From an uncultured Psychroserpens sp. (lineage in GTDB: Bacteria; Bacteroidota; Bacteroidia; Flavobacteriales; Flavobacteriaceae), in NCBI GenBank assembly GCA_947488655.1, contig CANKZZ010000003.1, positions 1-64,000 of the forward strand: a DNA stretch of 64,000 nt, given 5' to 3'. The notes beneath the pieces were generated by a model. That model was given only the letters and a program-made list of their open reading frames with translations, did not search any database and had not been told where the DNA came from. Both the position numbers and the translations under genes were made by a program. Positions 1 through 64,000 of this stretch are shown here, in pieces (positions within the stretch are counted from its first letter, which is position 1; each line of letters begins with the position of its first letter).

Positions 1-159
1 AAGTTACTCAAACAACTTAGTCCAACAGGAGCAGGTTGGAATGGTACCTATAATGGTAACCCACTGCCAACAAGTGACTACTGGTTTGTAGTAGAGTATA
101 ACGAACCTAATACAGGCAACCGTAAAGAGTTTAAAGCCCATTTTACCCTAAAAAGGTAG
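1..159 (+). CDS. C-terminal fragment of a T9SS-secreted protein (type B sorting domain)
   Basis: Only the last 52 codons lie in the window; the gene begins upstream. The visible peptide has the look of a type B sorting domain (gliding-motility-associated C-terminal, CHU_C): a GWNGTYNG segment, then LPTSDYWFVV, and a short final strand ending FTLKR. In this family the domain directs a large secreted or surface protein through the type IX secretion system and is then removed. Nothing can be said about the passenger protein. A strong hairpin terminator follows 21 bases after the stop. Domain identity is inferred from these short motifs and from family knowledge. Confidence 0.8.
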   Translation, partial: KLLKQLSPTGAGWNGTYNGNPLPTSDYWFVVEYNEPNTGNRKEFKAHFTLKR

Positions 160-180
160 TGCGTAAATTATATTATTGAA

Positions 181-211
181 AAAGGCTACGTCATAGACGT
201 AGCCTTTTTTT
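181..211 (+). terminator. Rho-independent terminator
   Basis: A perfect 12-bp stem (181-192 with 196-207) around a 3-base loop is followed by a run of T. It ends the T9SS protein gene. Confidence 0.9.
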
Positions 212-448
212 ATGAATAATTTTCTTACTAATATAGTGCATATGATTTAAAGCAATTTGTGAGTTATTAATCTTACCAAATTTAACGTCATATATGAAGT
301 GTTAAATTAACGAATTTAAATTATAGGAGCGTATTCATTATCGATAAGTGATGATCTTGATATAAACACCTTTTACTTTGGTTTACACTTTTATACGATG
401 ATTACATGAGATATTAAATACAAGTCTCTTTACTATCTAGCAAAAAAA

Positions 449-478
449 AAAGTGCTAAACTTTGAGTCTAGCACTTTT
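449..478 (-). terminator. Rho-independent terminator of the FadL-like gene
   Basis: Read on the minus strand, an AAAGTGCTA/TAGCACTTT stem with an 11-base loop is followed by a long T run (the A run at 442-450). It lies 24 bases past the stop of the porin gene. Confidence 0.85.
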
Positions 479-501
479 CAGAAGAAAATTATAAAAGTTT
501 T

Positions 502-2019
502 CTATAAGTTAAAACTTAATGATAGTGTGATATTAGAATTATTAGTATCTAAATTAGCAGTGTCTGTTAAACCCACAGAATATAATTGATTATTAGTAGT
601 TCTTTCAGCTTGATCATAAGTTAAATCTAATTTAGTGTTACCAAAATTATAGCCTATACCAAGCGAATAACCTGTTAAATCACCATAAAAAGAATCATTT
701 TCATATGGACTTTCTTCAAAACGGTATCCACCTCTTAGGCTAACTTGCTTAATTTTATATTCGCCACCAATTCTATAAGAATTAGCTGTTTTAAATATTG
801 AATTCATTATATCGTTTTGAGATGCGAAAAAAGCATCAGAAGTTGGTTTAAATTTAGTTTTAGTGTGATCTCTTCTAGAATAATCAAAACTAATTAAACC
901 TTGCTCACCGAAAACATAAGCTAGACTACCTGTTATTTTTCCTGGAGACTGAAGTCTGTAATCTGGAAAAATGTTTATAATATTTGGTGCAATGTTAGTT
1001 GAAAATGATCCTTGAGAATCTGTAGCAACCGTGGAGATACTTTGAGAGGTCTCTTCTGTAATTGTAAACCATGTTGGCGAATTATATGTAAATCCAGCAC
1101 GAAGCTCTTGTGTTAATTTTAAAATAGCTCCTAATTGAAATGAAAAACCATTTCCTGTTGTAAGTAAGTTGTTCTCAAAACCTACATTGTTTACTAAAGA
1201 TCCATCATTTGAGTTAGCTTCATTTAAATATGTAAATTTCTCATAATTAATAAAATGAGTATTTAAATTTAAACCTAAGTACAACTTATCTTCATATTGA
1301 GTTGCAGCGTTAAAACTAAATTTACCATTATAACCTCTAGCAACATAATCATATTGTTGATTAAAGGTTCCAGGAGCAATATTAGATGTGTAAACAGTAT
1401 TATCATCTGTATTATTTGCAGGCTCTAATATAAAAGATTCATAACCCAAGAAAGCTTGTTGATTGCCAAAACCATAAAAAGAACCAATCTCAGAATATGC
1501 TTCAGATAATGTTTCACCTGGAAAAGCAGAAATTTCGTCTAACCTTAAACCTTGAGCGTAATTTAAAAAATAACTATCGATAGAATTAGTATTTGTACCA
1601 GAAGCAACCCATCGATCATCATGATTGGCAGTTTTATCGTAAGCTACACTTAAAACAAATTTTTTCCATGATGATGATTCATCTGTATTTTGAAATACAA
1701 ACGCAGCTCCAGCTTGGTGAATGTCAATTTTAGAGTCAGAAGACGAGCTTCTACCATTAAAATAACTTACGTCATTATCAACATTTAAGCTAGATAAAGA
1801 AAATGAAGCGTGACTTCGAGTGAAAACTGCTGAACCAGCAGGATTTGAGCTAACAGCCGACATATCTCCACCTAAGGCTCCAAATGCACCACTTAGTGCT
1901 CTATATCTTGCAGAACCTTGAATTTCATCTTGTGAATATCTGAGTGCATCAGATATGTCCTGAGCCATTATATTAGACATAGATAGTACACCTATAGCTA
2001 GTATAGTTAATTTTTTCAT
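502..2019 (-). CDS. OmpP1/FadL family outer-membrane transporter
   Basis: This 505-aa protein is predicted to be a beta-barrel channel for hydrophobic compounds such as fatty acids or aromatics. It opens with a signal peptide (residues 1-20, cleavage after MAQ). The N-terminal hatch region carries GAFGALGGDMSAVSSNPAG at about residues 44-62, which includes the NPA signature of the FadL family. The rest alternates polar and aromatic residues as expected for barrel strands. The gene starts 35 bp after the stop of the lipoprotein gene, so the two are probably transcribed together from a promoter near 3.1 kb. Family is clear; substrate is not known. Confidence 0.88.
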   Translation of the reverse strand: MKKLTILAIGVLSMSNIMAQDISDALRYSQDEIQGSARYRALSGAFGALGGDMSAVSSNPAGSAVFTRSHASFSLSSLNVDNDVSYFNGRSSSSDSKIDIHQAGAAFVFQNTDESSSWKKFVLSVAYDKTANHDDRWVASGTNTNSIDSYFLNYAQGLRLDEISAFPGETLSEAYSEIGSFYGFGNQQAFLGYESFILEPANNTDDNTVYTSNIAPGTFNQQYDYVARGYNGKFSFNAATQYEDKLYLGLNLNTHFINYEKFTYLNEANSNDGSLVNNVGFENNLLTTGNGFSFQLGAILKLTQELRAGFTYNSPTWFTITEETSQSISTVATDSQGSFSTNIAPNIINIFPDYRLQSPGKITGSLAYVFGEQGLISFDYSRRDHTKTKFKPTSDAFFASQNDIMNSIFKTANSYRIGGEYKIKQVSLRGGYRFEESPYENDSFYGDLTGYSLGIGYNFGNTKLDLTYDQAERTTNNQLYSVGLTDTANLDTNNSNITLSLSFNL

Positions 2020-2054
2020 ATTGCAATTTTGTGAAATTAGTATTGTTATAAAGT

Positions 2055-3086
2055 TTAATTACCTCTTCGTCCAGAACTTGATCTACTTGATGAAGATCTT
2101 GAAGAACTTGAAGATCTACTACTAGAACTTCTTACCGTAGATGAACTTCTTGTATTACTTCTAGAAGACGAGGCTCTAGGAGTAGTTGATCTCGAATTTG
2201 TACTTGGTCTAGGTCTAACAGTAGAATTGTTTGTTCTCGTTCTCGTATTAGTTCTAGGTCTCGTAGTTGAATTAGTACGTCTAGGAGTAGTTGTTCTAAT
2301 TGTGGTATTTCTTCTTGTTGTTGACCTCACTGAAGAATTATTTCTAATCGTAGAAGAGTTTCTTCTTGAAAAACTAGATGTAGAATTACGTCTAGACATA
2401 CTTCTATTTAAACCAGAAGTATTTGCGCCTCTTCTACCATAATTGTATGCGTAGCTATTGCCTCTAAAGTTATTTCTATAATAAGGTGGGCACCAGTAGT
2501 TATTCCATCCATAACCATAACCAGCATTCCAACCCCAATGATTATATAAATTACCATAACCAAAGCCAGTATTCCAACCTAAGCCATTCCAACCGAATCC
2601 AGCATTCCAGCCCCAATTGTTAAATCCCCAAGGTCTATTCCAACCAAATCTATTATATCTCCAGTTGTTCCATCCGTATCCAAATCCAGCATTCCATCCC
2701 CAAGGTTGAGCCCAAGAATTATCATATACATTTATAGTTACGTCAGATGAAGACTGTCCCCAACCAGCATAACCAGTTTGAACTTCGTCTGAAGGCTCAT
2801 CATTATAATTTCCTTCATAAGAATCTATATCTGTGAATATTGCGCTTCCATCATCAGGAATTTCGCTATACTGCAAAGATTTTTCAGTAAAATAATCTTT
2901 ATAAACACTTTGATCTTCTACAGGAATTGTTCTTGTTTCTTCGTAAACAACTTCTTCATTATCATTATAAATACCATCACTATCATAACCAACATATTGG
3001 TATGAACCACAAGAAGCTAACAAAAATGTTAAACTTAGTGCAACAAAAAATGGAAACTTGGTCTGTATGTAATTGTTTAATTGCAT
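2055..3086 (-). CDS. Low-complexity lipoprotein with Gly-Trp-Asn repeats and a Ser/Arg tail
   Basis: This is a 343-aa putative lipoprotein. The signal peptide ends in the lipobox LASC with the acylated Cys at residue 26. Residues about 30-115 are acidic. Residues about 126-198 are a Trp/Gly/Asn/Tyr repeat built from GWNAGFGYGWNN-like units. Residues about 210-343 are almost only Ser, Thr, Arg, Asn and Pro, ending in SSSRSSS runs. No enzyme domain is visible. The layout suggests a surface-exposed adhesive or structural protein, but that is inference. It lies divergently from proS and upstream of the FadL-like gene. Homologues beside proS in related bacteria are, from memory, sometimes labelled vitellogenin-like, which is not informative. 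Confidence 0.75.
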   Translation of the reverse strand: MQLNNYIQTKFPFFVALSLTFLLASCGSYQYVGYDSDGIYNDNEEVVYEETRTIPVEDQSVYKDYFTEKSLQYSEIPDDGSAIFTDIDSYEGNYNDEPSDEVQTGYAGWGQSSSDVTINVYDNSWAQPWGWNAGFGYGWNNWRYNRFGWNRPWGFNNWGWNAGFGWNGLGWNTGFGYGNLYNHWGWNAGYGYGWNNYWCPPYYRNNFRGNSYAYNYGRRGANTSGLNRSMSRRNSTSSFSRRNSSTIRNNSSVRSTTRRNTTIRTTTPRRTNSTTRPRTNTRTRTNNSTVRPRPSTNSRSTTPRASSSRSNTRSSSTVRSSSSRSSSSSRSSSSRSSSGRRGN

Positions 3087-3101
3087 ATCTCTTGATTTTT
3101 A

Positions 3102-3132
3102 TTGTTGAACATTACAAAAATAGTTAGTTTTG
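3102..3132 (+). promoter_or_regulatory. Promoter of proS
   Basis: TTG at 3102-3104, a 20-base spacer and TAGTTTTG at 3125-3132 fit the Bacteroidota vegetative consensus TTG-N17-23-TAnnTTTG. The predicted start of transcription is near 3139, about 50 bases before the proS ATG. A perfect dyad CACAAA-T-TTTGTG lies in the leader at 3160-3172; its role is unknown. Confidence 0.6.
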
Positions 3133-3186
3133 CTGAACTATTTCTTTTTTTAACATAGTCACAAATTTTGTGCCAAAACACTGAAA

Positions 3187-4665
3187 ATGAGTAAAAATCT
3201 TACAAGTAGAGCAGAAGACTATTCTAAATGGTATAATGAATTGGTCGTAAAGGCTGATTTAGCCGAGAACTCAGCAGTTAGAGGCTGTATGGTTATTAAA
3301 CCATATGGATATGCAATATGGGAAAAAATGCAAGCAGAATTAGACCGAATGTTTAAAGAAACAGGTCATCAAAATGCTTATTTCCCGCTTTTTGTGCCTA
3401 AAAGTTTGTTTGAAGCTGAAGAAAAAAATGCTGAAGGCTTTGCAAAAGAATGTGCTGTCGTAACACATTATAGATTACAAAACGATCCTGATAATCCAGG
3501 AAAATTAAGAGTAGACCCAGAGGCTAAACTAGAAGAGGAGCTTGTAGTAAGACCAACTAGTGAAGCTATTATTTGGAATACCTACAAAGGTTGGATTCAA
3601 AGTTATAGAGACTTACCAATATTAATTAATCAATGGGCTAATGTAGTGCGTTGGGAGATGAGAACACGCTTGTTTTTGCGTACCGCTGAGTTTTTGTGGC
3701 AAGAAGGACATACTGCTCATGCAACTAAAGCAGAGGCAATAGCAGAAGCAGAGCAGATGAATGATGTCTACGCAGAGTTTGCCGAAAATTTTATGGCAAT
3801 TCCTGTTATAAAAGGGGTGAAAACTGAAAGCGAACGTTTTGCTGGAGCTGTAGATACGTATTGTATAGAAGCATTAATGCAAGATGGAAAAGCATTACAA
3901 GCTGGAACATCTCATTTTTTAGGTCAAAATTTTGCTAAAGCTTTTGATGTGAAATTTACAAATAACGAAGGTAAGTTAGATCATGTTTGGGCTACCTCTT
4001 GGGGAGTTTCTACTAGATTAATGGGAGCATTAATAATGACTCATAGCGATGATAAAGGTTTAGTGTTACCTCCAAACTTAGCACCTTCGCAAGTTGTAAT
4101 TGTGCCTATTTATAAAACAGATGAGCAATTAGAAGTAATTAAGGAGAAGGCAAACACTATTATTAAAGAATTAAAAACTCTAGGTGTGTCATGTAAGTTA
4201 GATGCTAGAACGACTCATAGACCTGGAGCAAAGTTTGCCCAACATGAGTTACAAGGCGTGCCTTTGCGAATTGCAATAGGACAAAGAGACTTGGATAATG
4301 GTACAGTGGAGCTGGCTAGACGTGATACATTAACTAAAGAAATTGTAAAGATGGATAATTTAGTTTCTACTGTAGAAACTTTATTAAAAACCATCCAAAA
4401 TGAATTATTTAGTAAGGCTTTAAATTTTAGAGATACACATATCACAGAAGTTGATGATTTTGAAACATTTAAAACAGTTTTAGAAAGTAAAACTGGTTTC
4501 ATATCTGCGCATTGGGATGGTACAGCAGAGACCGAACAAAAAATAAAAGAGCTTACAAAAGCAACAATTAGATGTATTCCTATGGATGTAAAGAAAGAAG
4601 CTGGAGAGTGCGTATTTACTGGAAAACCGTCAACAAATAGAGTTTTATTTGCTAAGGCATATTAA
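3187..4665 (+). CDS. proS: Prolyl-tRNA synthetase
   Basis: ProRS charges tRNA-Pro with proline in the cytoplasm. The 492-aa protein is of the short, eukaryote/archaea-like type used by Bacteroidota, without the editing insertion of the long bacterial form. Class II synthetase signatures are visible: [11 protein letters not shown] (about residue 120), then the motif 2 region with [14 protein letters not shown] (about 160-175). The anticodon-binding domain follows at about 300-400 and a ProRS-specific C-terminal domain ends in KAY. The ATG at 3187 gives the usual [17 protein letters not shown] start. It has its own promoter and is divergent from the lipoprotein gene. Confidence 0.96.
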
Positions 4666-4693
4666 ATTTTTTTAAAAAAAGTTTATCTAGTAG

Positions 4694-4723
4694 TTGCAAC
4701 ATTTAAAAATAGTTGTATTTTTG
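4694..4723 (+). promoter_or_regulatory. Promoter of tRNA-Glu and probably rpsT
   Basis: TTG at 4694-4696 and TATTTTTG at 4716-4723 are separated by 19 bases, an excellent match to the Bacteroidota promoter consensus. No terminator separates the tRNA from rpsT, so both are likely on one transcript. Confidence 0.75.
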
Positions 4724-4798
4724 CATCCGCAATGAGTAATTGCTTGTTCATTTAAAAAGTAGTTTAATTAATTAAATTACGATTGAAATAACTTAAAT

Positions 4799-4870
4799 GG
4801 CCCGTTCGTCTATCGGCTAGGACGCATGGTTTTCATCCATGTAAGAGGGGTTCGATTCCCCTACGGGCTA
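4799..4870 (+). tRNA. tRNA-Glu (anticodon TTC)
   Basis: A full cloverleaf can be drawn. The 7-bp acceptor stem pairs GGCCCGT with ACGGGCT, the anticodon stem CATGG/CCATG encloses the loop TTTTCAT, and the T stem AGGGG/CCCCT encloses TTCGATT. The anticodon TTC reads GAA/GAG. CCA is not encoded. It lies 28 bp upstream of rpsT in the same orientation. Confidence 0.96.
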
Positions 4871-4898
4871 CAATTTTTTAACAAGAAAGAATAATACA

Positions 4899-5153
4899 AT
4901 GGCAAATCATAAGTCAGCATTAAAGAGAATTAGAAGTAACGAAGCAAAGCGTTTACGTAACAGATATCAGCACAAGACAACTCGTGGTGCTATTAAGAGA
5001 TTACGTGACATGGAGACAGGTAAAGAGGCTAGTGAGTTTTTACCTTCTGTTATTTCAATGATTGACAAATTAGCGAAGAACAATGTTATTCATGATAACA
5101 AAGCAGCTAACTTAAAATCTAGTTTGACTAAACATGTTGCTGCTTTAAGTTAA
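4899..5153 (+). CDS. rpsT: 30S ribosomal protein S20
   Basis: S20 is a primary 16S rRNA-binding protein of the small subunit. The 84-aa, Lys/Arg-rich, all-helical sequence starts MANHKSALKRIRSNEAKRLRN, typical of the family, and has the expected length. It follows tRNA-Glu by 28 bp and ends at a terminator at 5185-5209. Confidence 0.97.
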   Translation: MANHKSALKRIRSNEAKRLRNRYQHKTTRGAIKRLRDMETGKEASEFLPSVISMIDKLAKNNVIHDNKAANLKSSLTKHVAALS

Positions 5154-5184
5154 TCTTAAAATAAGCTAAAACATAAAATATTAG

Positions 5185-5209
5185 GCTTCTCTTACGAGAA
5201 GCTTTTTTT
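5185..5209 (+). terminator. Rho-independent terminator of rpsT
   Basis: Stem GCTTCTC (5185-5191) pairs with GAGAAGC (5196-5202) over a TTAC loop and is followed by seven T. Confidence 0.9.
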
Positions 5210-5251
5210 GTATATCATAGTTTACCATAAGAACAAAATTTTTCATAAAAA

Positions 5252-5277
5252 AAGCGCTCAATAATAATTGAGCGCTT
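5252..5277 (-). terminator. Rho-independent terminator of rho
   Basis: An 11-bp perfect stem (5252-5262 with 5267-5277, loop AATA) is followed, on the minus strand, by the T run that appears as A at 5247-5253. It lies 22 bases past the rho stop. Confidence 0.88.
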
Positions 5278-5298
5278 CTTTATTTATTAATTTTTTGA

Positions 5299-6993
5299 TT
5301 ATCCGTTCATAGATACCAAAAACTCTTCATTATTTCTTGTTTGTTTAAATCTATCATTAATAAACTCCATAGCTTCTACAGGATTCATATCTGCTAGATA
5401 CTTACGCATAACCCACATACGTTGTATTGTAGTCGCGTCTAATAGTATATCATCACGACGTGTGCTCGATGATGTTAAATCAATAGCTGGGAAAATACGA
5501 CGGTTAGATATTTTACGATCTAACTGTAACTCCATATTACCTGTACCTTTAAATTCTTCAAAGATAACTTCATCCATTTTAGAACCAGTTTCGGTTAGTG
5601 CTGTTGCGATTATAGTTAATGATCCTCCATTTTCTATATTACGTGCAGCTCCAAAGAAACGTTTTGGTTTGTGTAAGGCATTTGCGTCTACACCACCACT
5701 TAATATTTTTCCAGATGCAGGTTGAACAGAGTTGTAAGCTCTCGCCAAACGTGTTATAGAATCTAGTAATATAACTACATCATGTCCACACTCTACCAAA
5801 CGTTTTGCCTTTTCTAAAACAATATTAGCAATTTTTACATGCTCATGAGCTTCCTTATCAAAGGTAGAAGCAATAACTTCTCCACGAACGTTACGTTGCA
5901 TGTCTGTTACTTCTTCAGGTCGTTCATCAATTAACAAAATCATTTGATAAACTTCAGGATGATTAGCTGCTATTGCATTTGCAACATCCTTTAATAACAT
6001 TGTTTTACCCGTTTTTGGTTGTGATACAATCATACCACGTTGTCCTTTACCAATTGGTGCAAACAAATCCATAATTCTAGTAGAAATAGTTGCCTGTTTC
6101 TCTGCAATATTAAATTTCTCTTGTGGAAATAAAGGAGTTAAATGCTCAAAAGCAACACGATCTCTAACCACATTAGGGTTTTGACCATTAATTTTATTAA
6201 CTTTTATTAGAGGAAAATATTTTTCGCCCTCTTTTGGAGGTCTAACATTACCTAAAACTGTATCACCAACTTTTAAACCAAATAATCTAATTTGAGATTG
6301 TGATACATAAATATCATCTGGAGATGAAAGGTAATTATAATCTGACGATCTTAAAAAGCCATAACCATCCTGCATGACATCTAATACACCTTCACTTTCT
6401 ATAATTGCATCAAACTCAAAGTCTGGCTCTCTGTAGCGATTACGATTGTCTTTGTTTCCGTTGTTTTTATGAACATTTCCATCCTTTTGGCGAGGATTTG
6501 GTCTATTGTTATCTTTTTGACGCGGATTTGGTTTTTTATCATCCTTTTGACGCGGATTAGGCTTATTGTCATTAGAATTTTTAGAACGACTATCATTGTT
6601 TTGATTAGTATTTCTAGATTCCTTTTTCTCATTATTATGAGGCTTAGATGCTTTATCATCCTTATCATTAGATTTAGGTTTAGGAGCAGGCTTTTCAGCC
6701 TTTTTGTCATCCAATTCCATTTTCTGTTGTGAAGACTTATCATCGTTTTTCTTTTCAACACGCGCTCTAGGCTTGCGTGGCTGAGCTGGTTTCTTAGCAT
6801 CTGCCTTTGGAGCAGGTGTAGCTGGTGCAACTACTTCTTTCTTTACAGCACCAGGATTGGCAGCTTGAAAATCTAAGATTTGATAAACGAGATCTAATTT
6901 TTTTAACGAACGGTATTTTGGTACGTTTAATTTTTGGGCTAATTCCTGAAGTTCAGGAAGCTTCTTTGCTTTTAATTCGGAAATTTCGAACAT
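5299..6993 (-). CDS. rho: Transcription termination factor Rho with a long disordered arm
   Basis: Rho is the hexameric RNA-dependent ATPase that ends transcription. At 564 aa it is longer than the classical form (about 420). Residues 1-45 form the small N-terminal helical domain. Residues about 50-192 are an inserted, highly charged region rich in Lys, Asn, Asp, Pro and Gln, including three copies of a 10-residue NPRQKD unit. The RNA-binding cold-shock-like fold begins at about 197 ([13 protein letters not shown]). The ATPase core has Walker A QPKTGKT (325-331) and Walker [15 protein letters not shown] (about 406-419). Such N-terminal insertions are known in Bacteroidota Rho proteins. It is transcribed alone. 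Confidence 0.96.
6475..6564 (-). repeat. Three tandem 30-bp repeats inside rho
   Basis: Residues 144-173 of Rho are three near-identical decapeptides (K/R-P-N-P-R-Q-K-D plus two variable residues), encoded by three direct 30-bp repeats. This kind of repeat can change copy number by slippage. Confidence 0.85.
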
Positions 6994-7191
6994 GAATATG
7001 TATACTAATTAAGTTTATTCTTTGAAATGGATTAATTTCTTACTTTTCTTTTTCTGAAATAATAAAATAATGGGAAAAATTTGAAAAAAATCTGAAGATT
7101 TAAACAACTGCTACTCTGTATGTAGCACATTGTTATTGCAATAATACAATTTTATTTTCACAATTTAATACTACTTTTAAAAAGAAACTAT

Positions 7192-7199
7192 TAATTTTG
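7192..7199 (+). promoter_or_regulatory. -7 element of the DUF4293 gene
   Basis: TAATTTTG matches TAnnTTTG, 24 bases before the ATG. I see no good TTG box at the right distance. Confidence 0.45.
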
Positions 7200-7222
7200 T
7201 GCCTCTTTAGAGATAATAATAA

Positions 7223-7633
7223 ATGATACAACGCATACAATCTATTTACCTTTTATTATCTGCAGCAGTGTCTGCAGGATTAATATTTGTGTTTCACTTA
7301 TGGACTAACAGTGACGAAGTTCCTGTTTTTGCAAAAGATAACTATTTATATTTAGGTTTATTTTTGGGTTCTGCTTTATTATCTTTAATTTCGATTTTTA
7401 GTTTTAAAAATAGAAAGTTTCAATTTGTTTTGGGACGACTTAATATAATATTAAACTTTATTTTATTAGGATTTTTTGTGTATCAATTGCTACTGCCACC
7501 TGGAGAGAGTAACATTTCAGAGAAAGGTGTTGGGATATTCATACCTATTTTATCTATCGTATTGTTGGTATTAGCCAATAAGGCCATTAAAAAGGATGAA
7601 GATCTCGTAAAATCTGTTGATAGATTACGATAA
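7223..7633 (+). CDS. DUF4293 family membrane protein
   Basis: A 136-aa integral membrane protein with four predicted helices (about residues 6-26, 42-60, 70-90 and 103-120). The sequence starts MIQRIQSIYLLLSA, typical of the DUF4293 family. In Bacteroidota this gene usually sits divergently beside rho, as here. Its function is unknown. It has a promoter element at 7192 and a strong terminator after the stop, so it is monocistronic. Confidence 0.85.
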   Translation: MIQRIQSIYLLLSAAVSAGLIFVFHLWTNSDEVPVFAKDNYLYLGLFLGSALLSLISIFSFKNRKFQFVLGRLNIILNFILLGFFVYQLLLPPGESNISEKGVGIFIPILSIVLLVLANKAIKKDEDLVKSVDRLR

Positions 7634-7654
7634 AACCTATTATCTTAGTGCGTA

Positions 7655-7685
7655 AACCCAAGGTGAAGACCTTGGGTTTTTTTTG
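7655..7685 (+). terminator. Rho-independent terminator
   Basis: AACCCAAGGT and ACCTTGGGTT pair over a GAAG loop and are followed by eight T. It ends the DUF4293 gene. Confidence 0.92.
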
Positions 7686-7862
7686 TTCTAGCATTGAGAA
7701 GCATTCAATTATGTTGGTTAAACAAATCCCTTAGAAAAACGTGATCACATTATTTAGTAATAAATATTCTTTATGAATATTTAATCTTAAGCATAATCTC
7801 CACAAGTTTGTAAAAGCAATTTAAATTATAATTAAATTCACTTATAATTTCAATCTCATTTT

Positions 7863-8036
7863 ATGAAATCGTCAATATCAAGAAATCAAATTAGACTTAT
7901 TCTAATTTATGTTATTGCAGCTCTAATATTATTCTTAATCTTTAAACTGGTGTTGAATTATTCTATTCTTTGGTCGGTATTTATAGGTCTTGGTACTTCT
8001 GTTTCGGTATTTGTATCAATCAAAAAGCAGGTGTAA
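7863..8036 (+). CDS. Small two-helix membrane protein (57 aa)
   Basis: An open frame of 57 codons with ATG at 7863. The protein has a short basic N-terminus (MKSSISRNQIR), two hydrophobic segments (about residues 11-27 and 33-51) and a basic tail KKQV. The hydrophobicity pattern and codon use resemble the neighbours, which argues for a real gene. I do not recognise the family. It lies alone between the DUF4293 terminator and the converging phosphoesterase gene. Function unknown. Confidence 0.55.
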   Translation: MKSSISRNQIRLILIYVIAALILFLIFKLVLNYSILWSVFIGLGTSVSVFVSIKKQV

Positions 8037-8063
8037 GTTTTCTTCGGAAATATGAAGACTTAA

Positions 8064-8567
8064 CTAGTAGCGCTTCGGAAATTCTATAACTTCAAGATTC
8101 TCAATTTTTGAACCATCTATAGTAAAACGAAGCATTGTTCTTACTTTATGAAACCCATGTTTACCAACCGCACCAGGATTCATATGGATTAAATTATAAC
8201 GTTTATCTGGCATGACTTTTAGGATGTGCGAATGTCCGCAGATAAAAATACGAGGCGGATTTTCCTTAATCAAATCTCGAGTTCTCATATTATACTTTGG
8301 TGGATAGCCTCCAATATGAGTCATAAAAACATCAACATCTTCACACATAAAACGATTATTCTCTGGAAATTCTAATCTTGCTTTAGCATCATCAATATTA
8401 CCATAAACTGCTCGTAAGGGTTTAAGTGCTTTTATTTTATCTGTAACCTCTAAATCTCCAATATCTCCTGCATGCCACACTTCGTCTGCTTTTTTTACAT
8501 GTTTTAAAATGGCATCATCAATATAGCTATGTGTATCAGAGAGTAGTAAAATCTTTTTCATATTCAT
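8064..8567 (-). CDS. YfcE-type metallophosphoesterase
   Basis: A 167-aa calcineurin-like phosphodiesterase of the YfcE/MJ0936 family. Metal-binding motifs occur in order: SDTH (D and H near residues 11-13), GDIGD, GNID, the HIGG histidine, and GHSH (about residue 112) with a final H in LIHMNPG. These build the dinuclear metal site. Family members hydrolyse phosphodiesters; the natural substrate is unclear. An internal Met at residue 3 could be the true start. It converges on the 57-aa gene with 27 bp between, and carries one copy of the dispersed CTTCGGAA word near its stop. Confidence 0.9.
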   Translation of the reverse strand: MNMKKILLLSDTHSYIDDAILKHVKKADEVWHAGDIGDLEVTDKIKALKPLRAVYGNIDDAKARLEFPENNRFMCEDVDVFMTHIGGYPPKYNMRTRDLIKENPPRIFICGHSHILKVMPDKRYNLIHMNPGAVGKHGFHKVRTMLRFTIDGSKIENLEVIEFPKRY

Positions 8568-8730
8568 TTTTCGTAGGGACGAAATTTTTTTATTTATTAA
8601 ATTTAGTTCTTAGACTTTAATTTTTCGAAGAACAACTATTTATTTCTAGTGCTTTACTTTTTTTGTTGCACATTTTTAAAGAAAATCTTTTAATTGTGTT
8701 AATAAGATTCCTGTCTTCGAAGGAATAAAT

Positions 8731-8738
8731 TATCTTTG
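8731..8738 (+). promoter_or_regulatory. -7 element of truA
   Basis: TATCTTTG matches TAnnTTTG exactly, 25 bases before the TTG start codon. This position supports the TTG as the start. No convincing -33 box is seen. Confidence 0.5.
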
Positions 8739-8763
8739 TTAATTCACAAAAGTACTATTTCTA

Positions 8764-9507
8764 TTGCGTTTTTTTATAGAACTATCATATAACGGAAAAG
8801 CATATCATGGTTGGCAAAATCAACCAGATGCTATATCTGTGCAAGAGGTTTTGGAGAATGCCTTATCTACTATATTAAAACAGAAAATTTCTATAATGGG
8901 TGCAGGCAGGACAGATACTGGTGTGCATGCTATGCAAATGTTTGCACATTTTGATTTTGAAAAACAGTTACCAAATAATCTCATTTATAAATTAAATTCG
9001 TTTTTGCCTCAGGATATTGCTATTGCATCTATTTTTAGTGTTAATAACGATGCACATGCTAGATTTAACGCTATAAGTAGGACATACAACTATAAAATCT
9101 CTACGAGTAAAAATGTATTTAATTATGATTTTGCTTACGCTTTACAACGACCTTTAAATATAGAATTAATGAATGAGGCTTGTACTATTTTATTACAGTA
9201 TACAAATTTTCAATGCTTCTCTAAAGTTAATACAGATGTAAAAACATATAATTGTAAGCTCATGCAGGCATTTTGGACTCATAAAAACGACGAACTAATT
9301 TTTACAATACAAGCAGATCGTTTTTTGAGAAATATGGTTAGAGCCATTGTAGGAACTTTAATTAATATTGGTTTAGGAAAGCTTGAGGTAGAAAAACTGC
9401 ATGAAATTTTAAAATCTAGAGATAGAGGAGAGGCAGGATTTTCTGTACCAGCTCATGGACTTTATCTTGTTAATATTGATTACCCTAAAGATTTAATAGA
9501 GAACTAA
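8764..9507 (+). CDS. truA: tRNA pseudouridine(38-40) synthase
   Basis: TruA isomerises uridines 38-40 in the anticodon arm of tRNAs. The 247-aa protein has the catalytic motif GAGRTDTGVHA, with the nucleophilic Asp at residue 51, and the usual N-terminus RFFIELSYNGKAYHGWQNQP. The start is a TTG: no ATG exists upstream in frame, and the TTG gives the standard family N-terminus. It is followed after 7 bp by an ABC exporter gene, so the two form an operon. Confidence 0.95.
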   Translation: MRFFIELSYNGKAYHGWQNQPDAISVQEVLENALSTILKQKISIMGAGRTDTGVHAMQMFAHFDFEKQLPNNLIYKLNSFLPQDIAIASIFSVNNDAHARFNAISRTYNYKISTSKNVFNYDFAYALQRPLNIELMNEACTILLQYTNFQCFSKVNTDVKTYNCKLMQAFWTHKNDELIFTIQADRFLRNMVRAIVGTLINIGLGKLEVEKLHEILKSRDRGEAGFSVPAHGLYLVNIDYPKDLIEN

Positions 9508-9514
9508 TTATTGC

Positions 9515-11281
9515 ATGGAAAATAAAAAAACTAAAGTTTTTGATTTATCGTTGTTTAAACGGTTACTACAATATATAAAGCCTTATAAATTTGTATTTGT
9601 AATATCCTTAATATGTGTTATAGGTTTGGCTGTTTTTGGTGCTTTGAGACCTTTAGTTCTACAAAAAGCTATTGACGAGCATGTAGCTTTAAAACAATAT
9701 AGTGGTTTTTTATTCTACATTATTTTAATGTTGGTTCTATTAATATTAGAGGTGGTAAGTCAATTATTTTTTATCTACTATGCTAATTGGCTTGGGCAAT
9801 CTATCGTAAAAGATATTAGAGTAAAATTATATAATCATGTGCTAAGTTTTAGAATGAAGTATTATGATAATTCATCTGTAGGTGTTTTAATTACTAGAAC
9901 TGTTACAGATATGGAGCGTATTGCTGCCATATTTGGCGAAGGCTTGTTTATGATTTTTAGTGACCTTTTAAAAATGCTGGTTGTTGGAGGTATGATGTTT
10001 TATATGAACTGGAAATTAAGCCTCATAGCTTTTGTAACAATGCCAATAGTATTGTTTGCGACTAAGATTTTTCAAAAATATATGAAACGTGCTTTTGAGG
10101 AAGTACGAAATGAGGTTTCTAATCTAAATTCGTTTGTACAAGAACGCGTTACAGGAATGAAAATTCTGCAACTTTTTACAAGAGAGGAAACAGAGTATAA
10201 AAAGTTTAAAACTATAAATGAGCGTCATAAAAAAGGGTGGTTAAAAACGGTTTGGTACAACTCTGTATTTTTTCCAATTGCAGATTTATTATCATCTATA
10301 ACCTTAGGAACCATTATTTGGGTTGGTGGTATTAGTGTTGTTACTAGCGGAACAGCGTCTCAAGGAGATCTTTTCGCATTTATCATGTTTGTACCTATGC
10401 TTTTTAGACCTCTTAATCAAATTGCTAATAAATTTAATACGCTCCAAATGGGTATGGTAGCTGCAGATCGTGTGTTTAGAGTTTTAGATACAACCTCTCA
10501 AATTGATGATTCTGGTACTGGAATTGCTACAGCATTTAAAGGAGATATTTCATTTAAGGATGTACGATTTTCTTATGTTAAAGATGAAGATGTATTAAAA
10601 GGGATTTCATTAGAAGTTAAAGCAGGCCAAACTATTGCTATAGTTGGATCAACTGGTGCTGGGAAATCAACAATTATTAATTTATTAAACCGTTTTTATG
10701 ATATTAATGATGGTACAATTTGTATTGATGGTATTGATATAAAAAGTTTGACTTTAAAATCATTACGTTCTCAAATTGCTGTTGTATTGCAGGATGTGTT
10801 TTTATTTGCAGATACTATTTTAAATAATATAACACTTAAGGATGAGACGATTTCTGAAGAAACAGTCATACAGGCTGCTAAAGATATTGGGATTCATGAA
10901 TTTATCTCCAGTTTGCCAAATGGCTATCATTATAATGTAAAGGAGCGTGGAGCCATGTTATCATCTGGGCAGAGACAATTAATTTCGTTTTTAAGAGCAT
11001 ATGTTACTAATCCTAGCATTTTGGTTTTAGATGAGGCCACATCTTCTGTAGATTCTTACTCTGAACAACTAATACAAGACGCTACAGATAAAATTACAGA
11101 GGGAAGAACCTCAATTGTCATTGCACACCGTTTAGCGACCATACAACAAGCAGATCAAATTATAGTTATGGATGCTGGACAAATTGTAGAAAAAGGAACA
11201 CATGAAGAACTGCTTAAAGTTGAAAATGGGTATTATCGTAATTTGTATGAAGTACAGTTCTTAAAGGTTGAATCGGCTTAA
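9515..11281 (+). CDS. ABC transporter, fused permease and ATPase (MsbA-like exporter)
   Basis: This 588-aa half-transporter would work as a homodimer in the inner membrane. Residues about 20-310 hold six transmembrane helices (ABC type 1 exporter fold). The ATPase follows with Walker A GSTGAGKST (about 374-382), signature LSSGQRQL (about 486), Walker B ILVLDEATSSVD and the switch histidine in IVIAHRL. The substrate cannot be read from sequence; lipid or drug export is usual for this type. It is co-transcribed with truA. Confidence 0.93.
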   Translation: MENKKTKVFDLSLFKRLLQYIKPYKFVFVISLICVIGLAVFGALRPLVLQKAIDEHVALKQYSGFLFYIILMLVLLILEVVSQLFFIYYANWLGQSIVKDIRVKLYNHVLSFRMKYYDNSSVGVLITRTVTDMERIAAIFGEGLFMIFSDLLKMLVVGGMMFYMNWKLSLIAFVTMPIVLFATKIFQKYMKRAFEEVRNEVSNLNSFVQERVTGMKILQLFTREETEYKKFKTINERHKKGWLKTVWYNSVFFPIADLLSSITLGTIIWVGGISVVTSGTASQGDLFAFIMFVPMLFRPLNQIANKFNTLQMGMVAADRVFRVLDTTSQIDDSGTGIATAFKGDISFKDVRFSYVKDEDVLKGISLEVKAGQTIAIVGSTGAGKSTIINLLNRFYDINDGTICIDGIDIKSLTLKSLRSQIAVVLQDVFLFADTILNNITLKDETISEETVIQAAKDIGIHEFISSLPNGYHYNVKERGAMLSSGQRQLISFLRAYVTNPSILVLDEATSSVDSYSEQLIQDATDKITEGRTSIVIAHRLATIQQADQIIVMDAGQIVEKGTHEELLKVENGYYRNLYEVQFLKVESA

Positions 11282-11282
11282 A

Positions 11283-12083
11283 TTATTTCTTCGGCACAAA
11301 ATCTTCTAAATTTACAGCTCCAGTTAAAAAGAGTAATATGGTGACAAGTATTGTGATGCCTATATAAAAGAAAAAGAATACAACTGAAAACAATAGAATT
11401 TTTAAGATAAGTTGTTTGATGCTTAAACTAAATAAGCGTTTAAAAATATAACAGTGGTAAACAAATATAAAAATGTACATCACAAACCCAAAAACCATGT
11501 ATTTATCTGGTATTGTTAATAATACAATAAGACCCAATATTACTGAGAGAATTGAGTATACAGACATGCTATAAAGGTATAGAATGATATGCTCGGTATA
11601 GTTATATTTCTTATTAAAGAACACTATTAGGCCAACCAATGCTGCAAGAGGAATAAGTAGTGAAAAGAAGAGCGAGCCATACTCTAAAGAAAAATCTGAT
11701 GCGATTTCCATCATCTTTTTTGAAGCTTCATTCTCAGCAGAATTTACATCACCTACCATTTGAGAGACATCAACATATTTTTTAAAAAATTTTCTTATTA
11801 AAAATATGTTTAACCCATTTATGGTTAAAATAATTCCGAAGAAACTAACAGGATTTACATACTTCTTTCTTACACCTTGTACATAACTATCAATTACTAC
11901 TTCAGGCTTTTTAAACATGTCAATAAACGTTCTAAACAATTTATTGTCATAGTTAAAAAAGGTTTCACTAAAATGCTCAAATAAATTTTTAAAAGTGAGA
12001 CGGTTTCTTATAACTTTTCCTCCGCAAATATTACAAAAATCACTATCAATTGGTAATTTAGTATTACAGTTTTTGCAATTCAT
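11283..12083 (-). CDS. DUF3667 zinc-ribbon membrane protein, copy 2
   Basis: A 266-aa protein with a zinc ribbon (Cys 3, 6, 17 and 20) followed by a linker and about four transmembrane helices. I place the start at 12083 (MNCKNC), two bases after the stop of the upstream paralogue; a longer frame begins at 12152 but would overlap that gene. It has the same length and architecture as copy 1, so it arose by tandem duplication. The function of DUF3667 proteins is not known. It carries one TTCCGAAG word at 11834. Confidence 0.85.
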   Translation of the reverse strand: MNCKNCNTKLPIDSDFCNICGGKVIRNRLTFKNLFEHFSETFFNYDNKLFRTFIDMFKKPEVVIDSYVQGVRKKYVNPVSFFGIILTINGLNIFLIRKFFKKYVDVSQMVGDVNSAENEASKKMMEIASDFSLEYGSLFFSLLIPLAALVGLIVFFNKKYNYTEHIILYLYSMSVYSILSVILGLIVLLTIPDKYMVFGFVMYIFIFVYHCYIFKRLFSLSIKQLILKILLFSVVFFFFYIGITILVTILLFLTGAVNLEDFVPKK

Positions 12084-12085
12084 AA

Positions 12086-12886
12086 TTAATGAGCGTTGAA
12101 AGGTGTTAGTTGTCCTGTGTATGCGATATAAAACCCGTAGGCAATAGCACAAGTTATAATTATAACTCCAGTTACTATAAGAGCTATTATATTGTAAGCC
12201 ACAACTCTAATACATGCGTCAAAAGTTCTAAGTGCATATAATCTTTTAAAAGTAAAAGTCAAATAAATAATCATTGGGATAATTACAAATTGAGAAAAAA
12301 GATTATAATTAAGTTTTAGAGGTAGAGTGATTATTGTGATGAAAAACCAAATGATAAAAAAATGAGCATTAGTATAAATATTGATTACAAAATGCTCTGC
12401 AAGATTATACTTTTTAAAATCCAAAAATAACAGCCTAGAGGCAAATGTATATATAGGAATAAAGAGTATGGTTAACAATCCTTGATATTGATAAAAAGAA
12501 TCAAAAACTGCATTTATATCAAATGCGTCGTTATTAATTTTTAAGTTGTTTGAGACATTTAAAGAATCTACTATTAATAACTCTGGAAAAAAACGACGTA
12601 ATATAAAAAACTGAAAACCAATTAATGTAATTGAAAGCCCTAAGTATGTAATTACATTAACATATTTTTTTCTAAAACCACTCACATAATTATTAATAAC
12701 AGTCTCTGGTCTTATTGTTAAATCTGTAAAAGTTTTTAAAAATTTATTATCTACACTAAAAAAATTTGAAAAAAATAAACCAATTATAGATTTTACTTTA
12801 AGTCGTTTAACCTTTGTGCTTTCTCCACAATTTGAGCAGAAATTGTGATTGTCACTTAGAATTGTTTTACAGTTTTTGCAATTCAT
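12086..12886 (-). CDS. DUF3667 zinc-ribbon membrane protein, copy 1
   Basis: A 266-aa paralogue of the next gene, with the same zinc ribbon at Cys 3, 6, 17 and 20 (CKNC then CSNCG) and about four transmembrane helices from residue 80 on. Both share the segment RPETVINNYV.GFRKKYVN or close forms of it before the first helix. The start codon overlaps the cdaA stop by one base (TAATG), which suggests translational coupling. Function unknown; the link to cdaA could mean a membrane partner, but this is inference. Confidence 0.87.
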   Translation of the reverse strand: MNCKNCKTILSDNHNFCSNCGESTKVKRLKVKSIIGLFFSNFFSVDNKFLKTFTDLTIRPETVINNYVSGFRKKYVNVITYLGLSITLIGFQFFILRRFFPELLIVDSLNVSNNLKINNDAFDINAVFDSFYQYQGLLTILFIPIYTFASRLLFLDFKKYNLAEHFVINIYTNAHFFIIWFFITIITLPLKLNYNLFSQFVIIPMIIYLTFTFKRLYALRTFDACIRVVAYNIIALIVTGVIIITCAIAYGFYIAYTGQLTPFNAH

Positions 12887-13668
12887 TAAGTTAAATCTTT
12901 ATATAACAATGAAGTTAATTCTTGTATCGTTTCGAACATTACAAACTCTCCGTTTTTAAAATATGAAATCTGTCCTGTTTCTTCACTTACAGCAATTGCA
13001 ACAGCATCTGTTTTTTCTGTAATACCTACAGCAGCTCTATGACGTAAACCAAAACGTTGTGGTATGTTTTGATCATTACTTACCGGTAAAATAACACGAG
13101 TAGCTTTTACAACATTATTTTCTATAATAACAGCGCCATCATGCAATGGGCTATTTTTAAAAAAGATACTCTCAATAATAGGCTGTGTTACTTTAATATT
13201 CATTTCATCGCCAGTACTTGTCAAGAAATCTAGGTTGTTATTACGCTCTAACACAATGAGTGCTCCAGTTTTAGACTGTCCCATTTTTTCACAGGCATTA
13301 ACAATAGCGTTTATATCTGTTTCGGTCTCAGTTTCGGTTTTTAAAAATTTCATTTTCTTAAAAAACTTACCACTACCACTTAAATTGGTAGAACCTACCA
13401 TTAATAAAAACTTTCGTATTTCTGGCTGAAATACAACAATAAGGGCAATAATTCCTACTTTAATAAAACCATCAAAAATGCGATGTAACATAAACATGTC
13501 TAGAAACTCAGTAACTCTCCAAACTAAATAAATAATAATAATCCCAATAAAAATATTGACAGCAACTGTGCCTTTAACTAATTTATAGATATAGTAGAGT
13601 AGTATAGCGACGAGAAAAACATCGATAAAGTCTATAATTCCAAAATCCCAAAATTTGAATTTTTCCAA
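12886..13668 (-). CDS. cdaA: Diadenylate cyclase CdaA (c-di-AMP synthase)
   Basis: CdaA makes cyclic di-AMP from two ATP, a signal for potassium, turgor and cell wall. The 260-aa protein has three N-terminal membrane helices (about residues 12-30, 36-52 and 66-82), a short linker with TETETET, then the DAC domain with the catalytic DGA motif (177-179, in LHDGAVII) and RHR motif (209-211, in GLRHRAAVG). It follows folP, a usual order in Bacteroidota. Its stop overlaps the first DUF3667 gene by one base. Confidence 0.94.
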   Translation of the reverse strand: MEKFKFWDFGIIDFIDVFLVAILLYYIYKLVKGTVAVNIFIGIIIIYLVWRVTEFLDMFMLHRIFDGFIKVGIIALIVVFQPEIRKFLLMVGSTNLSGSGKFFKKMKFLKTETETETDINAIVNACEKMGQSKTGALIVLERNNNLDFLTSTGDEMNIKVTQPIIESIFFKNSPLHDGAVIIENNVVKATRVILPVSNDQNIPQRFGLRHRAAVGITEKTDAVAIAVSEETGQISYFKNGEFVMFETIQELTSLLYKDLT

Positions 13669-13717
13669 GTTAAAAGTGGTTTAGCGTAAATGTAATAATT
13701 ATTGGTTAATAAATGAA

Positions 13718-13842
13718 TTAGTCCCAATCAATAACGATTTCAATTTTGTCGATTGCAAATTCTTCTCATTCTAATTTTCTATTTTCATTTTTCAATTCAT
13801 CAAGCTTAGCTTCAAGAGAAGAAATTTTATAATATAAAAATT
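13718..13842 (-). pseudogene. Possible remnant of a small coiled-coil gene
   Basis: On the minus strand one frame reads as a plausible peptide, KISSLEAKLDELKNENRKLE, then a TGA stop, then EEFAIDKIEIVIDWD and TAA. There is no ATG in frame upstream. The heptad-like Leu spacing before the stop and the clean continuation after it suggest a decayed short gene between folP and cdaA. It could also be chance in AT-rich DNA. Confidence 0.3.
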
Positions 13843-13864
13843 AGTTAGAGATATAGTTTTTTCA

Positions 13865-14686
13865 TTAACGCAACTGTTGAGTGAGTTTAATACATTCCAT
13901 CGCTTCTTTAACGTCATGAACTCTCAAAATCGATGCGCCTTTTTGTAATGCTATGGTGTTGAGAATCGTGGTTCCGTTTAGCGCATCTTCCGACGATGTT
14001 TTTAATGTTTTATAAATCATAGATTTTCTAGAGAGTCCTGCTAAAATAGGTAAATTGGTCATTTTTAAAAGCTCAAATTTTTTGAGCAGCTCGTAATTTT
14101 GTGCCACCGTTTTTGCAAATCCAAAACCAGGATCAATAATTAAATCAACGATTCCTAAATCTCTAGCTGCTGCAATACGTTCAGAAAAATAAAACAAAAT
14201 ATCCTTGACCAAATCATCATAGTTAATAAGGGTTTTCATTGTTTTAGGTGTTCCTCTCATATGCATCATAATGTAAGGAACTTTTAAATTGGCAACCGTT
14301 TTAAGCATATTTTCGTCCAAATGTCCGCCAGAAATATCATTAATAATACACGCACCAGCATTAAATGCTTTTTGAGCTACTAGACTTCTAAAAGTATCTA
14401 CGGAAATGAGCGCATCTGGAAATTCATTTAGTATTAATTCAATTATAGGGATAACACGCGCTAATTCTTCTTCTACCAATATATCATCTGCATTGGGTCT
14501 GGAGCTATAGCCACCAACATCAATAAATGTTGCACCTTGGTCTAACATGTTTTTAACTTGGCTAATAATAGCTTTCTCACTTTTATACATACCACCATCA
14601 TAAAAAGAATCTGGTGTTACATTAAGAATGCCCATAATCTTGGGAGTAGATAAATCTATAAGGTTGCCTTTGCAATTTATGGTCAT
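13865..14686 (-). CDS. folP: Dihydropteroate synthase
   Basis: FolP joins p-aminobenzoate to the pterin diphosphate in folate synthesis and is the sulfonamide target. The 273-aa protein shows the pterin-site motifs in order: MGILNVTPDSFYDGG, DVGGYSSRP, DPGFGFAKT and AGLSRKS. Length is normal. It lies upstream of cdaA, separated by about 200 bp that hold the possible gene remnant, and is divergent from the DUF1599 gene. Confidence 0.96.
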   Translation of the reverse strand: MTINCKGNLIDLSTPKIMGILNVTPDSFYDGGMYKSEKAIISQVKNMLDQGATFIDVGGYSSRPNADDILVEEELARVIPIIELILNEFPDALISVDTFRSLVAQKAFNAGACIINDISGGHLDENMLKTVANLKVPYIMMHMRGTPKTMKTLINYDDLVKDILFYFSERIAAARDLGIVDLIIDPGFGFAKTVAQNYELLKKFELLKMTNLPILAGLSRKSMIYKTLKTSSEDALNGTTILNTIALQKGASILRVHDVKEAMECIKLTQQLR

Positions 14687-14814
14687 AAACAGATTTGAAA
14701 TTTGATTTTAAACAATTTAAGGTATGCGTTGTTCATAAAAATCTTGAATTTGGAACGCAGCACTTTGAACTCTGAACTATTTAAGCGAAATTTACGGAAA
14801 ATTAAATGTTTTAA

Positions 14815-15351
14815 ATGCAAGATACTTCAAAACAATATGATGGTGTAATCTCAACATGCCGAAGTCTTTTTATAAATAAAATGAAAGATTATGGTAGCGC
14901 TTGGAGAATTCTAAGATTACCATCTCTAACCGATCAAATTTTTATTAAAGCGCAACGCATAAGAGGTTTACAGCAAAATAATGAACGCAAGGTAGATGAA
15001 GGCGAAGTAAGTGAATTTATTGGTATAATAAATTATTGCACTATGGCTTTAATACAGTTAGAAAAAGGTGTAGTAGAGCAACCAGATTTAGATTTAGATG
15101 AAGCTATAGAGTTGTATGACCATAATATTGCCATCACCAAACAATTAATGATGAATAAAAATCATGATTATGGAGAAGCTTGGAGAGACATGAGAGTAAG
15201 TAGTTTAACCGATTTAATTTTACAGAAATTATTGCGCGTCAAACAAATTGAAGATAATGCAGGGAAAACATTAGTTAGTGAAGGTATTGATGCTAATTAT
15301 CAAGATATGATTAATTACTCTGTATTTGCATTAATTCATCTAGATAATTAA
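14815..15351 (+). CDS. DUF1599 protein with an internal duplication
   Basis: A 178-aa protein made of two homologous halves. Each half has the pattern NK..DYG.AWR..R..SLTD (about residues 23-43 and 123-143) followed by a second helix pair with INY. DUF1599 proteins are all-alpha and, from memory, have been compared with nucleotide-binding folds; the role is unknown. It opens a run of same-strand genes: the next starts 30 bp later. Confidence 0.85.
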   Translation: MQDTSKQYDGVISTCRSLFINKMKDYGSAWRILRLPSLTDQIFIKAQRIRGLQQNNERKVDEGEVSEFIGIINYCTMALIQLEKGVVEQPDLDLDEAIELYDHNIAITKQLMMNKNHDYGEAWRDMRVSSLTDLILQKLLRVKQIEDNAGKTLVSEGIDANYQDMINYSVFALIHLDN

Positions 15352-15381
15352 GCGTTTTTATTAAAATATATCAAGTTTCAT

Positions 15382-16668
15382 ATGAAAATTTTTATCACCA
15401 TTTCAAGGCTTATTGTAGGAAGTCTCTTTATTGTTTCGGGTTTAATAAAATGTAATGACACCATAGGTTTTTCGTATAAGTTAAATGATTATTTTGCTCA
15501 CGATGTTTTAAACCTTGAGTTTTTAATACCATATTCTTTAATTCTGGCAGTTGCCATTTGCGTTATAGAAATTGTTCTTGGTGTCGCTGTACTGTTTGGT
15601 TTAAAAAACAAATTGACTACAACCCTTATTTTACTAATGATGCTCTTTTTTACATGGTTAACATGGTATACATCAAGTTGCTTAGAAGCTCAAGAAGCTG
15701 CAGGTAGATTAGGACAAGAGTTTAATCAAAACTGTGTGACAGACTGTGGTTGCTTTGGTGATGCATTAAAACTAGCACCAAAAGAATCATTTTATAAAGA
15801 TCTCTTTTTATTGATATTTACAATACCATTGTTCTTTTTTGCTATGAAAGGTAAAATTGAAAAAAACACAAAAACACAAGATTTATTTTATATAATAGGA
15901 TCTTTAGTTTTAATTTTTGGGTTTGGCGTGTTAGTAATAGGATGGTGGTTTACACTTATATTCTCAATAGTTTTATTAGGTGTAGTATATCTAATTAAAA
16001 ATAAAACTAAAGGCGATTGGTTGGCTTTGTTGGGAGCTTATGTTATCTCTTTAGGTTTTACATATTATTGTTTAGAGAACTTACCACTAAAAGATTTTAG
16101 AGCCTATAAAATAGGTGATAATTTTCAAGAAAACATGACTTTACCTGCCGATGCTCAAAAGGCGGTGACCGATTATATATGGACATATAAATTAGATGGT
16201 AAAGAACAAAAATTGACAGATAGAGGTCGTGGTCCAGAAAAATATGATAAAATTATTGGTGTCGAGACCATAGTTATTAAAGAAGGTGACGTACCTAAAA
16301 TACAAGATTTTACTATAGAATCTCAAGATGAAGATCTTACTCAGCAATTTTTAGAAGTAGCTAAACTGGTAATGATTGTGTCTTATAGTTTAGAAAAATC
16401 AGACGCTAACGGAATGAAAAACTTAAAGGCTATGGCAGATGAAGCTCAGAAAAAAGGTTATACTGTTATAGGTTTAACTGCCTCTGGAGAAGAAAAAAAG
16501 AAAGAAATAAGAACTGCTTATGACTTAGATTTTGATTTTTATCTCTGTGATGAAAAGGTATTAAAAACTGTAGTTAGATCAAACCCAGGAATTGTTGTTT
16601 TAGAAAAAGGAACAGTAACACAAAAAGTACACTGGAATGATGTAGAAGACCTAGAGTTTAAAAACTAG
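15382..16668 (+). CDS. BT_3928-type fusion: DoxX/MauE-like membrane domain plus thioredoxin-like domain
   Basis: A 428-aa membrane protein. Residues 1-145 resemble DoxX/MauE proteins, with helices and a Cys cluster (NCVTDCGCFGDAL, about residues 115-127) of the kind found in redox partners. More helices follow to about 240. The C-terminal part (about 320-428) resembles a thioredoxin fold without a CxxC. It probably takes part in thiol redox chemistry at the membrane. A TlpA-like lipoprotein is encoded two genes downstream, which fits. No reaction has been shown as far as I know. Confidence 0.78.
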   Translation: MKIFITISRLIVGSLFIVSGLIKCNDTIGFSYKLNDYFAHDVLNLEFLIPYSLILAVAICVIEIVLGVAVLFGLKNKLTTTLILLMMLFFTWLTWYTSSCLEAQEAAGRLGQEFNQNCVTDCGCFGDALKLAPKESFYKDLFLLIFTIPLFFFAMKGKIEKNTKTQDLFYIIGSLVLIFGFGVLVIGWWFTLIFSIVLLGVVYLIKNKTKGDWLALLGAYVISLGFTYYCLENLPLKDFRAYKIGDNFQENMTLPADAQKAVTDYIWTYKLDGKEQKLTDRGRGPEKYDKIIGVETIVIKEGDVPKIQDFTIESQDEDLTQQFLEVAKLVMIVSYSLEKSDANGMKNLKAMADEAQKKGYTVIGLTASGEEKKKEIRTAYDLDFDFYLCDEKVLKTVVRSNPGIVVLEKGTVTQKVHWNDVEDLEFKN

Positions 16669-16728
16669 TCTTTTAGAGTATAAATAGTATCACAATTAAT
16701 TACAAACAAAAAGAAATAGAATAAACAC

Positions 16729-17805
16729 CTGTTAAGATACATCTTAAATAAAACCCTATATGCTTTACTAACCCTTTTGGGAGTAGTAACAGTTATATTT
16801 TATCTATTCAATATTTTACCAGGAGATCCAGCACAAATGATGTTGGGACAAAACGAAGATAAAGAGCAAATAGCTGCTGTAAAAGCAAAATATGGTTTTG
16901 ATAAATCTATCTCAACCCAATATTTATATTACCTAAACGATTTATCTCCAATCTCATTTCACTCAACAAATAAAGAAGATTATACATTTTTAAGAGAAGG
17001 TAAATACAGTGCAACAAAAATTTTTACCTTCGGAAATGTAACTTCTACATTAAAATTTCCTTACTTAAGAGAGTCTTTTACTAAACAAGGTAAAAAAGTG
17101 TCTCAGGTTATAGTAGAAACCTTGCCTAATACAGCAGTTTTAGCAGTTTCAGCAATTGTAATTGCCATTGTACTCGGTATTTTCTTCGGAATTCTATCTG
17201 CGCTCTATAAAGATACTTGGGTAGATAAAACCATTCAAATCTTTAGTACATTAGGTATGAGTGTTCCGTCATTTTTTAGCGCCATTTTATTTGCGTGGTT
17301 TTTTGGTTTTGTTTTACACAAATACACCAATTTAGAAATGACAGGAAGTTTATACGAGCTCGATGACTTTGGAGAAAAGGTAAACATAAAATGGAAAAAT
17401 TTGATACTGCCAGCAGTCGTTTTAGGTATTCGTCCTTTAGCAGTTGTCATTCAACTAATGAGAAATTCATTGTTAGAAGTATTTAATCAAGATTACATTA
17501 GAACAGCTAGAGCAAAAGGGCTTAGCGAATTTCAAATCATAAGAAAACACGCTATTAAAAATGCGTTAAATCCGGTAGTTACAGCAATTTCAGGATGGTT
17601 TGCCTCTATGTTGGCAGGAGCAGTATTTGTAGAGTATATTTTTGGTTGGAATGGTTTGGGTAAAGAAATAGTAAATGCCTTAAACACCTTAGACTTACCT
17701 GTCATTATGGGATCTGTTTTAATTATTGCGGTATTGTTTATAATCATTAATATATTTGTTGATGTTATTTACGGTTGGTTAGACCCTAAAGTAAAGTTAG
17801 AGTAG
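16729..17805 (+). CDS. DppB/OppB-type ABC permease, probable CTG start
   Basis: A 358-aa inner-membrane permease of the oligopeptide class. It has six helices and the cytoplasmic EAA loop (RTARAKGLSEFQIIRKHAIK, about residues 261-280) that contacts an ATPase. The family N-terminus (LLRYILNKTLYALLTLLG) is encoded from 16729, but the only possible start there is CTG. The first ATG/GTG/TTG in frame is the TTG at 16777, which would cut into helix 1. An in-frame stop lies at 16717. No matching permease, ATPase or binding protein is nearby, so its partners must be encoded elsewhere. The tlpA gene starts 1 bp after it. Confidence 0.85.
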   Translation: MLRYILNKTLYALLTLLGVVTVIFYLFNILPGDPAQMMLGQNEDKEQIAAVKAKYGFDKSISTQYLYYLNDLSPISFHSTNKEDYTFLREGKYSATKIFTFGNVTSTLKFPYLRESFTKQGKKVSQVIVETLPNTAVLAVSAIVIAIVLGIFFGILSALYKDTWVDKTIQIFSTLGMSVPSFFSAILFAWFFGFVLHKYTNLEMTGSLYELDDFGEKVNIKWKNLILPAVVLGIRPLAVVIQLMRNSLLEVFNQDYIRTARAKGLSEFQIIRKHAIKNALNPVVTAISGWFASMLAGAVFVEYIFGWNGLGKEIVNALNTLDLPVIMGSVLIIAVLFIIINIFVDVIYGWLDPKVKLE

Positions 17806-17806
17806 C

Positions 17807-18298
17807 ATGAAACAAATCATTACCGTATTATTAGTATGTGGATTTTTACTGAGTTGTGAAGCGCAACCTGAGCCAACAGAGTTTACCCAAGAAGCACTTA
17901 ATGATACTTTTGTAGATATAGAAGGCGAGTTGGTTACATTTCAAAATATACTAGAAAAACACAAAGGCACAACAATAGTTATAGATGTTTGGGCAAGCTG
18001 GTGTAGAGATTGTATCGTAGGATTACCAGATTTAAAAGCTTTGCAAAATGAGTATAAAGATGTTACTTATATCTTTCTATCAATGGATAAAACTCAAAAA
18101 AGTTGGAAAAATGGTATCAAAAAATATAAAATAGAAGGAGTTCATTTCTATATGCCTCAAGGATGGGATGGACCTTTTAGTAATTTTATAGATTTAGATT
18201 GGGTCCCAAGATATATGGTAATAGATGGCGAGAGTAACATTAAATTATTTAGAGCAATAAAGGCAAATGACCCTAAAATAAAACAACATTTAAAATAA
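17807..18298 (+). CDS. TlpA-like thioredoxin lipoprotein
   Basis: A 163-aa protein with a lipoprotein signal (LLSC, Cys 17) and a thioredoxin fold with the active site WASWCRDC (Cys 66 and 69). It would act in the periplasm as a disulfide reductant, for example in cytochrome maturation or repair. The start is one base after the stop of the permease gene, so the two are translationally coupled. The tpiA gene follows after 35 bp. Confidence 0.87.
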   Translation: MKQIITVLLVCGFLLSCEAQPEPTEFTQEALNDTFVDIEGELVTFQNILEKHKGTTIVIDVWASWCRDCIVGLPDLKALQNEYKDVTYIFLSMDKTQKSWKNGIKKYKIEGVHFYMPQGWDGPFSNFIDLDWVPRYMVIDGESNIKLFRAIKANDPKIKQHLK

Positions 18299-18333
18299 TA
18301 TTAATTTCTTCAGAAATTTTAAATACAACAAAA

Positions 18334-19086
18334 ATGAGAAAGAACATTGTTGCAGGAAACTGGAAAATGAATAACGATTTGGCACAAACACAAACGTTAA
18401 TATCAGAATTAAAAGAACAATCAAAAACTACAAATGCAGAAGTAATGATTGCACCTTCATATGTAAATCTTTGGTCGGCTTTTGAAGCTACAAGAGAAGG
18501 TGGTGAGATAGAAGTTATAGCACAAAATATGCATTTTGCAGAGAGTGGAGCATATACAGGAGAAGTTAGTGCAAGTATGCTTAAAAGTATTGGCATTAAA
18601 ACAGTTATTTTAGGCCATAGCGAGCGTCGTGCTTATTTTAATGAAACAGATGAGTCGTTAGCTAAAAAAGTAGATGCAGCTTTAGAACATGATTTACGTG
18701 TTATTTTTTGCTTTGGCGAAGAATTAGCAGATCGTAAAGCAGGAAACGAAGAAAGCGTTGTTGGTAGTCAAATTAAAAATGCTTTATTTCATTTAGAAGC
18801 ATCTGCGTTTAAAAATATTGTTTTGGCTTATGAACCAGTTTGGGCCATCGGAACTGGCGAAACAGCAAGTCCAGAGCAAGCACAAGACATGCATAAGTTT
18901 ATTAGACAAACTTTAAATGATAAATACGGTAGTCAAGTAGCAGATGATATGACCATTCTATACGGTGGAAGTGTGAAACCTGCCAACGCTAAAGAGATTT
19001 TTGGTAAGCCAGATGTTGATGGTGGTTTAATAGGAGGAGCTTCATTAAAAGCCGAGGATTTTTATGCGATTGTAAACGCATTTTAA
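18334..19086 (+). CDS. tpiA: Triosephosphate isomerase
   Basis: TpiA interconverts dihydroxyacetone phosphate and glyceraldehyde 3-phosphate in glycolysis. The 250-aa protein has NWKMN at the start (Asn and Lys of the active site), the catalytic His in LGHSERR, the catalytic Glu in AYEPVWAIGTG, and the phosphate-binding YGGSVKPANA. Length is normal. It ends a gene run and is followed by a terminator at 19108. Confidence 0.98.
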   Translation: MRKNIVAGNWKMNNDLAQTQTLISELKEQSKTTNAEVMIAPSYVNLWSAFEATREGGEIEVIAQNMHFAESGAYTGEVSASMLKSIGIKTVILGHSERRAYFNETDESLAKKVDAALEHDLRVIFCFGEELADRKAGNEESVVGSQIKNALFHLEASAFKNIVLAYEPVWAIGTGETASPEQAQDMHKFIRQTLNDKYGSQVADDMTILYGGSVKPANAKEIFGKPDVDGGLIGGASLKAEDFYAIVNAF

Positions 19087-19107
19087 TAAATAAACATAAA
19101 CTTTATA

Positions 19108-19152
19108 GGGTATTCTCTACAATCTAATATTTGAGAATACCCTTATCTTTTT
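19108..19152 (+). terminator. Rho-independent terminator of tpiA
   Basis: A 10-bp perfect stem, GGGTATTCTC (19108-19117) with GAGAATACCC (19133-19142), is followed by a T-rich tail. Confidence 0.8.
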
Positions 19153-19164
19153 TGGTTTAAATTG

Positions 19165-19172
19165 TATCTTTG
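19165..19172 (+). promoter_or_regulatory. -7 element of prmA
   Basis: TATCTTTG matches TAnnTTTG, 17 bases before the ATG and just after the tpiA terminator. Confidence 0.5.
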
Positions 19173-19189
19173 TGGTCTAAAATTTTCAC

Positions 19190-20026
19190 ATGTCAAACAT
19201 CATATATTTAGGCTATTATTTTAAAGTTAAACCATTACAGCCAGCAGTAGAAATACTAATTGCCGAATTAGGATATGCAGGTTTTGAAAGTTTTGTTGAG
19301 ACCGATGAAGGTGTTACAGCATATATTCAAAAAGACGAATGGTCTAATGAGATTCTTAACGATATTCAAATTCTAAATTCTAATGAATTTGAAATTACTT
19401 TTTCTTCAGAAGAAATTGAGCAAACCAACTGGAATGCAGAGTGGGAAAAGAATTTTAACCCGATTATCGTTGATGATATTTGCTCTGTAAGAGCGCCATT
19501 TCATGAAAAGCCTAACACAAAATTTGATATTGTAATAGAGCCAAAAATGAGTTTTGGTACTGGTCATCATGAAACTACTCATATGATGATCCAGCATATT
19601 TTAAATAATGATTTTAATCATAAATCTGTTTTAGACATGGGCTGTGGCACTGGCGTTTTAGCAATTCTTGCTGAAATGAAAGGAGCGCATATACTCGATG
19701 CAATAGATTATGATAATTGGTGTTACCTCAATAGTCTCGAGAATGTAGAGAGAAATCATTGTAAACATATTAATGTAGAAGAAGGTGATGCTAGTCTATT
19801 AACAGGTAGGCAGTATGATGTGGTAATTGCTAATATTAATAGAAATATTTTATTAAATGATATTGAGACGTACAGCAATACACTAAATAAAAATGGATTA
19901 CTTTTTTTAAGTGGATTTTATAGAGATGATATTGAAATTATCGAGGCAGAATGTAAAAAATATAATTTATCACTTGTAGAGACATTAGAAAGAAATAATT
20001 GGGTAGCTCTTAAGTTTAAAAAATAG
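19190..20026 (+). CDS. prmA: Ribosomal protein L11 methyltransferase
   Basis: PrmA trimethylates ribosomal protein L11. The 278-aa protein has an N-terminal substrate domain and a SAM-dependent methyltransferase domain with MSFGTGHHETT (about residue 122) and motif I DMGCGTGVLAI (about 148-158), then the NINRN motif (about 214). It has its own promoter and terminator. Confidence 0.95.
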   Translation: MSNIIYLGYYFKVKPLQPAVEILIAELGYAGFESFVETDEGVTAYIQKDEWSNEILNDIQILNSNEFEITFSSEEIEQTNWNAEWEKNFNPIIVDDICSVRAPFHEKPNTKFDIVIEPKMSFGTGHHETTHMMIQHILNNDFNHKSVLDMGCGTGVLAILAEMKGAHILDAIDYDNWCYLNSLENVERNHCKHINVEEGDASLLTGRQYDVVIANINRNILLNDIETYSNTLNKNGLLFLSGFYRDDIEIIEAECKKYNLSLVETLERNNWVALKFKK

Positions 20027-20099
20027 TAATAATTCAAAATATTTATATTTCCTCGACGAATCGCGTAAAATTTTAACACATTAAAATGATAAAGCACTA

Positions 20100-20127
20100 A
20101 AATTACGGAAAAACCGTAATTTTTTTG
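20100..20127 (+). terminator. Rho-independent terminator of prmA
   Basis: AAATTACGG pairs with CCGTAATTT over a run of A, followed by T. It lies 74 bases past the prmA stop. Confidence 0.75.
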
Positions 20128-20140
20128 TTTTAAGATTTAT

Positions 20141-20164
20141 TATCTTTGAAATGATAATTATCAT
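20141..20164 (+). promoter_or_regulatory. Promoter element and dyad upstream of the M57 protease gene
   Basis: TATCTTTG (20141-20148) matches the -7 consensus. The perfect palindrome ATGATAATTATCAT lies directly after it at 20151-20164, where the transcript would start. A repressor bound there would block transcription. The half-sites recall Fur-type boxes, but the spacing is shorter than the usual Fur site, so the regulator is not identified. Confidence 0.4.
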
Positions 20165-20259
20165 GGTTTAAATTGAATAAGTTGTAAGAAAAATAACTTT
20201 CTTAGTTTAAGCTTTCCCTACCTACACGCTTATTATTTATTAACTTAATTTACTCAAAG

Positions 20260-21294
20260 ATGAAAAATTTAAAATTTTTGACCTTAGCTGGTCTATGCTT
20301 ATTATTTTCTTTACAATCGTGCCAAAAGGATACTGTTACAGAAGATATTTCAAATTTAGATGACTATGCCATAATAAATATGAATAGTCTAGAAAATAGA
20401 ACTTTAGTAACAGATACAGAGTTGTTAGATGCCATTAATACTTTAGATATTGATGTTGGTGTTGTTTCTAAAGGAGATTTTCACTTGCCAGATGGTACTG
20501 TAGAAGAGAGAATCTATATTGGTAGTGATATCACCTTTTCTAGAGAAGAAATAGATGCTTTAATGGGTGTTGGTTCTGCTTTAGATCGTCAATATAGAAC
20601 ATTTAACTTGGTAACAGGAAGTAACCAAACTATTAATATTTTAGGTTATACAGGAGGTAGTCAAGCCTTATCTTCTAAGGCACAAACCGCTTTGACTAGA
20701 GCAGTAGCTAATTATAATAACATTAGCAATATGACTTTAGATTTTAATTTAACTTTTGGTACAAATTATCAAGCTGCAGATATGGTGGTATATGATAACT
20801 CTATAAATAATTCATCTAGTGGTGGAGTTGCTGGATTTCCAAACTCAAGTGGGCAACCAAATAAGTTTGTTCAGATTTATGGTATAGAGCAATTTTCAAC
20901 CAACGTTAATGAGCATGTAATTACACATGAAATAGGTCACTCAATAGGATTTAGACATACAGACTGGTTTGATCGTTTAAGTTGTCCTTCATCTAGTCAA
21001 GGAAATGAAGGATCTGGATCTGATGGTGCTCAACATATCTCTGGAACTCCAACAGGAAGAGATGCAACCTCTGTTATGCAAGCTTGTTTTTCTACGAGTG
21101 TTAGTGGTAACTTTAATGGTAATGATATTACAGCTTTAGGAGCTATGTATCCAGCTACTTCAGGTAGTATTTGTGATGGCGTACAAGAATGGCAAAGCGG
21201 AACTAGCTATAGCAATGGTGATCGTGTTACATATTTTGGTAACCTTTACGAGCGAGTTAGTGGTGGTTGGACTAATTTAGGTCCTTGTAATTAA
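20260..21294 (+). CDS. M57-type zinc metalloprotease lipoprotein with a chitin-binding-like tail
   Basis: A 344-aa secreted protein. It has a lipoprotein-like signal (SLQSC, Cys 21), a pro-region, and a metzincin-type catalytic site HEIGHSIGFRH (His 223, Glu 224, His 227, His 233) with a Met-turn-like SVMQ at about 271. This is the pattern of M57 dual-action HEIGH proteases. Residues about 305-344 (CDGVQEWQSGTSYSNGDRV) resemble the carbohydrate-binding module 5/12 of chitinases. It would degrade extracellular protein, perhaps on chitin-rich particles. It is monocistronic with a strong terminator. Confidence 0.87.
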   Translation: MKNLKFLTLAGLCLLFSLQSCQKDTVTEDISNLDDYAIINMNSLENRTLVTDTELLDAINTLDIDVGVVSKGDFHLPDGTVEERIYIGSDITFSREEIDALMGVGSALDRQYRTFNLVTGSNQTINILGYTGGSQALSSKAQTALTRAVANYNNISNMTLDFNLTFGTNYQAADMVVYDNSINNSSSGGVAGFPNSSGQPNKFVQIYGIEQFSTNVNEHVITHEIGHSIGFRHTDWFDRLSCPSSSQGNEGSGSDGAQHISGTPTGRDATSVMQACFSTSVSGNFNGNDITALGAMYPATSGSICDGVQEWQSGTSYSNGDRVTYFGNLYERVSGGWTNLGPCN

Positions 21295-21341
21295 TTCGTA
21301 GTATAACATTATAGAAATTTAACTAGTAAAACAATAAATAT

Positions 21342-21378
21342 AAAAGACTTCTGTTCTATGAGCAGAAGTCTTTTTTTT
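21342..21378 (+). terminator. Rho-independent terminator of the M57 protease gene
   Basis: AAGACTTCTG pairs with CAGAAGTCTT over a 9-base loop and is followed by eight T. Confidence 0.9.
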
Positions 21379-21394
21379 ATTGAGTAGTTTTTTA

Positions 21395-21402
21395 TAATTT
21401 TG
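21395..21402 (+). promoter_or_regulatory. -7 element of clpS
   Basis: TAATTTTG matches TAnnTTTG. Transcription would begin near 21409, which leaves almost no leader for a start at 21414 and favours the internal Met at 21453. Confidence 0.5.
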
Positions 21403-21452
21403 TTTTAAAGAAAATGACCAACCTCATTAATTCAATTGCTATGCACCAAATA

Positions 21453-21728
21453 ATGAGTACCAAAGAAAAAGTAAAAGAAGAAGTCCTCGTTGACACCCTA
21501 GAGCAACCTCTTAATGAGATTGTTTTATATAACGATGATGTTAATACTTTTGATCATGTAATAGATACTTTAATGTATGCCTGTGATCACACACCTGAAC
21601 AAGCAGAACAATGTTCTATTTTAGTACACTACAAAGGTAAGTGTACTGTTAAAACTGGAGAGTATAAAGAGTTAGAACCTCGTTGTTCTATGTTATTACA
21701 AGCAGGTTTAAGCGCAGAGATAATTTAA
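21453..21728 (+). CDS. clpS: ATP-dependent Clp protease adaptor ClpS
   Basis: ClpS binds the ClpA-type unfoldase and delivers proteins with destabilising N-termini. The core LYNDDVNTFDHVIDTLMYACDHTPEQAEQ is typical, including the DD/N residues that bind the N-degron amine. I choose the Met at 21453 (MSTKEKVKEE, 91 aa) over the ATG at 21414, because family members start there and the promoter leaves no leader for the longer form. Its stop overlaps the converging gene by 4 bp. Confidence 0.9.
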   Translation: MSTKEKVKEEVLVDTLEQPLNEIVLYNDDVNTFDHVIDTLMYACDHTPEQAEQCSILVHYKGKCTVKTGEYKELEPRCSMLLQAGLSAEII

Positions 21729-22249
21729 TATTCTGCTCGCTTTTTCTCATCTAATATAAAAGTATAGGTAAAATTAATATAGCCTTTATGAATTGGTCTG
21801 TAATTTTCATTACTTAAAATAAGGTGAGGATTAAATGTTAATCTTCCTTTTGGACTTCCAAAGCCAATACTAAAAATGTATCGTAATGTCCAATCTTCAA
21901 AATTGGTATACGTTACTAACTCTGAGCCAACCGCTAAACCGCCAATAAATAAAAAGCCTCCAATTTTGGGCCCAATAGTAAATTGATCTGCGTTGAGTGC
22001 TACTTCTGTGCCAAATCCATAAATATAACCACCACCATGTCTACCGCCTCTAAAACCTTTGTTAAATTGTAAATCTAACAGGTGATAGTGAGGTTTATCC
22101 TTACCATCAAAACTATAATTATAACCAGTGCTAAGTCCCTTAAATTTGTAGATGGAATAATCTCTATTCTTATCACTTTGAGACATTACATTTATAACAT
22201 TCAAAAGCACTATTAAATAACTTAATATGTTTGCTTTTGAGATTAACAT
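21725..22249 (-). CDS. Predicted small outer-membrane beta-barrel protein
   Basis: A 174-aa hypothetical protein with a signal peptide (about residues 1-24, ending VMSQ). The mature part is rich in Gly, Tyr and Phe with alternating hydrophobic residues, as expected for an eight-strand barrel. I do not recognise a named family. The stop overlaps the clpS stop by 4 bp on the other strand. It starts 7 bp after the MBL-rhodanese gene, so it may belong to that transcript. Function unknown. Confidence 0.65.
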   Translation of the reverse strand: MLISKANILSYLIVLLNVINVMSQSDKNRDYSIYKFKGLSTGYNYSFDGKDKPHYHLLDLQFNKGFRGGRHGGGYIYGFGTEVALNADQFTIGPKIGGFLFIGGLAVGSELVTYTNFEDWTLRYIFSIGFGSPKGRLTFNPHLILSNENYRPIHKGYINFTYTFILDEKKRAEY

Positions 22250-22256
22250 CTATAAA

Positions 22257-23663
22257 TTATAATGTTGAGGGGCAAACGAAATCTGTAGTTGGTAGATCGG
22301 TCTTTTTTATCGCTCCAAAGCCACCAGCGACATCTACTAGATTATGAAAACCTCTTGCTTTTAAAATAGAAGCTGCAATAACGCTTCTATAGCCTCCAGC
22401 GCAATGTATATGATATGTTTTGTCTTTAGAAACCTCATTCATTTGCTCATTAATAAAATCTAAAGCAAAGTGTTGAGCATCTTCTAAATGCATACTCGCG
22501 TATTCGCCATCTTTTCTTACATCTAGAATGTTTACATCTCCATTTTTAACTCGGTCTGCTAAATCTTCGGCAGAGATAGATTCTAAGGTGTCAATTTCTT
22601 TTCCTTCGGAAATCCAAGCTTCAATTCCACCTTCTAAGTACCCTAAAGTATTGTCGTATCCAACACGAGATAAACGTGTAACAGCTTCTTGACTTTTTCC
22701 TTCAGGAACCACTAATATAATTGGTTGTTTAATATCTTTAATTAAAGCACCAACCCAAGGTGCAAATCCACCATTTAGCCCAATAAAAATAGAATTAGGT
22801 ATATGTCCTTTTATAAAATCACTTTGAGGTCTTACATCCAATACTAATGCATCTTCATGATTAGCAATCGCTTCAAAGTCTTTTGGAGTTAACGCAATGT
22901 TTCCTGTTTTTAGAACAGTTTCAAAGTTGTCGTAGCCTGTTTTATTAAGCATTGCATTTTTTGCGAAATATTGTGGAGGAGGAGCAATACCGTCTAAAAC
23001 TTCTTTAACAAATTCTTCCTTTGTCATATCTGCTCTTAATGCATAATTAGTTTTCTTTTGGTCTCCAATTGTGCCAACAGTTTCTTTACTAAGATTTTTT
23101 CCGCAGGCAGAACCTGCACCATGAGCAGGATAAACGATAACATCATCTGCAAGGGTCATAATTTTTTCTCTCAAAGAATCAAACAACATAGCTGCTAAGT
23201 CTTCTTTTGTAGTGTCAGATTTAATTGCCAAATCAGGACGTCCTACGTCACCTAAAAACAGAGTGTCTCCAGAAAAAATAGCATGGTTTTTACCATTTTG
23301 ATCAATTAATAAGTACGTTGTTGATTCTAATGTGTGACCAGGTGTATGTAACGCTTTTATGGTAATATTCCCAATTTGAAATTCTTCATTATCTTTTGCA
23401 GAGTGAATCTCATAAGAGGTTTCTGCTCCTGGACCGTAAACAATTGTTGCTCCAGTTTTTTTAGCTAAATCTACATGTCCTGAAACGAAATCTGCATGAA
23501 AATGCGTTTCAAAAATATACTTAATTTTAGCATTATTTTTAGTTGCTTTTTCAATGTAAGACTGTGTTTCTCTTAATGGGTCTATAATAGCAACTTCTCC
23601 ATTAGACTCTATATAATAAGCACCTTGTGCTAAACAACTTGTGTATAACTGTTCTATTTTCAT
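22257..23663 (-). CDS. Metallo-beta-lactamase-fold hydrolase with two rhodanese domains
   Basis: A 468-aa enzyme of the persulfide dioxygenase/CstB kind. The MBL domain (1-240) has the metal motif THFHAD (His 54, His 56, Asp 58) and His 63. The first rhodanese domain (about 260-355) seems to lack its catalytic Cys. The second (about 370-465) has HCAGGYRS with the active Cys. Family members oxidise glutathione or bacillithiol persulfide, or move sulfane sulfur. The link with a YeeE/YedE transporter upstream supports a role in thiosulfate or sulfane-sulfur handling. It has its own -7 element at 23722. Confidence 0.88.
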   Translation of the reverse strand: MKIEQLYTSCLAQGAYYIESNGEVAIIDPLRETQSYIEKATKNNAKIKYIFETHFHADFVSGHVDLAKKTGATIVYGPGAETSYEIHSAKDNEEFQIGNITIKALHTPGHTLESTTYLLIDQNGKNHAIFSGDTLFLGDVGRPDLAIKSDTTKEDLAAMLFDSLREKIMTLADDVIVYPAHGAGSACGKNLSKETVGTIGDQKKTNYALRADMTKEEFVKEVLDGIAPPPQYFAKNAMLNKTGYDNFETVLKTGNIALTPKDFEAIANHEDALVLDVRPQSDFIKGHIPNSIFIGLNGGFAPWVGALIKDIKQPIILVVPEGKSQEAVTRLSRVGYDNTLGYLEGGIEAWISEGKEIDTLESISAEDLADRVKNGDVNILDVRKDGEYASMHLEDAQHFALDFINEQMNEVSKDKTYHIHCAGGYRSVIAASILKARGFHNLVDVAGGFGAIKKTDLPTTDFVCPSTL

Positions 23664-23721
23664 AGGGATATTATTTTTGCTCCTTAAAAGGATATTAATA
23701 TGCAGTAAGCATGGTAATTGT

Positions 23722-23729
23722 CAAAGATA
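23722..23729 (-). promoter_or_regulatory. -7 element of the MBL-rhodanese gene
   Basis: On the minus strand the sequence is TATCTTTG, an exact TAnnTTTG match, 59 bases before the start codon. The MBL gene can therefore be transcribed apart from the transporter genes. Confidence 0.45.
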
Positions 23730-23771
23730 CGAAGTATTCTTTTTTATTAAACATGCAAATTATAGCTTTTA

Positions 23772-24191
23772 TTAATGAGGCAATTTATCTTTTAATAATC
23801 CATAAATATATGTGCCTAAAAGTGCAGCTAAAATTACTATGATGACCGAGAAGGCTCCAGTTCCGATTAAAATATACATTGGCCCAGGACAAGCACCAGA
23901 TAATGCCCAACCTAATCCAAAAATTGTTCCGCCTGTGATATATCGAATAAATCCTCTGTCTTTTTTAGGAACAGTCATTAAACCTCCATTTATATTTTTA
24001 TATCTTTTGCTTATTAATAGCAAAATGATTCCGGTAATAACCGCTGTACCAATAATCCCATACATGTGAAAAGATTCAAATTTGAACATTTCGTAAATAC
24101 GATACCACGAGACTGCTTCAGATTTTACGAGGACAATTCCGAAGATAATTCCGACGAATAAAAATTTTAAATACTTTATCATATTAACCAA
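23772..24191 (-). CDS. YeeE/YedE transporter, second half (DUF6691 type)
   Basis: A 139-aa membrane protein with four predicted helices and the motif GACPGPMYILIGTG (about residues 100-113), whose Cys is conserved in YeeE/YedE thiosulfate transporters (TsuA family). It overlaps the first-half gene by 8 bp, so the two are translated together and probably form one transporter. It carries one TTCCGAAG word at 24137. Confidence 0.87.
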   Translation of the reverse strand: MVNMIKYLKFLFVGIIFGIVLVKSEAVSWYRIYEMFKFESFHMYGIIGTAVITGIILLLISKRYKNINGGLMTVPKKDRGFIRYITGGTIFGLGWALSGACPGPMYILIGTGAFSVIIVILAALLGTYIYGLLKDKLPH

Positions 24192-24744
24192 AAATTATAG
24201 GGAATAGTAAATGAATCATAATTAAGCCTCCTAAAAAGAAGCCAATAACAGCAATAAGTGATGGTAATTGTAAACTGCTTAAGCCAGTAATAGCATGGCC
24301 TGAGGTGCAACCTCCAGCATATCGTGTTCCGAAGCCAACAAGAAATCCACCAATAATTAAAATAGCCAATCCTTTAAAACTTAAAATAGTATCCCAACTG
24401 TATAATTCTGCTGGAAGTAAAGATTGTCCTGCGTTCTCAAAACCGAGTGAGCTAAGTGTTTTAATGGTGTCTGGATTTAAATCTATATTAGTTGGTGCCG
24501 ATAAATAGAAATGAGCAATAAAGCCTCCAATAATCGCTCCTGCTACAACGGTGAGATTCCAGCGTTGCGCTTTCCAATCAAAATCAAAGAACTTTACTTT
24601 CTTTCCTGCTCCAGCAATAGTACAAAATGTTCTAAGGTTTGAAGACATGCCAAATGTTTTACCGAAATAGATAAGGGTAAACATTATAATTGCGATGAGC
24701 GGACCACAAATATACCATGGCCAAGGTTCTAGTATTGCTTGCAT
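24184..24744 (-). CDS. YeeE/YedE transporter, first half
   Basis: A 186-aa membrane protein with about five helices and the signature YAGGCTSGHAITG (about residues 142-154), the other Cys-containing half of the YeeE/YedE thiosulfate uptake family. In the single-chain TsuA the two halves are fused. Here they are split into two overlapping genes. The predicted job is import of thiosulfate or a related sulfur compound for the MBL-rhodanese enzyme encoded downstream. It carries one TTCCGAAG word at 24327. Confidence 0.88.
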   Translation of the reverse strand: MQAILEPWPWYICGPLIAIIMFTLIYFGKTFGMSSNLRTFCTIAGAGKKVKFFDFDWKAQRWNLTVVAGAIIGGFIAHFYLSAPTNIDLNPDTIKTLSSLGFENAGQSLLPAELYSWDTILSFKGLAILIIGGFLVGFGTRYAGGCTSGHAITGLSSLQLPSLIAVIGFFLGGLIMIHLLFPIIFG

Positions 24745-24766
24745 AATTAGGATTAGAAATTGATGT

Positions 24767-24774
24767 CAAAAATA
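24767..24774 (-). promoter_or_regulatory. -7 element of the YeeE/YedE operon
   Basis: On the minus strand TATTTTTG matches TAnnTTTG, 23 bases before the first transporter gene. Confidence 0.45.
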
Positions 24775-24872
24775 AGAATTTAGATGTTTTAAAGTAATGA
24801 TCTATACTTATTAATTAAAATAAATACTATATATCTAACTTAGATGTTGTTTTGAAAATTTGGATTAGGAAA

Positions 24873-24925
24873 TAAAAAAAAATCCAGATTATAATATCAA
24901 GTAAACTTGATTTATTTTCTGGATT
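24873..24925 (-). terminator. Terminator of tRNA-Arg
   Basis: On the minus strand an outer stem AATCCAG/CTGGATT encloses an inner stem ATCAAGT/ACTTGAT and is followed by a long T run (the A run at 24873-24880). It lies directly after the tRNA. Confidence 0.75.
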
Positions 24926-24936
24926 AGTTTTTTTAG

Positions 24937-25010
24937 TGACCTCGACAGGATTCAAACCTGTAACCTCTTGAGCCGTAATCAAGTGCGCTATTCAGTTGCG
25001 CCACGAGGCC
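24937..25010 (-). tRNA. tRNA-Arg (anticodon ACG)
   Basis: The minus strand folds into a cloverleaf. The acceptor is GGCCTCG/CGAGGTC with one G-U pair, the D stem is GCGC/GCGC, the anticodon stem CTTGA/TCAAG holds the loop TTACGGC, and the T arm is ACAGG-TTTGAAT-CCTGT. The anticodon ACG (read as ICG after editing) decodes CGN. CCA is not encoded. Confidence 0.95.
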
Positions 25011-25125
25011 AATTTTTGTGGGTGCAAATATATTTCTTTTTAAAAGAAACACAAAAGAAAATTGCCGAAAATTTTAACTTGTTGTAAATGTCAAGTTTGG
25101 AGATGGTTAGTGGTACTATGAAAAC

Positions 25126-25153
25126 AAAAAACTCACCAAAAGATGAGTTTTTT
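25126..25153 (-). terminator. Rho-independent terminator of ohr
   Basis: AAAAAACTCA pairs with TGAGTTTTTT. It works in both directions and ends the peroxiredoxin gene on the minus strand, 27 bases past its stop. Confidence 0.8.
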
Positions 25154-25179
25154 ATTTCGTATGTTTATTTTAATTTAAA

Positions 25180-25608
25180 CTATTCGTCTAGAAGTAAATT
25201 TAATTCTACAGTGATGTTATCTCGTGTAGCCTTGCTAAATGGGCAAACTTCATGAGCTTTTTCTACTAGATCCTCACCAGTTTTAAGATCAACTCCAGGA
25301 ATATAGCAGTCTAATGTAGCTTTTAAGAAAAAACCATCGTCATCTTTACAAAAACCTATAATTGCTGTGACGCTCAAGTCTTCTTGGTTAAATTCAATTT
25401 TTTCACTGTCTGCAACTGCTTGTATGGCTCCACCAAAACATGCTGCATAAGCTGCACCAAAAAGTTGTTCTGGATTTGCACCATCACCACCATCACCACC
25501 CATTGATTTAGGTACAGATAGGTTGAAATCTATAGGACTGTTGTCTGACTTTACGCTTCCTTTTCTACCACCTGTGGCAGTTGTGGTTGCTTCATATAAT
25601 GTTTTCAT
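25180..25608 (-). CDS. Organic hydroperoxide resistance protein (Ohr subfamily of OsmC)
   Basis: Ohr reduces organic peroxides with two cysteines. The 142-aa protein has both: Cys 57 in AYAACFGGA and Cys 122 in HEVCPFSKATR. The N-terminus MKTLYEATTTATGGRKG and the glycine-rich DGGDGANPEQLFGAA are typical. It is transcribed alone. A second OsmC-family gene lies at 53.5 kb. Confidence 0.93.
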   Translation of the reverse strand: MKTLYEATTTATGGRKGSVKSDNSPIDFNLSVPKSMGGDGGDGANPEQLFGAAYAACFGGAIQAVADSEKIEFNQEDLSVTAIIGFCKDDDGFFLKATLDCYIPGVDLKTGEDLVEKAHEVCPFSKATRDNITVELNLLLDE

Positions 25609-25740
25609 TTTATAGTGTTTTTATAATTAAAACTTAAAGATACTATCATAAAAATACTTTATAAAGCTAATGGTCTTAAAGTTCTCATAAAATGAATAGT
25701 TAATTGTTGATTTATAAAGAAAATTATTGAGTTTAAAATA

Positions 25741-25893
25741 TTAACCTAATGCTCGAGATGTAACATATACACGCCATCCAATAATGGCAAGCTGAAATTT
25801 ACTCGCTTGGCTTAAGTCTAATTTTTGCTTAGTGTAACTGGGTAAGAGTATTTTGTTGAGTTTGGCTAATGCCTTAAAAAAATTCTGTTTCAT
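25741..25893 (-). CDS. Conserved small basic protein (50 aa)
   Basis: A 50-codon gene with ATG at 25893: MKQNFFKALAKLNKILLPSY, then TKQKLDLSQASKFQLAIIGW, ending RVYVTSRALG. The pattern (aromatic-basic start, K-L-D-L-S-x-A, Q-L-A-I-I-G-[WY]-R) matches a short protein I recall as widespread in Flavobacteriia and often mislabelled as SsrA-binding protein. It is too small to be SmpB. Function is unknown; net positive charge would suit nucleic-acid or membrane contact. Confidence 0.7.
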   Translation of the reverse strand: MKQNFFKALAKLNKILLPSYTKQKLDLSQASKFQLAIIGWRVYVTSRALG

Positions 25894-26517
25894 ACAGCTA
25901 AGATTAGTATATAACTACTTAGGTGTAAATTTACGCAATTAGATTTTAAAGAGATTTAAATAGAATTTGAAAAAATGATGTAAAACTTATTCTAGACTAA
26001 GTTTTACTATCATATGTTTAATTTTAGCTTATCGAGAAAAGTATATCGATAATTAGTTTTGCAAGTGTCATCATAATTGTTTGGTTTTAGAGGTTGATAA
26101 TTGATTTTTAATTTGATTGAGTTATCAATATATATACTTACATTACTATTTGCCAAACGTTTATAATGAAATCTGTGAAATTGAATATAGAATTATAACT
26201 AAAAAGAGGAATTATGTTTTAGTATTTATGTGACTTGCTTAATTGAAGTTTTAAATTGAAAGTAAATTTGTATTAAGTTGTTTTACTTTGGTAGTTTTCA
26301 AGGGTGATTTGGTGAGAATTTTTTTTAACCTAGGGGCTTTTAATTATTAAACTTCCAAATTTTTGACGTTTCATCATTTTTTATCTTATAATTTACAGAC
26401 TTGAGTTTTAAAATTTCAGCAAGTATTAAGTCATACGTTTGTTAAAATTATTGATTATTTAAGGTGTAACGAGTAAATAGAATTGAGAGTTAACTACATT
26501 TGTAAAAATATTATCCT
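25894..26517. other. Long AT-rich intergenic region
   Basis: This 624-bp gap separates two divergent genes. I find no open frame with a credible start, no tRNA and no terminator-like hairpin. It holds a short inverted repeat TTGATAA/TTATCAA (26094-26100 and 26122-26128) and the promoter of the endonuclease gene at its right end. Confidence 0.6.
26495..26502 (+). promoter_or_regulatory. -7 element of the endonuclease gene
   Basis: TACATTTG matches TAnnTTTG and lies 15 bases before the ATG, which implies a very short leader. Confidence 0.45.
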
Positions 26518-28527
26518 ATGAAAAAAATTTTACTCTTAACTTTATTACTATTTAGTGCTCAATTTTCGATTGCGCAAATTGTGATTAATGAATTAGATTG
26601 TGATTCTCCAGGAGCAGAGAATATGGAATTCTTAGAAATTCTTTCAGAAACACCAAATTTCCCATTAGATGGTTATGTAGTTGTATTTTTTAATGGATCA
26701 ACTTCTGGAAACAATTCTAGTTACTTTACAGTAGATCTAGATGGTTATGTTACCGATATTAACGGTCTATTATTAATTGGTAGTAACTCTGTAAGTCCTG
26801 TACCTCAATTTTTAATAGCCGAAAATGTTATTCAAAATGGAGCAGATGCGGTAGCAATTTATCAGGCAGATGATTTAGATTTTCCTGAAGAAACCGTGGC
26901 CACTATAGATAATTTAATTGACGTACTATTATATGACACATCAGATGCAGACGATCAAGACTTTATAGATATTTTTAGTGCAGACCCAAGATTTGCAGAT
27001 ATAGAACAAATTAATGAGGGTCCTGCTAACAATCCAAATTCGATTCAACGTTTTGTTGATTCTGAAGGTGTTGTAACCTACACGTCTACCACACCAACAC
27101 CTCGAGCGTTAAATGATGGGAGTGGAGTTGTACTTAATGGTATAACCATGGCAATTGCGCAAGATCAATACGATGAGTTTGATGCTTTTGATATTACGTT
27201 TACCTCAGAAACTCCTGTGACCGAAGACTTAACTTTTAATATATTACTTGATAATTTTGGATTTAATACCTCAGATTATACTGGCAATACAACCATTACA
27301 ATCCCTTTAAATCAAACTACTGCGTCTACAACAATTACTTTAGTAGATGACGAAGATGATGAAGGGGATGAGGTTACAAGAATTCGCTTTTCAAATTTAC
27401 CACCACAATATTTAGCGCTTAACAATAATTTACGAATTAGAATTGTAGATAACGATTTTACGATGGCAAATTTTGGTACGCCATTAAATCCTACCTTCGG
27501 AAATGTAACGAGTACACAACCAACAGGCTATTATAATTCTTTAGATGGCTTAGCCGATGATGATTTAAGACAAGCATTGCAAGATATAATAGCAAATCCA
27601 AATGTGGTAAGAGCACAAACCTATGCAGATGTTTTAGATATTTTGGTAGAAGCAGATCAAAATCCATTAAATAGTAATCAAGTATGGTTAGTGTATAAAG
27701 AACTAGGACGTGCAAAACTAGATGTGCAATCAAGCTCAGATAATTTTGAAAAATGGAATAGAGAACATACCTACCCTAGATCTCGAGGTGGATTTTTTGA
27801 CATTGAAGAAGATGAGGTAGCAGACGGTAGAGATATTTTTTGGACAACCAAAGCAGATTCCTTACGTCATGGTAACTCAGATGCACATGCGCTTCGATCT
27901 GCCGATGCTATAGAAAACAGTACGCGTAATAACAAACATTATGGAGATCCAGCCTTAGGAGGTTATAATGGACCAACCGTAAATGGCGTGTTAGAAACTG
28001 GTGCAAGTTTTTATGGCGATGTTGCCAGAAGCGTTTTATATATGGAAATTAGATACAACGGTTTATCGGTTGTAAATGGATATCCAGAAAACGGTCCAGG
28101 AGAACTTGGAGATTTAGCAACTCTATTAGATTGGCATAGAAACGACCCTCCAGATGATTTTGAAATGAATCGTAATAACGTCGTTTATACATGGCAATTT
28201 AATAGAAACCCATTTATAGATCAACCAGATTTAGTAGAATATATTTGGGGAAATAATGTTGGTCAACTTTGGGATCAAGAATTGAGTGTAACAGCGTTTA
28301 ATGACAACCAAATTAATGTGTATCCAAATCCAACAACCAATAGTGTAACAATTAAAGGACTCAATGCTCAAGCAGATCTACAAGTATTTTCTATAGAAGG
28401 TAAATTACTTAAGTCATTACAATATAATACTGAAACCAGTATAAATTTAAATCTCCCAAGCGGATTGTATTTATTAAATATTTCTTCGGAAGACAAACAA
28501 ACCGTAAAGAAGCTTGTGGTTAATTAA
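26518..28527 (+). CDS. Secreted endonuclease I (T9SS substrate) with lamin-tail-like and Calx-beta-like domains
   Basis: A 669-aa exported nuclease. The signal peptide (1-19, ending SIAQ) is followed by a lamin-tail-like domain (about 20-190) that starts IVINELDCD. A Calx-beta-like domain follows (about 205-310, ending in VDND). The EndA/NucM endonuclease I domain (about 335-590) has the beta-beta-alpha metal motif WNREHTYPRSRGG with the catalytic His at 417. The last 75 residues are a type A sorting domain (INVYPNPTTNSVTI to LVVN). It would be sent out by the type IX system and cut extracellular DNA for nutrients. Two CTTCGGAA words lie in it (27495 and 28484). Confidence 0.92.
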   Translation: MKKILLLTLLLFSAQFSIAQIVINELDCDSPGAENMEFLEILSETPNFPLDGYVVVFFNGSTSGNNSSYFTVDLDGYVTDINGLLLIGSNSVSPVPQFLIAENVIQNGADAVAIYQADDLDFPEETVATIDNLIDVLLYDTSDADDQDFIDIFSADPRFADIEQINEGPANNPNSIQRFVDSEGVVTYTSTTPTPRALNDGSGVVLNGITMAIAQDQYDEFDAFDITFTSETPVTEDLTFNILLDNFGFNTSDYTGNTTITIPLNQTTASTTITLVDDEDDEGDEVTRIRFSNLPPQYLALNNNLRIRIVDNDFTMANFGTPLNPTFGNVTSTQPTGYYNSLDGLADDDLRQALQDIIANPNVVRAQTYADVLDILVEADQNPLNSNQVWLVYKELGRAKLDVQSSSDNFEKWNREHTYPRSRGGFFDIEEDEVADGRDIFWTTKADSLRHGNSDAHALRSADAIENSTRNNKHYGDPALGGYNGPTVNGVLETGASFYGDVARSVLYMEIRYNGLSVVNGYPENGPGELGDLATLLDWHRNDPPDDFEMNRNNVVYTWQFNRNPFIDQPDLVEYIWGNNVGQLWDQELSVTAFNDNQINVYPNPTTNSVTIKGLNAQADLQVFSIEGKLLKSLQYNTETSINLNLPSGLYLLNISSEDKQTVKKLVVN

Positions 28528-28556
28528 AGAATAACAATTACCAAATACAAATAGCA

Positions 28557-28589
28557 AACCCTTCAAGTTTTTAATAAATTGAAGGGTTT
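28557..28589 (+). terminator. Rho-independent terminator of the endonuclease gene
   Basis: AACCCTTCAA pairs with TTGAAGGGTT over a T-rich loop and is followed by a T-rich stretch. Confidence 0.8.
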
Positions 28590-28614
28590 ATTATTATTTA
28601 AAATTTCCGAAGAA

Positions 28615-30849
28615 TTAATTACCTATTGCTCTAACAAATAGTTTGTCATCACTAGACTTGCCCATAATAATATCTGGTATTGCTTGTTCCTTCTCTTTCC
28701 ATGATGCGCTAGATTTTCTACCATCATTGTCATCTAAAGAAATTTTAATACTTGTGATTTCTCCTGCTTTATTACGTTTTACTTTCGAGAATTTTGCTTC
28801 AATACCATGTTTTAATAATTCTCTTTTTTGTTTTTCTAAAAAAGCATCTGTTGAGTTTTTTGAAACTATCCACTCAGCAGACATCTTTTTATTATCATCT
28901 ACATATTTAACAGAGCTTACTTTAACTTCCCAACCCTCTTTTTTTAATTTATTACGTCTAATTTCTCGCTCAGCTATATCTGCCTTCCAAGATTTAGTTG
29001 TTATAATGATTACTCCGTTTTTACCTTTGTCACCATAGATTTTTTTGGCATTACCATCTTTAAGTATTTCCATACTTTTAATGTTATTGGGATCTATAAG
29101 CTCAAATTCTTTGTGAGATATGATTTTTTCATCAAGAATATATAGTGGTTTGTCTTTATTAGATGAAGTAAACTCGTAGGTGGTGTTATCTTTTTTAGAG
29201 TAAACTTTATCTTTAAAATTATAGGTAGTAGAGTCGTTTGATTCTTTAATTTCATAAGTTTCTACTTTAGTGTCTCTAGCTACCCATAGAGGAGACCCTT
29301 TTGTTTTTAACAAAATTACTCCGTTTTTACCTTGGTCACCATATCTTTCAATTGCTAGATTACCTTTAAGAACATTGACAGATTCTATTTTATTGGAATC
29401 TATATTTTCAAACATTGATTTTTCAACAACTTTACCATTAACTACAAATAGAGGATCTTCAGATTTTGAGATAAATACATTGGTTTTTCCGTTTTCCGAA
29501 GCATTTATACTTATTTTCTCTCCATCCTTATTTGTCCATGTTTTGGTTTCGTAAACCACTGTAGAAGGTTGTTCTATTATTTCATTAGATTCAACATTAT
29601 TAGAGCTTTCTTCAATAATATATGTTTTGGAGCTTCCTGTTGATTGTGCTTTTGTATTACCATTATAGGTGGTGTAAATTTTTGGAGTCTTATCAGAAAA
29701 CGTACCAACAGCAAATGATTGCTCATTGGTTTTAAAGATAAAAGGCTCCATAGCTTTGTCAGACTTTACATTATAAGTACCACTATTTCCATTATAATCA
29801 AATTGAGTTTTAATGGCAGTAATGTCTCCATTTTTATCACGTTTTACTCCAGAATAATCAAAGGTTACTCCATTGTTTGCAAGTTTCTTTTTGATGAGTG
29901 CTAGGTCATTATCACTCATATCTTTTGTGAATATTTGCTCAATATCATCGGTTTGAAGAATTACCATTGTTGGTATTTCTTCTAAAGGAATTTCAACAAA
30001 AACCTCCTCAGTATTAAAGCTCATCATGAAGAAAGCTATTAGTGGAATTACGAAGACCATTTTTAACTGATTTATGGTTTTAGATTTTGATTTGTGTAAC
30101 ATAACGATTCGTTTTTTGATTAATGATGTGTAAAAATTATTTGTGATTGCTAATTGATGATTTTGTATACTAGTTTTTAATAATACAGCTTGGTAGCTTT
30201 TCTCGCAAAGCGAAACGTGCTGTGCTTTTTGATCTGCAATAAATTCTAAATTTTGCTGTAATGCTTTTTTATACAACCATATTACGGGATTAAACCACAA
30301 TAAAATACAAGCCAATTGCGACATAATTGTATCTATGGTATGCCATTGTTGCGTGTGTACTTTCTCGTGATTGATAATGTGTTGGAGCTCTTCTTTTTTA
30401 AATTGTTTGGGGTTGTAAACAATGCGATTAAAAAATGAGAAAGGTGTAATGTTTTGGTTAGTTTCTAATAATTTAAAAGAGCCTATTGGTTTGAGCGTAC
30501 TTGAATTTAGAACTTTGCGAAGCGAAAGGAAATCAATAATTAATTTTCCGAAGAAAAATATAATTCCTGTAAAATATATAAAGATTGCAAGTTGTAGATA
30601 GTTAATAGATTCATCTATGGCAGATTGATTAGGTGAAAGGTTATCATAATCAATAATAAAATTATTAGTGTTTGTAGCTGTGTACTCAATATACACTGGG
30701 ATGACTACCAAAGGAATAATGCAAGCTACTATCAACCCAGACAGTAAAAACCAGCGATTAGCTTGAAAAAAAGTCTCTTTTTGCAAAAACAATTGATAGC
30801 ACGCGTAAAAAATAAAGAGAATAGCAGATGCCTTTAATAAATAATCCAT
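28615..30849 (-). CDS. BlaR1-like M56 membrane metallopeptidase with TonB-plug-like repeats
   Basis: A 744-aa sensor-type protease. Residues 1-105 hold the first helices. The M56 zinc site is HEKVH (His 161, Glu 162, His 165) with the third ligand in EFIAD (Glu 202). Another helix lies at about 265-280, and the rest is periplasmic. That part contains two segments typical of TonB-dependent receptor plugs, IESVNVLKG..A.ERYGDQGKNGVILLKTK (about 480-510) and a second copy ending YGDKGKNGVIIITTK (about 590-615). The partner repressor gene precedes it by 2 bp. In BlaR systems the sensor cleaves the BlaI repressor; here the signal is unknown. Two TTCCGAAG words occur in it. Confidence 0.9.
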   Translation of the reverse strand: MDYLLKASAILFIFYACYQLFLQKETFFQANRWFLLSGLIVACIIPLVVIPVYIEYTATNTNNFIIDYDNLSPNQSAIDESINYLQLAIFIYFTGIIFFFGKLIIDFLSLRKVLNSSTLKPIGSFKLLETNQNITPFSFFNRIVYNPKQFKKEELQHIINHEKVHTQQWHTIDTIMSQLACILLWFNPVIWLYKKALQQNLEFIADQKAQHVSLCEKSYQAVLLKTSIQNHQLAITNNFYTSLIKKRIVMLHKSKSKTINQLKMVFVIPLIAFFMMSFNTEEVFVEIPLEEIPTMVILQTDDIEQIFTKDMSDNDLALIKKKLANNGVTFDYSGVKRDKNGDITAIKTQFDYNGNSGTYNVKSDKAMEPFIFKTNEQSFAVGTFSDKTPKIYTTYNGNTKAQSTGSSKTYIIEESSNNVESNEIIEQPSTVVYETKTWTNKDGEKISINASENGKTNVFISKSEDPLFVVNGKVVEKSMFENIDSNKIESVNVLKGNLAIERYGDQGKNGVILLKTKGSPLWVARDTKVETYEIKESNDSTTYNFKDKVYSKKDNTTYEFTSSNKDKPLYILDEKIISHKEFELIDPNNIKSMEILKDGNAKKIYGDKGKNGVIIITTKSWKADIAEREIRRNKLKKEGWEVKVSSVKYVDDNKKMSAEWIVSKNSTDAFLEKQKRELLKHGIEAKFSKVKRNKAGEITSIKISLDDNDGRKSSASWKEKEQAIPDIIMGKSSDDKLFVRAIGN

Positions 30850-30851
30850 AA

Positions 30852-31211
30852 CTACTTTTTTTGTTCAATTAGAGCAATAATTTCTTTGAGCTCATCAACA
30901 CTTATTTTTTCTTCTTTAGCAAAAAAGGAGACCACGTTTTTGTAAGAGTTGTTGAAGTAGTTTTCTATAGCAGTATTCATAAAACGCTCTTTATATGCTT
31001 CTTTATTAATAATAGGGAAGTATTGGTGTGTTTTACCATAGGCGTTATAACTTACAAACCCTTTGTCTTCTAAATTTCTAATTATTGTAGACAACGTATT
31101 ATAGTGTGGTTTATCATTCTTGATTTCGGCAAGTACATCTTTCACAAAAGCTTTTTCGAGCTTCCAGAGAATGTGCATTATTTCTTCTTCTTTATTGGTA
31201 AGTTTTTGCAT
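30852..31211 (-). CDS. BlaI/MecI/CopY family repressor
   Basis: A 119-aa winged-helix repressor. It starts MQKLTNKEEEIMHILWKLEK, has the recognition-helix region YNTLSTIIRNLEDKGFV (about residues 37-53) and a C-terminal dimerisation helix. It is the first gene of a two-gene operon with the M56 sensor and is expected to repress its own promoter at the three-copy operator (31265-31324) until the sensor inactivates it. Confidence 0.94.
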   Translation of the reverse strand: MQKLTNKEEEIMHILWKLEKAFVKDVLAEIKNDKPHYNTLSTIIRNLEDKGFVSYNAYGKTHQYFPIINKEAYKERFMNTAIENYFNNSYKNVVSFFAKEEKISVDELKEIIALIEQKK

Positions 31212-31259
31212 CGATTTAAATGTTTCGTTCCCTTAAATGTGGGAAGCCATTTCATATTA

Positions 31260-31290
31260 CAAACGTATAACTATTTTTATAGTTATACAA
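31260..31290 (-). promoter_or_regulatory. Promoter of the BlaI/M56 operon
   Basis: On the minus strand TTG (31290-31288), 20 bases, then TACGTTTG (31267-31260) match the Bacteroidota consensus. The first operator copy fills the spacer and the second begins at the -33 box. Confidence 0.65.
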
Positions 31291-31324
31291 CTATTAATAT
31301 AGTTATTTAACTAATTATTAAGTT
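31265..31324. promoter_or_regulatory. Three phased operator copies for the BlaI-like repressor
   Basis: The 16-bp element AACTAT-N4-ATAGTT occurs at 31269-31284 and 31289-31304, and a diverged form AACTAA-TTAT-TAAGTT at 31309-31324. The starts are exactly 20 bp apart. The first copy extends to a perfect 10-bp inverted repeat GTATAACTAT/ATAGTTATAC (31265-31288). The array covers the promoter of the repressor operon and lies upstream of the divergent exchanger gene. Confidence 0.75.
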
Positions 31325-31438
31325 TTCAAAATTAATATTGAAAGTGTTTTAATTATTTCTTAATATCTATTTCTAGTATCTTCGCAAAATTGAAAATTAT
31401 CGCACACATACAATAAAGACATATATAATTTAATAGTT

Positions 31439-32386
31439 ATGAGTTTAGTTTGGATCATTTTAGGATTGTTATTACTGGTAGTAGGAGGTGAGTTTTTAGT
31501 ACGCTCATCTGTTGCATTGTCGTTTAAATTAAACATATCTAAAATGGTCATTGGTATGACTGTAGTTAGTTTTGCAACCTCTGCTCCAGAGTTATTAGTT
31601 AGTTTAAATGCTGCGTTAACGGGTTCTCCAGCAATTGCTATAAATAATGTAATTGGTTCTAATATTGCTAACATTGGCTTGGTTTTGGGAATTACTGCAC
31701 TTGTAAGTTCTATTGCTGTAGATAAGTCTTTCTACAAATTAAATTGGCCTGTAATGATGTTGTTTTCTGTAGTACTTTATTATTTTCTTGCAAATGATAA
31801 TCAACTAACTGCTATAGAAGGAGCTGTGCTATTTACTGGTCTAATTGTATTTTTAATAGTTTTAATACGATCTGCTAAGAGAAATGCAGTAATAGAAGTT
31901 GTTGACGATTCTCTTGCTGTTGTGTCTAATTTTAAAATTGTTATTTGGTTATTAATAGGAGCAACTGCATTGTATTTTGGATCTGATTGGTTGGTAGATG
32001 GCGCAAAAGATTTAGCTGTAATGCTAGGAGTTAGCGATGCTGTTATTGCAGCTACTGTTATTGCTATTGGTACTAGTGTGCCAGAGTTGGCAGCGTCTGT
32101 AATTGCTGCGGTAAAAAAGGAGAAAGCACTTTCTTTAGGAAATCTAATTGGATCTAATATATTTAATATTGCGTCAGTTTTAGGCTTAACATCAATGATT
32201 AAAACAATACCAGTAACAGATGCAGCTATTTTAGATAAAGATATTTTTTGGATGTTAGCATTTGCTGCTATTTTAATTCCTTTGATTTTAATTCCGAAGA
32301 AATTTCAAATATCAAGATATAAAGGTTTATTGCTTGTTGTTGCTTATGGCGCTTTTATTTTTCTAGCTTTTAAATCTCAGGTATAA
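31439..32386 (+). CDS. Calcium/sodium antiporter (CaCA family, YrbG-like)
   Basis: A 315-aa inner-membrane exchanger with ten predicted helices in two inverted halves. Each half has the ion-binding alpha repeat: SFATSAPELLVSLNAAL..NVIGSNIANIGLVLG (about residues 44-80) and GTSVPELAASVIAA..NLIGSNIFNIASVLG (about 215-250). Family members export calcium in exchange for sodium or protons. It is divergent from the BlaI-like operon, and the shared 227-bp gap holds the operator array, so co-regulation is possible but not shown. Confidence 0.93.
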   Translation: MSLVWIILGLLLLVVGGEFLVRSSVALSFKLNISKMVIGMTVVSFATSAPELLVSLNAALTGSPAIAINNVIGSNIANIGLVLGITALVSSIAVDKSFYKLNWPVMMLFSVVLYYFLANDNQLTAIEGAVLFTGLIVFLIVLIRSAKRNAVIEVVDDSLAVVSNFKIVIWLLIGATALYFGSDWLVDGAKDLAVMLGVSDAVIAATVIAIGTSVPELAASVIAAVKKEKALSLGNLIGSNIFNIASVLGLTSMIKTIPVTDAAILDKDIFWMLAFAAILIPLILIPKKFQISRYKGLLLVVAYGAFIFLAFKSQV

Positions 32387-32418
32387 AAAAACGCCTTCTC
32401 ATTATAAGAAGACGCTTT
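32385..32418 (-). terminator. Terminator of the GSII gene
   Basis: On the minus strand a stem of about 9-10 bp (GCGTCTTCT with AGAAGGCGT, one G-U pair) is followed by seven T. It lies between the convergent exchanger and GSII genes and may serve both. Confidence 0.7.
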
Positions 32419-32442
32419 ATGAACAAAATTATATGTTATAAT

Positions 32443-33456
32443 CTAACTAATATTAGCAGATTTTACAGTTTTAATAATACGACCAGCAATTTTATAAGGG
32501 TCACCATTTGATGCAGGACGACGATCTTCTAACCAGCCTTTCCAACCTTTTTCTACTGTAATAATTGGGATACGAATAGATGCACCTCTATCTGAAATAC
32601 CGTAACTAAAATCGTCAATAGATGCAGTTTCATGATCTCCAGTTAAACGTTCGTCATTAAACTCACCGTAAACAGCAATATGCTCTTTTACAACTGGTCT
32701 AAATGCCTCACATATTTTTTCGTAAGTTTCTTGGCTACCGCAAGTTCTCAAAACAGAGTTAGAGAAGTTTGCATGCATTCCAGAACCATTCCAATCTCCT
32801 TTTACAGGTTTTGGGTGATATTCAATATAATAACCATATTGCTCTGTCAAACGATCTAATAGGTAACGAGAGATCCAAATTTCATCTCCCGCTTTTTTAG
32901 CGCCTTGAGCAAATAATTGGTATTCCCATTGACCAGATGCAACTTCTTGATTAATACCTTCAAAGTTTAGTCCTGCTGCAATACATAAATCTGCATGCTC
33001 TTCTACAAAACTTCTACCATGTGTGTGTCTTCCACCAACAGAGCAGTAGTACATACCTTGTGGTCCAGGATAACCACCAATAGGGAAACCTAATGGTAAT
33101 TGAGTGTCTTTATCCATAATGAAGTATTCTTGCTCAAATCCAAACCAGAAATCATTATCGTCATCGTCGATACCTGCTCTACCATTAGAAATGTGAGGTG
33201 TACCGTCTGCATTTAAAACTTCTGTCATTACTAAATAACCGTTTTCTCTTGCAGGATCTGGATAAATTGCAACTGGTTTTAATAAACAATCAGATGCTCC
33301 TCCAGAGGCTTGTTTAGTAGACGAACCGTCAAATGACCATATAGGACAATCTTCTAATTTACCACTAAAATCATTTTCGATTTTAGTTTTACTTCTCATG
33401 TTTTGAGTTGGCTTATAACCATCTAACCAGATATACTCTAATTTTGATTTGCTCAT
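32443..33456 (-). CDS. Glutamine synthetase, type II (eukaryote-like GSII)
   Basis: This enzyme makes glutamine from glutamate, ammonia and ATP. At 337 aa it is the short GSII type. The family motifs are visible: YIWLDGYKPTQNMRSKT, WSFDGSSTKQASG, the catalytic region WFGFEQEYF, and GDWNGSGMHANFS. It is divergent from a GSIII gene. Its promoter fits the local consensus. Two different glutamine synthetases side by side point to regulated ammonia assimilation. Confidence 0.93.
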   Translation of the reverse strand: MSKSKLEYIWLDGYKPTQNMRSKTKIENDFSGKLEDCPIWSFDGSSTKQASGGASDCLLKPVAIYPDPARENGYLVMTEVLNADGTPHISNGRAGIDDDDNDFWFGFEQEYFIMDKDTQLPLGFPIGGYPGPQGMYYCSVGGRHTHGRSFVEEHADLCIAAGLNFEGINQEVASGQWEYQLFAQGAKKAGDEIWISRYLLDRLTEQYGYYIEYHPKPVKGDWNGSGMHANFSNSVLRTCGSQETYEKICEAFRPVVKEHIAVYGEFNDERLTGDHETASIDDFSYGISDRGASIRIPIITVEKGWKGWLEDRRPASNGDPYKIAGRIIKTVKSANIS

Positions 33457-33487
33457 GGTGTTTTTAAGTTTTTAAAATTGTAAAGCA

Positions 33488-33517
33488 CAAAGATTAGGTT
33501 TTTTATGTTTATGTCAA
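33488..33517 (-). promoter_or_regulatory. Promoter of the GSII gene
   Basis: On the minus strand TTG (33517-33515), 19 bases, then AATCTTTG (33495-33488), a near match to TAnnTTTG with correct spacing. Confidence 0.5.
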
Positions 33518-33609
33518 AAAAATTAGGGTGATTTTAGATATAATGTTATTAACAATTGCTAATACCCTAATTTTTTAGGGGTAAATTCTTTTATAAATAT
33601 ATTATTCAT

Positions 33610-33617
33610 TAAATTTG
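33610..33617 (+). promoter_or_regulatory. -7 element of glnN
   Basis: TAAATTTG matches TAnnTTTG, 28 bases before the ATG. Confidence 0.5.
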
Positions 33618-33644
33618 CCCTAATAAAATGATAAAAATATAATT

Positions 33645-35834
33645 ATGTCCACACTAAGATTTCATGCACTAAAACAAGTTCATCTTCACAAACCTTTACA
33701 TATTGAAGAAAATGTAAGGCGATCTGAAATTTTTGGAGCTAATGTTTTCAATGAATCAACAATGCGTCAATATCTAACCAAAGAAGCTTTTGAAAGCGTA
33801 ATGGATGCTATTAGCAAAGGTTCAAAAATTGATAGAAAGGTGGCAGACCATATCTCTACAGGTATGAAAGAATGGGCAATATCAAAAGGAGCTACACATT
33901 ATACACATTGGTTTCAGCCTTTAACAGGTGCAACTGCCGAGAAGCATGATGCTTTTTTTGAAACTATAGGTAGCAATGGATTAGCTATTGAAAAATTTGA
34001 AGGTGGACAACTCGTACAACAAGAACCAGATGCTTCTAGTTTTCCAAATGGAGGAATTAGAAATACATTTGAGGCTCGAGGTTATACTGCTTGGGATCCA
34101 ACCTCTCCAGCATTTATATACGGTACTACTTTATGTATACCAACGGTATTTGTATCTTATACAGGTGAGGCTTTAGATTATAAAACTCCCTTATTAAGAG
34201 CGTTACAAGCTGTAGACTCTGCAGCAGTAGCTGTTTGTAAATATTTTGATAAAAATGTAAAAAAGGTAAATGCGTCGTTAGGTTGGGAGCAAGAATACTT
34301 TTTAATTGACAATGGTTTAGCAATGTCTCGACCAGACATAGTATTGACAGGACGTACGTTATTAGGGCATTCTCCAGCAAAAGGGCAACAATTAGATGAT
34401 CATTATTTTGGTACAATACCAAATAGAGCAATGGCTTACATGCGGGATTTAGAAAACGAATGCATGTTACTTGGTATACCAGTAAAGACGAGACATAATG
34501 AGGTTGCGCCAAACCAATTTGAATTAGCTCCAATTTTTGAAGAAGCTAACTTAGCGGTTGATCATAACTCCTTATTAACAGATGTCATGGATAAAATTGC
34601 AGCACGTCACAATTTTAAGGTGTTGTTTCATGAAAAACCTTTTGCAGGTGTCAATGGATCTGGAAAACATAATAATTGGAGTTTAAGTACAAACACTGGA
34701 GTAAATTTATTGAGTCCAGGAAAAACACCAATGAGTAATTTACAGTTTTTAACATTTTTTATAAATACTATAAAAGCAGTACATGAAAACGAAGAGTTAT
34801 TGCGAGCAGCAATAGCATCTGCAAGTAATGATCATAGATTAGGTGCTAATGAAGCTCCACCTGCAATAATTTCGGTATTTATTGGTGATCAATTAACAAA
34901 AGTGTTAAACGAATTAGAAAACGTCACAACAGGTAAATTATCTCCTCAAGAAAAAACAGATTTAAAATTAAATGTTGTTGGTAAAATACCTGATGTATTA
35001 TTAGATAATACAGATAGAAACCGAACATCTCCATTTGCTTTCACAGGTAATAAATTTGAGTTTAGAGCAGTAGGATCTACAGCTAATTGCGCTAACCCTA
35101 TGACTGTTTTAAATACAATTGTTGCAAAACAACTTACAGATTTTAGAGAAGAGGTTGAGCGTCTTATTGATAAAAAATCAATGAAGAAAGATGACGCTAT
35201 CTTTAATGTATTAAGAGAATATATTAAAGCGTCTAAAAATATATTGTTTGAAGGTAATGGTTATGGAGAGGCTTGGGAAAAGGAAGCTAAGAAGAGAGGC
35301 TTAAGTAATAATAAAACAACACCAGAAGCACTAAAAGCTAAGGTGTCTAAAAAAGCAATTAGTTTGTTTGAAGATTTAGGTGTGATGAACAAGGTAGAGT
35401 CTGAAGCACGATATGAAATTGAAATAGAAGAATATTCTTTAAGAATTCAAATAGAAAGTCGAGTTATTGGTGATATCGCTAGAAATCATATAGTGCCTAC
35501 AGCTGTTAGATACCAAAATATTTTAATAGAAAATGTAAAAGGCCTTAAAGAAATTTATGGTGCTTCATTTAAAAAATTAGCTAAAGAACAACTTAATTTA
35601 ATAGAAGAAATCTCTAATCATATAGAAGGTATTAACTCTAATGTTACAAATATGACAGAAGAGCGTAAAAAAGCGAATACAATAAGCGATTTAGAGAAAA
35701 AAGCTGATTTGTATTGTAAAAAAGTAAAACCACTTTTTGAAGATATTAGGTACCACTGTGATAAATTAGAGTTACTAGTAGATGACGAGTTGTGGCCACT
35801 TACTAAGTATAGAGAGCTTTTATTTACTAAATAA
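33645..35834 (+). CDS. glnN: Glutamine synthetase, type III
   Basis: A 729-aa GSIII, the large type common in Bacteroidota and cyanobacteria. It has the expected N-terminal barrel layer, then GWEQEYFLIDN (about residue 213), KTRHNEVAPNQFELAPI (about 281-297), the ammonia and ATP site segment GVNGSGKHNNWS (about 339-350), and NRTSPFAFTGNKFEFRAVGS (about 463-482). A helical C-terminal domain with YHCDKLE follows. It is transcribed away from the GSII gene. Neither gene contains the dispersed TTCCGAAG word. Confidence 0.95.
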   Translation: MSTLRFHALKQVHLHKPLHIEENVRRSEIFGANVFNESTMRQYLTKEAFESVMDAISKGSKIDRKVADHISTGMKEWAISKGATHYTHWFQPLTGATAEKHDAFFETIGSNGLAIEKFEGGQLVQQEPDASSFPNGGIRNTFEARGYTAWDPTSPAFIYGTTLCIPTVFVSYTGEALDYKTPLLRALQAVDSAAVAVCKYFDKNVKKVNASLGWEQEYFLIDNGLAMSRPDIVLTGRTLLGHSPAKGQQLDDHYFGTIPNRAMAYMRDLENECMLLGIPVKTRHNEVAPNQFELAPIFEEANLAVDHNSLLTDVMDKIAARHNFKVLFHEKPFAGVNGSGKHNNWSLSTNTGVNLLSPGKTPMSNLQFLTFFINTIKAVHENEELLRAAIASASNDHRLGANEAPPAIISVFIGDQLTKVLNELENVTTGKLSPQEKTDLKLNVVGKIPDVLLDNTDRNRTSPFAFTGNKFEFRAVGSTANCANPMTVLNTIVAKQLTDFREEVERLIDKKSMKKDDAIFNVLREYIKASKNILFEGNGYGEAWEKEAKKRGLSNNKTTPEALKAKVSKKAISLFEDLGVMNKVESEARYEIEIEEYSLRIQIESRVIGDIARNHIVPTAVRYQNILIENVKGLKEIYGASFKKLAKEQLNLIEEISNHIEGINSNVTNMTEERKKANTISDLEKKADLYCKKVKPLFEDIRYHCDKLELLVDDELWPLTKYRELLFTK

Positions 35835-36051
35835 ACCTTGAGCGTCTTACACTTCAACAAGTATTCTAAACGAGTAATCGATAATATGCATTTTTAGTTA
35901 AATTTTTATAGTTATTTGGCACGCAAAAGTTTTAATAAAGTTTAACCCTCAATTTTATTACTGTAAACTTTTGTTTGATTGATAGTCCATTGTATTAATA
36001 GCCCCTAATAAATGTCTAAATGCCTTTGCATTTAGCCTTAACAATGTGATT

Positions 36052-36759
36052 ATGATTAAAACTACTACATGTATTAATTGTCTAGTAATTGGCTTTATTT
36101 TACTTTTTTCGGTAAATTCTACTGCTCAAGAATTATTAGATATTGGAGAAAAATCTGCTAAAGATTCATTATTAACGTCATCTGTAAGATCAAAAACTGC
36201 GTTTTCTGTCGCAGCAGGAAGCACACTTTTAAATGGAGATTTTAGCAATCCAGATTATGAAAATTTTCTAAAACTAGAACTCAAGCAATTTTTGTCTTCT
36301 AGTTTTGCTATAAGTGGAAATCTCAAAAAATTCGATATTGAAAACTATGATTTTGACGAAAATGGTTTTCTTTCTGGAGACTTAAATTTTGAGTGGTATC
36401 TTTTTCCGAAGAAAAAATTAACACCATACATTTATGCAGGACCAGGTGTATTGATTTCAAATGATTTTGATGACAAAAACTATAAGGTACAAGGAGGATT
36501 AGGATTAGATTTTTTAGTCACTAATTGGTTGAGCTTAGTTGGATCGTTAGAGGCTAATTATATATACGATGAGCAAAAAGGTTCTAATTTACTTCAAGAG
36601 GCAGATGGATTGTATTATAATGCAACAATAGGTCTTCAGTTTTACTTCGGAAATTGTAAAAACTCTGCACCTAAAGTACCAAAAGCTAAAAAATCAAAAA
36701 CGGTTAAAGAACAGTCTTCAATCATTCAATCAAATTGGATTGGAAGAACCAAATTATAG
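36052..36759 (+). CDS. Predicted outer-membrane beta-barrel protein, paralogue A
   Basis: A 235-aa exported protein with a signal peptide (about 1-24, ending STAQE). I choose the ATG at 36052 over the GTG at 36046. The mature part has barrel-like strands with the motif AAGSTLLNGDFSNPDYE, then YIYAGPGVL and VQGGLGLDFLV, then IGLQFYFG near the end, followed by a Lys-rich tail. It is clearly related to the protein encoded at 37356. Function unknown; size and pattern suggest an OmpA-barrel-like protein. Two dispersed words occur (36414 and 36645). Confidence 0.75.
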   Translation: MIKTTTCINCLVIGFILLFSVNSTAQELLDIGEKSAKDSLLTSSVRSKTAFSVAAGSTLLNGDFSNPDYENFLKLELKQFLSSSFAISGNLKKFDIENYDFDENGFLSGDLNFEWYLFPKKKLTPYIYAGPGVLISNDFDDKNYKVQGGLGLDFLVTNWLSLVGSLEANYIYDEQKGSNLLQEADGLYYNATIGLQFYFGNCKNSAPKVPKAKKSKTVKEQSSIIQSNWIGRTKL

Positions 36760-36966
36760 CAGTTTAAAATTAGAGATTTAACTATAAAATCTGTTATTAA
36801 AATGTTAAGAGAATGTTAGTAGATACGTAGCTTCACGTATGGGTTTTGTTAAAAAATGTATTTCACCGAATTATTATATCAAGTAAACGAATATATAGTT
36901 AAAGCTTCATAAACACTAGGTTAATAGCGTATATTTGTAGTGCTATTAATCAATTTTTATAATAAA
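36760..36966. other. Intergenic region before the 46-aa gene
   Basis: About 200 bp, AT-rich. The only recognisable element is the -7 box TATATTTG at 36930-36937. Confidence 0.5.
36930..36937 (+). promoter_or_regulatory. -7 element of the 46-aa secreted peptide gene
   Basis: TATATTTG matches TAnnTTTG, 29 bases before the ATG. Confidence 0.5.
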
Positions 36967-37107
36967 ATGAAGAAGTTACTTATAAGCGTTGCTGCACTTA
37001 TGTTTGCAACCTTATTATTCTCTCAAGACGAAGCTAACGATGTTAAAGATGATTTAACTCAAGAAAATATCGTTAAAACCGAAGCGAGATTCCAAGCAGA
37101 ATCTTAA
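36967..37107 (+). CDS. Small secreted peptide (46 aa)
   Basis: A short gene with its own promoter and its own strong terminator, which argues that it is real. The product has a clear signal peptide (MKKLLISVAALMFATLLFSQ) and a 26-residue acidic mature part (DEANDVKDDLTQENIVKTEA, ending RFQAES). It lies between two paralogous barrel genes. Many Flavobacteriaceae seem to have small exported peptides of this layout; I know of no function. Confidence 0.65.
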   Translation: MKKLLISVAALMFATLLFSQDEANDVKDDLTQENIVKTEARFQAES

Positions 37108-37156
37108 ATGATTCTTTTAGTATAACGAATACGTTTGATATTGTTCACAATATCAA

Positions 37157-37200
37157 CAAAAGACAAATAAGTTTTTTAAAATTTATTTGTCTTTTTTTTT
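37157..37200 (+). terminator. Rho-independent terminator of the 46-aa gene
   Basis: AAAAGACAAATAA pairs with TTATTTGTCTTTT and is followed by a long T run. Confidence 0.88.
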
Positions 37201-37355
37201 GTGCTAATAATTAAATTTCTACAAAACTTTAACTCGTTGATAATTAATTTTTTATATTGCCAGCCCTTTAAAACTATTAAAGAGTAGTAGTCTCCCAAAC
37301 CTTTTGAGCCTAAGCCATTTTGTTATTGGTATTTTAATAACCAAAACAAAATTTA

Positions 37356-38036
37356 ATGATAGCGCAGCATAACTATTTAAAATTAATAATTATTGTAATC
37401 TATTTAATAGGATATCAATCATTTTCTCAAAATGAAATTGAGACACCAAAGCTTAAAACAAAATTTTATGACATTAGAGGTACAAATGCCTTTGATGTGT
37501 CTTTAGGTACCTCAGTAATAAATGGAGATTTAAGCAACCCTCAATTTGAAATTTATAGTCACTTTGGTTACAAAAGACATTTAACTCCGCACCTTGCTTT
37601 AGATTTTGGCTACCATAAATTTAATTTGGCATATTTAGATCAATATAATGAAGGCTTTATGTCTTTTGATTTTAACGTAGAATTAGTGCTTGCACCACAT
37701 CATAAATTTTCGCCATTCATTTTTGTTGGAGCAGGATACAATGCATCAAATCATTTTAGGCAAACTGCGCCAAAAGTTCAAGGAGGTATGGGTTTAGAAT
37801 GTATTGTATTTAATCAATTGGCAATAAAATTATATACAGATTATAATTATGTGGCAAGTGATACTTTGGATGCGCTAGAGGCAGGATCATCAGACGATAC
37901 CTATTTTAGAATTGCATTTGGTATTAATTATTATTTTGGTGGTGCAGATGTAAAAGCAAAACGTGTAAAAGATCATGCCACAGAGATTAAAACAAATTCT
38001 ATAACTGATGATGAAAATAGACTAAAATTGTTTTAA
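37356..38036 (+). CDS. Predicted outer-membrane beta-barrel protein, paralogue B
   Basis: A 226-aa relative of paralogue A at 36052. It has a signal peptide (about 1-25, ending SFSQ) and the shared segment SLGTSVINGDLSNPQFE. It also shares FIFVGAGYN, VQGGMGLECIV, and a final strand FGINYYFG followed by a Lys-rich tail. The pair arose by duplication, although the genes are separated by the 46-aa peptide gene. Function unknown; barrel prediction is from the strand pattern only. Its stop lies 7 bases before the -7 element of the next gene. Confidence 0.75.
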   Translation: MIAQHNYLKLIIIVIYLIGYQSFSQNEIETPKLKTKFYDIRGTNAFDVSLGTSVINGDLSNPQFEIYSHFGYKRHLTPHLALDFGYHKFNLAYLDQYNEGFMSFDFNVELVLAPHHKFSPFIFVGAGYNASNHFRQTAPKVQGGMGLECIVFNQLAIKLYTDYNYVASDTLDALEAGSSDDTYFRIAFGINYYFGGADVKAKRVKDHATEIKTNSITDDENRLKLF

Positions 38037-38043
38037 CAATTCT

Positions 38044-38051
38044 TATTTTTG
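38044..38051 (+). promoter_or_regulatory. -7 element of the PurM-like gene
   Basis: TATTTTTG matches TAnnTTTG. It overlaps the possible GTG start at 38051, so translation must start at the ATG at 38069. Confidence 0.55.
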
Positions 38052-38068
38052 TGACTCAACGCAAACCT

Positions 38069-39247
38069 ATGAGTCAAGATATTAGTAAACGCTATGCACA
38101 AAGAGGTGTTTCAGCTTCAAAAGAAGATGTACATAATGCTATTAAAAATATAGATAAGGGATTGTTTCCTAAAGCATTTTGTAAAATAGTACCAGATTAT
38201 TTAACTAACGATGATGATTACTGTTTAATCATGCATGCAGATGGAGCTGGCACAAAAAGCTCACTAGCATATATGTATTGGAAAGAAACTGGAGACCTAT
38301 CAGTCTGGAAAGGTATTGCACAAGATGCCCTCATTATGAATATTGACGATTTACTCTGCGTTGGCGCAACAGATAATATTATGCTGTCCTCCACAATTGG
38401 TCGTAATAAAAGCTTAATTACTGGTGAAGTGCTCTCTGCAATAATTAATGGTACAGAGGAGCTTATTAAAGATTTAAAATCATTTGGTGTTACCATACAC
38501 TCTACAGGTGGGGAAACTGCAGATGTAGGTGATTTAGTGCGCACAATTATAGTTGATTCTACAGTAACAGCACGTATGAAGCGTAGCGATGTCATTGATA
38601 ATGCAAATATTAAAGCAGGAGACGTTATCGTTGGTTTAGAAAGTTTTGGTCAAGCTACTTATGAGACTCAATATAATGGTGGCATGGGAAGTAATGGGTT
38701 AACATCTGCTCGTCATGATGTGTTTCATAAATACTTGGCAACAAAATATCCTGAGAGTTTTGATGCATCTGTACCAGAAGATTTAGTGTATTCTGGGCAA
38801 ATAAAATTAACAGACAATGTTGAGGATTCTCCAATAGATGCTGGTCAATTAGTACTATCACCAACAAGAACTTACGCTCCAATCATAAAAGAGATCCTAT
38901 CTCGTTTTTCTTCGGAAAATTTACATGGTATGGTACATTGCTCTGGTGGAGCACAAACTAAAATACTCCATTTTATAGATAATTTACATATTGTAAAAGA
39001 TAATATGTTTAACATTCCACCGTTATTCAAATTAATTCAAGAACAGTCAAAAACCGATTGGAAAGAGATGTATCAAGTCTTTAACTGTGGTCATCGTATG
39101 GAATTATACGTTACGCCAGAGATTGCAAATGATATCATCGAGATTTCAAAGTCCTTTAATGTAGATGCTAAAATTATTGGTCGCGTAGAGGATGCTGAAG
39201 TAAAAAAGTTGACAATTAAAAGTGAATTTGGATTATTTGAATATTAA
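38069..39247 (+). CDS. purM: PurM-like AIR synthase (phosphoribosylformylglycinamidine cyclo-ligase)
   Basis: A 392-aa protein of the PurM superfamily, the Bacteroidota form that is longer than the usual 345 aa. Motifs: KRYAQRGVSASKEDV, the ATP-binding HADGAGTKSSLAYMYW, DDLLCVGA (Asp-rich metal site), HSTGGETADVGD and HCSGGAQTKI. It should make aminoimidazole ribotide in purine synthesis. I choose the ATG at 38069 because the -7 box overlaps the upstream GTG. It carries one CTTCGGAA word. Confidence 0.9.
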   Translation: MSQDISKRYAQRGVSASKEDVHNAIKNIDKGLFPKAFCKIVPDYLTNDDDYCLIMHADGAGTKSSLAYMYWKETGDLSVWKGIAQDALIMNIDDLLCVGATDNIMLSSTIGRNKSLITGEVLSAIINGTEELIKDLKSFGVTIHSTGGETADVGDLVRTIIVDSTVTARMKRSDVIDNANIKAGDVIVGLESFGQATYETQYNGGMGSNGLTSARHDVFHKYLATKYPESFDASVPEDLVYSGQIKLTDNVEDSPIDAGQLVLSPTRTYAPIIKEILSRFSSENLHGMVHCSGGAQTKILHFIDNLHIVKDNMFNIPPLFKLIQEQSKTDWKEMYQVFNCGHRMELYVTPEIANDIIEISKSFNVDAKIIGRVEDAEVKKLTIKSEFGLFEY

Positions 39248-39280
39248 TCTTTAAACTAACCGATATAAATTTTTTTTTAG

Positions 39281-40225
39281 ATGAAAAGAGCTGCATGCAT
39301 TCTATTTGTGCTGTCAATTCAATTAATAAACGCCCAAACAGATTCTATAAACACTGTTGCGCCATTATATAAGTGGAATCAAACTAATAAAGCAGGATTA
39401 GATATTAGCGAAGTTACATTTGTAAACTGGAATGCTGGTGGTAGTAATTCTATATCTGCATTAGTAAATGTACTCTCTGCATTAAATTACAATGATCTAT
39501 ATTATAAATGGAAAAATTCGGCACGCTTACGCTATGGTATTAACAAGCAAGAAAACCAGAGGCTTAGAAAAACAGAAGATGAGTTAGAACTCATATCTAC
39601 AATAGGTTATAGAAATGACACCATTACTAACTGGTATTTTTCTGGACGCTTTAATTTTAAGACACAACTATCTAATGGGTATAATTATCCAGATAGAGAT
39701 AATCCTATATCTAAATTTATGGCTCCTGGTTATATGTTTTTTGGAGGAGGAGCAGAGTATGGTAAAAATTTAGATAAGTTTTCTATATATCTATCTCCTT
39801 TAACCATTAAAGCTACATTTGTTTTAGATGAAAAATTATCAAATGCAGGTTCATTTGGTGTAGAACCAGCTGTTTTTGACGCAGATGGAAATATGATTGA
39901 AAGTGGTGAGCGCGTGCGAACAGAAATGGGAATTTTAGTAACTAATAGTTATGAAACTAATCTTTTTGAAAATATTAATTTAAAAAACAGACTTAGTTTT
40001 TATACAGATTATTTAGATCAATTTGGCAATATTGATGTAGACTGGGAAATTGTTTTCGATTTTACAGTAAACCAATATGTAAAAGCAACCTTAGGTTCTC
40101 ATTTAAGGTATGATGATAATATTAAAACATTAGTAGCCACAAATGTAGAAAATGAGTTTGAAGAGCGTGGAGCTAAAGTGCAATGGAAACAACTTTTAGG
40201 AGTAGGTGTGATTGTAGATTTTTAG
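39281..40225 (+). CDS. DUF3078 protein, predicted outer-membrane barrel
   Basis: A 314-aa exported protein with a signal peptide (1-18, ending INAQ). It has the DUF3078 signature NKAGLDISEVTFVNWNAGGSNSIS followed by paired barrel strands and a region LSNGYNYPDRDNPISKFMAP. Family members in Bacteroidota are thought to be outer-membrane proteins; the function is not known. It starts 33 bp after the PurM-like gene and may share its transcript. Confidence 0.85.
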   Translation: MKRAACILFVLSIQLINAQTDSINTVAPLYKWNQTNKAGLDISEVTFVNWNAGGSNSISALVNVLSALNYNDLYYKWKNSARLRYGINKQENQRLRKTEDELELISTIGYRNDTITNWYFSGRFNFKTQLSNGYNYPDRDNPISKFMAPGYMFFGGGAEYGKNLDKFSIYLSPLTIKATFVLDEKLSNAGSFGVEPAVFDADGNMIESGERVRTEMGILVTNSYETNLFENINLKNRLSFYTDYLDQFGNIDVDWEIVFDFTVNQYVKATLGSHLRYDDNIKTLVATNVENEFEERGAKVQWKQLLGVGVIVDF

Positions 40226-40228
40226 GTT

Positions 40229-40519
40229 TTATATAAACCCTTTTATTAAAAATAGAAAAGTACTCGTTAATGTACAGTCTATTAAAAATATCACAGTAAA
40301 AAATTTAATGTTAGATACACCACGTATTTTGTAAAACCGTAAACGTTGTCTTACCTTTCTGTCACTTATTAAAAACCATAATACAAAGATTAAAAATAGC
40401 TTTGTAGATAGTGCTAAAATAAGTTCAGGATTAATTATTGTTATCGCTAGGGTAACAATAAAAGACCAAAAGGCCATAGATTTATAATAGTTTAGTATAG
40501 ATAAGACTTGCTTGCGCAT
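40229..40519 (-). CDS. Small three-helix membrane protein
   Basis: A 96-aa hypothetical protein with three predicted membrane segments (about residues 15-36, 34-52 and 73-92) and a basic loop SDRKVRQRLRFYKIRG between the last two. It converges on the DUF3078 gene with 3 bp between the stops. I do not recognise the family. Confidence 0.6.
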   Translation of the reverse strand: MRKQVLSILNYYKSMAFWSFIVTLAITIINPELILALSTKLFLIFVLWFLISDRKVRQRLRFYKIRGVSNIKFFTVIFLIDCTLTSTFLFLIKGFI

Positions 40520-40600
40520 AAATTAATAACGTTAAACTTATAGATAATATTTTTCAAAAGAGTAACAAATTAATCAGTACTACAAATCCATAAATTATCG

Positions 40601-40608
40601 TATTTTTG
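40601..40608 (+). promoter_or_regulatory. -7 element of prfA
   Basis: TATTTTTG matches TAnnTTTG, 23 bases before the ATG. Confidence 0.5.
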
Positions 40609-40630
40609 AATCACAATTTTTAGAAGATAG

Positions 40631-41707
40631 ATGTTAGAGAAATTACAAATAGTAAAACAGCGTTTTGATGAGGTAAGTGATTTAATCATTCAGCCAGATA
40701 TAATAACAGATCAAAAGCGTTATGTTGCTTTAAATAAAGAATATAAAGATTTACGTTTATTAATGGATAAACGTGAAGAATATATCGAACTTACAGACAA
40801 TTTAAAAGAAGCTGAAGAAATTATAGCAGATGGCAGCGATCCAGAAATGGTTGAAATGGCTAAAATGCAATATGACGAGGCTAAAGTTGGTATCCCTAAG
40901 TTAGAAGATGATATTAGAGTTCTATTAATACCAAAAGATCCTGAAGACGCTAAAAATGCAGTAGTAGAATTACGTGCAGGAACAGGTGGAGATGAAGCCA
41001 GTATATTTGCGGGAGATCTTTATAGAATGTATACCAAATATTGCGAAAGTAAAGGCTGGAAAGTTGATACTGTAGATTATAGCGAAGGAACTAATGGAGG
41101 TTTTAAAGAAATCCAATTTGAGGTATCTGGTGAAGATGTCTACGGAACTTTAAAATTTGAAGCAGGTGTGCATCGTGTACAACGTGTACCACAAACCGAA
41201 ACTCAAGGTCGTGTTCACACAAGTGCTGCCACATGTATGGTATTTCCTGAAGCCGAAGAATTTGATGTAGAAATAGATCCAAAAGATGTGAGAATAGATT
41301 TTTTCTGTTCATCTGGTCCAGGAGGGCAATCTGTAAATACAACATACTCTGCTGTACGTTTAACCCATGAGCCTACAGGATTAGTAGCGCAATGTCAAGA
41401 TCAAAAATCGCAGCATAAAAATAAGGAGAAAGCCTTTAAGGTATTACGATCTCGTTTATATGAGATGGAATTAGCAAAAAAGAATGCTGAAGATGCCGAA
41501 AAACGTGGTTCTATGGTAAGCTCAGGAGATAGAAGTGCTAAGATTAGAACTTATAATTATTCTCAAGGTCGTGTAACAGATCACAGAATTGGTTTAACAT
41601 TATATGATTTACAAAATATCATTAATGGCGATATTCAAAAAATAATAGACGAACTTATGTTAGCCGAAAATACTGAAAAGTTAAAAGCTAGTGACGAACA
41701 TTTATAA
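40631..41707 (+). CDS. prfA: Peptide chain release factor 1
   Basis: RF1 ends translation at UAA and UAG. The 358-aa protein has the catalytic GGQ at residues 231-233 inside [20 protein letters not shown]. It also has the conserved segments [19 protein letters not shown] and [20 protein letters not shown]. Length is normal. A small GAAA-loop hairpin follows the stop. Confidence 0.96.
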
Positions 41708-41715
41708 TAATTAAA

Positions 41716-41735
41716 ATTCCTGCGAAAGCGGGAAT
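41716..41735. repeat. Short hairpin after prfA
   Basis: ATTCCTGC pairs with GCGGGAAT (one G-U pair) around a GAAA tetraloop. Hairpins of this sequence type are, from memory, frequent intergenic repeats in Bacteroidota; only this copy is in the window. It may act as a weak terminator. Confidence 0.5.
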
Positions 41736-41744
41736 CTTTATTTT

Positions 41745-42425
41745 ATGAAGAAAAAAATTACATATCTTCTCATTGTTATGGTAATTATATTTGGTGTAGC
41801 TAGACTCACTGGTATGATTTCATATTATAATATTGCGTCAACTGGTACAGAGCCAAACTTAAAATTAAATTCTCATTTTGTTGGTTCTAATTTAATAACT
41901 CCAAAAAGATTAGATTTTGCATATTATAACTCCGTTAATGAGCAATTTGGTAAAATGACGATTATACAAAGACTTATTGCCTTGCCTAACGATGTTGTGA
42001 GATGTGTTGATGGAAAGTTTTTTGTAAACGATAAAAATATAGATAATGCTTTAAGCTTACGCTACTCTTACAAATTAAGTAAAGAAGACTTTAATACACA
42101 TATCATAAATGATTTTGTTGATGATGAATCATTCTATGCTTATCCAACAAGTAGTGATTCTATAGTCGCTTTCTTAGACGAAGATTATGTTAAAGATTTA
42201 ACCTTTAATTTAAAGCGGGAATTATCACATGATTCTTCAAATTTATCTAAAGACATTAAATCCAAAACAAATCTTTCTTGGACAATCAATAACTTTGGAC
42301 CAATAACTATTCCTGCAGGTAAATATTTTTTTGTAGGAGATAATAGAGATAACTCGTTAGATTCTAGGTATAGTGGATTTGTGGATGAAGAAGACATTAA
42401 AGGTGCTTTACTATTTCAATTTTAG
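41745..42425 (+). CDS. S26 signal-peptidase homologue, probably inactive
   Basis: A 226-aa protein with one N-terminal membrane helix (about 5-24). Three S26 boxes can be aligned: STGTEPNLK (32-40), [14 protein letters not shown] (72-85) and the well-kept [15 protein letters not shown]. In active LepB the first box is S-M-x-P and the second K-R-x-x-x-L-P. Here the nucleophile position is Gly 34 and the general-base Lys position is Gln 75. Both catalytic residues seem to be lost. It may be a pseudoenzyme. It lies between prfA and pyrF. Confidence 0.75.
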
Positions 42426-42466
42426 CGTATTGCTCCAAACAAAAACAACTTAACAATTATAATACA

Positions 42467-43282
42467 TTGACAACACAACAACTCATACAGCAAATTAAAA
42501 AAAAGAACTCTTTTCTTTGTGTAGGATTAGATGTAGACTTAGATAAAATTCCACAGCATTTATTAAAAGAAGAAGATCCAATTTTTGCTTTTAATAAAGC
42601 AATCATAGATGCTACACATCATTTGTGTGTGGCTTATAAACCAAACACTGCTTTTTACGAAGCATATGGTCTTAAAGGTTGGAAAGCGTTGAGTAAAACA
42701 ATATTGTATCTCAATGAAAAATATCCAGAAATTTTTACCATTGCAGATGCCAAACGTGGAGATATTGGTAATACAAGTACAATGTACGCTAAAGCTTTTT
42801 TCGAAGATTTAGCTTTTGATAGTGTTACAATTGCACCATATATGGGAAAAGATTCTGTAGAACCTTTTTTGGCGTTTAAAGATAAACATACCATTATGTT
42901 AGCGCTTACATCTAATGAAGGTGCTTTTGATTTTCAAACTAAAAATTTAGAAGGTAAAGAGTTGTATAAACAAGTTCTAGAAACTTCAAAATCTTGGAAA
43001 AATTCTGAAAATTTAATGTATGTAGTGGGTGCTACAAAGGCAGAGTATCTCGCAGAAATTAGAACTATAATTCCAGATAGTTTTTTATTAGTTCCTGGAG
43101 TAGGCGCACAAGGCGGAAATCTTCAAGAAGTATGTAAATATGGTATGAATGACTCTGTTGGTTTATTAATAAACTCTTCGAGAGGAATAATTTATGCAGC
43201 TCAAAACGAATACTTTGCAGAGGCAGCAGCTCAAAAGGCTAAGGAGCTTCAAGAACAAATGGCAATAATTCTTAATCCATAA
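42467..43282 (+). CDS. pyrF: Orotidine 5'-phosphate decarboxylase
   Basis: PyrF makes UMP from OMP, the last step of pyrimidine synthesis. The 271-aa protein is the longer type (PyrF group 2). It has [14 protein letters not shown] at the start, the catalytic [11 protein letters not shown] (about residues 91-101) and VPGVGAQGG in the phosphate site. Translation begins at TTG (42467), which gives the usual N-terminus [16 protein letters not shown]; no ATG is in reach. Confidence 0.95.
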
Positions 43283-43320
43283 ACGTCATAGCTCAAAAGC
43301 ATGACTTGGCTATCGCTATA

Positions 43321-44097
43321 ATGAAGCACCAAGACCAACTCAAAAGAATTTTAGAAATAAGAACGACTCCAAAACGTATTGTATCCTTAGTACCTTCGCA
43401 AACCGAGTTGCTTGTTGATTTAGGTTTAGAGTCTCATATCGTTGGTGTAACAAAATTTTGTGTTCATCCTTCTTTTCTTCGGAAAAACAAAAGCATTGTT
43501 GGTGGTACTAAGCAGGTTCATTATGATAAGATCGAAAGCTTAAATCCAGACATTATTCTTTGTAATAAAGAAGAGAATACTAAGGAAATGATTCTTGAAT
43601 TAGAGAAAATTGCTCCAGTTCATATAAGTGATATTTACAATTTAGACGATGCTTTAGAGCTTATAATGATGTACGGTTTTTTATTTTCCGTAGAAAAAAA
43701 AGCAGAGCAGCTAATTAAAATTATTAGTAATGCCTATAAAGATTTTTGTCTGTTTATAAAAGATAGACCAAAGCTTAAAGTCGTTTATTTTATTTGGAAA
43801 AATCCTTGGATGGTAGCTGCGAAACATACGTTTATTAATGAGATGTTAGAGCTTAATAATTTTGATAATACATTTAGCATTTTAGAGCGCTATCCTGAAA
43901 TTCAATTAGATGCTATAGATAAAAATATAGATATATTGCTATTGTCTAGCGAGCCATATCCTTTTAAAAACAAGCATGTTAATTCATTACAATTAAAATT
44001 TCCTGAAAGCAAAGTAATTTTGGTAGATGGAGAGTACTTTTCTTGGTATGGTTCTCGCTTAAAACATGCATTTAATTATTTTAAAACGCTGCATTAA
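43321..44097 (+). CDS. BtuF-like periplasmic-type binding protein (helical backbone metal receptor)
   Basis: A 258-aa protein of the BtuF/TroA-like fold. It has IVSLVPSQTELLVDLGLESHIVGVTKFC near the start, SIVGGTKQVHYDKIESLNPDIILC, and the long backbone helix in the middle. I start at the ATG at 43321 rather than the TTG at 43306. No signal peptide is evident, which is unusual for a binding protein. No transport genes are adjacent. Related proteins bind cobalamin or iron-siderophores. One CTTCGGAA word (43477) uses a CGG Arg codon. Confidence 0.82.
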   Translation: MKHQDQLKRILEIRTTPKRIVSLVPSQTELLVDLGLESHIVGVTKFCVHPSFLRKNKSIVGGTKQVHYDKIESLNPDIILCNKEENTKEMILELEKIAPVHISDIYNLDDALELIMMYGFLFSVEKKAEQLIKIISNAYKDFCLFIKDRPKLKVVYFIWKNPWMVAAKHTFINEMLELNNFDNTFSILERYPEIQLDAIDKNIDILLLSSEPYPFKNKHVNSLQLKFPESKVILVDGEYFSWYGSRLKHAFNYFKTLH

Positions 44098-44308
44098 AAT
44101 CGTTAGAATTGTATTTTTTAAGATTTAATATTTTTTGTTTTAATTTTTTAGCTTCATGAAATAATGTATCGCTCAAACTTCGGTCTGTTTGTTCTACATT
44201 ATATGCCTTTTCTATAAAATTAGAATACTTATTCTCTAAATCTTCTAGATTGACTACTTTACTTGGATTTGGTCTAATTTTGCCTACTTTACAAAAATGT
44301 GAATTCAT
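44081..44308 (-). CDS. Small helical protein, Lacal_2735-like
   Basis: A 75-aa protein. The segment LEDLENKYSNFIEKAYNVEQ, then TDRSLSDTLFHEAKKLKQKI, resembles the short Lacal_2735 proteins of Flavobacteriaceae (pattern LxxKYxxLxxEAxxLSxxDRxxSDxxxxEAxxIxxxI). It would form a helical hairpin. Function unknown. Its 3' end overlaps the converging BtuF-like gene by 17 bp. Confidence 0.6.
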   Translation of the reverse strand: MNSHFCKVGKIRPNPSKVVNLEDLENKYSNFIEKAYNVEQTDRSLSDTLFHEAKKLKQKILNLKKYNSNDFNAAF

Positions 44309-44441
44309 AACAACTTGCTTTTAAACTATATATACGTTGCAAATATGCTTTTTAGACTTGACTTAAAGGTTAAATAAATGTAAAATATATGTTGTTTCTA
44401 TTTGTTACAAAATGTTGTAGATTTTAAAGAACAGGTATAAA

Positions 44442-44472
44442 AAAAATCGACCTAAATAATAGATCGATTTTT
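44442..44472. terminator. Bidirectional terminator-like hairpin
   Basis: AAAAATCGA pairs with TCGATTTTT over a 13-base loop. It sits between the divergently placed 75-aa gene and the end of the DUF4197 gene, so it most likely ends the latter. Confidence 0.55.
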
Positions 44473-44585
44473 TGACAAACTTTCCTAATTCAAATAAATA
44501 AAGTGTATACTAACTAACACTGCAAATATCTATTAATTAGTCGTGTTTTATGTTATGAGAATATTAGCGAATTATTAAGAATTGC

Positions 44586-45296
44586 TTAATCCTGTAATGC
44601 AAAAACCTTTTTTAATAAATCTGTACTTCTAGACGAGACTTTGTTTCTAATCTCATTTTCTTCAACAGCAATCATTGTATAGACCCCTTTAAGCGCTTCT
44701 CCTGTTACATAATCTGTAAGATTTGGATTTACATTATTTGTGAATGGGATGGCATTATACTTATTGATTAGGTTTTCCCATATTTGATCTGCACCAACTT
44801 TTGCAAATGAGTTATTTATAACTGGTTGAAATTTATTATAAAGTTCTGTTTGTGTTTTTGAAGTTAAATACTGTGTTGCAGCATCTTTATCGCCTAATAA
44901 GATATTTTTAGCATCATCAAACGTTATGTCTTTTACTGCATTCACAAAAATAGGTGTGGCTTCGCTTACAGCATCTTCGGCAGCTCTGTTTAATACTTTT
45001 AAACCTTCATCGGCTAGATTGCCTAATCCTATATCTCTTAATCCTTTATCCACTTTTTGAAGTTCTTCTGGTAATAATATTTTTACGAGGTCATTTTTAA
45101 AAAAGCCATCCTTTTGTGTAAGCTTGCTTACTTGCTTGTCTATACCTAAATCTAAGGCTTGACGTAAGCCAGAAGCAATATCTGCATTACTCAAAACGCC
45201 TCCACCTCCTTGAGGTAAATTGTTTACAACGTCTTGTAACTCTGCGCAGGCAGTTAAACTAAAAACTGTAAATAAAACTAAAATTTTCTTGTACAT
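44586..45296 (-). CDS. DUF4197 lipoprotein
   Basis: A 236-aa protein with a lipoprotein signal (LTACAE, Cys 17) and the DUF4197 core: GLRQALDLGIDKQVSKLTQKDGFFKND, LGDKDAATQYL, and YVTGEALKGVYTMIAVEENEIR near the end. The family is all-helical and its function is not known. It is monocistronic. Confidence 0.87.
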   Translation of the reverse strand: MYKKILVLFTVFSLTACAELQDVVNNLPQGGGGVLSNADIASGLRQALDLGIDKQVSKLTQKDGFFKNDLVKILLPEELQKVDKGLRDIGLGNLADEGLKVLNRAAEDAVSEATPIFVNAVKDITFDDAKNILLGDKDAATQYLTSKTQTELYNKFQPVINNSFAKVGADQIWENLINKYNAIPFTNNVNPNLTDYVTGEALKGVYTMIAVEENEIRNKVSSRSTDLLKKVFALQD

Positions 45297-45451
45297 AGTA
45301 TGATGGTATTTGATCTAAAAAATATATTAAATTGTGATTGTAAAATTATAACTTTCTAATATTGAAATATATCATTTTAGTAAATAATTAGTATAAAATA
45401 CTATTTTAGCACAATAGTTGTTTAGTACTATTAGAATATAACATACTAAAA

Positions 45452-46564
45452 ATGAATATTAAATCATCTCTCATTATTTTAATTTGTGCTAGTTTTCCGT
45501 TTTTAGGAACTAGTCAAATTAGATTTTCTGAAACGATACAAACTTCCAAAACTGCTACAGATACAGAAGCATCTTTATTTTTTGTTGATTTTTGGGCAAC
45601 TTGGTGTGGTCCATGTGTATACGCTTCAGAATATTTAGGCGTGCTTCAAAAGCAATATCCAGACAACTTTTATGTGGTATCGCTTTCCGAAGAAAATCCA
45701 GATATAGTTAGAAAATTTTTAAAAAATAATCCAACAGAGCTAGCGGTTGCAATTGATTATAATGGAGAAACTTTTAGAGCTAATAATACAAGAGTATTGC
45801 CTTATGGGCTTTTAATTAATGCTAATGGTACTGTACTATGGAAAGGCAGTCCTACAGATTTTAAACAAGCCGATTTAGTACAGTTTTTAAGACAACATAC
45901 CAAAACCAAAGCGGTTGATAAAGTCTTAAAAGTTCAAAAAATTAAGCAAAAAGTCTTCAAAGCAGATTATTTACCGACTCAAGATTTTGAAATAAAACTA
46001 CTTAAAGGAGAATCTTATGAAACATTAATTAGAAATAGCATTGGAGATTACACGCATTATAAAGGTAATTTAAAGAGTATTATTGCCAGAGAGTATAATG
46101 TTTTACTAAGTCAGGTTAATTTAGATGCGAGTTTAGATAAAACGTACGAGGTTTATATTAAAATAGGACAAAATGCAACTTTTGATATTTTAGACGAATT
46201 AAAACTGGATTTATTTCATACTCAAAGTGAAGGTGATGTGATAATGATAGATATTTCTAATATTAATTATTGGGATACTAAACAAATAGATTGGGGAAAT
46301 GATACTGCTGCGTATCTTATAGATGATTCTCAAATACAGGCAGATAATGTGACGTTTAATGACGTTATGTTTCAGTTAGCATCTGTATTAAATTTGCCTT
46401 TGGTTGTAAAAGGAGGTGAGCCAGATACAAATTTACATGATTGGCAAATTCATCACAGATTTTATAATTTGATGCAATCTAATATGCTAGATACTTATGG
46501 TATAAGCGTAAGTAAAGAAACTGGAAATTTTAAAATATATACTATACGAAAAAAGACACCTTAA
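45452..46564 (+). CDS. TlpA-family thioredoxin with a long C-terminal extension
   Basis: A 370-aa exported protein with a signal peptide (1-21). The thioredoxin domain (about 30-150) has the active site WATWCGPC (Cys 52 and 55) and the cis-Pro region RVLPYGLLI. The extra 200 residues (about 165-370) form a beta-rich domain with two similar halves, as in TlpA-like proteins of Bacteroidota that carry a DUF3738-type tail. The role is probably periplasmic disulfide reduction; the tail may bind a partner. The stop lies inside the terminator hairpin. Confidence 0.82.
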   Translation: MNIKSSLIILICASFPFLGTSQIRFSETIQTSKTATDTEASLFFVDFWATWCGPCVYASEYLGVLQKQYPDNFYVVSLSEENPDIVRKFLKNNPTELAVAIDYNGETFRANNTRVLPYGLLINANGTVLWKGSPTDFKQADLVQFLRQHTKTKAVDKVLKVQKIKQKVFKADYLPTQDFEIKLLKGESYETLIRNSIGDYTHYKGNLKSIIAREYNVLLSQVNLDASLDKTYEVYIKIGQNATFDILDELKLDLFHTQSEGDVIMIDISNINYWDTKQIDWGNDTAAYLIDDSQIQADNVTFNDVMFQLASVLNLPLVVKGGEPDTNLHDWQIHHRFYNLMQSNMLDTYGISVSKETGNFKIYTIRKKTP

Positions 46565-46578
46565 TTAGGTGTCTTTTT
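46550..46578. terminator. Bidirectional terminator between convergent genes
   Basis: A 12-bp perfect stem AAAAAGACACCT (46550-46561) with AGGTGTCTTTTT (46567-46578). It overlaps the stop codon of the thioredoxin gene and also serves the converging OmpA-family gene. Confidence 0.85.
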
Positions 46579-46621
46579 ATTATTTTGAGTAAATAAGAGA
46601 TTTACTTACAATGAATTTGTA

Positions 46622-47725
46622 TTAGTTGTTTAAAACTCTAAACTCAGTACGTCTATTAGTTCTGTGTTCGTCGTCAGAACAGTCAACACCATTAGCACAT
46701 CTGTTTTTTAATCTAGTTTCTCCATATCCTTTAGCAGATAAGCGACTTCTAGAAATACCTTTAGATACTAAGTAATTTACTACAGAGTTAGCACGTTGTT
46801 GTGATAACGACATGTTGTAATCATCGTTTCCTCTAGCATCTGTATGAGCCATGATTTCAATACTAACTGGCTTATCGTTTAAGATAGGTAATAATGTTTC
46901 ATCAATTGTTCTTTTTGATGCAGCAGTTAAACGAGCGCTAGAAGTTTCGTAAAAAATAGGAATTACGTTAGGGTTTAATAATTCGCATTCTACTTCTTCC
47001 CAAGATGTAATACCACCTTTTTTAGCTAAAATAGTTCTAGTTACTGTTTCAGAACGAGCAGGAACTGTGTTACTTCTTGTTGTAGCTGGTTGGTCAACAA
47101 CTTGGCGAGTTATAGTTTTGTACTCTGCAGGTATTTCAATCTTATCCATACGAGCAGGAGTTTTTATAACTCTCTTCTTATAAGTAGAATTTCTCTCTGG
47201 AGTAGATGAGCTCGTTGTGCTTGCATCAGAGGCTAACGTTGTTATAGCTACATCTCTTGATGTTGCAGGATACTCAACAAAACAAGCAGCTACACAATCT
47301 TCTTTATTTACAGATGGGCAATCCTCTAATACTTTGTACTCCCAGCCTTGAGTTGCAGGATATGTTTCAAAAGTTCTAGAGTCTCTTCCAAATGAAGCAG
47401 GTACAACTTGCAAGCTGTTACCAGCTTCTTTACTTACGTAAGAAACATCAACAGTTTCGTAAGTAGCAGGTGTGTAAACATACTTTTCAGTAGCCTCTTT
47501 AACTAATACAGTTTCTTCAACAGTTTTGTAAGTTGCAGGTACTACCTCTAAACTTGTATATGTTGGGTAAACTTGTAAAGTTTCTTCAACTTGAGTAAAC
47601 TCATCTTTAGTTATACATTTCACATAACATTTTCCTGGTGCAGGATTTTCTGGCAATCCTTGAGCCTGTACGTAACTTACACTTGCAATCATAAAGCATA
47701 AGCATAATAATAGTTGTTTTTTCAT
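46622..47725 (-). CDS. OmpA-family protein with an N-terminal Pro-Ala repeat region
   Basis: A 367-aa exported protein with a signal peptide (1-21, ending VQAQ). Residues about 25-235 contain nine Pro-Ala units (PAT, PAS, PAR or PAE at about 63, 86, 109, 123, 153, 190, 199, 213 and 222), each followed by a Tyr/Glu/Thr-rich strand such as YKTVEE. The OmpA domain (about 250-367) has IPIFYETSSARLT, IEIMAHTDARGNDDYN and LSQQRANSVVNYLVSKGI. This domain binds peptidoglycan. The protein probably anchors the envelope. Confidence 0.88.
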   Translation of the reverse strand: MKKQLLLCLCFMIASVSYVQAQGLPENPAPGKCYVKCITKDEFTQVEETLQVYPTYTSLEVVPATYKTVEETVLVKEATEKYVYTPATYETVDVSYVSKEAGNSLQVVPASFGRDSRTFETYPATQGWEYKVLEDCPSVNKEDCVAACFVEYPATSRDVAITTLASDASTTSSSTPERNSTYKKRVIKTPARMDKIEIPAEYKTITRQVVDQPATTRSNTVPARSETVTRTILAKKGGITSWEEVECELLNPNVIPIFYETSSARLTAASKRTIDETLLPILNDKPVSIEIMAHTDARGNDDYNMSLSQQRANSVVNYLVSKGISRSRLSAKGYGETRLKNRCANGVDCSDDEHRTNRRTEFRVLNN

Positions 47726-48004
47726 AAAAATTGAAAATTAATTAATTAATGGTTATAGATAAATTTTAAAAACCGAAATATTTTACTCGGTCAATAATTA
47801 GACACACATAAATATTAAAGGTCACAATGACATGCTTTAATGACTAAGTAGTTTAAAATGTGATGTTTAGATGTTTTTGTGGGGAAAGTGGATATAAATT
47901 TAATAAAAAATCTAACCAATTGTTAAATAAAACTTAAAATTTTAATAACTAAATCTATATTAATGTAATATTTAACTTAAAATATTAGATAAACCGTATT
48001 TATT
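47726..48004. other. Intergenic region between the OmpA-family gene and purU
   Basis: This 279-bp AT-rich gap holds the start region of the OmpA-family gene and the end of purU. A stem AAACCGTA/TACGGTTT spans 47991-48024 and overlaps the purU stop; it has no clear T run. I see no gene here. Confidence 0.5.
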
Positions 48005-48853
48005 TTAATAAAATATTACGGTTTTGTTATTATATACCATTACTTTTCTATTAATATGATGCTTAATTGCTGTAGCTAAAACAATTTTCTCTAAATCTCG
48101 TCCTTTTGTAATCAAGTCTTTTATAGAATAAGTATGAGATACACGTGCAACATCTTGTTCTATAATTGGACCTGCATCTAATTCTTCGGTAATATAATGG
48201 CTTGTCGCACCAATTATTTTAACACCTCTTTTAAAAGCAGAATGATATGGTTTTGCTCCAATAAATGCTGGTAAAAATGAATGATGAATATTTATAATCT
48301 TGTTTTTGTAAACATCAATTAATTGGCTAGAAACTATTTGCATATATCTCGCTAACACTATAAAATCTATATGATACTGCTTTAGGAGCTTAAGTTGCTT
48401 AATTTCTGCCTCTACCTTAGAGTCTTTGGTAACTGGGATATGAAAAAATGGTATGTTAAAATAATCTGCAGTAGCTTTTAAATCTAAATGATTACTAATT
48501 ATGAGAGGTATTTGGCAATGTAATTCACCAGATTTGTATCTGCCTAAAATATCATAAAGACAATGGTCATATTTAGACACAAATATGGCCATTTTAGGTT
48601 TCTCTTTTGCGTCGTAAATGCGCCATTTCATTTTAAAGTTATCTGCTAATTTAGTCTTAAAATTAAACGTAAAACTATCCATATTAAAAGTTGAAAATTC
48701 ACTTTCAACACGCATAAAAAATATATCTTGTTCTCTATCAACATGTTGATCTATGTAAACAATATTACCTTTATGAATAGCTATAAAATTGGTAACAGAT
48801 GCAATAATGCCAGGTTGATCATTACAATGTATTTGTATGATGATTTTTTCCAT
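48005..48853 (-). CDS. purU: Formyltetrahydrofolate deformylase
   Basis: PurU hydrolyses 10-formyl-THF to formate and THF, balancing one-carbon pools. The 282-aa protein has an N-terminal ACT-type regulatory domain (IIQIHCNDQPGIIASVTNF) and a C-terminal formyl hydrolase domain. The catalytic motif there is INIHHSFLPAFIGAKPYHSA, followed by GATSHYITEELDAGPIIEQD. It is divergent from icmF. Confidence 0.95.
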   Translation of the reverse strand: MEKIIIQIHCNDQPGIIASVTNFIAIHKGNIVYIDQHVDREQDIFFMRVESEFSTFNMDSFTFNFKTKLADNFKMKWRIYDAKEKPKMAIFVSKYDHCLYDILGRYKSGELHCQIPLIISNHLDLKATADYFNIPFFHIPVTKDSKVEAEIKQLKLLKQYHIDFIVLARYMQIVSSQLIDVYKNKIINIHHSFLPAFIGAKPYHSAFKRGVKIIGATSHYITEELDAGPIIEQDVARVSHTYSIKDLITKGRDLEKIVLATAIKHHINRKVMVYNNKTVIFY

Positions 48854-48964
48854 ATTTGATAGCTATATTAGGTAAGCTAAGTTAGTATAAATTGCAGGTG
48901 TTACTTTCTTAAATTAAACTTTTAGATATTTGATTATAAATCATTATTTTTTTTGAATATTCCG

Positions 48965-48972
48965 TAAATTTG
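48965..48972 (+). promoter_or_regulatory. -7 element of icmF
   Basis: TAAATTTG matches TAnnTTTG, 28 bases before the ATG. Confidence 0.5.
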
Positions 48973-48999
48973 TCTTCATAAATTCTCATAATTTTACGA

Positions 49000-51900
49000 A
49001 TGAAGCAAGTAGCACCATATAACCCAAAGTATAAAGTTAGAATAGTAACCGCAGCAGCATTGTTTGATGGTCACGACGCCTCCATAAATATTATGCGTCG
49101 TATCATTCAATCTACAGGTGTTGAGGTTATTCATTTAGGTCATGACCGTAGTGTAGATGAAGTAGTAAATACAGCAATTCAAGAAGATGTAAATGCCATT
49201 TGCTTAACATCTTATCAAGGAGGACATAATGAGTATTTTAAATATATGTATGATTTGCTTAAAGAGAGAGGAGCAGGTCACATAAAAATCTTTGGAGGAG
49301 GAGGTGGTGTAATTTTACCTTCGGAAATCAAAGAACTTATGGATTATGGCATTTGTAGAATATATTCGCCAGATGACGGAAGAGAAATGGGACTCCAAGG
49401 CATGATTAATGATTTGGTAGAAAAATCAGACTTTGCCATTGGTGAAACTTTAAATGGTGAGATTGATAATCTTCCGAAGAAAAACCCAAAAGCCATTGCA
49501 CGTGTCATTTCTTCTGCAGAAAATTTTCCAGAAGTAGCAAAAGACACGTTAGATAAAATACACGATAAAAATAAAGATTCTAAAACGCCTGTTTTAGGAA
49601 TCACAGGAACTGGAGGTGCAGGTAAATCTAGTTTAGTTGATGAACTCGTTAGACGATTTTTAATCGATTTTCCAGAAAAAACAATTGGTATCGTCTCTGT
49701 AGACCCATCAAAACGTAAAACTGGAGGTGCGCTATTAGGAGATCGTATTAGAATGAATGCCATAAACTCGCCAAGAGTTTACATGAGAAGTTTAGCAACT
49801 CGTCAATCTAATTTAGCATTATCAAAATATGTAAATGAAGCGGTTGAAGTTTTAAAAGCTGCAGAATTTGACCTTATCATATTAGAAACTTCAGGAATCG
49901 GACAATCAGATACCGAAATTATAGAACACTCAAACGTATCTTTATATGTAATGACTCCAGAATTTGGTGCTGCAACACAACTCGAAAAAATCGATATGCT
50001 TGATTTTGCAGATTTAGTTGCTATCAACAAATTTGATAAACGTGGTTCTTTAGATGCGCTTCGTGATGTTAAAAAACAATACATGCGTAACAATCATCTT
50101 TGGGATACTCATCAAGATGATTTGCCAGTTTTCGGGACAATCGCATCTCAATTTAATGATCCAGGAATGAATACGCTTTACAAAGCTATAATGGATAAAT
50201 TGGTAGAAAAAACTGAAACAGACTTAAACTCGACGTTTCAAATTTCCGACGAAATGAGCGAGAAAATTTTCGTGATTCCGCCAGCAAGAACACGTTACTT
50301 GTCTGAAATTGCAGAGAATAATCGCGCTTACGATAAAACAGTTAACGAACAAGTTGAAGTTGCTCAAAAACTTTACGGGATTTATAAAACGATAGAATCT
50401 GTCGTAGGGAGCACTCCAGAATTAGATAAGGCAGGAATTAATGATGAAATCCTTAAACACGTTAAAGAAGACAACACAGATTTTACAAAATTACTTATTG
50501 CAGAGTTTGATCGCGTTAAATTAAACCTAGACCCTTATAATTGGGAAGTGATTACAGGTTGGGATGAAAAAGTCAACAAATATAAAAACCCAATTTATTC
50601 ATTTAAAGTACGTGACAAAGAAATAAAAATTGAAACACATACAGAGTCGCTTTCATACACTCAAATTCCAAAAGTAGCATTACCAAAGTATCAGGCTTGG
50701 GGAGATATTTTACGTTGGACCTTGCAAGAAAATGTTCCAGGAGAATTCCCATTTACATCAGGTTTATATCCTTTTAAACGTACAGGAGAAGATCCAGCAC
50801 GTATGTTTGCAGGGGAAGGTGGTCCAGAACGTACCAATCGTCGTTTTCACTATGTAAGCATGGGATTGCCAGCAAAGCGATTATCTACTGCTTTTGATAG
50901 TGTGACGCTTTACGGAAATGATCCAGATCACAGACCAGATATCTACGGAAAAATTGGAAATGCAGGCGTTTCTATTTGCTGTTTAGATGATGCTAAAAAA
51001 CTATATTCTGGTTTTGATTTAGCAAATGTGATGACTTCTGTGAGTATGACAATTAATGGTCCAGCTCCTATGTTATTAGGGTTTTTTATGAATGCTGCTA
51101 TTGATCAACAATGTGAAATCTACATTAAAGACAACGGATTAGAAAAAGAAGTCGAAGCAAAAATTACTAAGATTTATAAAGATACAGAACGTCCTAAATA
51201 TAATGGAGCATTGCCAGAAGGTAATGATGGTTTAGGTCTAATGCTTTTAGGTGTTACCGGAGATCAGGTTTTACCAGCAGATGTGTATAAAGACATTAAA
51301 ACAAAAACAATTGCTCAGGTTAGAGGAACCGTTCAAGCAGATATTTTAAAAGAAGATCAAGCACAAAACACGTGTATTTTTTCTACGGAATTTGCGCTGC
51401 GCTTAATGGGAGACGTACAAGAATATTTTATAGAGAATAATGTTCGTAATTTTTATTCGGTTTCTATTTCAGGATATCATATTGCAGAGGCTGGAGCAAA
51501 TCCAATTTCTCAATTAGCGTTTACATTATCTAACGGATTCACATATGTAGAATACTATTTATCTAGAGGAATGGATATCAATAAATTTGGTCCAAACCTA
51601 TCGTTCTTTTTCTCAAACGGAATTGATCCAGAATATGCAGTGATTGGTCGTGTAGCAAGAAAAATTTGGTCTAAAGCTTTGAAAAACAAGTATGGAGCAA
51701 ATTCTAGAGCACAGATGCTTAAATATCATATCCAAACGTCTGGTCGTAGTTTGCATGCTCAGGAAATTGACTTTAATGATATTCGTACAACACTTCAAGC
51801 TTTGTACGCTATTTACGATAATTGCAATTCACTACATACAAACGCGTATGATGAAGCAATCACCACACCAACTGAAGAATCTGTACGTCGTGCGATGGCA

Positions 51901-52416
51901 ATTCAGTTAATTATCAATAAAGAGTTAGGATTAAATAAAAATGAAAACCCAATACAAGGCTCGTTTATTATAGAAGAGTTAACCGATTTGGTTGAAGAAG
52001 CAGTGCTTTTAGAATTTGATCGTATTACAGAACGTGGAGGCGTTTTAGGTGCAATGGAAACCATGTACCAACGTAGTAAAATACAGGAAGAAAGTTTGTA
52101 TTATGAAACCTTAAAGCATAATGGAGACTTCCCGATAATTGGTGTAAATACATTTTTAAGTAGTACAGGATCTCCAACAGTTTTACCTGCGGAAGTTATT
52201 CGTGCTACTGAAGAAGAAAAGCAATTTCAAATTAAAACTCTAGAGAATCTGCATAAAGCAAATGACACAGACCAATTATTGAAAGATTTACAGCACAAAG
52301 CAATCAATAATGAAAATATTTTTGAAGCCTTAATGGATGTTTGTAAAGTATGTTCTTTAGGAGAAATCACATCGGCATTATTTGAAGTAGGAGGTCAGTA
52401 TAGAAGAAACATGTAA
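49000..52416 (+). CDS. icmF: Fused isobutyryl-CoA mutase (IcmF)
   Basis: A 1138-aa B12 enzyme that interconverts isobutyryl-CoA and butyryl-CoA, sometimes other branched acyl-CoAs. Domains in order: cobalamin-binding (1-150, with [13 protein letters not shown], His 25 as cobalt ligand, and GGGGGVI), then a MeaB-type G-protein chaperone (about 190-420, Walker [14 protein letters not shown]). A linker is followed by the acyl-CoA mutase barrel (about 560-1138) with [21 protein letters not shown]. The chaperone fused between the B12 and mutase domains defines IcmF. It is monocistronic and carries two dispersed words near its 5' end. Confidence 0.93.
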
Positions 52417-52422
52417 GCAGAG

Positions 52423-52452
52423 AACCAAGTTTTGCTTTTGGCAAAATTGGTG
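52423..52452. other. Hairpin just after icmF
   Basis: ACCAAGTTTTGC and GCAAAATTGGT pair with one bulged G around a short loop. No T run follows, so it is not a standard terminator. It may be a 3' RNA stabiliser or a chance fold. Confidence 0.35.
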
Positions 52453-52554
52453 TGAGTCGCTTATCCCAAACGTGTTTTAGACTTAACATTGAATTTTTGA
52501 TTTCTATAGTTTTTAAAATCATCTAGAAATTTTCGATAAAGAATTAGCATAATA

Positions 52555-52589
52555 AACAAATCCCGAAGTAATTCGGGATTTGTTTTTTT
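52555..52589 (+). terminator. Rho-independent terminator of icmF
   Basis: A 13-bp perfect stem AACAAATCCCGAA (52555-52567) with TTCGGGATTTGTT (52572-52584) over a GTAA loop, followed by a T run. Confidence 0.92.
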
Positions 52590-52771
52590 ATAAATAGGAG
52601 AGACATAAGCCTCAAAATAAAACTGAGCTTGTTTGCTGATTGCACAGTATTACTATAAAACGTATCACTAATTGTCATTAACAATTTATATGATTTAAAA
52701 GTTTTTACTTTAAAATGCATCTTTTTAGATGATTCATCGTCTATTATATGAACATTAAAAAAACATATATT

Positions 52772-52873
52772 ATGAATTATAGAGATTGTACTTGTGACTG
52801 TCAAGGTTGTTTAGATGGAAATTGTAAAAATTGCACGTGTAATAACTGCGCATGTAGTAATTGTAACTGTTAA
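52772..52873 (+). CDS. Metallothionein-like Cys-rich peptide (33 aa)
   Basis: A 33-codon gene whose product has 11 cysteines (residues 6, 8, 10, 13, 18, 21, 23, 26, 28, 31 and 33) in CxC and CxxC spacing and no hydrophobic core: MNYRDCTCDCQGCLDGNCKN followed by CTCNNCACSNCNC. Such a pattern is expected of a metal-thiolate cluster peptide. An in-frame ATG at 52748 would add eight residues. It lies 79 bp upstream of sigZ on the same strand, after the icmF terminator. It is not a member of a metallothionein family that I can name. A dyad GATGA-T-TCATC lies just upstream at 52728-52738. Confidence 0.7.
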   Translation: MNYRDCTCDCQGCLDGNCKNCTCNNCACSNCNC

Positions 52874-52893
52874 GTTATAACTAAATCATAAAA

Positions 52894-52939
52894 AAATAAT
52901 GTCTGTTTTGGTATCTTTATGCTAAGAGAGACATTATTT
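52894..52939 (+). promoter_or_regulatory. Inverted repeat in the sigZ leader
   Basis: An 11-bp perfect inverted repeat, AAATAATGTCT (52894-52904) and AGACATTATTT (52929-52939), is separated by 24 bases. It lies between the Cys-rich peptide gene and sigZ and ends 13 bases before the sigZ ATG. It could be an operator or a leader hairpin that controls sigZ. Confidence 0.45.
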
Positions 52940-52952
52940 ATTAAACATAAGT

Positions 52953-53501
52953 ATGACTACTACAAAAGACATCTGGAAACTATATGCAAATGATATTAAA
53001 AACTTTATTCTAAGTAAGGTTAAAGATGTCGCTATTGCTGATGATTTAGTGCAGGAAACCTTTATTAAAGTCCATACCAAATTAAATACCCTTAAAAATG
53101 ACGATAAAGTAAAATCATGGTTGTTTTCTATAGCACGATATACAGTTTTAGATTATTTTAGACAACGTAATTTGGTTTATGAAACGACAGATGAAGATTT
53201 TGTTTTTGAAGATCACAAATTAGAACACACTAAAGCCGATTGTTTGAGAGGTATCATAAAGAGTCTTCCAAAAAAATATAGAGATCCATTATTTTTAAGT
53301 GATATTAAAGGAGTGAAACAAACTTTAGTATCTAAGCAATTAAATTTACCGCTACCTACTGTGAAATCTCAAATACAACGTGGTAGAAAACTTATTGCCC
53401 AAGGTTTTATAGAGTGTTGCGATTTTAAAGTTAACGACGATGGTTACCTGTTTGGCGAGTTAAAAGAAAAGGCAGACTGTAAAGTTTGCAATCACAATTA
53501 A
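52953..53501 (+). CDS. sigZ: RNA polymerase sigma factor SigZ
   Basis: A 182-aa group IV (ECF-like) sigma factor. Region 2 contains DDLVQETFIKVHTKL and VKSWLFSIARYTVLDYFRQR. Region 4 contains the helix-turn-helix LPLPTVKSQIQRGRKLI (about residues 132-148). As in other SigZ proteins, the C-terminus carries cysteines: CC at 155-156 and CKVC at 176-179. They may bind metal or sense thiol state. No anti-sigma gene is adjacent, so the Cys-rich tail could do the sensing. An OsmC gene follows after 22 bp. Confidence 0.9.
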   Translation: MTTTKDIWKLYANDIKNFILSKVKDVAIADDLVQETFIKVHTKLNTLKNDDKVKSWLFSIARYTVLDYFRQRNLVYETTDEDFVFEDHKLEHTKADCLRGIIKSLPKKYRDPLFLSDIKGVKQTLVSKQLNLPLPTVKSQIQRGRKLIAQGFIECCDFKVNDDGYLFGELKEKADCKVCNHN

Positions 53502-53523
53502 ACAAAAAGTTTTCGGTTTTTAT

Positions 53524-53991
53524 ATGTCAAAAATAAACTTCAAAGTTAGAGCTAAATGGTCAGCTAAAGATGCATTAGATGTTTCGGTTAATGGAAAAAC
53601 ACATCAAGTTTTTATAGACGATAAATCACCATTGACAATTTCTGCAGCTAAAACTTTTAAAGGTGATAAAACGAAACACAATCCTGAAGATTTATTATTA
53701 ACTGCATTATCATCATGCCACATGATGTCTTATTTTTATGTGTGTGCTCAACAGGGAATCAAACTTTTAGATTACGAAGACGAAGCTACCGGAACATTAG
53801 AATTAAAACCCGATGGAAGTGGTGCTTTTGTGTCTGTTACGCTAAATCCGGTGGTTACAATTTCCGAAGAAAAAATGATTGATACAGCTTTGAATTTGCA
53901 CAAAAAAGCCAATAAACTCTGTTTTATTGCCAATTCATGTAATTTTCCAATTACACATCAGGCTAAAGTTAATGTTGTAAACAAAGGATAA
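53524..53991 (+). CDS. OsmC-family protein
   Basis: A 155-aa OsmC/Ohr-fold protein of the general OsmC class. Cysteines lie at 65 (LSSCHMMSYF), 74, 133 and 139 (KLCFIANSCNFP). The first and one of the last fit the peroxidatic and resolving positions. It starts with an ATG at 53524, 22 bp after sigZ, so the two are an operon. It would reduce peroxides or handle thiols, possibly under SigZ. It has one TTCCGAAG word at 53862 in the codons for SEE. Confidence 0.9.
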   Translation: MSKINFKVRAKWSAKDALDVSVNGKTHQVFIDDKSPLTISAAKTFKGDKTKHNPEDLLLTALSSCHMMSYFYVCAQQGIKLLDYEDEATGTLELKPDGSGAFVSVTLNPVVTISEEKMIDTALNLHKKANKLCFIANSCNFPITHQAKVNVVNKG

Positions 53992-53992
53992 C

Positions 53993-54388
53993 TTATAAGG
54001 TCATCATCCAACTACGTTGTAGACGTTTGAATTTTTTTAATTCTTTCTGAAGTATTGGCAAATAATCTCTACCGTTACTATTGCAATGCTGTAAACGGTT
54101 GCAGTTTAAATGAAGTCTATGCGTTAATCGCTCTATAGAATCTAAATGTTTGTGTTTTCTAACGTTGCAAAGTTCTGCTTGAGCCTTTTCTATTTCTGGA
54201 GCTAAAGATTCTGATTGTTGAATGATATCTCCCGAAAAATAAATATCTGCATCTTCACTACCATCTGGTTTTAAATAAGATAAATCCTGATTGATGTAAG
54301 TTGAAATATTTCGGGATAACACGAGAATATCCATAGCCTTTTGATATATAGGCAGTTCAGATAAATGAGATGGGATATTATAATTCAT
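53993..54388 (-). CDS. Hypothetical helical protein (four-helix-bundle type)
   Basis: A 131-aa protein that is helical throughout. The stretch ELPIYQKAMDILVLSRNISTYI resembles the start of four-helix-bundle proteins (the S23/ rRNA intervening sequence type, TIGR02436), but the match is weak. It converges on osmC with one base between the stops. Function unknown. Confidence 0.6.
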   Translation of the reverse strand: MNYNIPSHLSELPIYQKAMDILVLSRNISTYINQDLSYLKPDGSEDADIYFSGDIIQQSESLAPEIEKAQAELCNVRKHKHLDSIERLTHRLHLNCNRLQHCNSNGRDYLPILQKELKKFKRLQRSWMMTL

Positions 54389-54504
54389 TTTTTTAATAGC
54401 AACGGTATCAAATTTAGTGACAAGTTTTCACATTATACTTTAAAATTTAAAGCATAATCGTATATTTGATTTAATTATTAACGTATTTTTTTAAATTACT
54501 TTAA

Positions 54505-54948
54505 ATGAATTTAGATAGCCTTAATTGGAAGATTTTAAAATGTTTACAGCTCAATGCGAGGCAGTCTAATGCTAAAATTGGACGTCAGGTTGGTATTAGT
54601 TCTCCAGCAGTTTCTGAGCGTATAAAAAAAATGGAAGATGCTGGTATTATACAAAACTATAATACGCTTGTCTCTCCTTTTGAAGTTGGTTATCAACTAA
54701 AAGCATTAATTACCGTTAGGGCTTTTATGGGCATGTTAAAACCTTTTCTAGAAAAAGTAAAAACCTATGATGAGGTTATTAATTGCTATAGAATTACCGG
54801 TAATGAGAATATAGTTATGGAAGTTGTTTTAAAAAACCAAAAACATTTAGAAACCTTTATAGACCAACTTATTGTTTATGGAGAAACTAAAACGCAAATT
54901 GTATTATCTCACGTGATAAAGCATAATGAAGTTAAACCATTAAAATAA
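54505..54948 (+). CDS. Lrp/AsnC family transcriptional regulator
   Basis: A 147-aa feast/famine regulator. The N-terminal helix-turn-helix (LDSLNWKILKCLQLNARQSNAKIGRQVGISSPAVSERIKKME) is followed by a RAM/AsnC ligand domain from about residue 65. Such proteins sense amino acids and bind upstream of their targets. It is flanked by unrelated genes, so its regulon cannot be inferred. Confidence 0.93.
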   Translation: MNLDSLNWKILKCLQLNARQSNAKIGRQVGISSPAVSERIKKMEDAGIIQNYNTLVSPFEVGYQLKALITVRAFMGMLKPFLEKVKTYDEVINCYRITGNENIVMEVVLKNQKHLETFIDQLIVYGETKTQIVLSHVIKHNEVKPLK

Positions 54949-54984
54949 TGTCGTTAGAGGCTAGCAACTATAGATATTGCTCGA

Positions 54985-55746
54985 TTATTTTATAATGATA
55001 TGAGGTACTTTCTCAACGTCCCAATCAATTACTAATCCGCCAGCGAGGCTTTGAGCTATTTCTTTTCCGTAGAGAAATTCGCAGAGATACAAGGCAGCTT
55101 CAAATGATTTTGCTCCACCTGCAGACGTTATGTATTTATCATCGTGTACAAACAAAACCTCTTTTCTAATATCTAAGTTAGGGAAACGCTCTCTCATTGC
55201 ATCAATATCACTTGGAAACGTTGTTGACACCTTGCCATCTAACAATCCAGCTTGCGCCAAAACAAATGCACCATCACAATGAGACGTTATAAATTGTGCA
55301 TCTTTATCTACACGTTTTACAAAATTAATCATGGCTTTATTCTCTAAATCTGTATCTAAATGATGCTCTGCACTTGGTACAACTAAAATATCAATATTGG
55401 GTAATTCGTCTTTTAAATAGTTAAAGTCTGGCAATATCCTCATCCCTTCAAAAGTAACAATAGCCTCATTTGTATTAGCAACTGTAAAGACATTCATAGG
55501 TTTTATACTATCTCTAAAAATGGTGTGTTGAAAAATATCAAAAGGTGCAGTAAGCTCTGTATTAAAAACACCATCCATAATTAAAAAAGCTACATTGTAA
55601 CGATTTGGTTCTATAGCTGGAACGTATTTTTCCTGTTTAATTTTTTCTTCGGAAATGTGCTGCTCTAATTCTTTGTTATTCTGGTTATTACAACTCAGGC
55701 ACATTAATATTATTATAAAAATAAAAGGTATGTATTTCAATTTCAT
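54985..55746 (-). CDS. DJ-1/PfpI-like lipoprotein
   Basis: A 253-aa protein with a lipoprotein-type signal (start at the Met encoded at 55746; Cys 19 in MCLSCNN) and a DJ-1/PfpI class I amidotransferase-like domain. The elbow motif is TSHCDGAFVLAQAG, with Cys as the nucleophile. This domain also forms the N-terminal part of GlxA regulators. An exported version is uncommon. It is divergent from the CocE-like gene, 55 bp apart. Substrate unknown. One CTTCGGAA word lies near the start. Confidence 0.82.
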   Translation of the reverse strand: MKLKYIPFIFIIILMCLSCNNQNNKELEQHISEEKIKQEKYVPAIEPNRYNVAFLIMDGVFNTELTAPFDIFQHTIFRDSIKPMNVFTVANTNEAIVTFEGMRILPDFNYLKDELPNIDILVVPSAEHHLDTDLENKAMINFVKRVDKDAQFITSHCDGAFVLAQAGLLDGKVSTTFPSDIDAMRERFPNLDIRKEVLFVHDDKYITSAGGAKSFEAALYLCEFLYGKEIAQSLAGGLVIDWDVEKVPHIIIK

Positions 55747-55801
55747 AAAATAGCTATTTGTTTTTGTAAATTTAGTCAATCAAAATTTATAACTACCACC
55801 T

Positions 55802-57736
55802 ATGAAAACACTTTTTAAACTCCTTTTACTCGTCGCACTAGTATTTTCGTCATGCTCAAAAACTAATAAAGATCAGCCAATTTCCGAAGAAAAAGAAATT
55901 GAAGATACTTATGTAAAAGACAATTATAATAAGCAAGAAGTTGACATAGAAATGCGTGATGGTATAAAATTACACACGACTATTTATTCTCCAAAAGATA
56001 CCAATCAAACGTATCCTATATTAATGATGAGAACACCATATAGCTCGCAACCTTATGGTGAAGGTGAATTTAAAACCAAAATAGGACCTAATATTCATTT
56101 AATGAAAGAAGGAAATATAATAGTATATCAAGATGTACGTGGTCGTTGGATGAGTGAAGGTGTGTACGACAACATGCGTGCTTATATCCCAAATAAAACC
56201 GATGATTCTCAAATTGACGAATCGTCTGATACGTATGATACCATAGATTGGTTGGTTAATAATGTGGAAAATAACAATGGTAATGTTGGTACTTGGGGAA
56301 TTTCATATCCAGGCTTTTACGCAACGTACTCAACAATAGATGCGCATCCTGCTTTAAAAGCAGCATCACCTCAAGCTTGTATTGGAGATTTCTTTTTTGA
56401 TGATTTTCATCATAATGGCGCTTTTTTATTAAGCTATTTTAGAGCTGTTTCGCTTTTTGGGACTACTAAAGATCAACCAACAGATTCTGCTTGGTACAAA
56501 TTCCCAGAGATGAAAACGCAAGATCAGTATCAATTTTTTCTTGATGCTGGACCTTTAAGTAATTTGAATAAATATTTTCAATATGATGCGCCAGATGATA
56601 CATCTGTATCAAAATCTGATAGAATTGACGATGTGTTTTGGAAAGAAATTGTAGAGCATCCAAATTATGACACCATTTGGAAGTCTAAGGGACTGATTCA
56701 AAATTTAAAAGATATCAAACCAAGTGTAGCAACTATGATTGTTGGTGGTTTGTTTGATGCAGAAGATTTATATGGACCGTTTGAAACCTATAAAACGATA
56801 GAAAAACACAATCCAGATAACTATAACACCATGGTTTTTGGACCTTGGGATCATGGACGTTGGGCTAGAACAGATGTAAAAAATTATGTAGGTAACTATT
56901 TCTTTGGAGATTCTATTTCGTTAAAATTTCAACGCGATGTAGAAACCAAATTTTTTAATCATTTCTTAAAAGGAAAAGGTGATAAAAATTCTGGATTACC
57001 TGAGGCTTATGTTTATGATTCTGGTAAAAAAGAATGGAATAGTTTTGATTCTTGGCCTCCAAAAGCAGCAGAGAAACAAGCGATGTATTTAAATGCAAAT
57101 CAAGAGTTATCAACTTCTAAAAAAGGAACAACTAGCGAGACTTTTGTAAGTGATTTAAAACGTCCAGTACCTTATTCCGAAGATATAAAAACCGTTTTCA
57201 CACCACGTAAATATATGACAGACGATCAACGTTTTGCTGCACGTAGACCTGATGTTCTCATTTTTGAAACCGAAATTTTAGAAGACGATTTAACCTTAGC
57301 AGGAGATATTTTAGCGCAGCTTAACGTATCTACTACAGGAACAGATGCAGATTGGATTGTGAAAATTGTAGATGTCCATCCTGCCGATACAGAGGAGCAA
57401 GAAGAAGGGATGCAAGATCATCTATCAATGAGTAATTATCATTTAATGGTGAGAAGTGAAGTAATGCGAGGACGTTTTAGAAATAGTTTTGAAAACCCAG
57501 AACCGTTTGTGCCAAACCAACCTACAGATGTCAATATAAAATTACAAGATGTACATCATACATTTAAAAAAGGTCACAAATTGCAGGTGCAAGTACAGAG
57601 TACATGGTTTCCATTAATTGATTTAAATCCGCAAACATTTGTGCCTAATATTTATAAGGCTGTTGAGAGCGATTTTAAAAATCAAACCCATAAAGTTTTT
57701 AATGCTTCAAAAATTGAATTTACAGTTTTAAAATAG
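55802..57736 (+). CDS. CocE/NonD family hydrolase, lipoprotein
   Basis: A 644-aa alpha/beta hydrolase with a lipoprotein signal (FSSC, Cys 18). The nucleophile elbow is GTWGISYPGFYA with Ser 168. The acid is likely the Asp in GGLFDAED and the base the His in GPWDHGRW. The C-terminal X-Pro dipeptidyl-peptidase-like beta domain starts at about 435. Family members include glutaryl-7-ACA acylases, cocaine esterase and X-Pro peptidases. It is probably on the cell surface or in the periplasm. Two dispersed words occur (55882, 57175). Confidence 0.9.
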   Translation: MKTLFKLLLLVALVFSSCSKTNKDQPISEEKEIEDTYVKDNYNKQEVDIEMRDGIKLHTTIYSPKDTNQTYPILMMRTPYSSQPYGEGEFKTKIGPNIHLMKEGNIIVYQDVRGRWMSEGVYDNMRAYIPNKTDDSQIDESSDTYDTIDWLVNNVENNNGNVGTWGISYPGFYATYSTIDAHPALKAASPQACIGDFFFDDFHHNGAFLLSYFRAVSLFGTTKDQPTDSAWYKFPEMKTQDQYQFFLDAGPLSNLNKYFQYDAPDDTSVSKSDRIDDVFWKEIVEHPNYDTIWKSKGLIQNLKDIKPSVATMIVGGLFDAEDLYGPFETYKTIEKHNPDNYNTMVFGPWDHGRWARTDVKNYVGNYFFGDSISLKFQRDVETKFFNHFLKGKGDKNSGLPEAYVYDSGKKEWNSFDSWPPKAAEKQAMYLNANQELSTSKKGTTSETFVSDLKRPVPYSEDIKTVFTPRKYMTDDQRFAARRPDVLIFETEILEDDLTLAGDILAQLNVSTTGTDADWIVKIVDVHPADTEEQEEGMQDHLSMSNYHLMVRSEVMRGRFRNSFENPEPFVPNQPTDVNIKLQDVHHTFKKGHKLQVQVQSTWFPLIDLNPQTFVPNIYKAVESDFKNQTHKVFNASKIEFTVLK

Positions 57737-57738
57737 TA

Positions 57739-58113
57739 CTAGATTCTCCAAGGTGGATTTTGCCTGTTTTTTCCTGCGGAAAAGAGAATGATATGATTAT
57801 GGTCTAAATCATAAAGATGGGCTTCTCTCCATAACCAGGATTTATCTTCGGGTAAGGATGAAAATTGGATGTCTTTACTTTGTAAAGTTTTGACGAGTTC
57901 ATCGAGATTATCGTCTTCAAAATAAATAGAGATTCCTTCACCTTTTGGTAAGGTGTCGACCTTATGGATTGAGAAGGTTGCATTTCCGTCAGGACATTCA
58001 AAACGCACATATCTAGGTAAAGCATCAACGATTAATTTTAGTCCTAATGTTTTATAAAACACAGTAGCTTTTTCAACGTCTAAAGAAGGTATTGTAATTT
58101 GGTTGAGATTCAT
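57739..58113 (-). CDS. VOC family protein (glyoxalase/dioxygenase fold)
   Basis: A 124-aa vicinal-oxygen-chelate protein. It begins MNLNQITIPSLDVEKATVFYKTLGL, the first beta-alpha-beta unit, and ends DLDHNHIILFSAG with the metal-binding pattern. Related proteins act in methylglyoxal removal, thiol-linked resistance and ring cleavage. It is the last gene of the MFS-YpdA-VOC operon, 2 bp after ypdA, which suggests a bacillithiol-linked detoxification step. That is inference. Confidence 0.88.
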   Translation of the reverse strand: MNLNQITIPSLDVEKATVFYKTLGLKLIVDALPRYVRFECPDGNATFSIHKVDTLPKGEGISIYFEDDNLDELVKTLQSKDIQFSSLPEDKSWLWREAHLYDLDHNHIILFSAGKNRQNPPWRI

Positions 58114-58115
58114 AA

Positions 58116-59081
58116 TTAAAGCGTTTTATTAATATGCTTTGCAATCATATGTGCATGAATTCTAGAATTTTCTATAAACCACTTATGTGTTTCCATTCCA
58201 CCGCAAATTACACCAGCCAGATAAAGACCTTCTACATTAGATTGCATAGTGTCTTTATCATAATTTGGGATGTATTTTTCATCATTTGAAAATTCAACAC
58301 CTGCTTGTTCTAAAAACTTAAAATTAGGACGATAACCTGTTAAAGCAACAACATAATCGTTGTTAATTGTAGTGATGCCATCTGGAGTTTTAATAACTAC
58401 TTTATCGTTTAGTATTTCTTTTATTTCGCTATTAAAAAATGCTTTTATGCTACCTTCTTTAATACGATTTATAATGTCTGGTCGTACCCAATATTTTACA
58501 CGTTCTCCAATTTGTTCTCCTCTAATTATCATAGTTACATTTCCACCTTTACGATAAATTTCTAATGCAGCATCTACAGAGGAGTTACTTGCACCAACCA
58601 CTACAATATTTTGCAAGGTATAAGGATGAGCTTCTTTGTAATAATGCATCACTTTAGATAGTTTTTCTCCAGGTACATTTAGCAAATTTGGGATGTCATA
58701 AAAACCAGTAGCAATGATTACTTTTTTTGCAGTATACGTGGTTTTACTTGATGTAACTTCAAATTGGCTATCCTTTTTTTCTACAGTAATAATTTCTTCA
58801 TATAAATTTATATCTAATTGATTAGAGGTGGTAACTCTTCTATAATACTCTAAAGCTTCATTTCTTGTAGGTTTAGGATTATTACTAATAAAGGGAATTT
58901 CGTCGATTTCTAATTTTTCAGAAGTTGAAAAAAAAGTCATATTTAAAGGGTAGTTAAATATAGAATTAGTGAGTGCACCTTTCTCAATAACACGATAATT
59001 CCAATTGTGCTTTTTACATTGTAAAGCGCAAGCAATGCCAATAGGTCCTGCACCAATTATTAAAACATCTAATTTTATCAT
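58116..59081 (-). CDS. ypdA: YpdA-type bacillithiol disulfide reductase
   Basis: A 321-aa FAD/NADPH-dependent flavoprotein. FAD binding: LIIGAGPIGIACALQC at the N-terminus. NADPH binding: VVVGASNSSVDAALEIYRKGG (about residues 157-177). The end GLYLAGVICGGMETHKWFIENSR is typical of YpdA. It regenerates bacillithiol, so the organism probably makes this thiol. It overlaps the MFS gene by one base (TAATG). Confidence 0.9.
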   Translation of the reverse strand: MIKLDVLIIGAGPIGIACALQCKKHNWNYRVIEKGALTNSIFNYPLNMTFFSTSEKLEIDEIPFISNNPKPTRNEALEYYRRVTTSNQLDINLYEEIITVEKKDSQFEVTSSKTTYTAKKVIIATGFYDIPNLLNVPGEKLSKVMHYYKEAHPYTLQNIVVVGASNSSVDAALEIYRKGGNVTMIIRGEQIGERVKYWVRPDIINRIKEGSIKAFFNSEIKEILNDKVVIKTPDGITTINNDYVVALTGYRPNFKFLEQAGVEFSNDEKYIPNYDKDTMQSNVEGLYLAGVICGGMETHKWFIENSRIHAHMIAKHINKTL

Positions 59082-60310
59082 TATTTAATTACACTTAAAG
59101 GGGTTGTGGGATTTTTAAATTTTAATTTATTATTTAATATAAACAATATTAGCGCGCAAACAAATGCAATAGCTGTAACAATATACCATGTATTATTATA
59201 ACCAAGATGCGCTGTCATTTGTAAACCTGCATTATGACCAAAAATATGAGCAATAGAAAAAGCCATAGAATATAATGCCATGTATTCGCCTTGATTTCCT
59301 TTTTTAGCACGATCTACTGCAAACGAATTTGAAAACGGAAATGTGATCATTTCTCCAATAGTCATTAATAGCATACCAATTATTAATACACCAGACCAAG
59401 TAGAAATATTTAAAACTATAATACTAAAACCAGTGAGTACAGCACCAAAAAACATAAGTGTTAGTTTTGAGTATTTAGAGTTTTCTAACCATTTGATAAG
59501 AGGCATTTCAAAAATAAAAATTAAAAACCCATTACCACCTAATAGTAGTCCTATTTCAAACTCCATTAAGATATGAACGTCTTTATAATATATCGTAATG
59601 GTTGAGAAATATTGCAAAAACACAATGCCAAACAACACCATTGCTACTAAAAACACTAAAAATGCTTTATCATTATAGGCAGAGTCTGGATTATCATTTA
59701 CAACCGTATCTAAAATTTTCGCCTTTTTAGGATGTAAAACTTTTATCAAAACTAAAGTAGCAATAATGCATGTAATCCCATCTACCCAAAATAAACCTGA
59801 GTAACTTAATCCCGTAATAATAAGTCCACCAATAGCTGGTCCAGCAGAAAATCCTAAATTGATTGCTAAACGAATTAAGGTTAAAGATCTTATTTTATTT
59901 TCGGGTTTGCTGTAGGCGTTTAAGGCCACAAACATTGCTGGTCTAAAGGTGTCTGCAACGAGCATAACTAAAAATATGCCAACGCAAATAGATGCAAACG
60001 AGTTTAGGTATTGCAAAGCAATAAATAGAAAACCGGTTGCGAGCAAACTTCTTGCCATAACTTTATAGTAACCAATTTTATCTGTTAGTTTACCTCCAAG
60101 CCACGAACCAGCAACCGATCCTAGACCAAATGCAGTCATTACCCAACCAACATCGCTTACCGTAAAATTCATATCCTCTTTTAGATATAAGGACAAAAAC
60201 GGAATTACCATTGTGCCAGCTCGATTGATTAAAGTTATTAATGCGAGCCACCATATTTCTTGAGAGAGACCTTTAAAGGTATTGATGTAGTTATGAAATA
60301 GCTTTTTCAT
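59081..60310 (-). CDS. MFS transporter (drug/metabolite efflux type)
   Basis: A 409-aa inner-membrane carrier with 12 predicted helices and the motif A-like loop GGKLTDKIGYYKVMARS between helices 2 and 3. It resembles DHA-type efflux pumps. It is the first gene of an operon with ypdA (1-bp overlap) and the VOC gene. A terminator-like hairpin lies between its promoter region and its start codon, which could attenuate the operon. Confidence 0.9.
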   Translation of the reverse strand: MKKLFHNYINTFKGLSQEIWWLALITLINRAGTMVIPFLSLYLKEDMNFTVSDVGWVMTAFGLGSVAGSWLGGKLTDKIGYYKVMARSLLATGFLFIALQYLNSFASICVGIFLVMLVADTFRPAMFVALNAYSKPENKIRSLTLIRLAINLGFSAGPAIGGLIITGLSYSGLFWVDGITCIIATLVLIKVLHPKKAKILDTVVNDNPDSAYNDKAFLVFLVAMVLFGIVFLQYFSTITIYYKDVHILMEFEIGLLLGGNGFLIFIFEMPLIKWLENSKYSKLTLMFFGAVLTGFSIIVLNISTWSGVLIIGMLLMTIGEMITFPFSNSFAVDRAKKGNQGEYMALYSMAFSIAHIFGHNAGLQMTAHLGYNNTWYIVTAIAFVCALILFILNNKLKFKNPTTPLSVIK

Positions 60311-60331
60311 TTTGGTTGTTGTTATAAATGT

Positions 60332-60361
60332 AAAAAGTCTGACGAAAACGTCAGACTTTTT
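60332..60361. terminator. Terminator-like hairpin in the MFS operon leader
   Basis: A 13-bp perfect stem AAAAAGTCTGACG/CGTCAGACTTTTT with an AAAA loop (TTTT on the minus strand), flanked by T runs on both strands. It sits between divergent genes, 22 bases upstream of the MFS ATG, where no gene ends. A second, imperfect hairpin with a similar core (AGCCTGAC/GTCTGTCT) lies at about 60400-60440. Confidence 0.75.
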
Positions 60362-60545
60362 ATGATTGGTTGGTTAAATAATTATATTACCATAACACAT
60401 AGAAAGCCTGACTTCTTTTATAAGATGTCTGTCTTTTATTATATGAAATGACGCAGTTTTGCATTCTAAATTTAATTATTGTTCCTCAAAGCTATGTAAA
60501 ATTTTTGGTTTAAGTTGTATTTTTACTTCGGAAAAATACCAAATC

Positions 60546-61145
60546 ATGAAACATATAATCTTTTTTATACTATTTATTTCTACATTAAGTTGTGCACAAG
60601 ATAAGGTTCCTGTAGCTGGAGATACAGCATTTGAAAAGAAGATGAATTCAGATTTTAAAGATGCTTCGAAATCACCATTAAAAGCAAAAGATCTAAAAAA
60701 CTTTAAAGGCTTAGATTTTTTTAAGCTTGACACGACTTTTGTTGTGCAAGCGTCGCTAAAGAGAACTCCAGAATCTAAATGGTTTAAAATGCAAACAACT
60801 ACTAGTCGCGTCTCTAACGAGCGTATTTATGGCATTTTAACTTTTAAATTACAAGGCGAAACCTTTAAATTAAATATATATCAAGGTAAGGATTTAATGA
60901 ATGAAGATGGGTTTGAGGATTACCTGTTTTTACCTTTTTTAGATAATACAAATGGTAATGAAACTTATGGTGGAGGACGTTATATAGATATGAGAATTCC
61001 TCAAGGTGATACTATTGAGATAGATTTTAATAAAGCATATAATCCGTATTGCGCTTATAATGAGAAATATTCTTGCCCAATTGTGCCAAGAGAAAACTAT
61101 ATAGATTTAGAGGTAAGAGCAGGAGTAAAGAAGTTTCACGATTAA
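60546..61145 (+). CDS. DUF1684 lipoprotein
   Basis: A 199-aa protein with a lipoprotein signal (TLSC, Cys 16) and the DUF1684 core ending in NPYCAYNEKYSCPIVPRENYIDLEVRAGVKKF, the family hallmark. The role is not known. I choose the ATG at 60546; a longer frame from 60459 lacks a signal peptide at its start. A CTTCGGAA word lies in the leader at 60526, inside a small inverted repeat GTATTTTT/AAAAATAC. Confidence 0.88.
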   Translation: MKHIIFFILFISTLSCAQDKVPVAGDTAFEKKMNSDFKDASKSPLKAKDLKNFKGLDFFKLDTTFVVQASLKRTPESKWFKMQTTTSRVSNERIYGILTFKLQGETFKLNIYQGKDLMNEDGFEDYLFLPFLDNTNGNETYGGGRYIDMRIPQGDTIEIDFNKAYNPYCAYNEKYSCPIVPRENYIDLEVRAGVKKFHD

Positions 61146-61263
61146 GTTAAAGTGTGGGAATTTTGAATTGCTTTATCAGACGCTAGAATTTCTATTTTAT
61201 TAAAATTTCCGAAGAAAAACGAGTTCATCTAATTAAAAGAGCTTCTTAAATTGAGTGTTTATT

Positions 61264-61629
61264 TTATTTTGCCAAATACATTCCTAAAAAAACTGCTAAA
61301 AAACCCAACACAAAACTTGCAATCGTGTAAATGGCAAAACTTGTAAAATCTCCAGATTTTAAAAACACATGATTTTCATAAGCAAAGGTTGAAAAAGTTG
61401 TAAAACCACCGCAAAAACCTGTTGCCAATAATAATGTTTGATTAGTTGAAAGCGTATCATTTTTTGCTGCAAAGCCTAAAATAAGACCTATAAGTAGACT
61501 ACCTAAAATGTTTGCAGCAAATGTACCATAGGGAATACCGTTTTGAGGACTATTAAAAAACTTGCCAAGCGCAAACCTAAGCATGCTACCAAAACCACCA
61601 CCAACAAATACGAGTAGAAATTGTTTCAT
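61264..61629 (-). CDS. crcB: Fluoride ion channel FluC/CrcB
   Basis: A 121-aa four-helix membrane protein that dimerises and lets fluoride leave the cell. Motifs are complete: GGGFGSMLRFALG, YGTFAANILGSLLIG (the Asn of the pore) and GFCGGFTTFSTFAYE (Phe box and the central TM3 break). It starts 3 bp after the SRPBCC gene stop and is co-transcribed with it. I see no fluoride riboswitch upstream. Confidence 0.95.
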   Translation of the reverse strand: MKQFLLVFVGGGFGSMLRFALGKFFNSPQNGIPYGTFAANILGSLLIGLILGFAAKNDTLSTNQTLLLATGFCGGFTTFSTFAYENHVFLKSGDFTSFAIYTIASFVLGFLAVFLGMYLAK

Positions 61630-61632
61630 AAG

Positions 61633-62655
61633 TTATTCTACAGCTATATAAATTTCGGTAATCCAATTTGCAGGATTAGGCGTTGCGTTCTTATCTGTTA
61701 CATATACTTCTAGAACAGGACCTGTTGCTGGCTCTACAAGATTATTTTCTTTAATATAAGCCATGGCTTGATTCCAAGCCTCTTCTGAGTTTACGTAATC
61801 ACCCTTTAAAACGGTTTTAACTGCTTTAAAAGGAGCTAACTGTCCTGTTAAAATGTTAGGATCTGTAGTTACAATTTTTGAGGTTGTAGGTATGCAACTA
61901 GAAAACATTACAGTATTATTATCTGTATCCCACTTATGATAAATCACAAAAGGTTTTCCTGCCATTGTAATATTGTTAGAAAGAGCATAACCACCAACCA
62001 TAGGCATCATAACATTTAAATTTTTCTCTAAATCTTCTATTTTACAAGATGTCGTATTATATAAATAAAAGCCACCACTATGTTGGGTAATTCCTTCTAC
62101 GTTAATACTATATTTACTCATGTCTGCCTTTACAATACTATCTAGTTTATGTAAACCTCTATTAAAATCTGGTCCTGTATTTTTTTCTATAGAGCCAGCA
62201 AAAGCAACATACATTTTGGTCATAAAATCTTGTTTGCCATCCATACTCCAAGTTACTTTTGTACCATCTTCTACCTGCTCAAAATCCCAATTTATATTAG
62301 AAATAGACTCAAATGGTTTAACAAATTCTATTTCCTGCTTAATGGTTTTATTATTGAGAACATCTACAGTTTTAGCATTGCCAATTCCTAAAATTTCTCC
62401 TTCCCAACTATATCCTGCGCCAACACCAGAGGTTTTATCCTTATAAACAAGTACAGCATTCGTATCTTGCTCTATCCATGGAGAAAATCTTGGCCACTCT
62501 TTAAAATCATTAACAATATCGTAAACTACAGGTATAGGAGCTTTAATAATTTTGCTTCTACTAAACTTATAATCATTAGGTTGTACAGCTACATATATAG
62601 CAAAACCTATAAAGAGAATTAATAATAAAAAGAGAATATATTTTAGTGCTTTCAT
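61633..62655 (-). CDS. SRPBCC domain fused to a GyrI-like domain, membrane-anchored
   Basis: A 340-aa protein. The start at 62655 (MKALKYILFLLLILF) gives an N-terminal membrane helix. Residues about 35-180 form a polyketide-cyclase/SRPBCC lipid-binding fold (SKIIKAPIPVVYDIVNDFKEWPRFSPW). Residues about 190-340 resemble the GyrI-like small-molecule-binding domain (GGFYLYNTTSCKIEDLEKNL, ending VTEIYIAVE-like). The pair suggests binding of a hydrophobic ligand at the membrane. It precedes the fluoride channel gene. Confidence 0.82.
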   Translation of the reverse strand: MKALKYILFLLLILFIGFAIYVAVQPNDYKFSRSKIIKAPIPVVYDIVNDFKEWPRFSPWIEQDTNAVLVYKDKTSGVGAGYSWEGEILGIGNAKTVDVLNNKTIKQEIEFVKPFESISNINWDFEQVEDGTKVTWSMDGKQDFMTKMYVAFAGSIEKNTGPDFNRGLHKLDSIVKADMSKYSINVEGITQHSGGFYLYNTTSCKIEDLEKNLNVMMPMVGGYALSNNITMAGKPFVIYHKWDTDNNTVMFSSCIPTTSKIVTTDPNILTGQLAPFKAVKTVLKGDYVNSEEAWNQAMAYIKENNLVEPATGPVLEVYVTDKNATPNPANWITEIYIAVE

Positions 62656-62769
62656 TAGAAATTTAAGTGTTAAATTAATTAGGTAATCAAAGATAATCAA
62701 TTTTGAGAGATGTTAATTAAGTAGCCATAAATGTTTACATTTGTGAGACAACAATTAAAATTTTTTTAA

Positions 62770-64000
62770 ATGAAATTAAAACAGATATTAGCACTTGCTA
62801 TTTTTACTGGTGTAATGTTCTCATGTGGAGAAGATAAAAAAGGAGAAATGGCAGAGTCTGAAAAGGTAGAACAAACTACAGATTTTGACTTTAATGTAGA
62901 GCAATTTGCAGACATTAAAGTATTGCGTTACCAAATTCCTGGATGGGAAAATTTAACCCTAAAAGAACAAAAGTTAGTGTATTATCTAACTCAAGCTGGT
63001 TTGTCTGGACGTGATATTATGTGGAATATGAACTACAGACATAACCTAAAAATTAGAAAAGCTTTAGAAACAGTTTATGCTAATTATGATGGCGATAAAA
63101 ATACCGATAATTGGAAAGCTTTTGAGGTGTATCTTAAACGAGTTTGGTTCTCTAATGGTATACACCATCATTACTCAAACGATAAAATTAAACCTGAATT
63201 TTCTTCGGAATATTTATCAGAGTTATTGGCTAATGTAAACACTACTTTAGAGCAAGAAGCGTTTGATGTTATTTTTAATGATAAAGATGCTAAAAAAGTT
63301 AATTTATCTAAAGATGTTGATAATGTATTACTATCTGCAGTTAACTTTTATGGTCCAGATGTAACTACTGCAGATGTAGAATCTTTTTATGCAAAAAAGA
63401 AATCTCCAAATCCAGATAAGCCATTATCATATGGTTTAAATTCTCAATTAGTTAAAGAAAATGGAGTTTTAAGAGAACGTGTTTATAAATCTGGTGGTTT
63501 ATATGGAAGCGCAATTGATGAAATTATTAAGTGGTTAGAATTAGCTCAAGGTGTTGCAGAAAATAAAGCACAAGGTGATGCTTTAGGTTTATTAATCTCT
63601 TATTACAAAACAGGAGATTTACAAACTTGGGATGATTATAATGTTGCATGGACTGCTGCAACCGATGGTAATATTGATTACATAAACAGTTTTATAGAAG
63701 TATATAATGATCCTGCAGGTTATAGAGGTTCTTATGAAGGTATTGTACAAATTAAAGATTTTGACATGTCTGAGAAGATGTCTGTTTTGTCTGAAAATGC
63801 ACAATGGTTTGAAGACAACTCTCCTTTAATGGATGAACATAAAAAAGATAGTGTTGTAGGTGTTACTTACAAAGTAGTCAATGTTGCAGGTGAAGCTGGA
63901 GATGCATCACCAAGTACTCCTATTGGAGTTAATTTACCAAATGCCAACTGGATTCGTGCTGCAGTAGGAAGTAAGTCTGTGTCTTTAGGAAACATTATTC
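62770..64000 (+). CDS. Dipeptidyl peptidase III-like lipoprotein (M49), 5' part
   Basis: The gene runs off the right edge; 410 codons are visible of an expected 650-700. It has a lipoprotein signal (VMFSCGE, Cys 19). Then come segments typical of bacterial DPP III: LRYQIPGWENLTLKEQKLVYYL, AGLSGRDIMWNMNYRHNL and FSNGIHHHYSNDK. The zinc motif HELLGH (or HEXXXH variant) would lie beyond the window. The enzyme removes dipeptides from short peptides. One CTTCGGAA word lies at 63203 in the codons for SSE. Confidence 0.88.
   Translation, partial: MKLKQILALAIFTGVMFSCGEDKKGEMAESEKVEQTTDFDFNVEQFADIKVLRYQIPGWENLTLKEQKLVYYLTQAGLSGRDIMWNMNYRHNLKIRKALETVYANYDGDKNTDNWKAFEVYLKRVWFSNGIHHHYSNDKIKPEFSSEYLSELLANVNTTLEQEAFDVIFNDKDAKKVNLSKDVDNVLLSAVNFYGPDVTTADVESFYAKKKSPNPDKPLSYGLNSQLVKENGVLRERVYKSGGLYGSAIDEIIKWLELAQGVAENKAQGDALGLLISYYKTGDLQTWDDYNVAWTAATDGNIDYINSFIEVYNDPAGYRGSYEGIVQIKDFDMSEKMSVLSENAQWFEDNSPLMDEHKKDSVVGVTYKVVNVAGEAGDASPSTPIGVNLPNANWIRAAVGSKSVSLGNII

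Follow-up and report, generated by a model that had tools for sequence, protein, structure and literature searches.

A probable metallothionein-type operon with a co-encoded SigZ-like ECF sigma factor in Flavobacteriaceae

The ECF sigma factor CorE has no anti-sigma factor and is controlled by a Cys-rich domain at its own C-terminus; its relatives have no linked anti-sigma gene either (PMC3107203, PMC8999054); the 21 CRD sigma factors listed came from four phyla, Bacteroidota not being among them (PMC3107203). Of the known bacterial metallothioneins, those of cyanobacteria are under the SmtB repressor, and no metal regulator is present in the Pseudomonas metallothionein operon (PMC7387436). 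The literature searched yielded neither a metallothionein controlled by a private sigma factor nor any metallothionein from Bacteroidota, and no function assigned to SigZ; in open-licence PMC text no paper was found that ties SigZ to metallothionein, metals or Cys tails.

The DNA analysed here (the window) was a stretch of 64,000 nucleotides from an uncultured Psychroserpens sp. (contig CANKZZ010000003.1, positions 1 to 64,000). The initial annotation had noted in it a Cys-rich peptide, a SigZ-type sigma factor and an OsmC protein on one strand, and the three frames, all on the + strand, were confirmed by open reading frames and family matches (Table 1); the ECF-type promoter and the hairpin were absent from that annotation. 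The gene 5' of the peptide unit is of methylmalonyl-CoA mutase type (1138 aa) and is closed by a strong terminator, therefore the peptide begins an independent transcription unit; terminator-like sites in the region: 3 found, 0.5 expected. A hypothetical gene of 131 aa (53993-54388, − strand) and an Lrp/AsnC regulator gene (54505-54948, + strand) adjoin the unit; this pair is kept beside it in many relatives, which is probably mere shared synteny.

Table 1. Features of the peptide–sigZ locus (positions of the window).
Feature	Position	Strand	Basis
Mini-metallothionein-like peptide, type A, 33 aa, 11 Cys (probable)	52772..52873	+	ORF list, homologue matches, Cys codon columns
SigZ-like ECF sigma factor, 182 aa	52953..53501	+	Family models, orthologues, AlphaFold model
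Putative built-in sensor: Cys tail at the C-terminus of the sigma factor, C155 C156 ... C176 K V C179	53415..53501	+	
OsmC-family protein	53524..53991	+	22 bp after sigZ; Pfam OsmC
Intrinsic terminator closing the upstream gene of methylmalonyl-CoA mutase type	52554..52585	+	14-pair stem, then T run
Predicted ECF-type promoter: −35 TGCATCTTTTT (52716-52726), 11-nt spacer, −10 CGTCTA (52738-52743)	52716..52743	+	Conserved upstream of peptide
RNA hairpin of 20 pairs in the peptide–sigZ gap	52894..52939	+	Equivalents in relatives

The peptide (type A) is composed of Cys and small polar residues only, with almost no hydrophobic residues and no His. Its Cys spacing, CxCxCx2Cx4Cx2CxCx2CxCx2CxC, is nearly fixed among homologues; all 11 Cys columns mix TGT and TGC codons (57 loci), and this switch within each conserved column argues for selection on the amino acid. 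A longer in-frame start (ATG 52748, 41 aa) was rejected, as it coincides with the predicted transcription start, and the start at 52772 was preferred for that reason. No Pfam or NCBIfam metallothionein model matches the type A peptide or that of the sister set (type B, see below); both display the sequence characters of the metallothionein functional class, i.e., they are short, ~1/3 Cys (33 aa/11 Cys and 37 aa/14 Cys), with CxC/CxxC motifs and few or no aromatic residues. The composition and spacing suggest that the type A peptide is probably metal-binding and mini-metallothionein-like. A short, compositionally extreme frame found in no family database might also be a low-complexity frame arisen by chance in the leader of sigZ; this is extremely improbable, the Cys being invariant with synonymous codon switching in 57 loci, the frame being conserved at loci without SigZ, and an independent sister family being in existence. 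A chance ORF was rejected on codon switching and conservation.

Linkage of the two genes was examined in 349 Flavobacteriaceae genomes; a close SigZ orthologue (E below 1e-40) was found in 46, with a peptide match at the same locus in 46 of 46, mostly about 80 bp upstream of sigZ; in one of the 46 (G188) the sigma gene and the peptide both look degraded. The pair stays together while the surrounding genes differ between genomes. The initial annotation had staked its proposal on conservation of the peptide frame beside sigZ in relatives, and the peptide survived this check. The peptide and the SigZ-like sigma factor are a conserved unit. Metal transporter genes and other metal genes are not a constant part of its neighbourhood.

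In a profile search of 395 genomes of the phylum, type A was found only in the family of the window; named holders are Winogradskyella, Gelidibacter, Polaribacter, Tenacibaculum, Leptobacterium, Oceanihabitans and Lutibacter. A scan of about 85,000 species with the Cys-spacing pattern gave many poly-Cys/TGC-repeat frames, which were filtered out; among the matches listed after filtering, the true ones were from Flavobacteriaceae and one Cytophagales MAG. In this MAG (L227) the type A-like peptide occurs in an order other than Flavobacteriales, and the 8 kb examined there contain no SigZ. The peptide with its Cys pattern persists without SigZ in about 14 loci. Several small-genome Flavobacteriaceae (L061-L075) keep a type A peptide in this way, some of their loci showing an apparent housekeeping Bacteroidota promoter (TATCTTTA-like) in place of the ECF site. 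One copy (L068:5006-5119, genome G088) is decaying: several peptide Cys are lost, the promoter is degraded, and no SigZ was found in the genome. Judged from its composition and its survival without sigZ, the type A peptide is likely to buffer a thiophilic metal.

The sister set (type B) has a SigZ about 30-36% identical and its own 37-aa peptide with 14 Cys, CxCx2CxCx2CxCx2Cx4CxCx2CxCx2CxCC; the promoter is shifted to TGTATCTTTTT-N11-GGTCT (TGTATC...GGTCT), and the hairpin is again present. The peptides of types A and B can be aligned with confidence in the Cys motifs only. In the SigZ tree, type A forms one clade (99/94), and A and B are grouped (95/79). The type B unit is complete in one further family of the class (G496); in two other families of the class its peptide occurs without SigZ and without the promoter.

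Alignment of the upstream DNA gave TGCATCTTTTT-N11-CGTCTATTATATGAAC before the peptide (window 52716-52753), a promoter form of ECF type with a CGTC-type −10. The strict pattern had 36 matches in the 46 genomes, nearly all at the peptide locus (reversed control pattern: 4); it occurs once in the own genome and essentially once per genome among the relatives. The best site had ≤2 mismatches of 16 in 40/40 type A loci with the sigma gene vs 0/14 scored loci with a peptide and no adjoining sigma gene; 13 of the latter had 5-8 mismatches, and the fourteenth (3 mismatches) is a decayed site before a peptide that is also losing Cys. The promoter and the sigma gene thus come and go together, as in an autoregulated ECF operon, and the peptide survives without both. 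This strong comparative evidence makes it very probable that SigZ autoregulates through the predicted TGCATCTTTTT-N11-CGTCTA promoter. A wide regulon was rejected, since the extra matches at two mismatches only reach control level.

In Polaribacter/Tenacibaculum-type genomes a DUF3703 gene is located just upstream of the peptide (L103:4972-5352; L149 near 6593-6221; L166 near 7598-7284), and in L103 and L149 it is itself preceded by a second type A promoter. Such a second copy of the motif implies targets beyond the peptide in some species and would suit a broader stress sigma factor, the main targets of which lie elsewhere, the peptide being an autoregulated neighbour; with the strict motif present about once per genome, matches at one or two mismatches at control level, and the promoter gone wherever SigZ is gone, this explanation is quite improbable.

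The hairpin between peptide and sigZ has in the window a folding energy of -21.1 kcal/mol (z -5.5); z below -2 was obtained for the intergenic hairpin in 51/52 type A and 15/16 type B loci. The hairpin sequences are largely unrelated among loci, hence it is the structure, not the sequence, that is kept. An attenuator, a partial terminator or an mRNA end is probable; in the simplest reading, a partial terminator or 3' stabiliser would give much peptide and little sigma factor.

The best family matches of the sigma factor were the SigZ models (PRK09637, 168.9 bits; TIGR02959, 150.8 bits); both scores are under the curated cut-offs (212 for PRK09637/NF007215 and 168.65 for TIGR02959), and it is for this reason designated SigZ-like, although SigZ is the best family. 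Pfam Sigma70_r2 and Sigma70_r4_2 were above cut-off, with sigma2 and sigma4 domains only, as in ECF factors; the AlphaFold model has a normal ECF fold, matches ECF structures and carries a short two-strand tail at moderate confidence. The absence of an anti-sigma gene beside it, noted at the outset, was confirmed.

The CC...CxxC tail described in the initial annotation proved to have invariant Cys, which accompany the Cys peptide across homologues. Among 108 SigZ homologues, a CC-x13-24-CxxC tail and an upstream Cys peptide were both present in 74, the tail only in 1, the peptide only in 2 (the first truncated at a contig end, the second having an altered tail) and neither in 31; the Fisher value of 1.5e-23 overstates independence, the rows being related, and the 108 homologues are not independent events, because the co-occurrence falls inside two clades. 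The pattern holds across the two clades and the losses. In the linker region, C97 was present in all type A (56/56) and all type B (19/19) factors vs 15/30 other homologues; it is accompanied by an invariant H92 in type A and by C96 in type B. From the co-occurrence, the lack of an anti-sigma gene and the CorE precedent, the tail is on balance taken as the built-in sensor of SigZ.

The strict co-occurrence with the tail, and an ECF partner co-encoded without another anti-sigma, both partners being Cys-rich, would also agree with a peptide that primarily regulates SigZ, i.e., a small metal- or redox-dependent anti-sigma factor or sensor acting on the Cys tail, directly or bridged by metal. This is unlikely: the peptide keeps its Cys pattern in the loci that are without SigZ, it has hardly any hydrophobic residues for a sigma-binding surface, and anti-sigma genes usually stand after the sigma gene, whereas this peptide precedes it and is separated from it by a hairpin, an arrangement more in keeping with an effector made at high output.

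SigZ homologues without the Cys peptide adjoin arsenite methyltransferase genes (336 and 341 bits, cut-off 263); further neighbours of such homologues are an ArsO-like monooxygenase (partial gene, 325 bits vs cut-off 425), a C-S lyase of PatB type and small ORFs rich in CC. TGCATC...GTCT sites, of the same promoter type, precede several of these genes. In L302:2025-3708 and L304:1925-3713 a TGCATC...GTCTTGG site comes directly after the SigZ homologue, and with it a gene for arsenite methyltransferase (ArsM); in L339:213-4501, L334 and L319, SigZ homologues stand beside ArsO-like, PatB and CC-rich ORFs, several of these genes having TGCATCATTTT...CGTCT-like sites, and these three loci are possibly a sigma-controlled arsenic island. 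The metal(loid)/thiol theme of the initial annotation is strengthened by the ArsM, ArsO and PatB neighbours, and metal(loid)/thiol stress would appear to be a theme of the SigZ family.

The product of the third frame scored 54.3 bits against Pfam OsmC (cut-off 27.5), i.e., it has an OsmC domain, and it reached no NCBIfam subfamily cut-off. The OsmC gene of the window is probably co-transcribed with sigZ. In 8/57 type A loci an OsmC gene lies no more than about 3 kb from the unit; the window is the only one of these with OsmC directly downstream, and in the seven other loci it is upstream of the operon promoter on the same strand. A genome of the same genus (G045) has no OsmC beside the operon. 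The cassette of peptide, SigZ and OsmC proposed at first therefore stands as to the pairing of peptide and SigZ (46/46 genomes) and falls as to OsmC as a standard third member (8/57 loci). As a core member OsmC was rejected, being absent from about 49/57 type A loci and downstream in the window only; it is a recurrent but optional neighbour.

These OsmC positions (directly 3' of the unit in the window, 5' of it in seven related loci), the CxxC and vicinal CC as typical redox pairs, and the PatB C-S lyase beside one related SigZ are compatible with a unit that answers electrophiles or thiol oxidation (stress by peroxide, disulfide or sulfane sulfur), with the peptide as sacrificial thiol or sulfur carrier, SigZ as a CC/CxxC disulfide switch and OsmC as the matching peroxidase. 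That explanation is rather unlikely, as about 49/57 type A loci have no OsmC near the unit, the fixed 11-/14-Cys CxC/CxxC spacing suits metal clusters and not a sulfur sink, and arsenic genes flank related SigZ factors.

The reading preferred here, and held to be probable, is an operon of metallothionein type under a co-encoded ECF sigma factor and switched by the tail of the latter. From the TGCATCTTTTT-N11-CGTCTA promoter SigZ would transcribe both its own gene and that of the peptide, and the comparative evidence for such positive feedback is strong; the hairpin would keep most transcripts short, giving abundant peptide, and a minority of read-through transcripts would give more SigZ. The peptide would bind and buffer thiophilic metal ions (e.g., Cu(I), Zn, Cd) or else further species that react with thiols. 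SigZ, having no anti-sigma factor, would be switched by its own C155, C156, C176 and C179 together with C97/H92 (type A) or C96/C97 (type B), through gain or loss of metal or through oxidation; newly made peptide would drain the signal and SigZ would go off. OsmC in this genome is likely a downstream passenger that would add peroxide removal.

In a broader sense it is rather more probable than not that there exists a family of metallothionein operons, each with a dedicated one-component ECF sigma factor sensing metal via its own Cys tail, in which metallothionein, promoter and sigma factor have co-diversified into at least two insulated pairs, the wider SigZ family doing likewise for arsenic detoxification genes. 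If so, SigZ would gain a function and Bacteroidota a metallothionein at once; a sigma-factor mode would join the known repressor control of bacterial metallothioneins; and the unit would be a very small, self-contained, self-sensing switch (one promoter, a 33-aa effector, a 180-aa sigma factor, no anti-sigma factor). The two insulated sigma/promoter/peptide sets could then be studied as an orthogonal pair. As the peptides are very short and match no family model, operons of this kind are easy to miss in the genomes of marine bacteria.

Comparison with the known peptides: like SmtA/BmtA, the Pseudomonas metallothioneins and mycobacterial MymT, the peptide is short, Cys-rich and presumably a metal-buffering cytoplasmic peptide; unlike SmtA/BmtA with their SmtB repressor, it is without His, without a family match and very probably under a co-encoded sigma factor. 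The alpha domain of animal metallothionein is M4Cys11; it shares with the type A peptide the 11 Cys, the CxC/CxxC arrangement and the lack of an aromatic core. No sequence relation between the two was found; the peptide here is bacterial and of 33 aa, and the likeness is in ligand number only.

Comparison with the known sigma factors: SigZ (TIGR02959, PRK09637/NF007215) is the family that fits best, and the match spans the whole protein with its tail region; the CC is present in SigZ of Vibrio, Photobacterium and Priestia, and further C-terminal Cys in SigZ of Vibrionaceae; the plasmid-borne SigZ genes examined had no comparable Cys peptide directly upstream. With CorE/CorE2 of Myxococcus xanthus (former ECF44, ECF238) the factor shares the ECF type without an anti-sigma factor, the linker Cys and the C-terminal Cys extension. 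CorE has a CxxC-x7-CxC tail and a CxC linker, whereas the SigZ-like factor has a CC-x19-CxxC tail and a linker C97 with H92, or C96 C97, and belongs to the SigZ branch; an assignment to CorE type (ECF44/ECF238) was rejected on this Cys pattern. The targets of CorE are multicopper oxidase and P-type ATPase genes, and the conserved predicted target of the SigZ-like factor is the metallothionein-like peptide of the same operon. By analogy, the SigZ-like factor would work like CorE but is not of CorE type.
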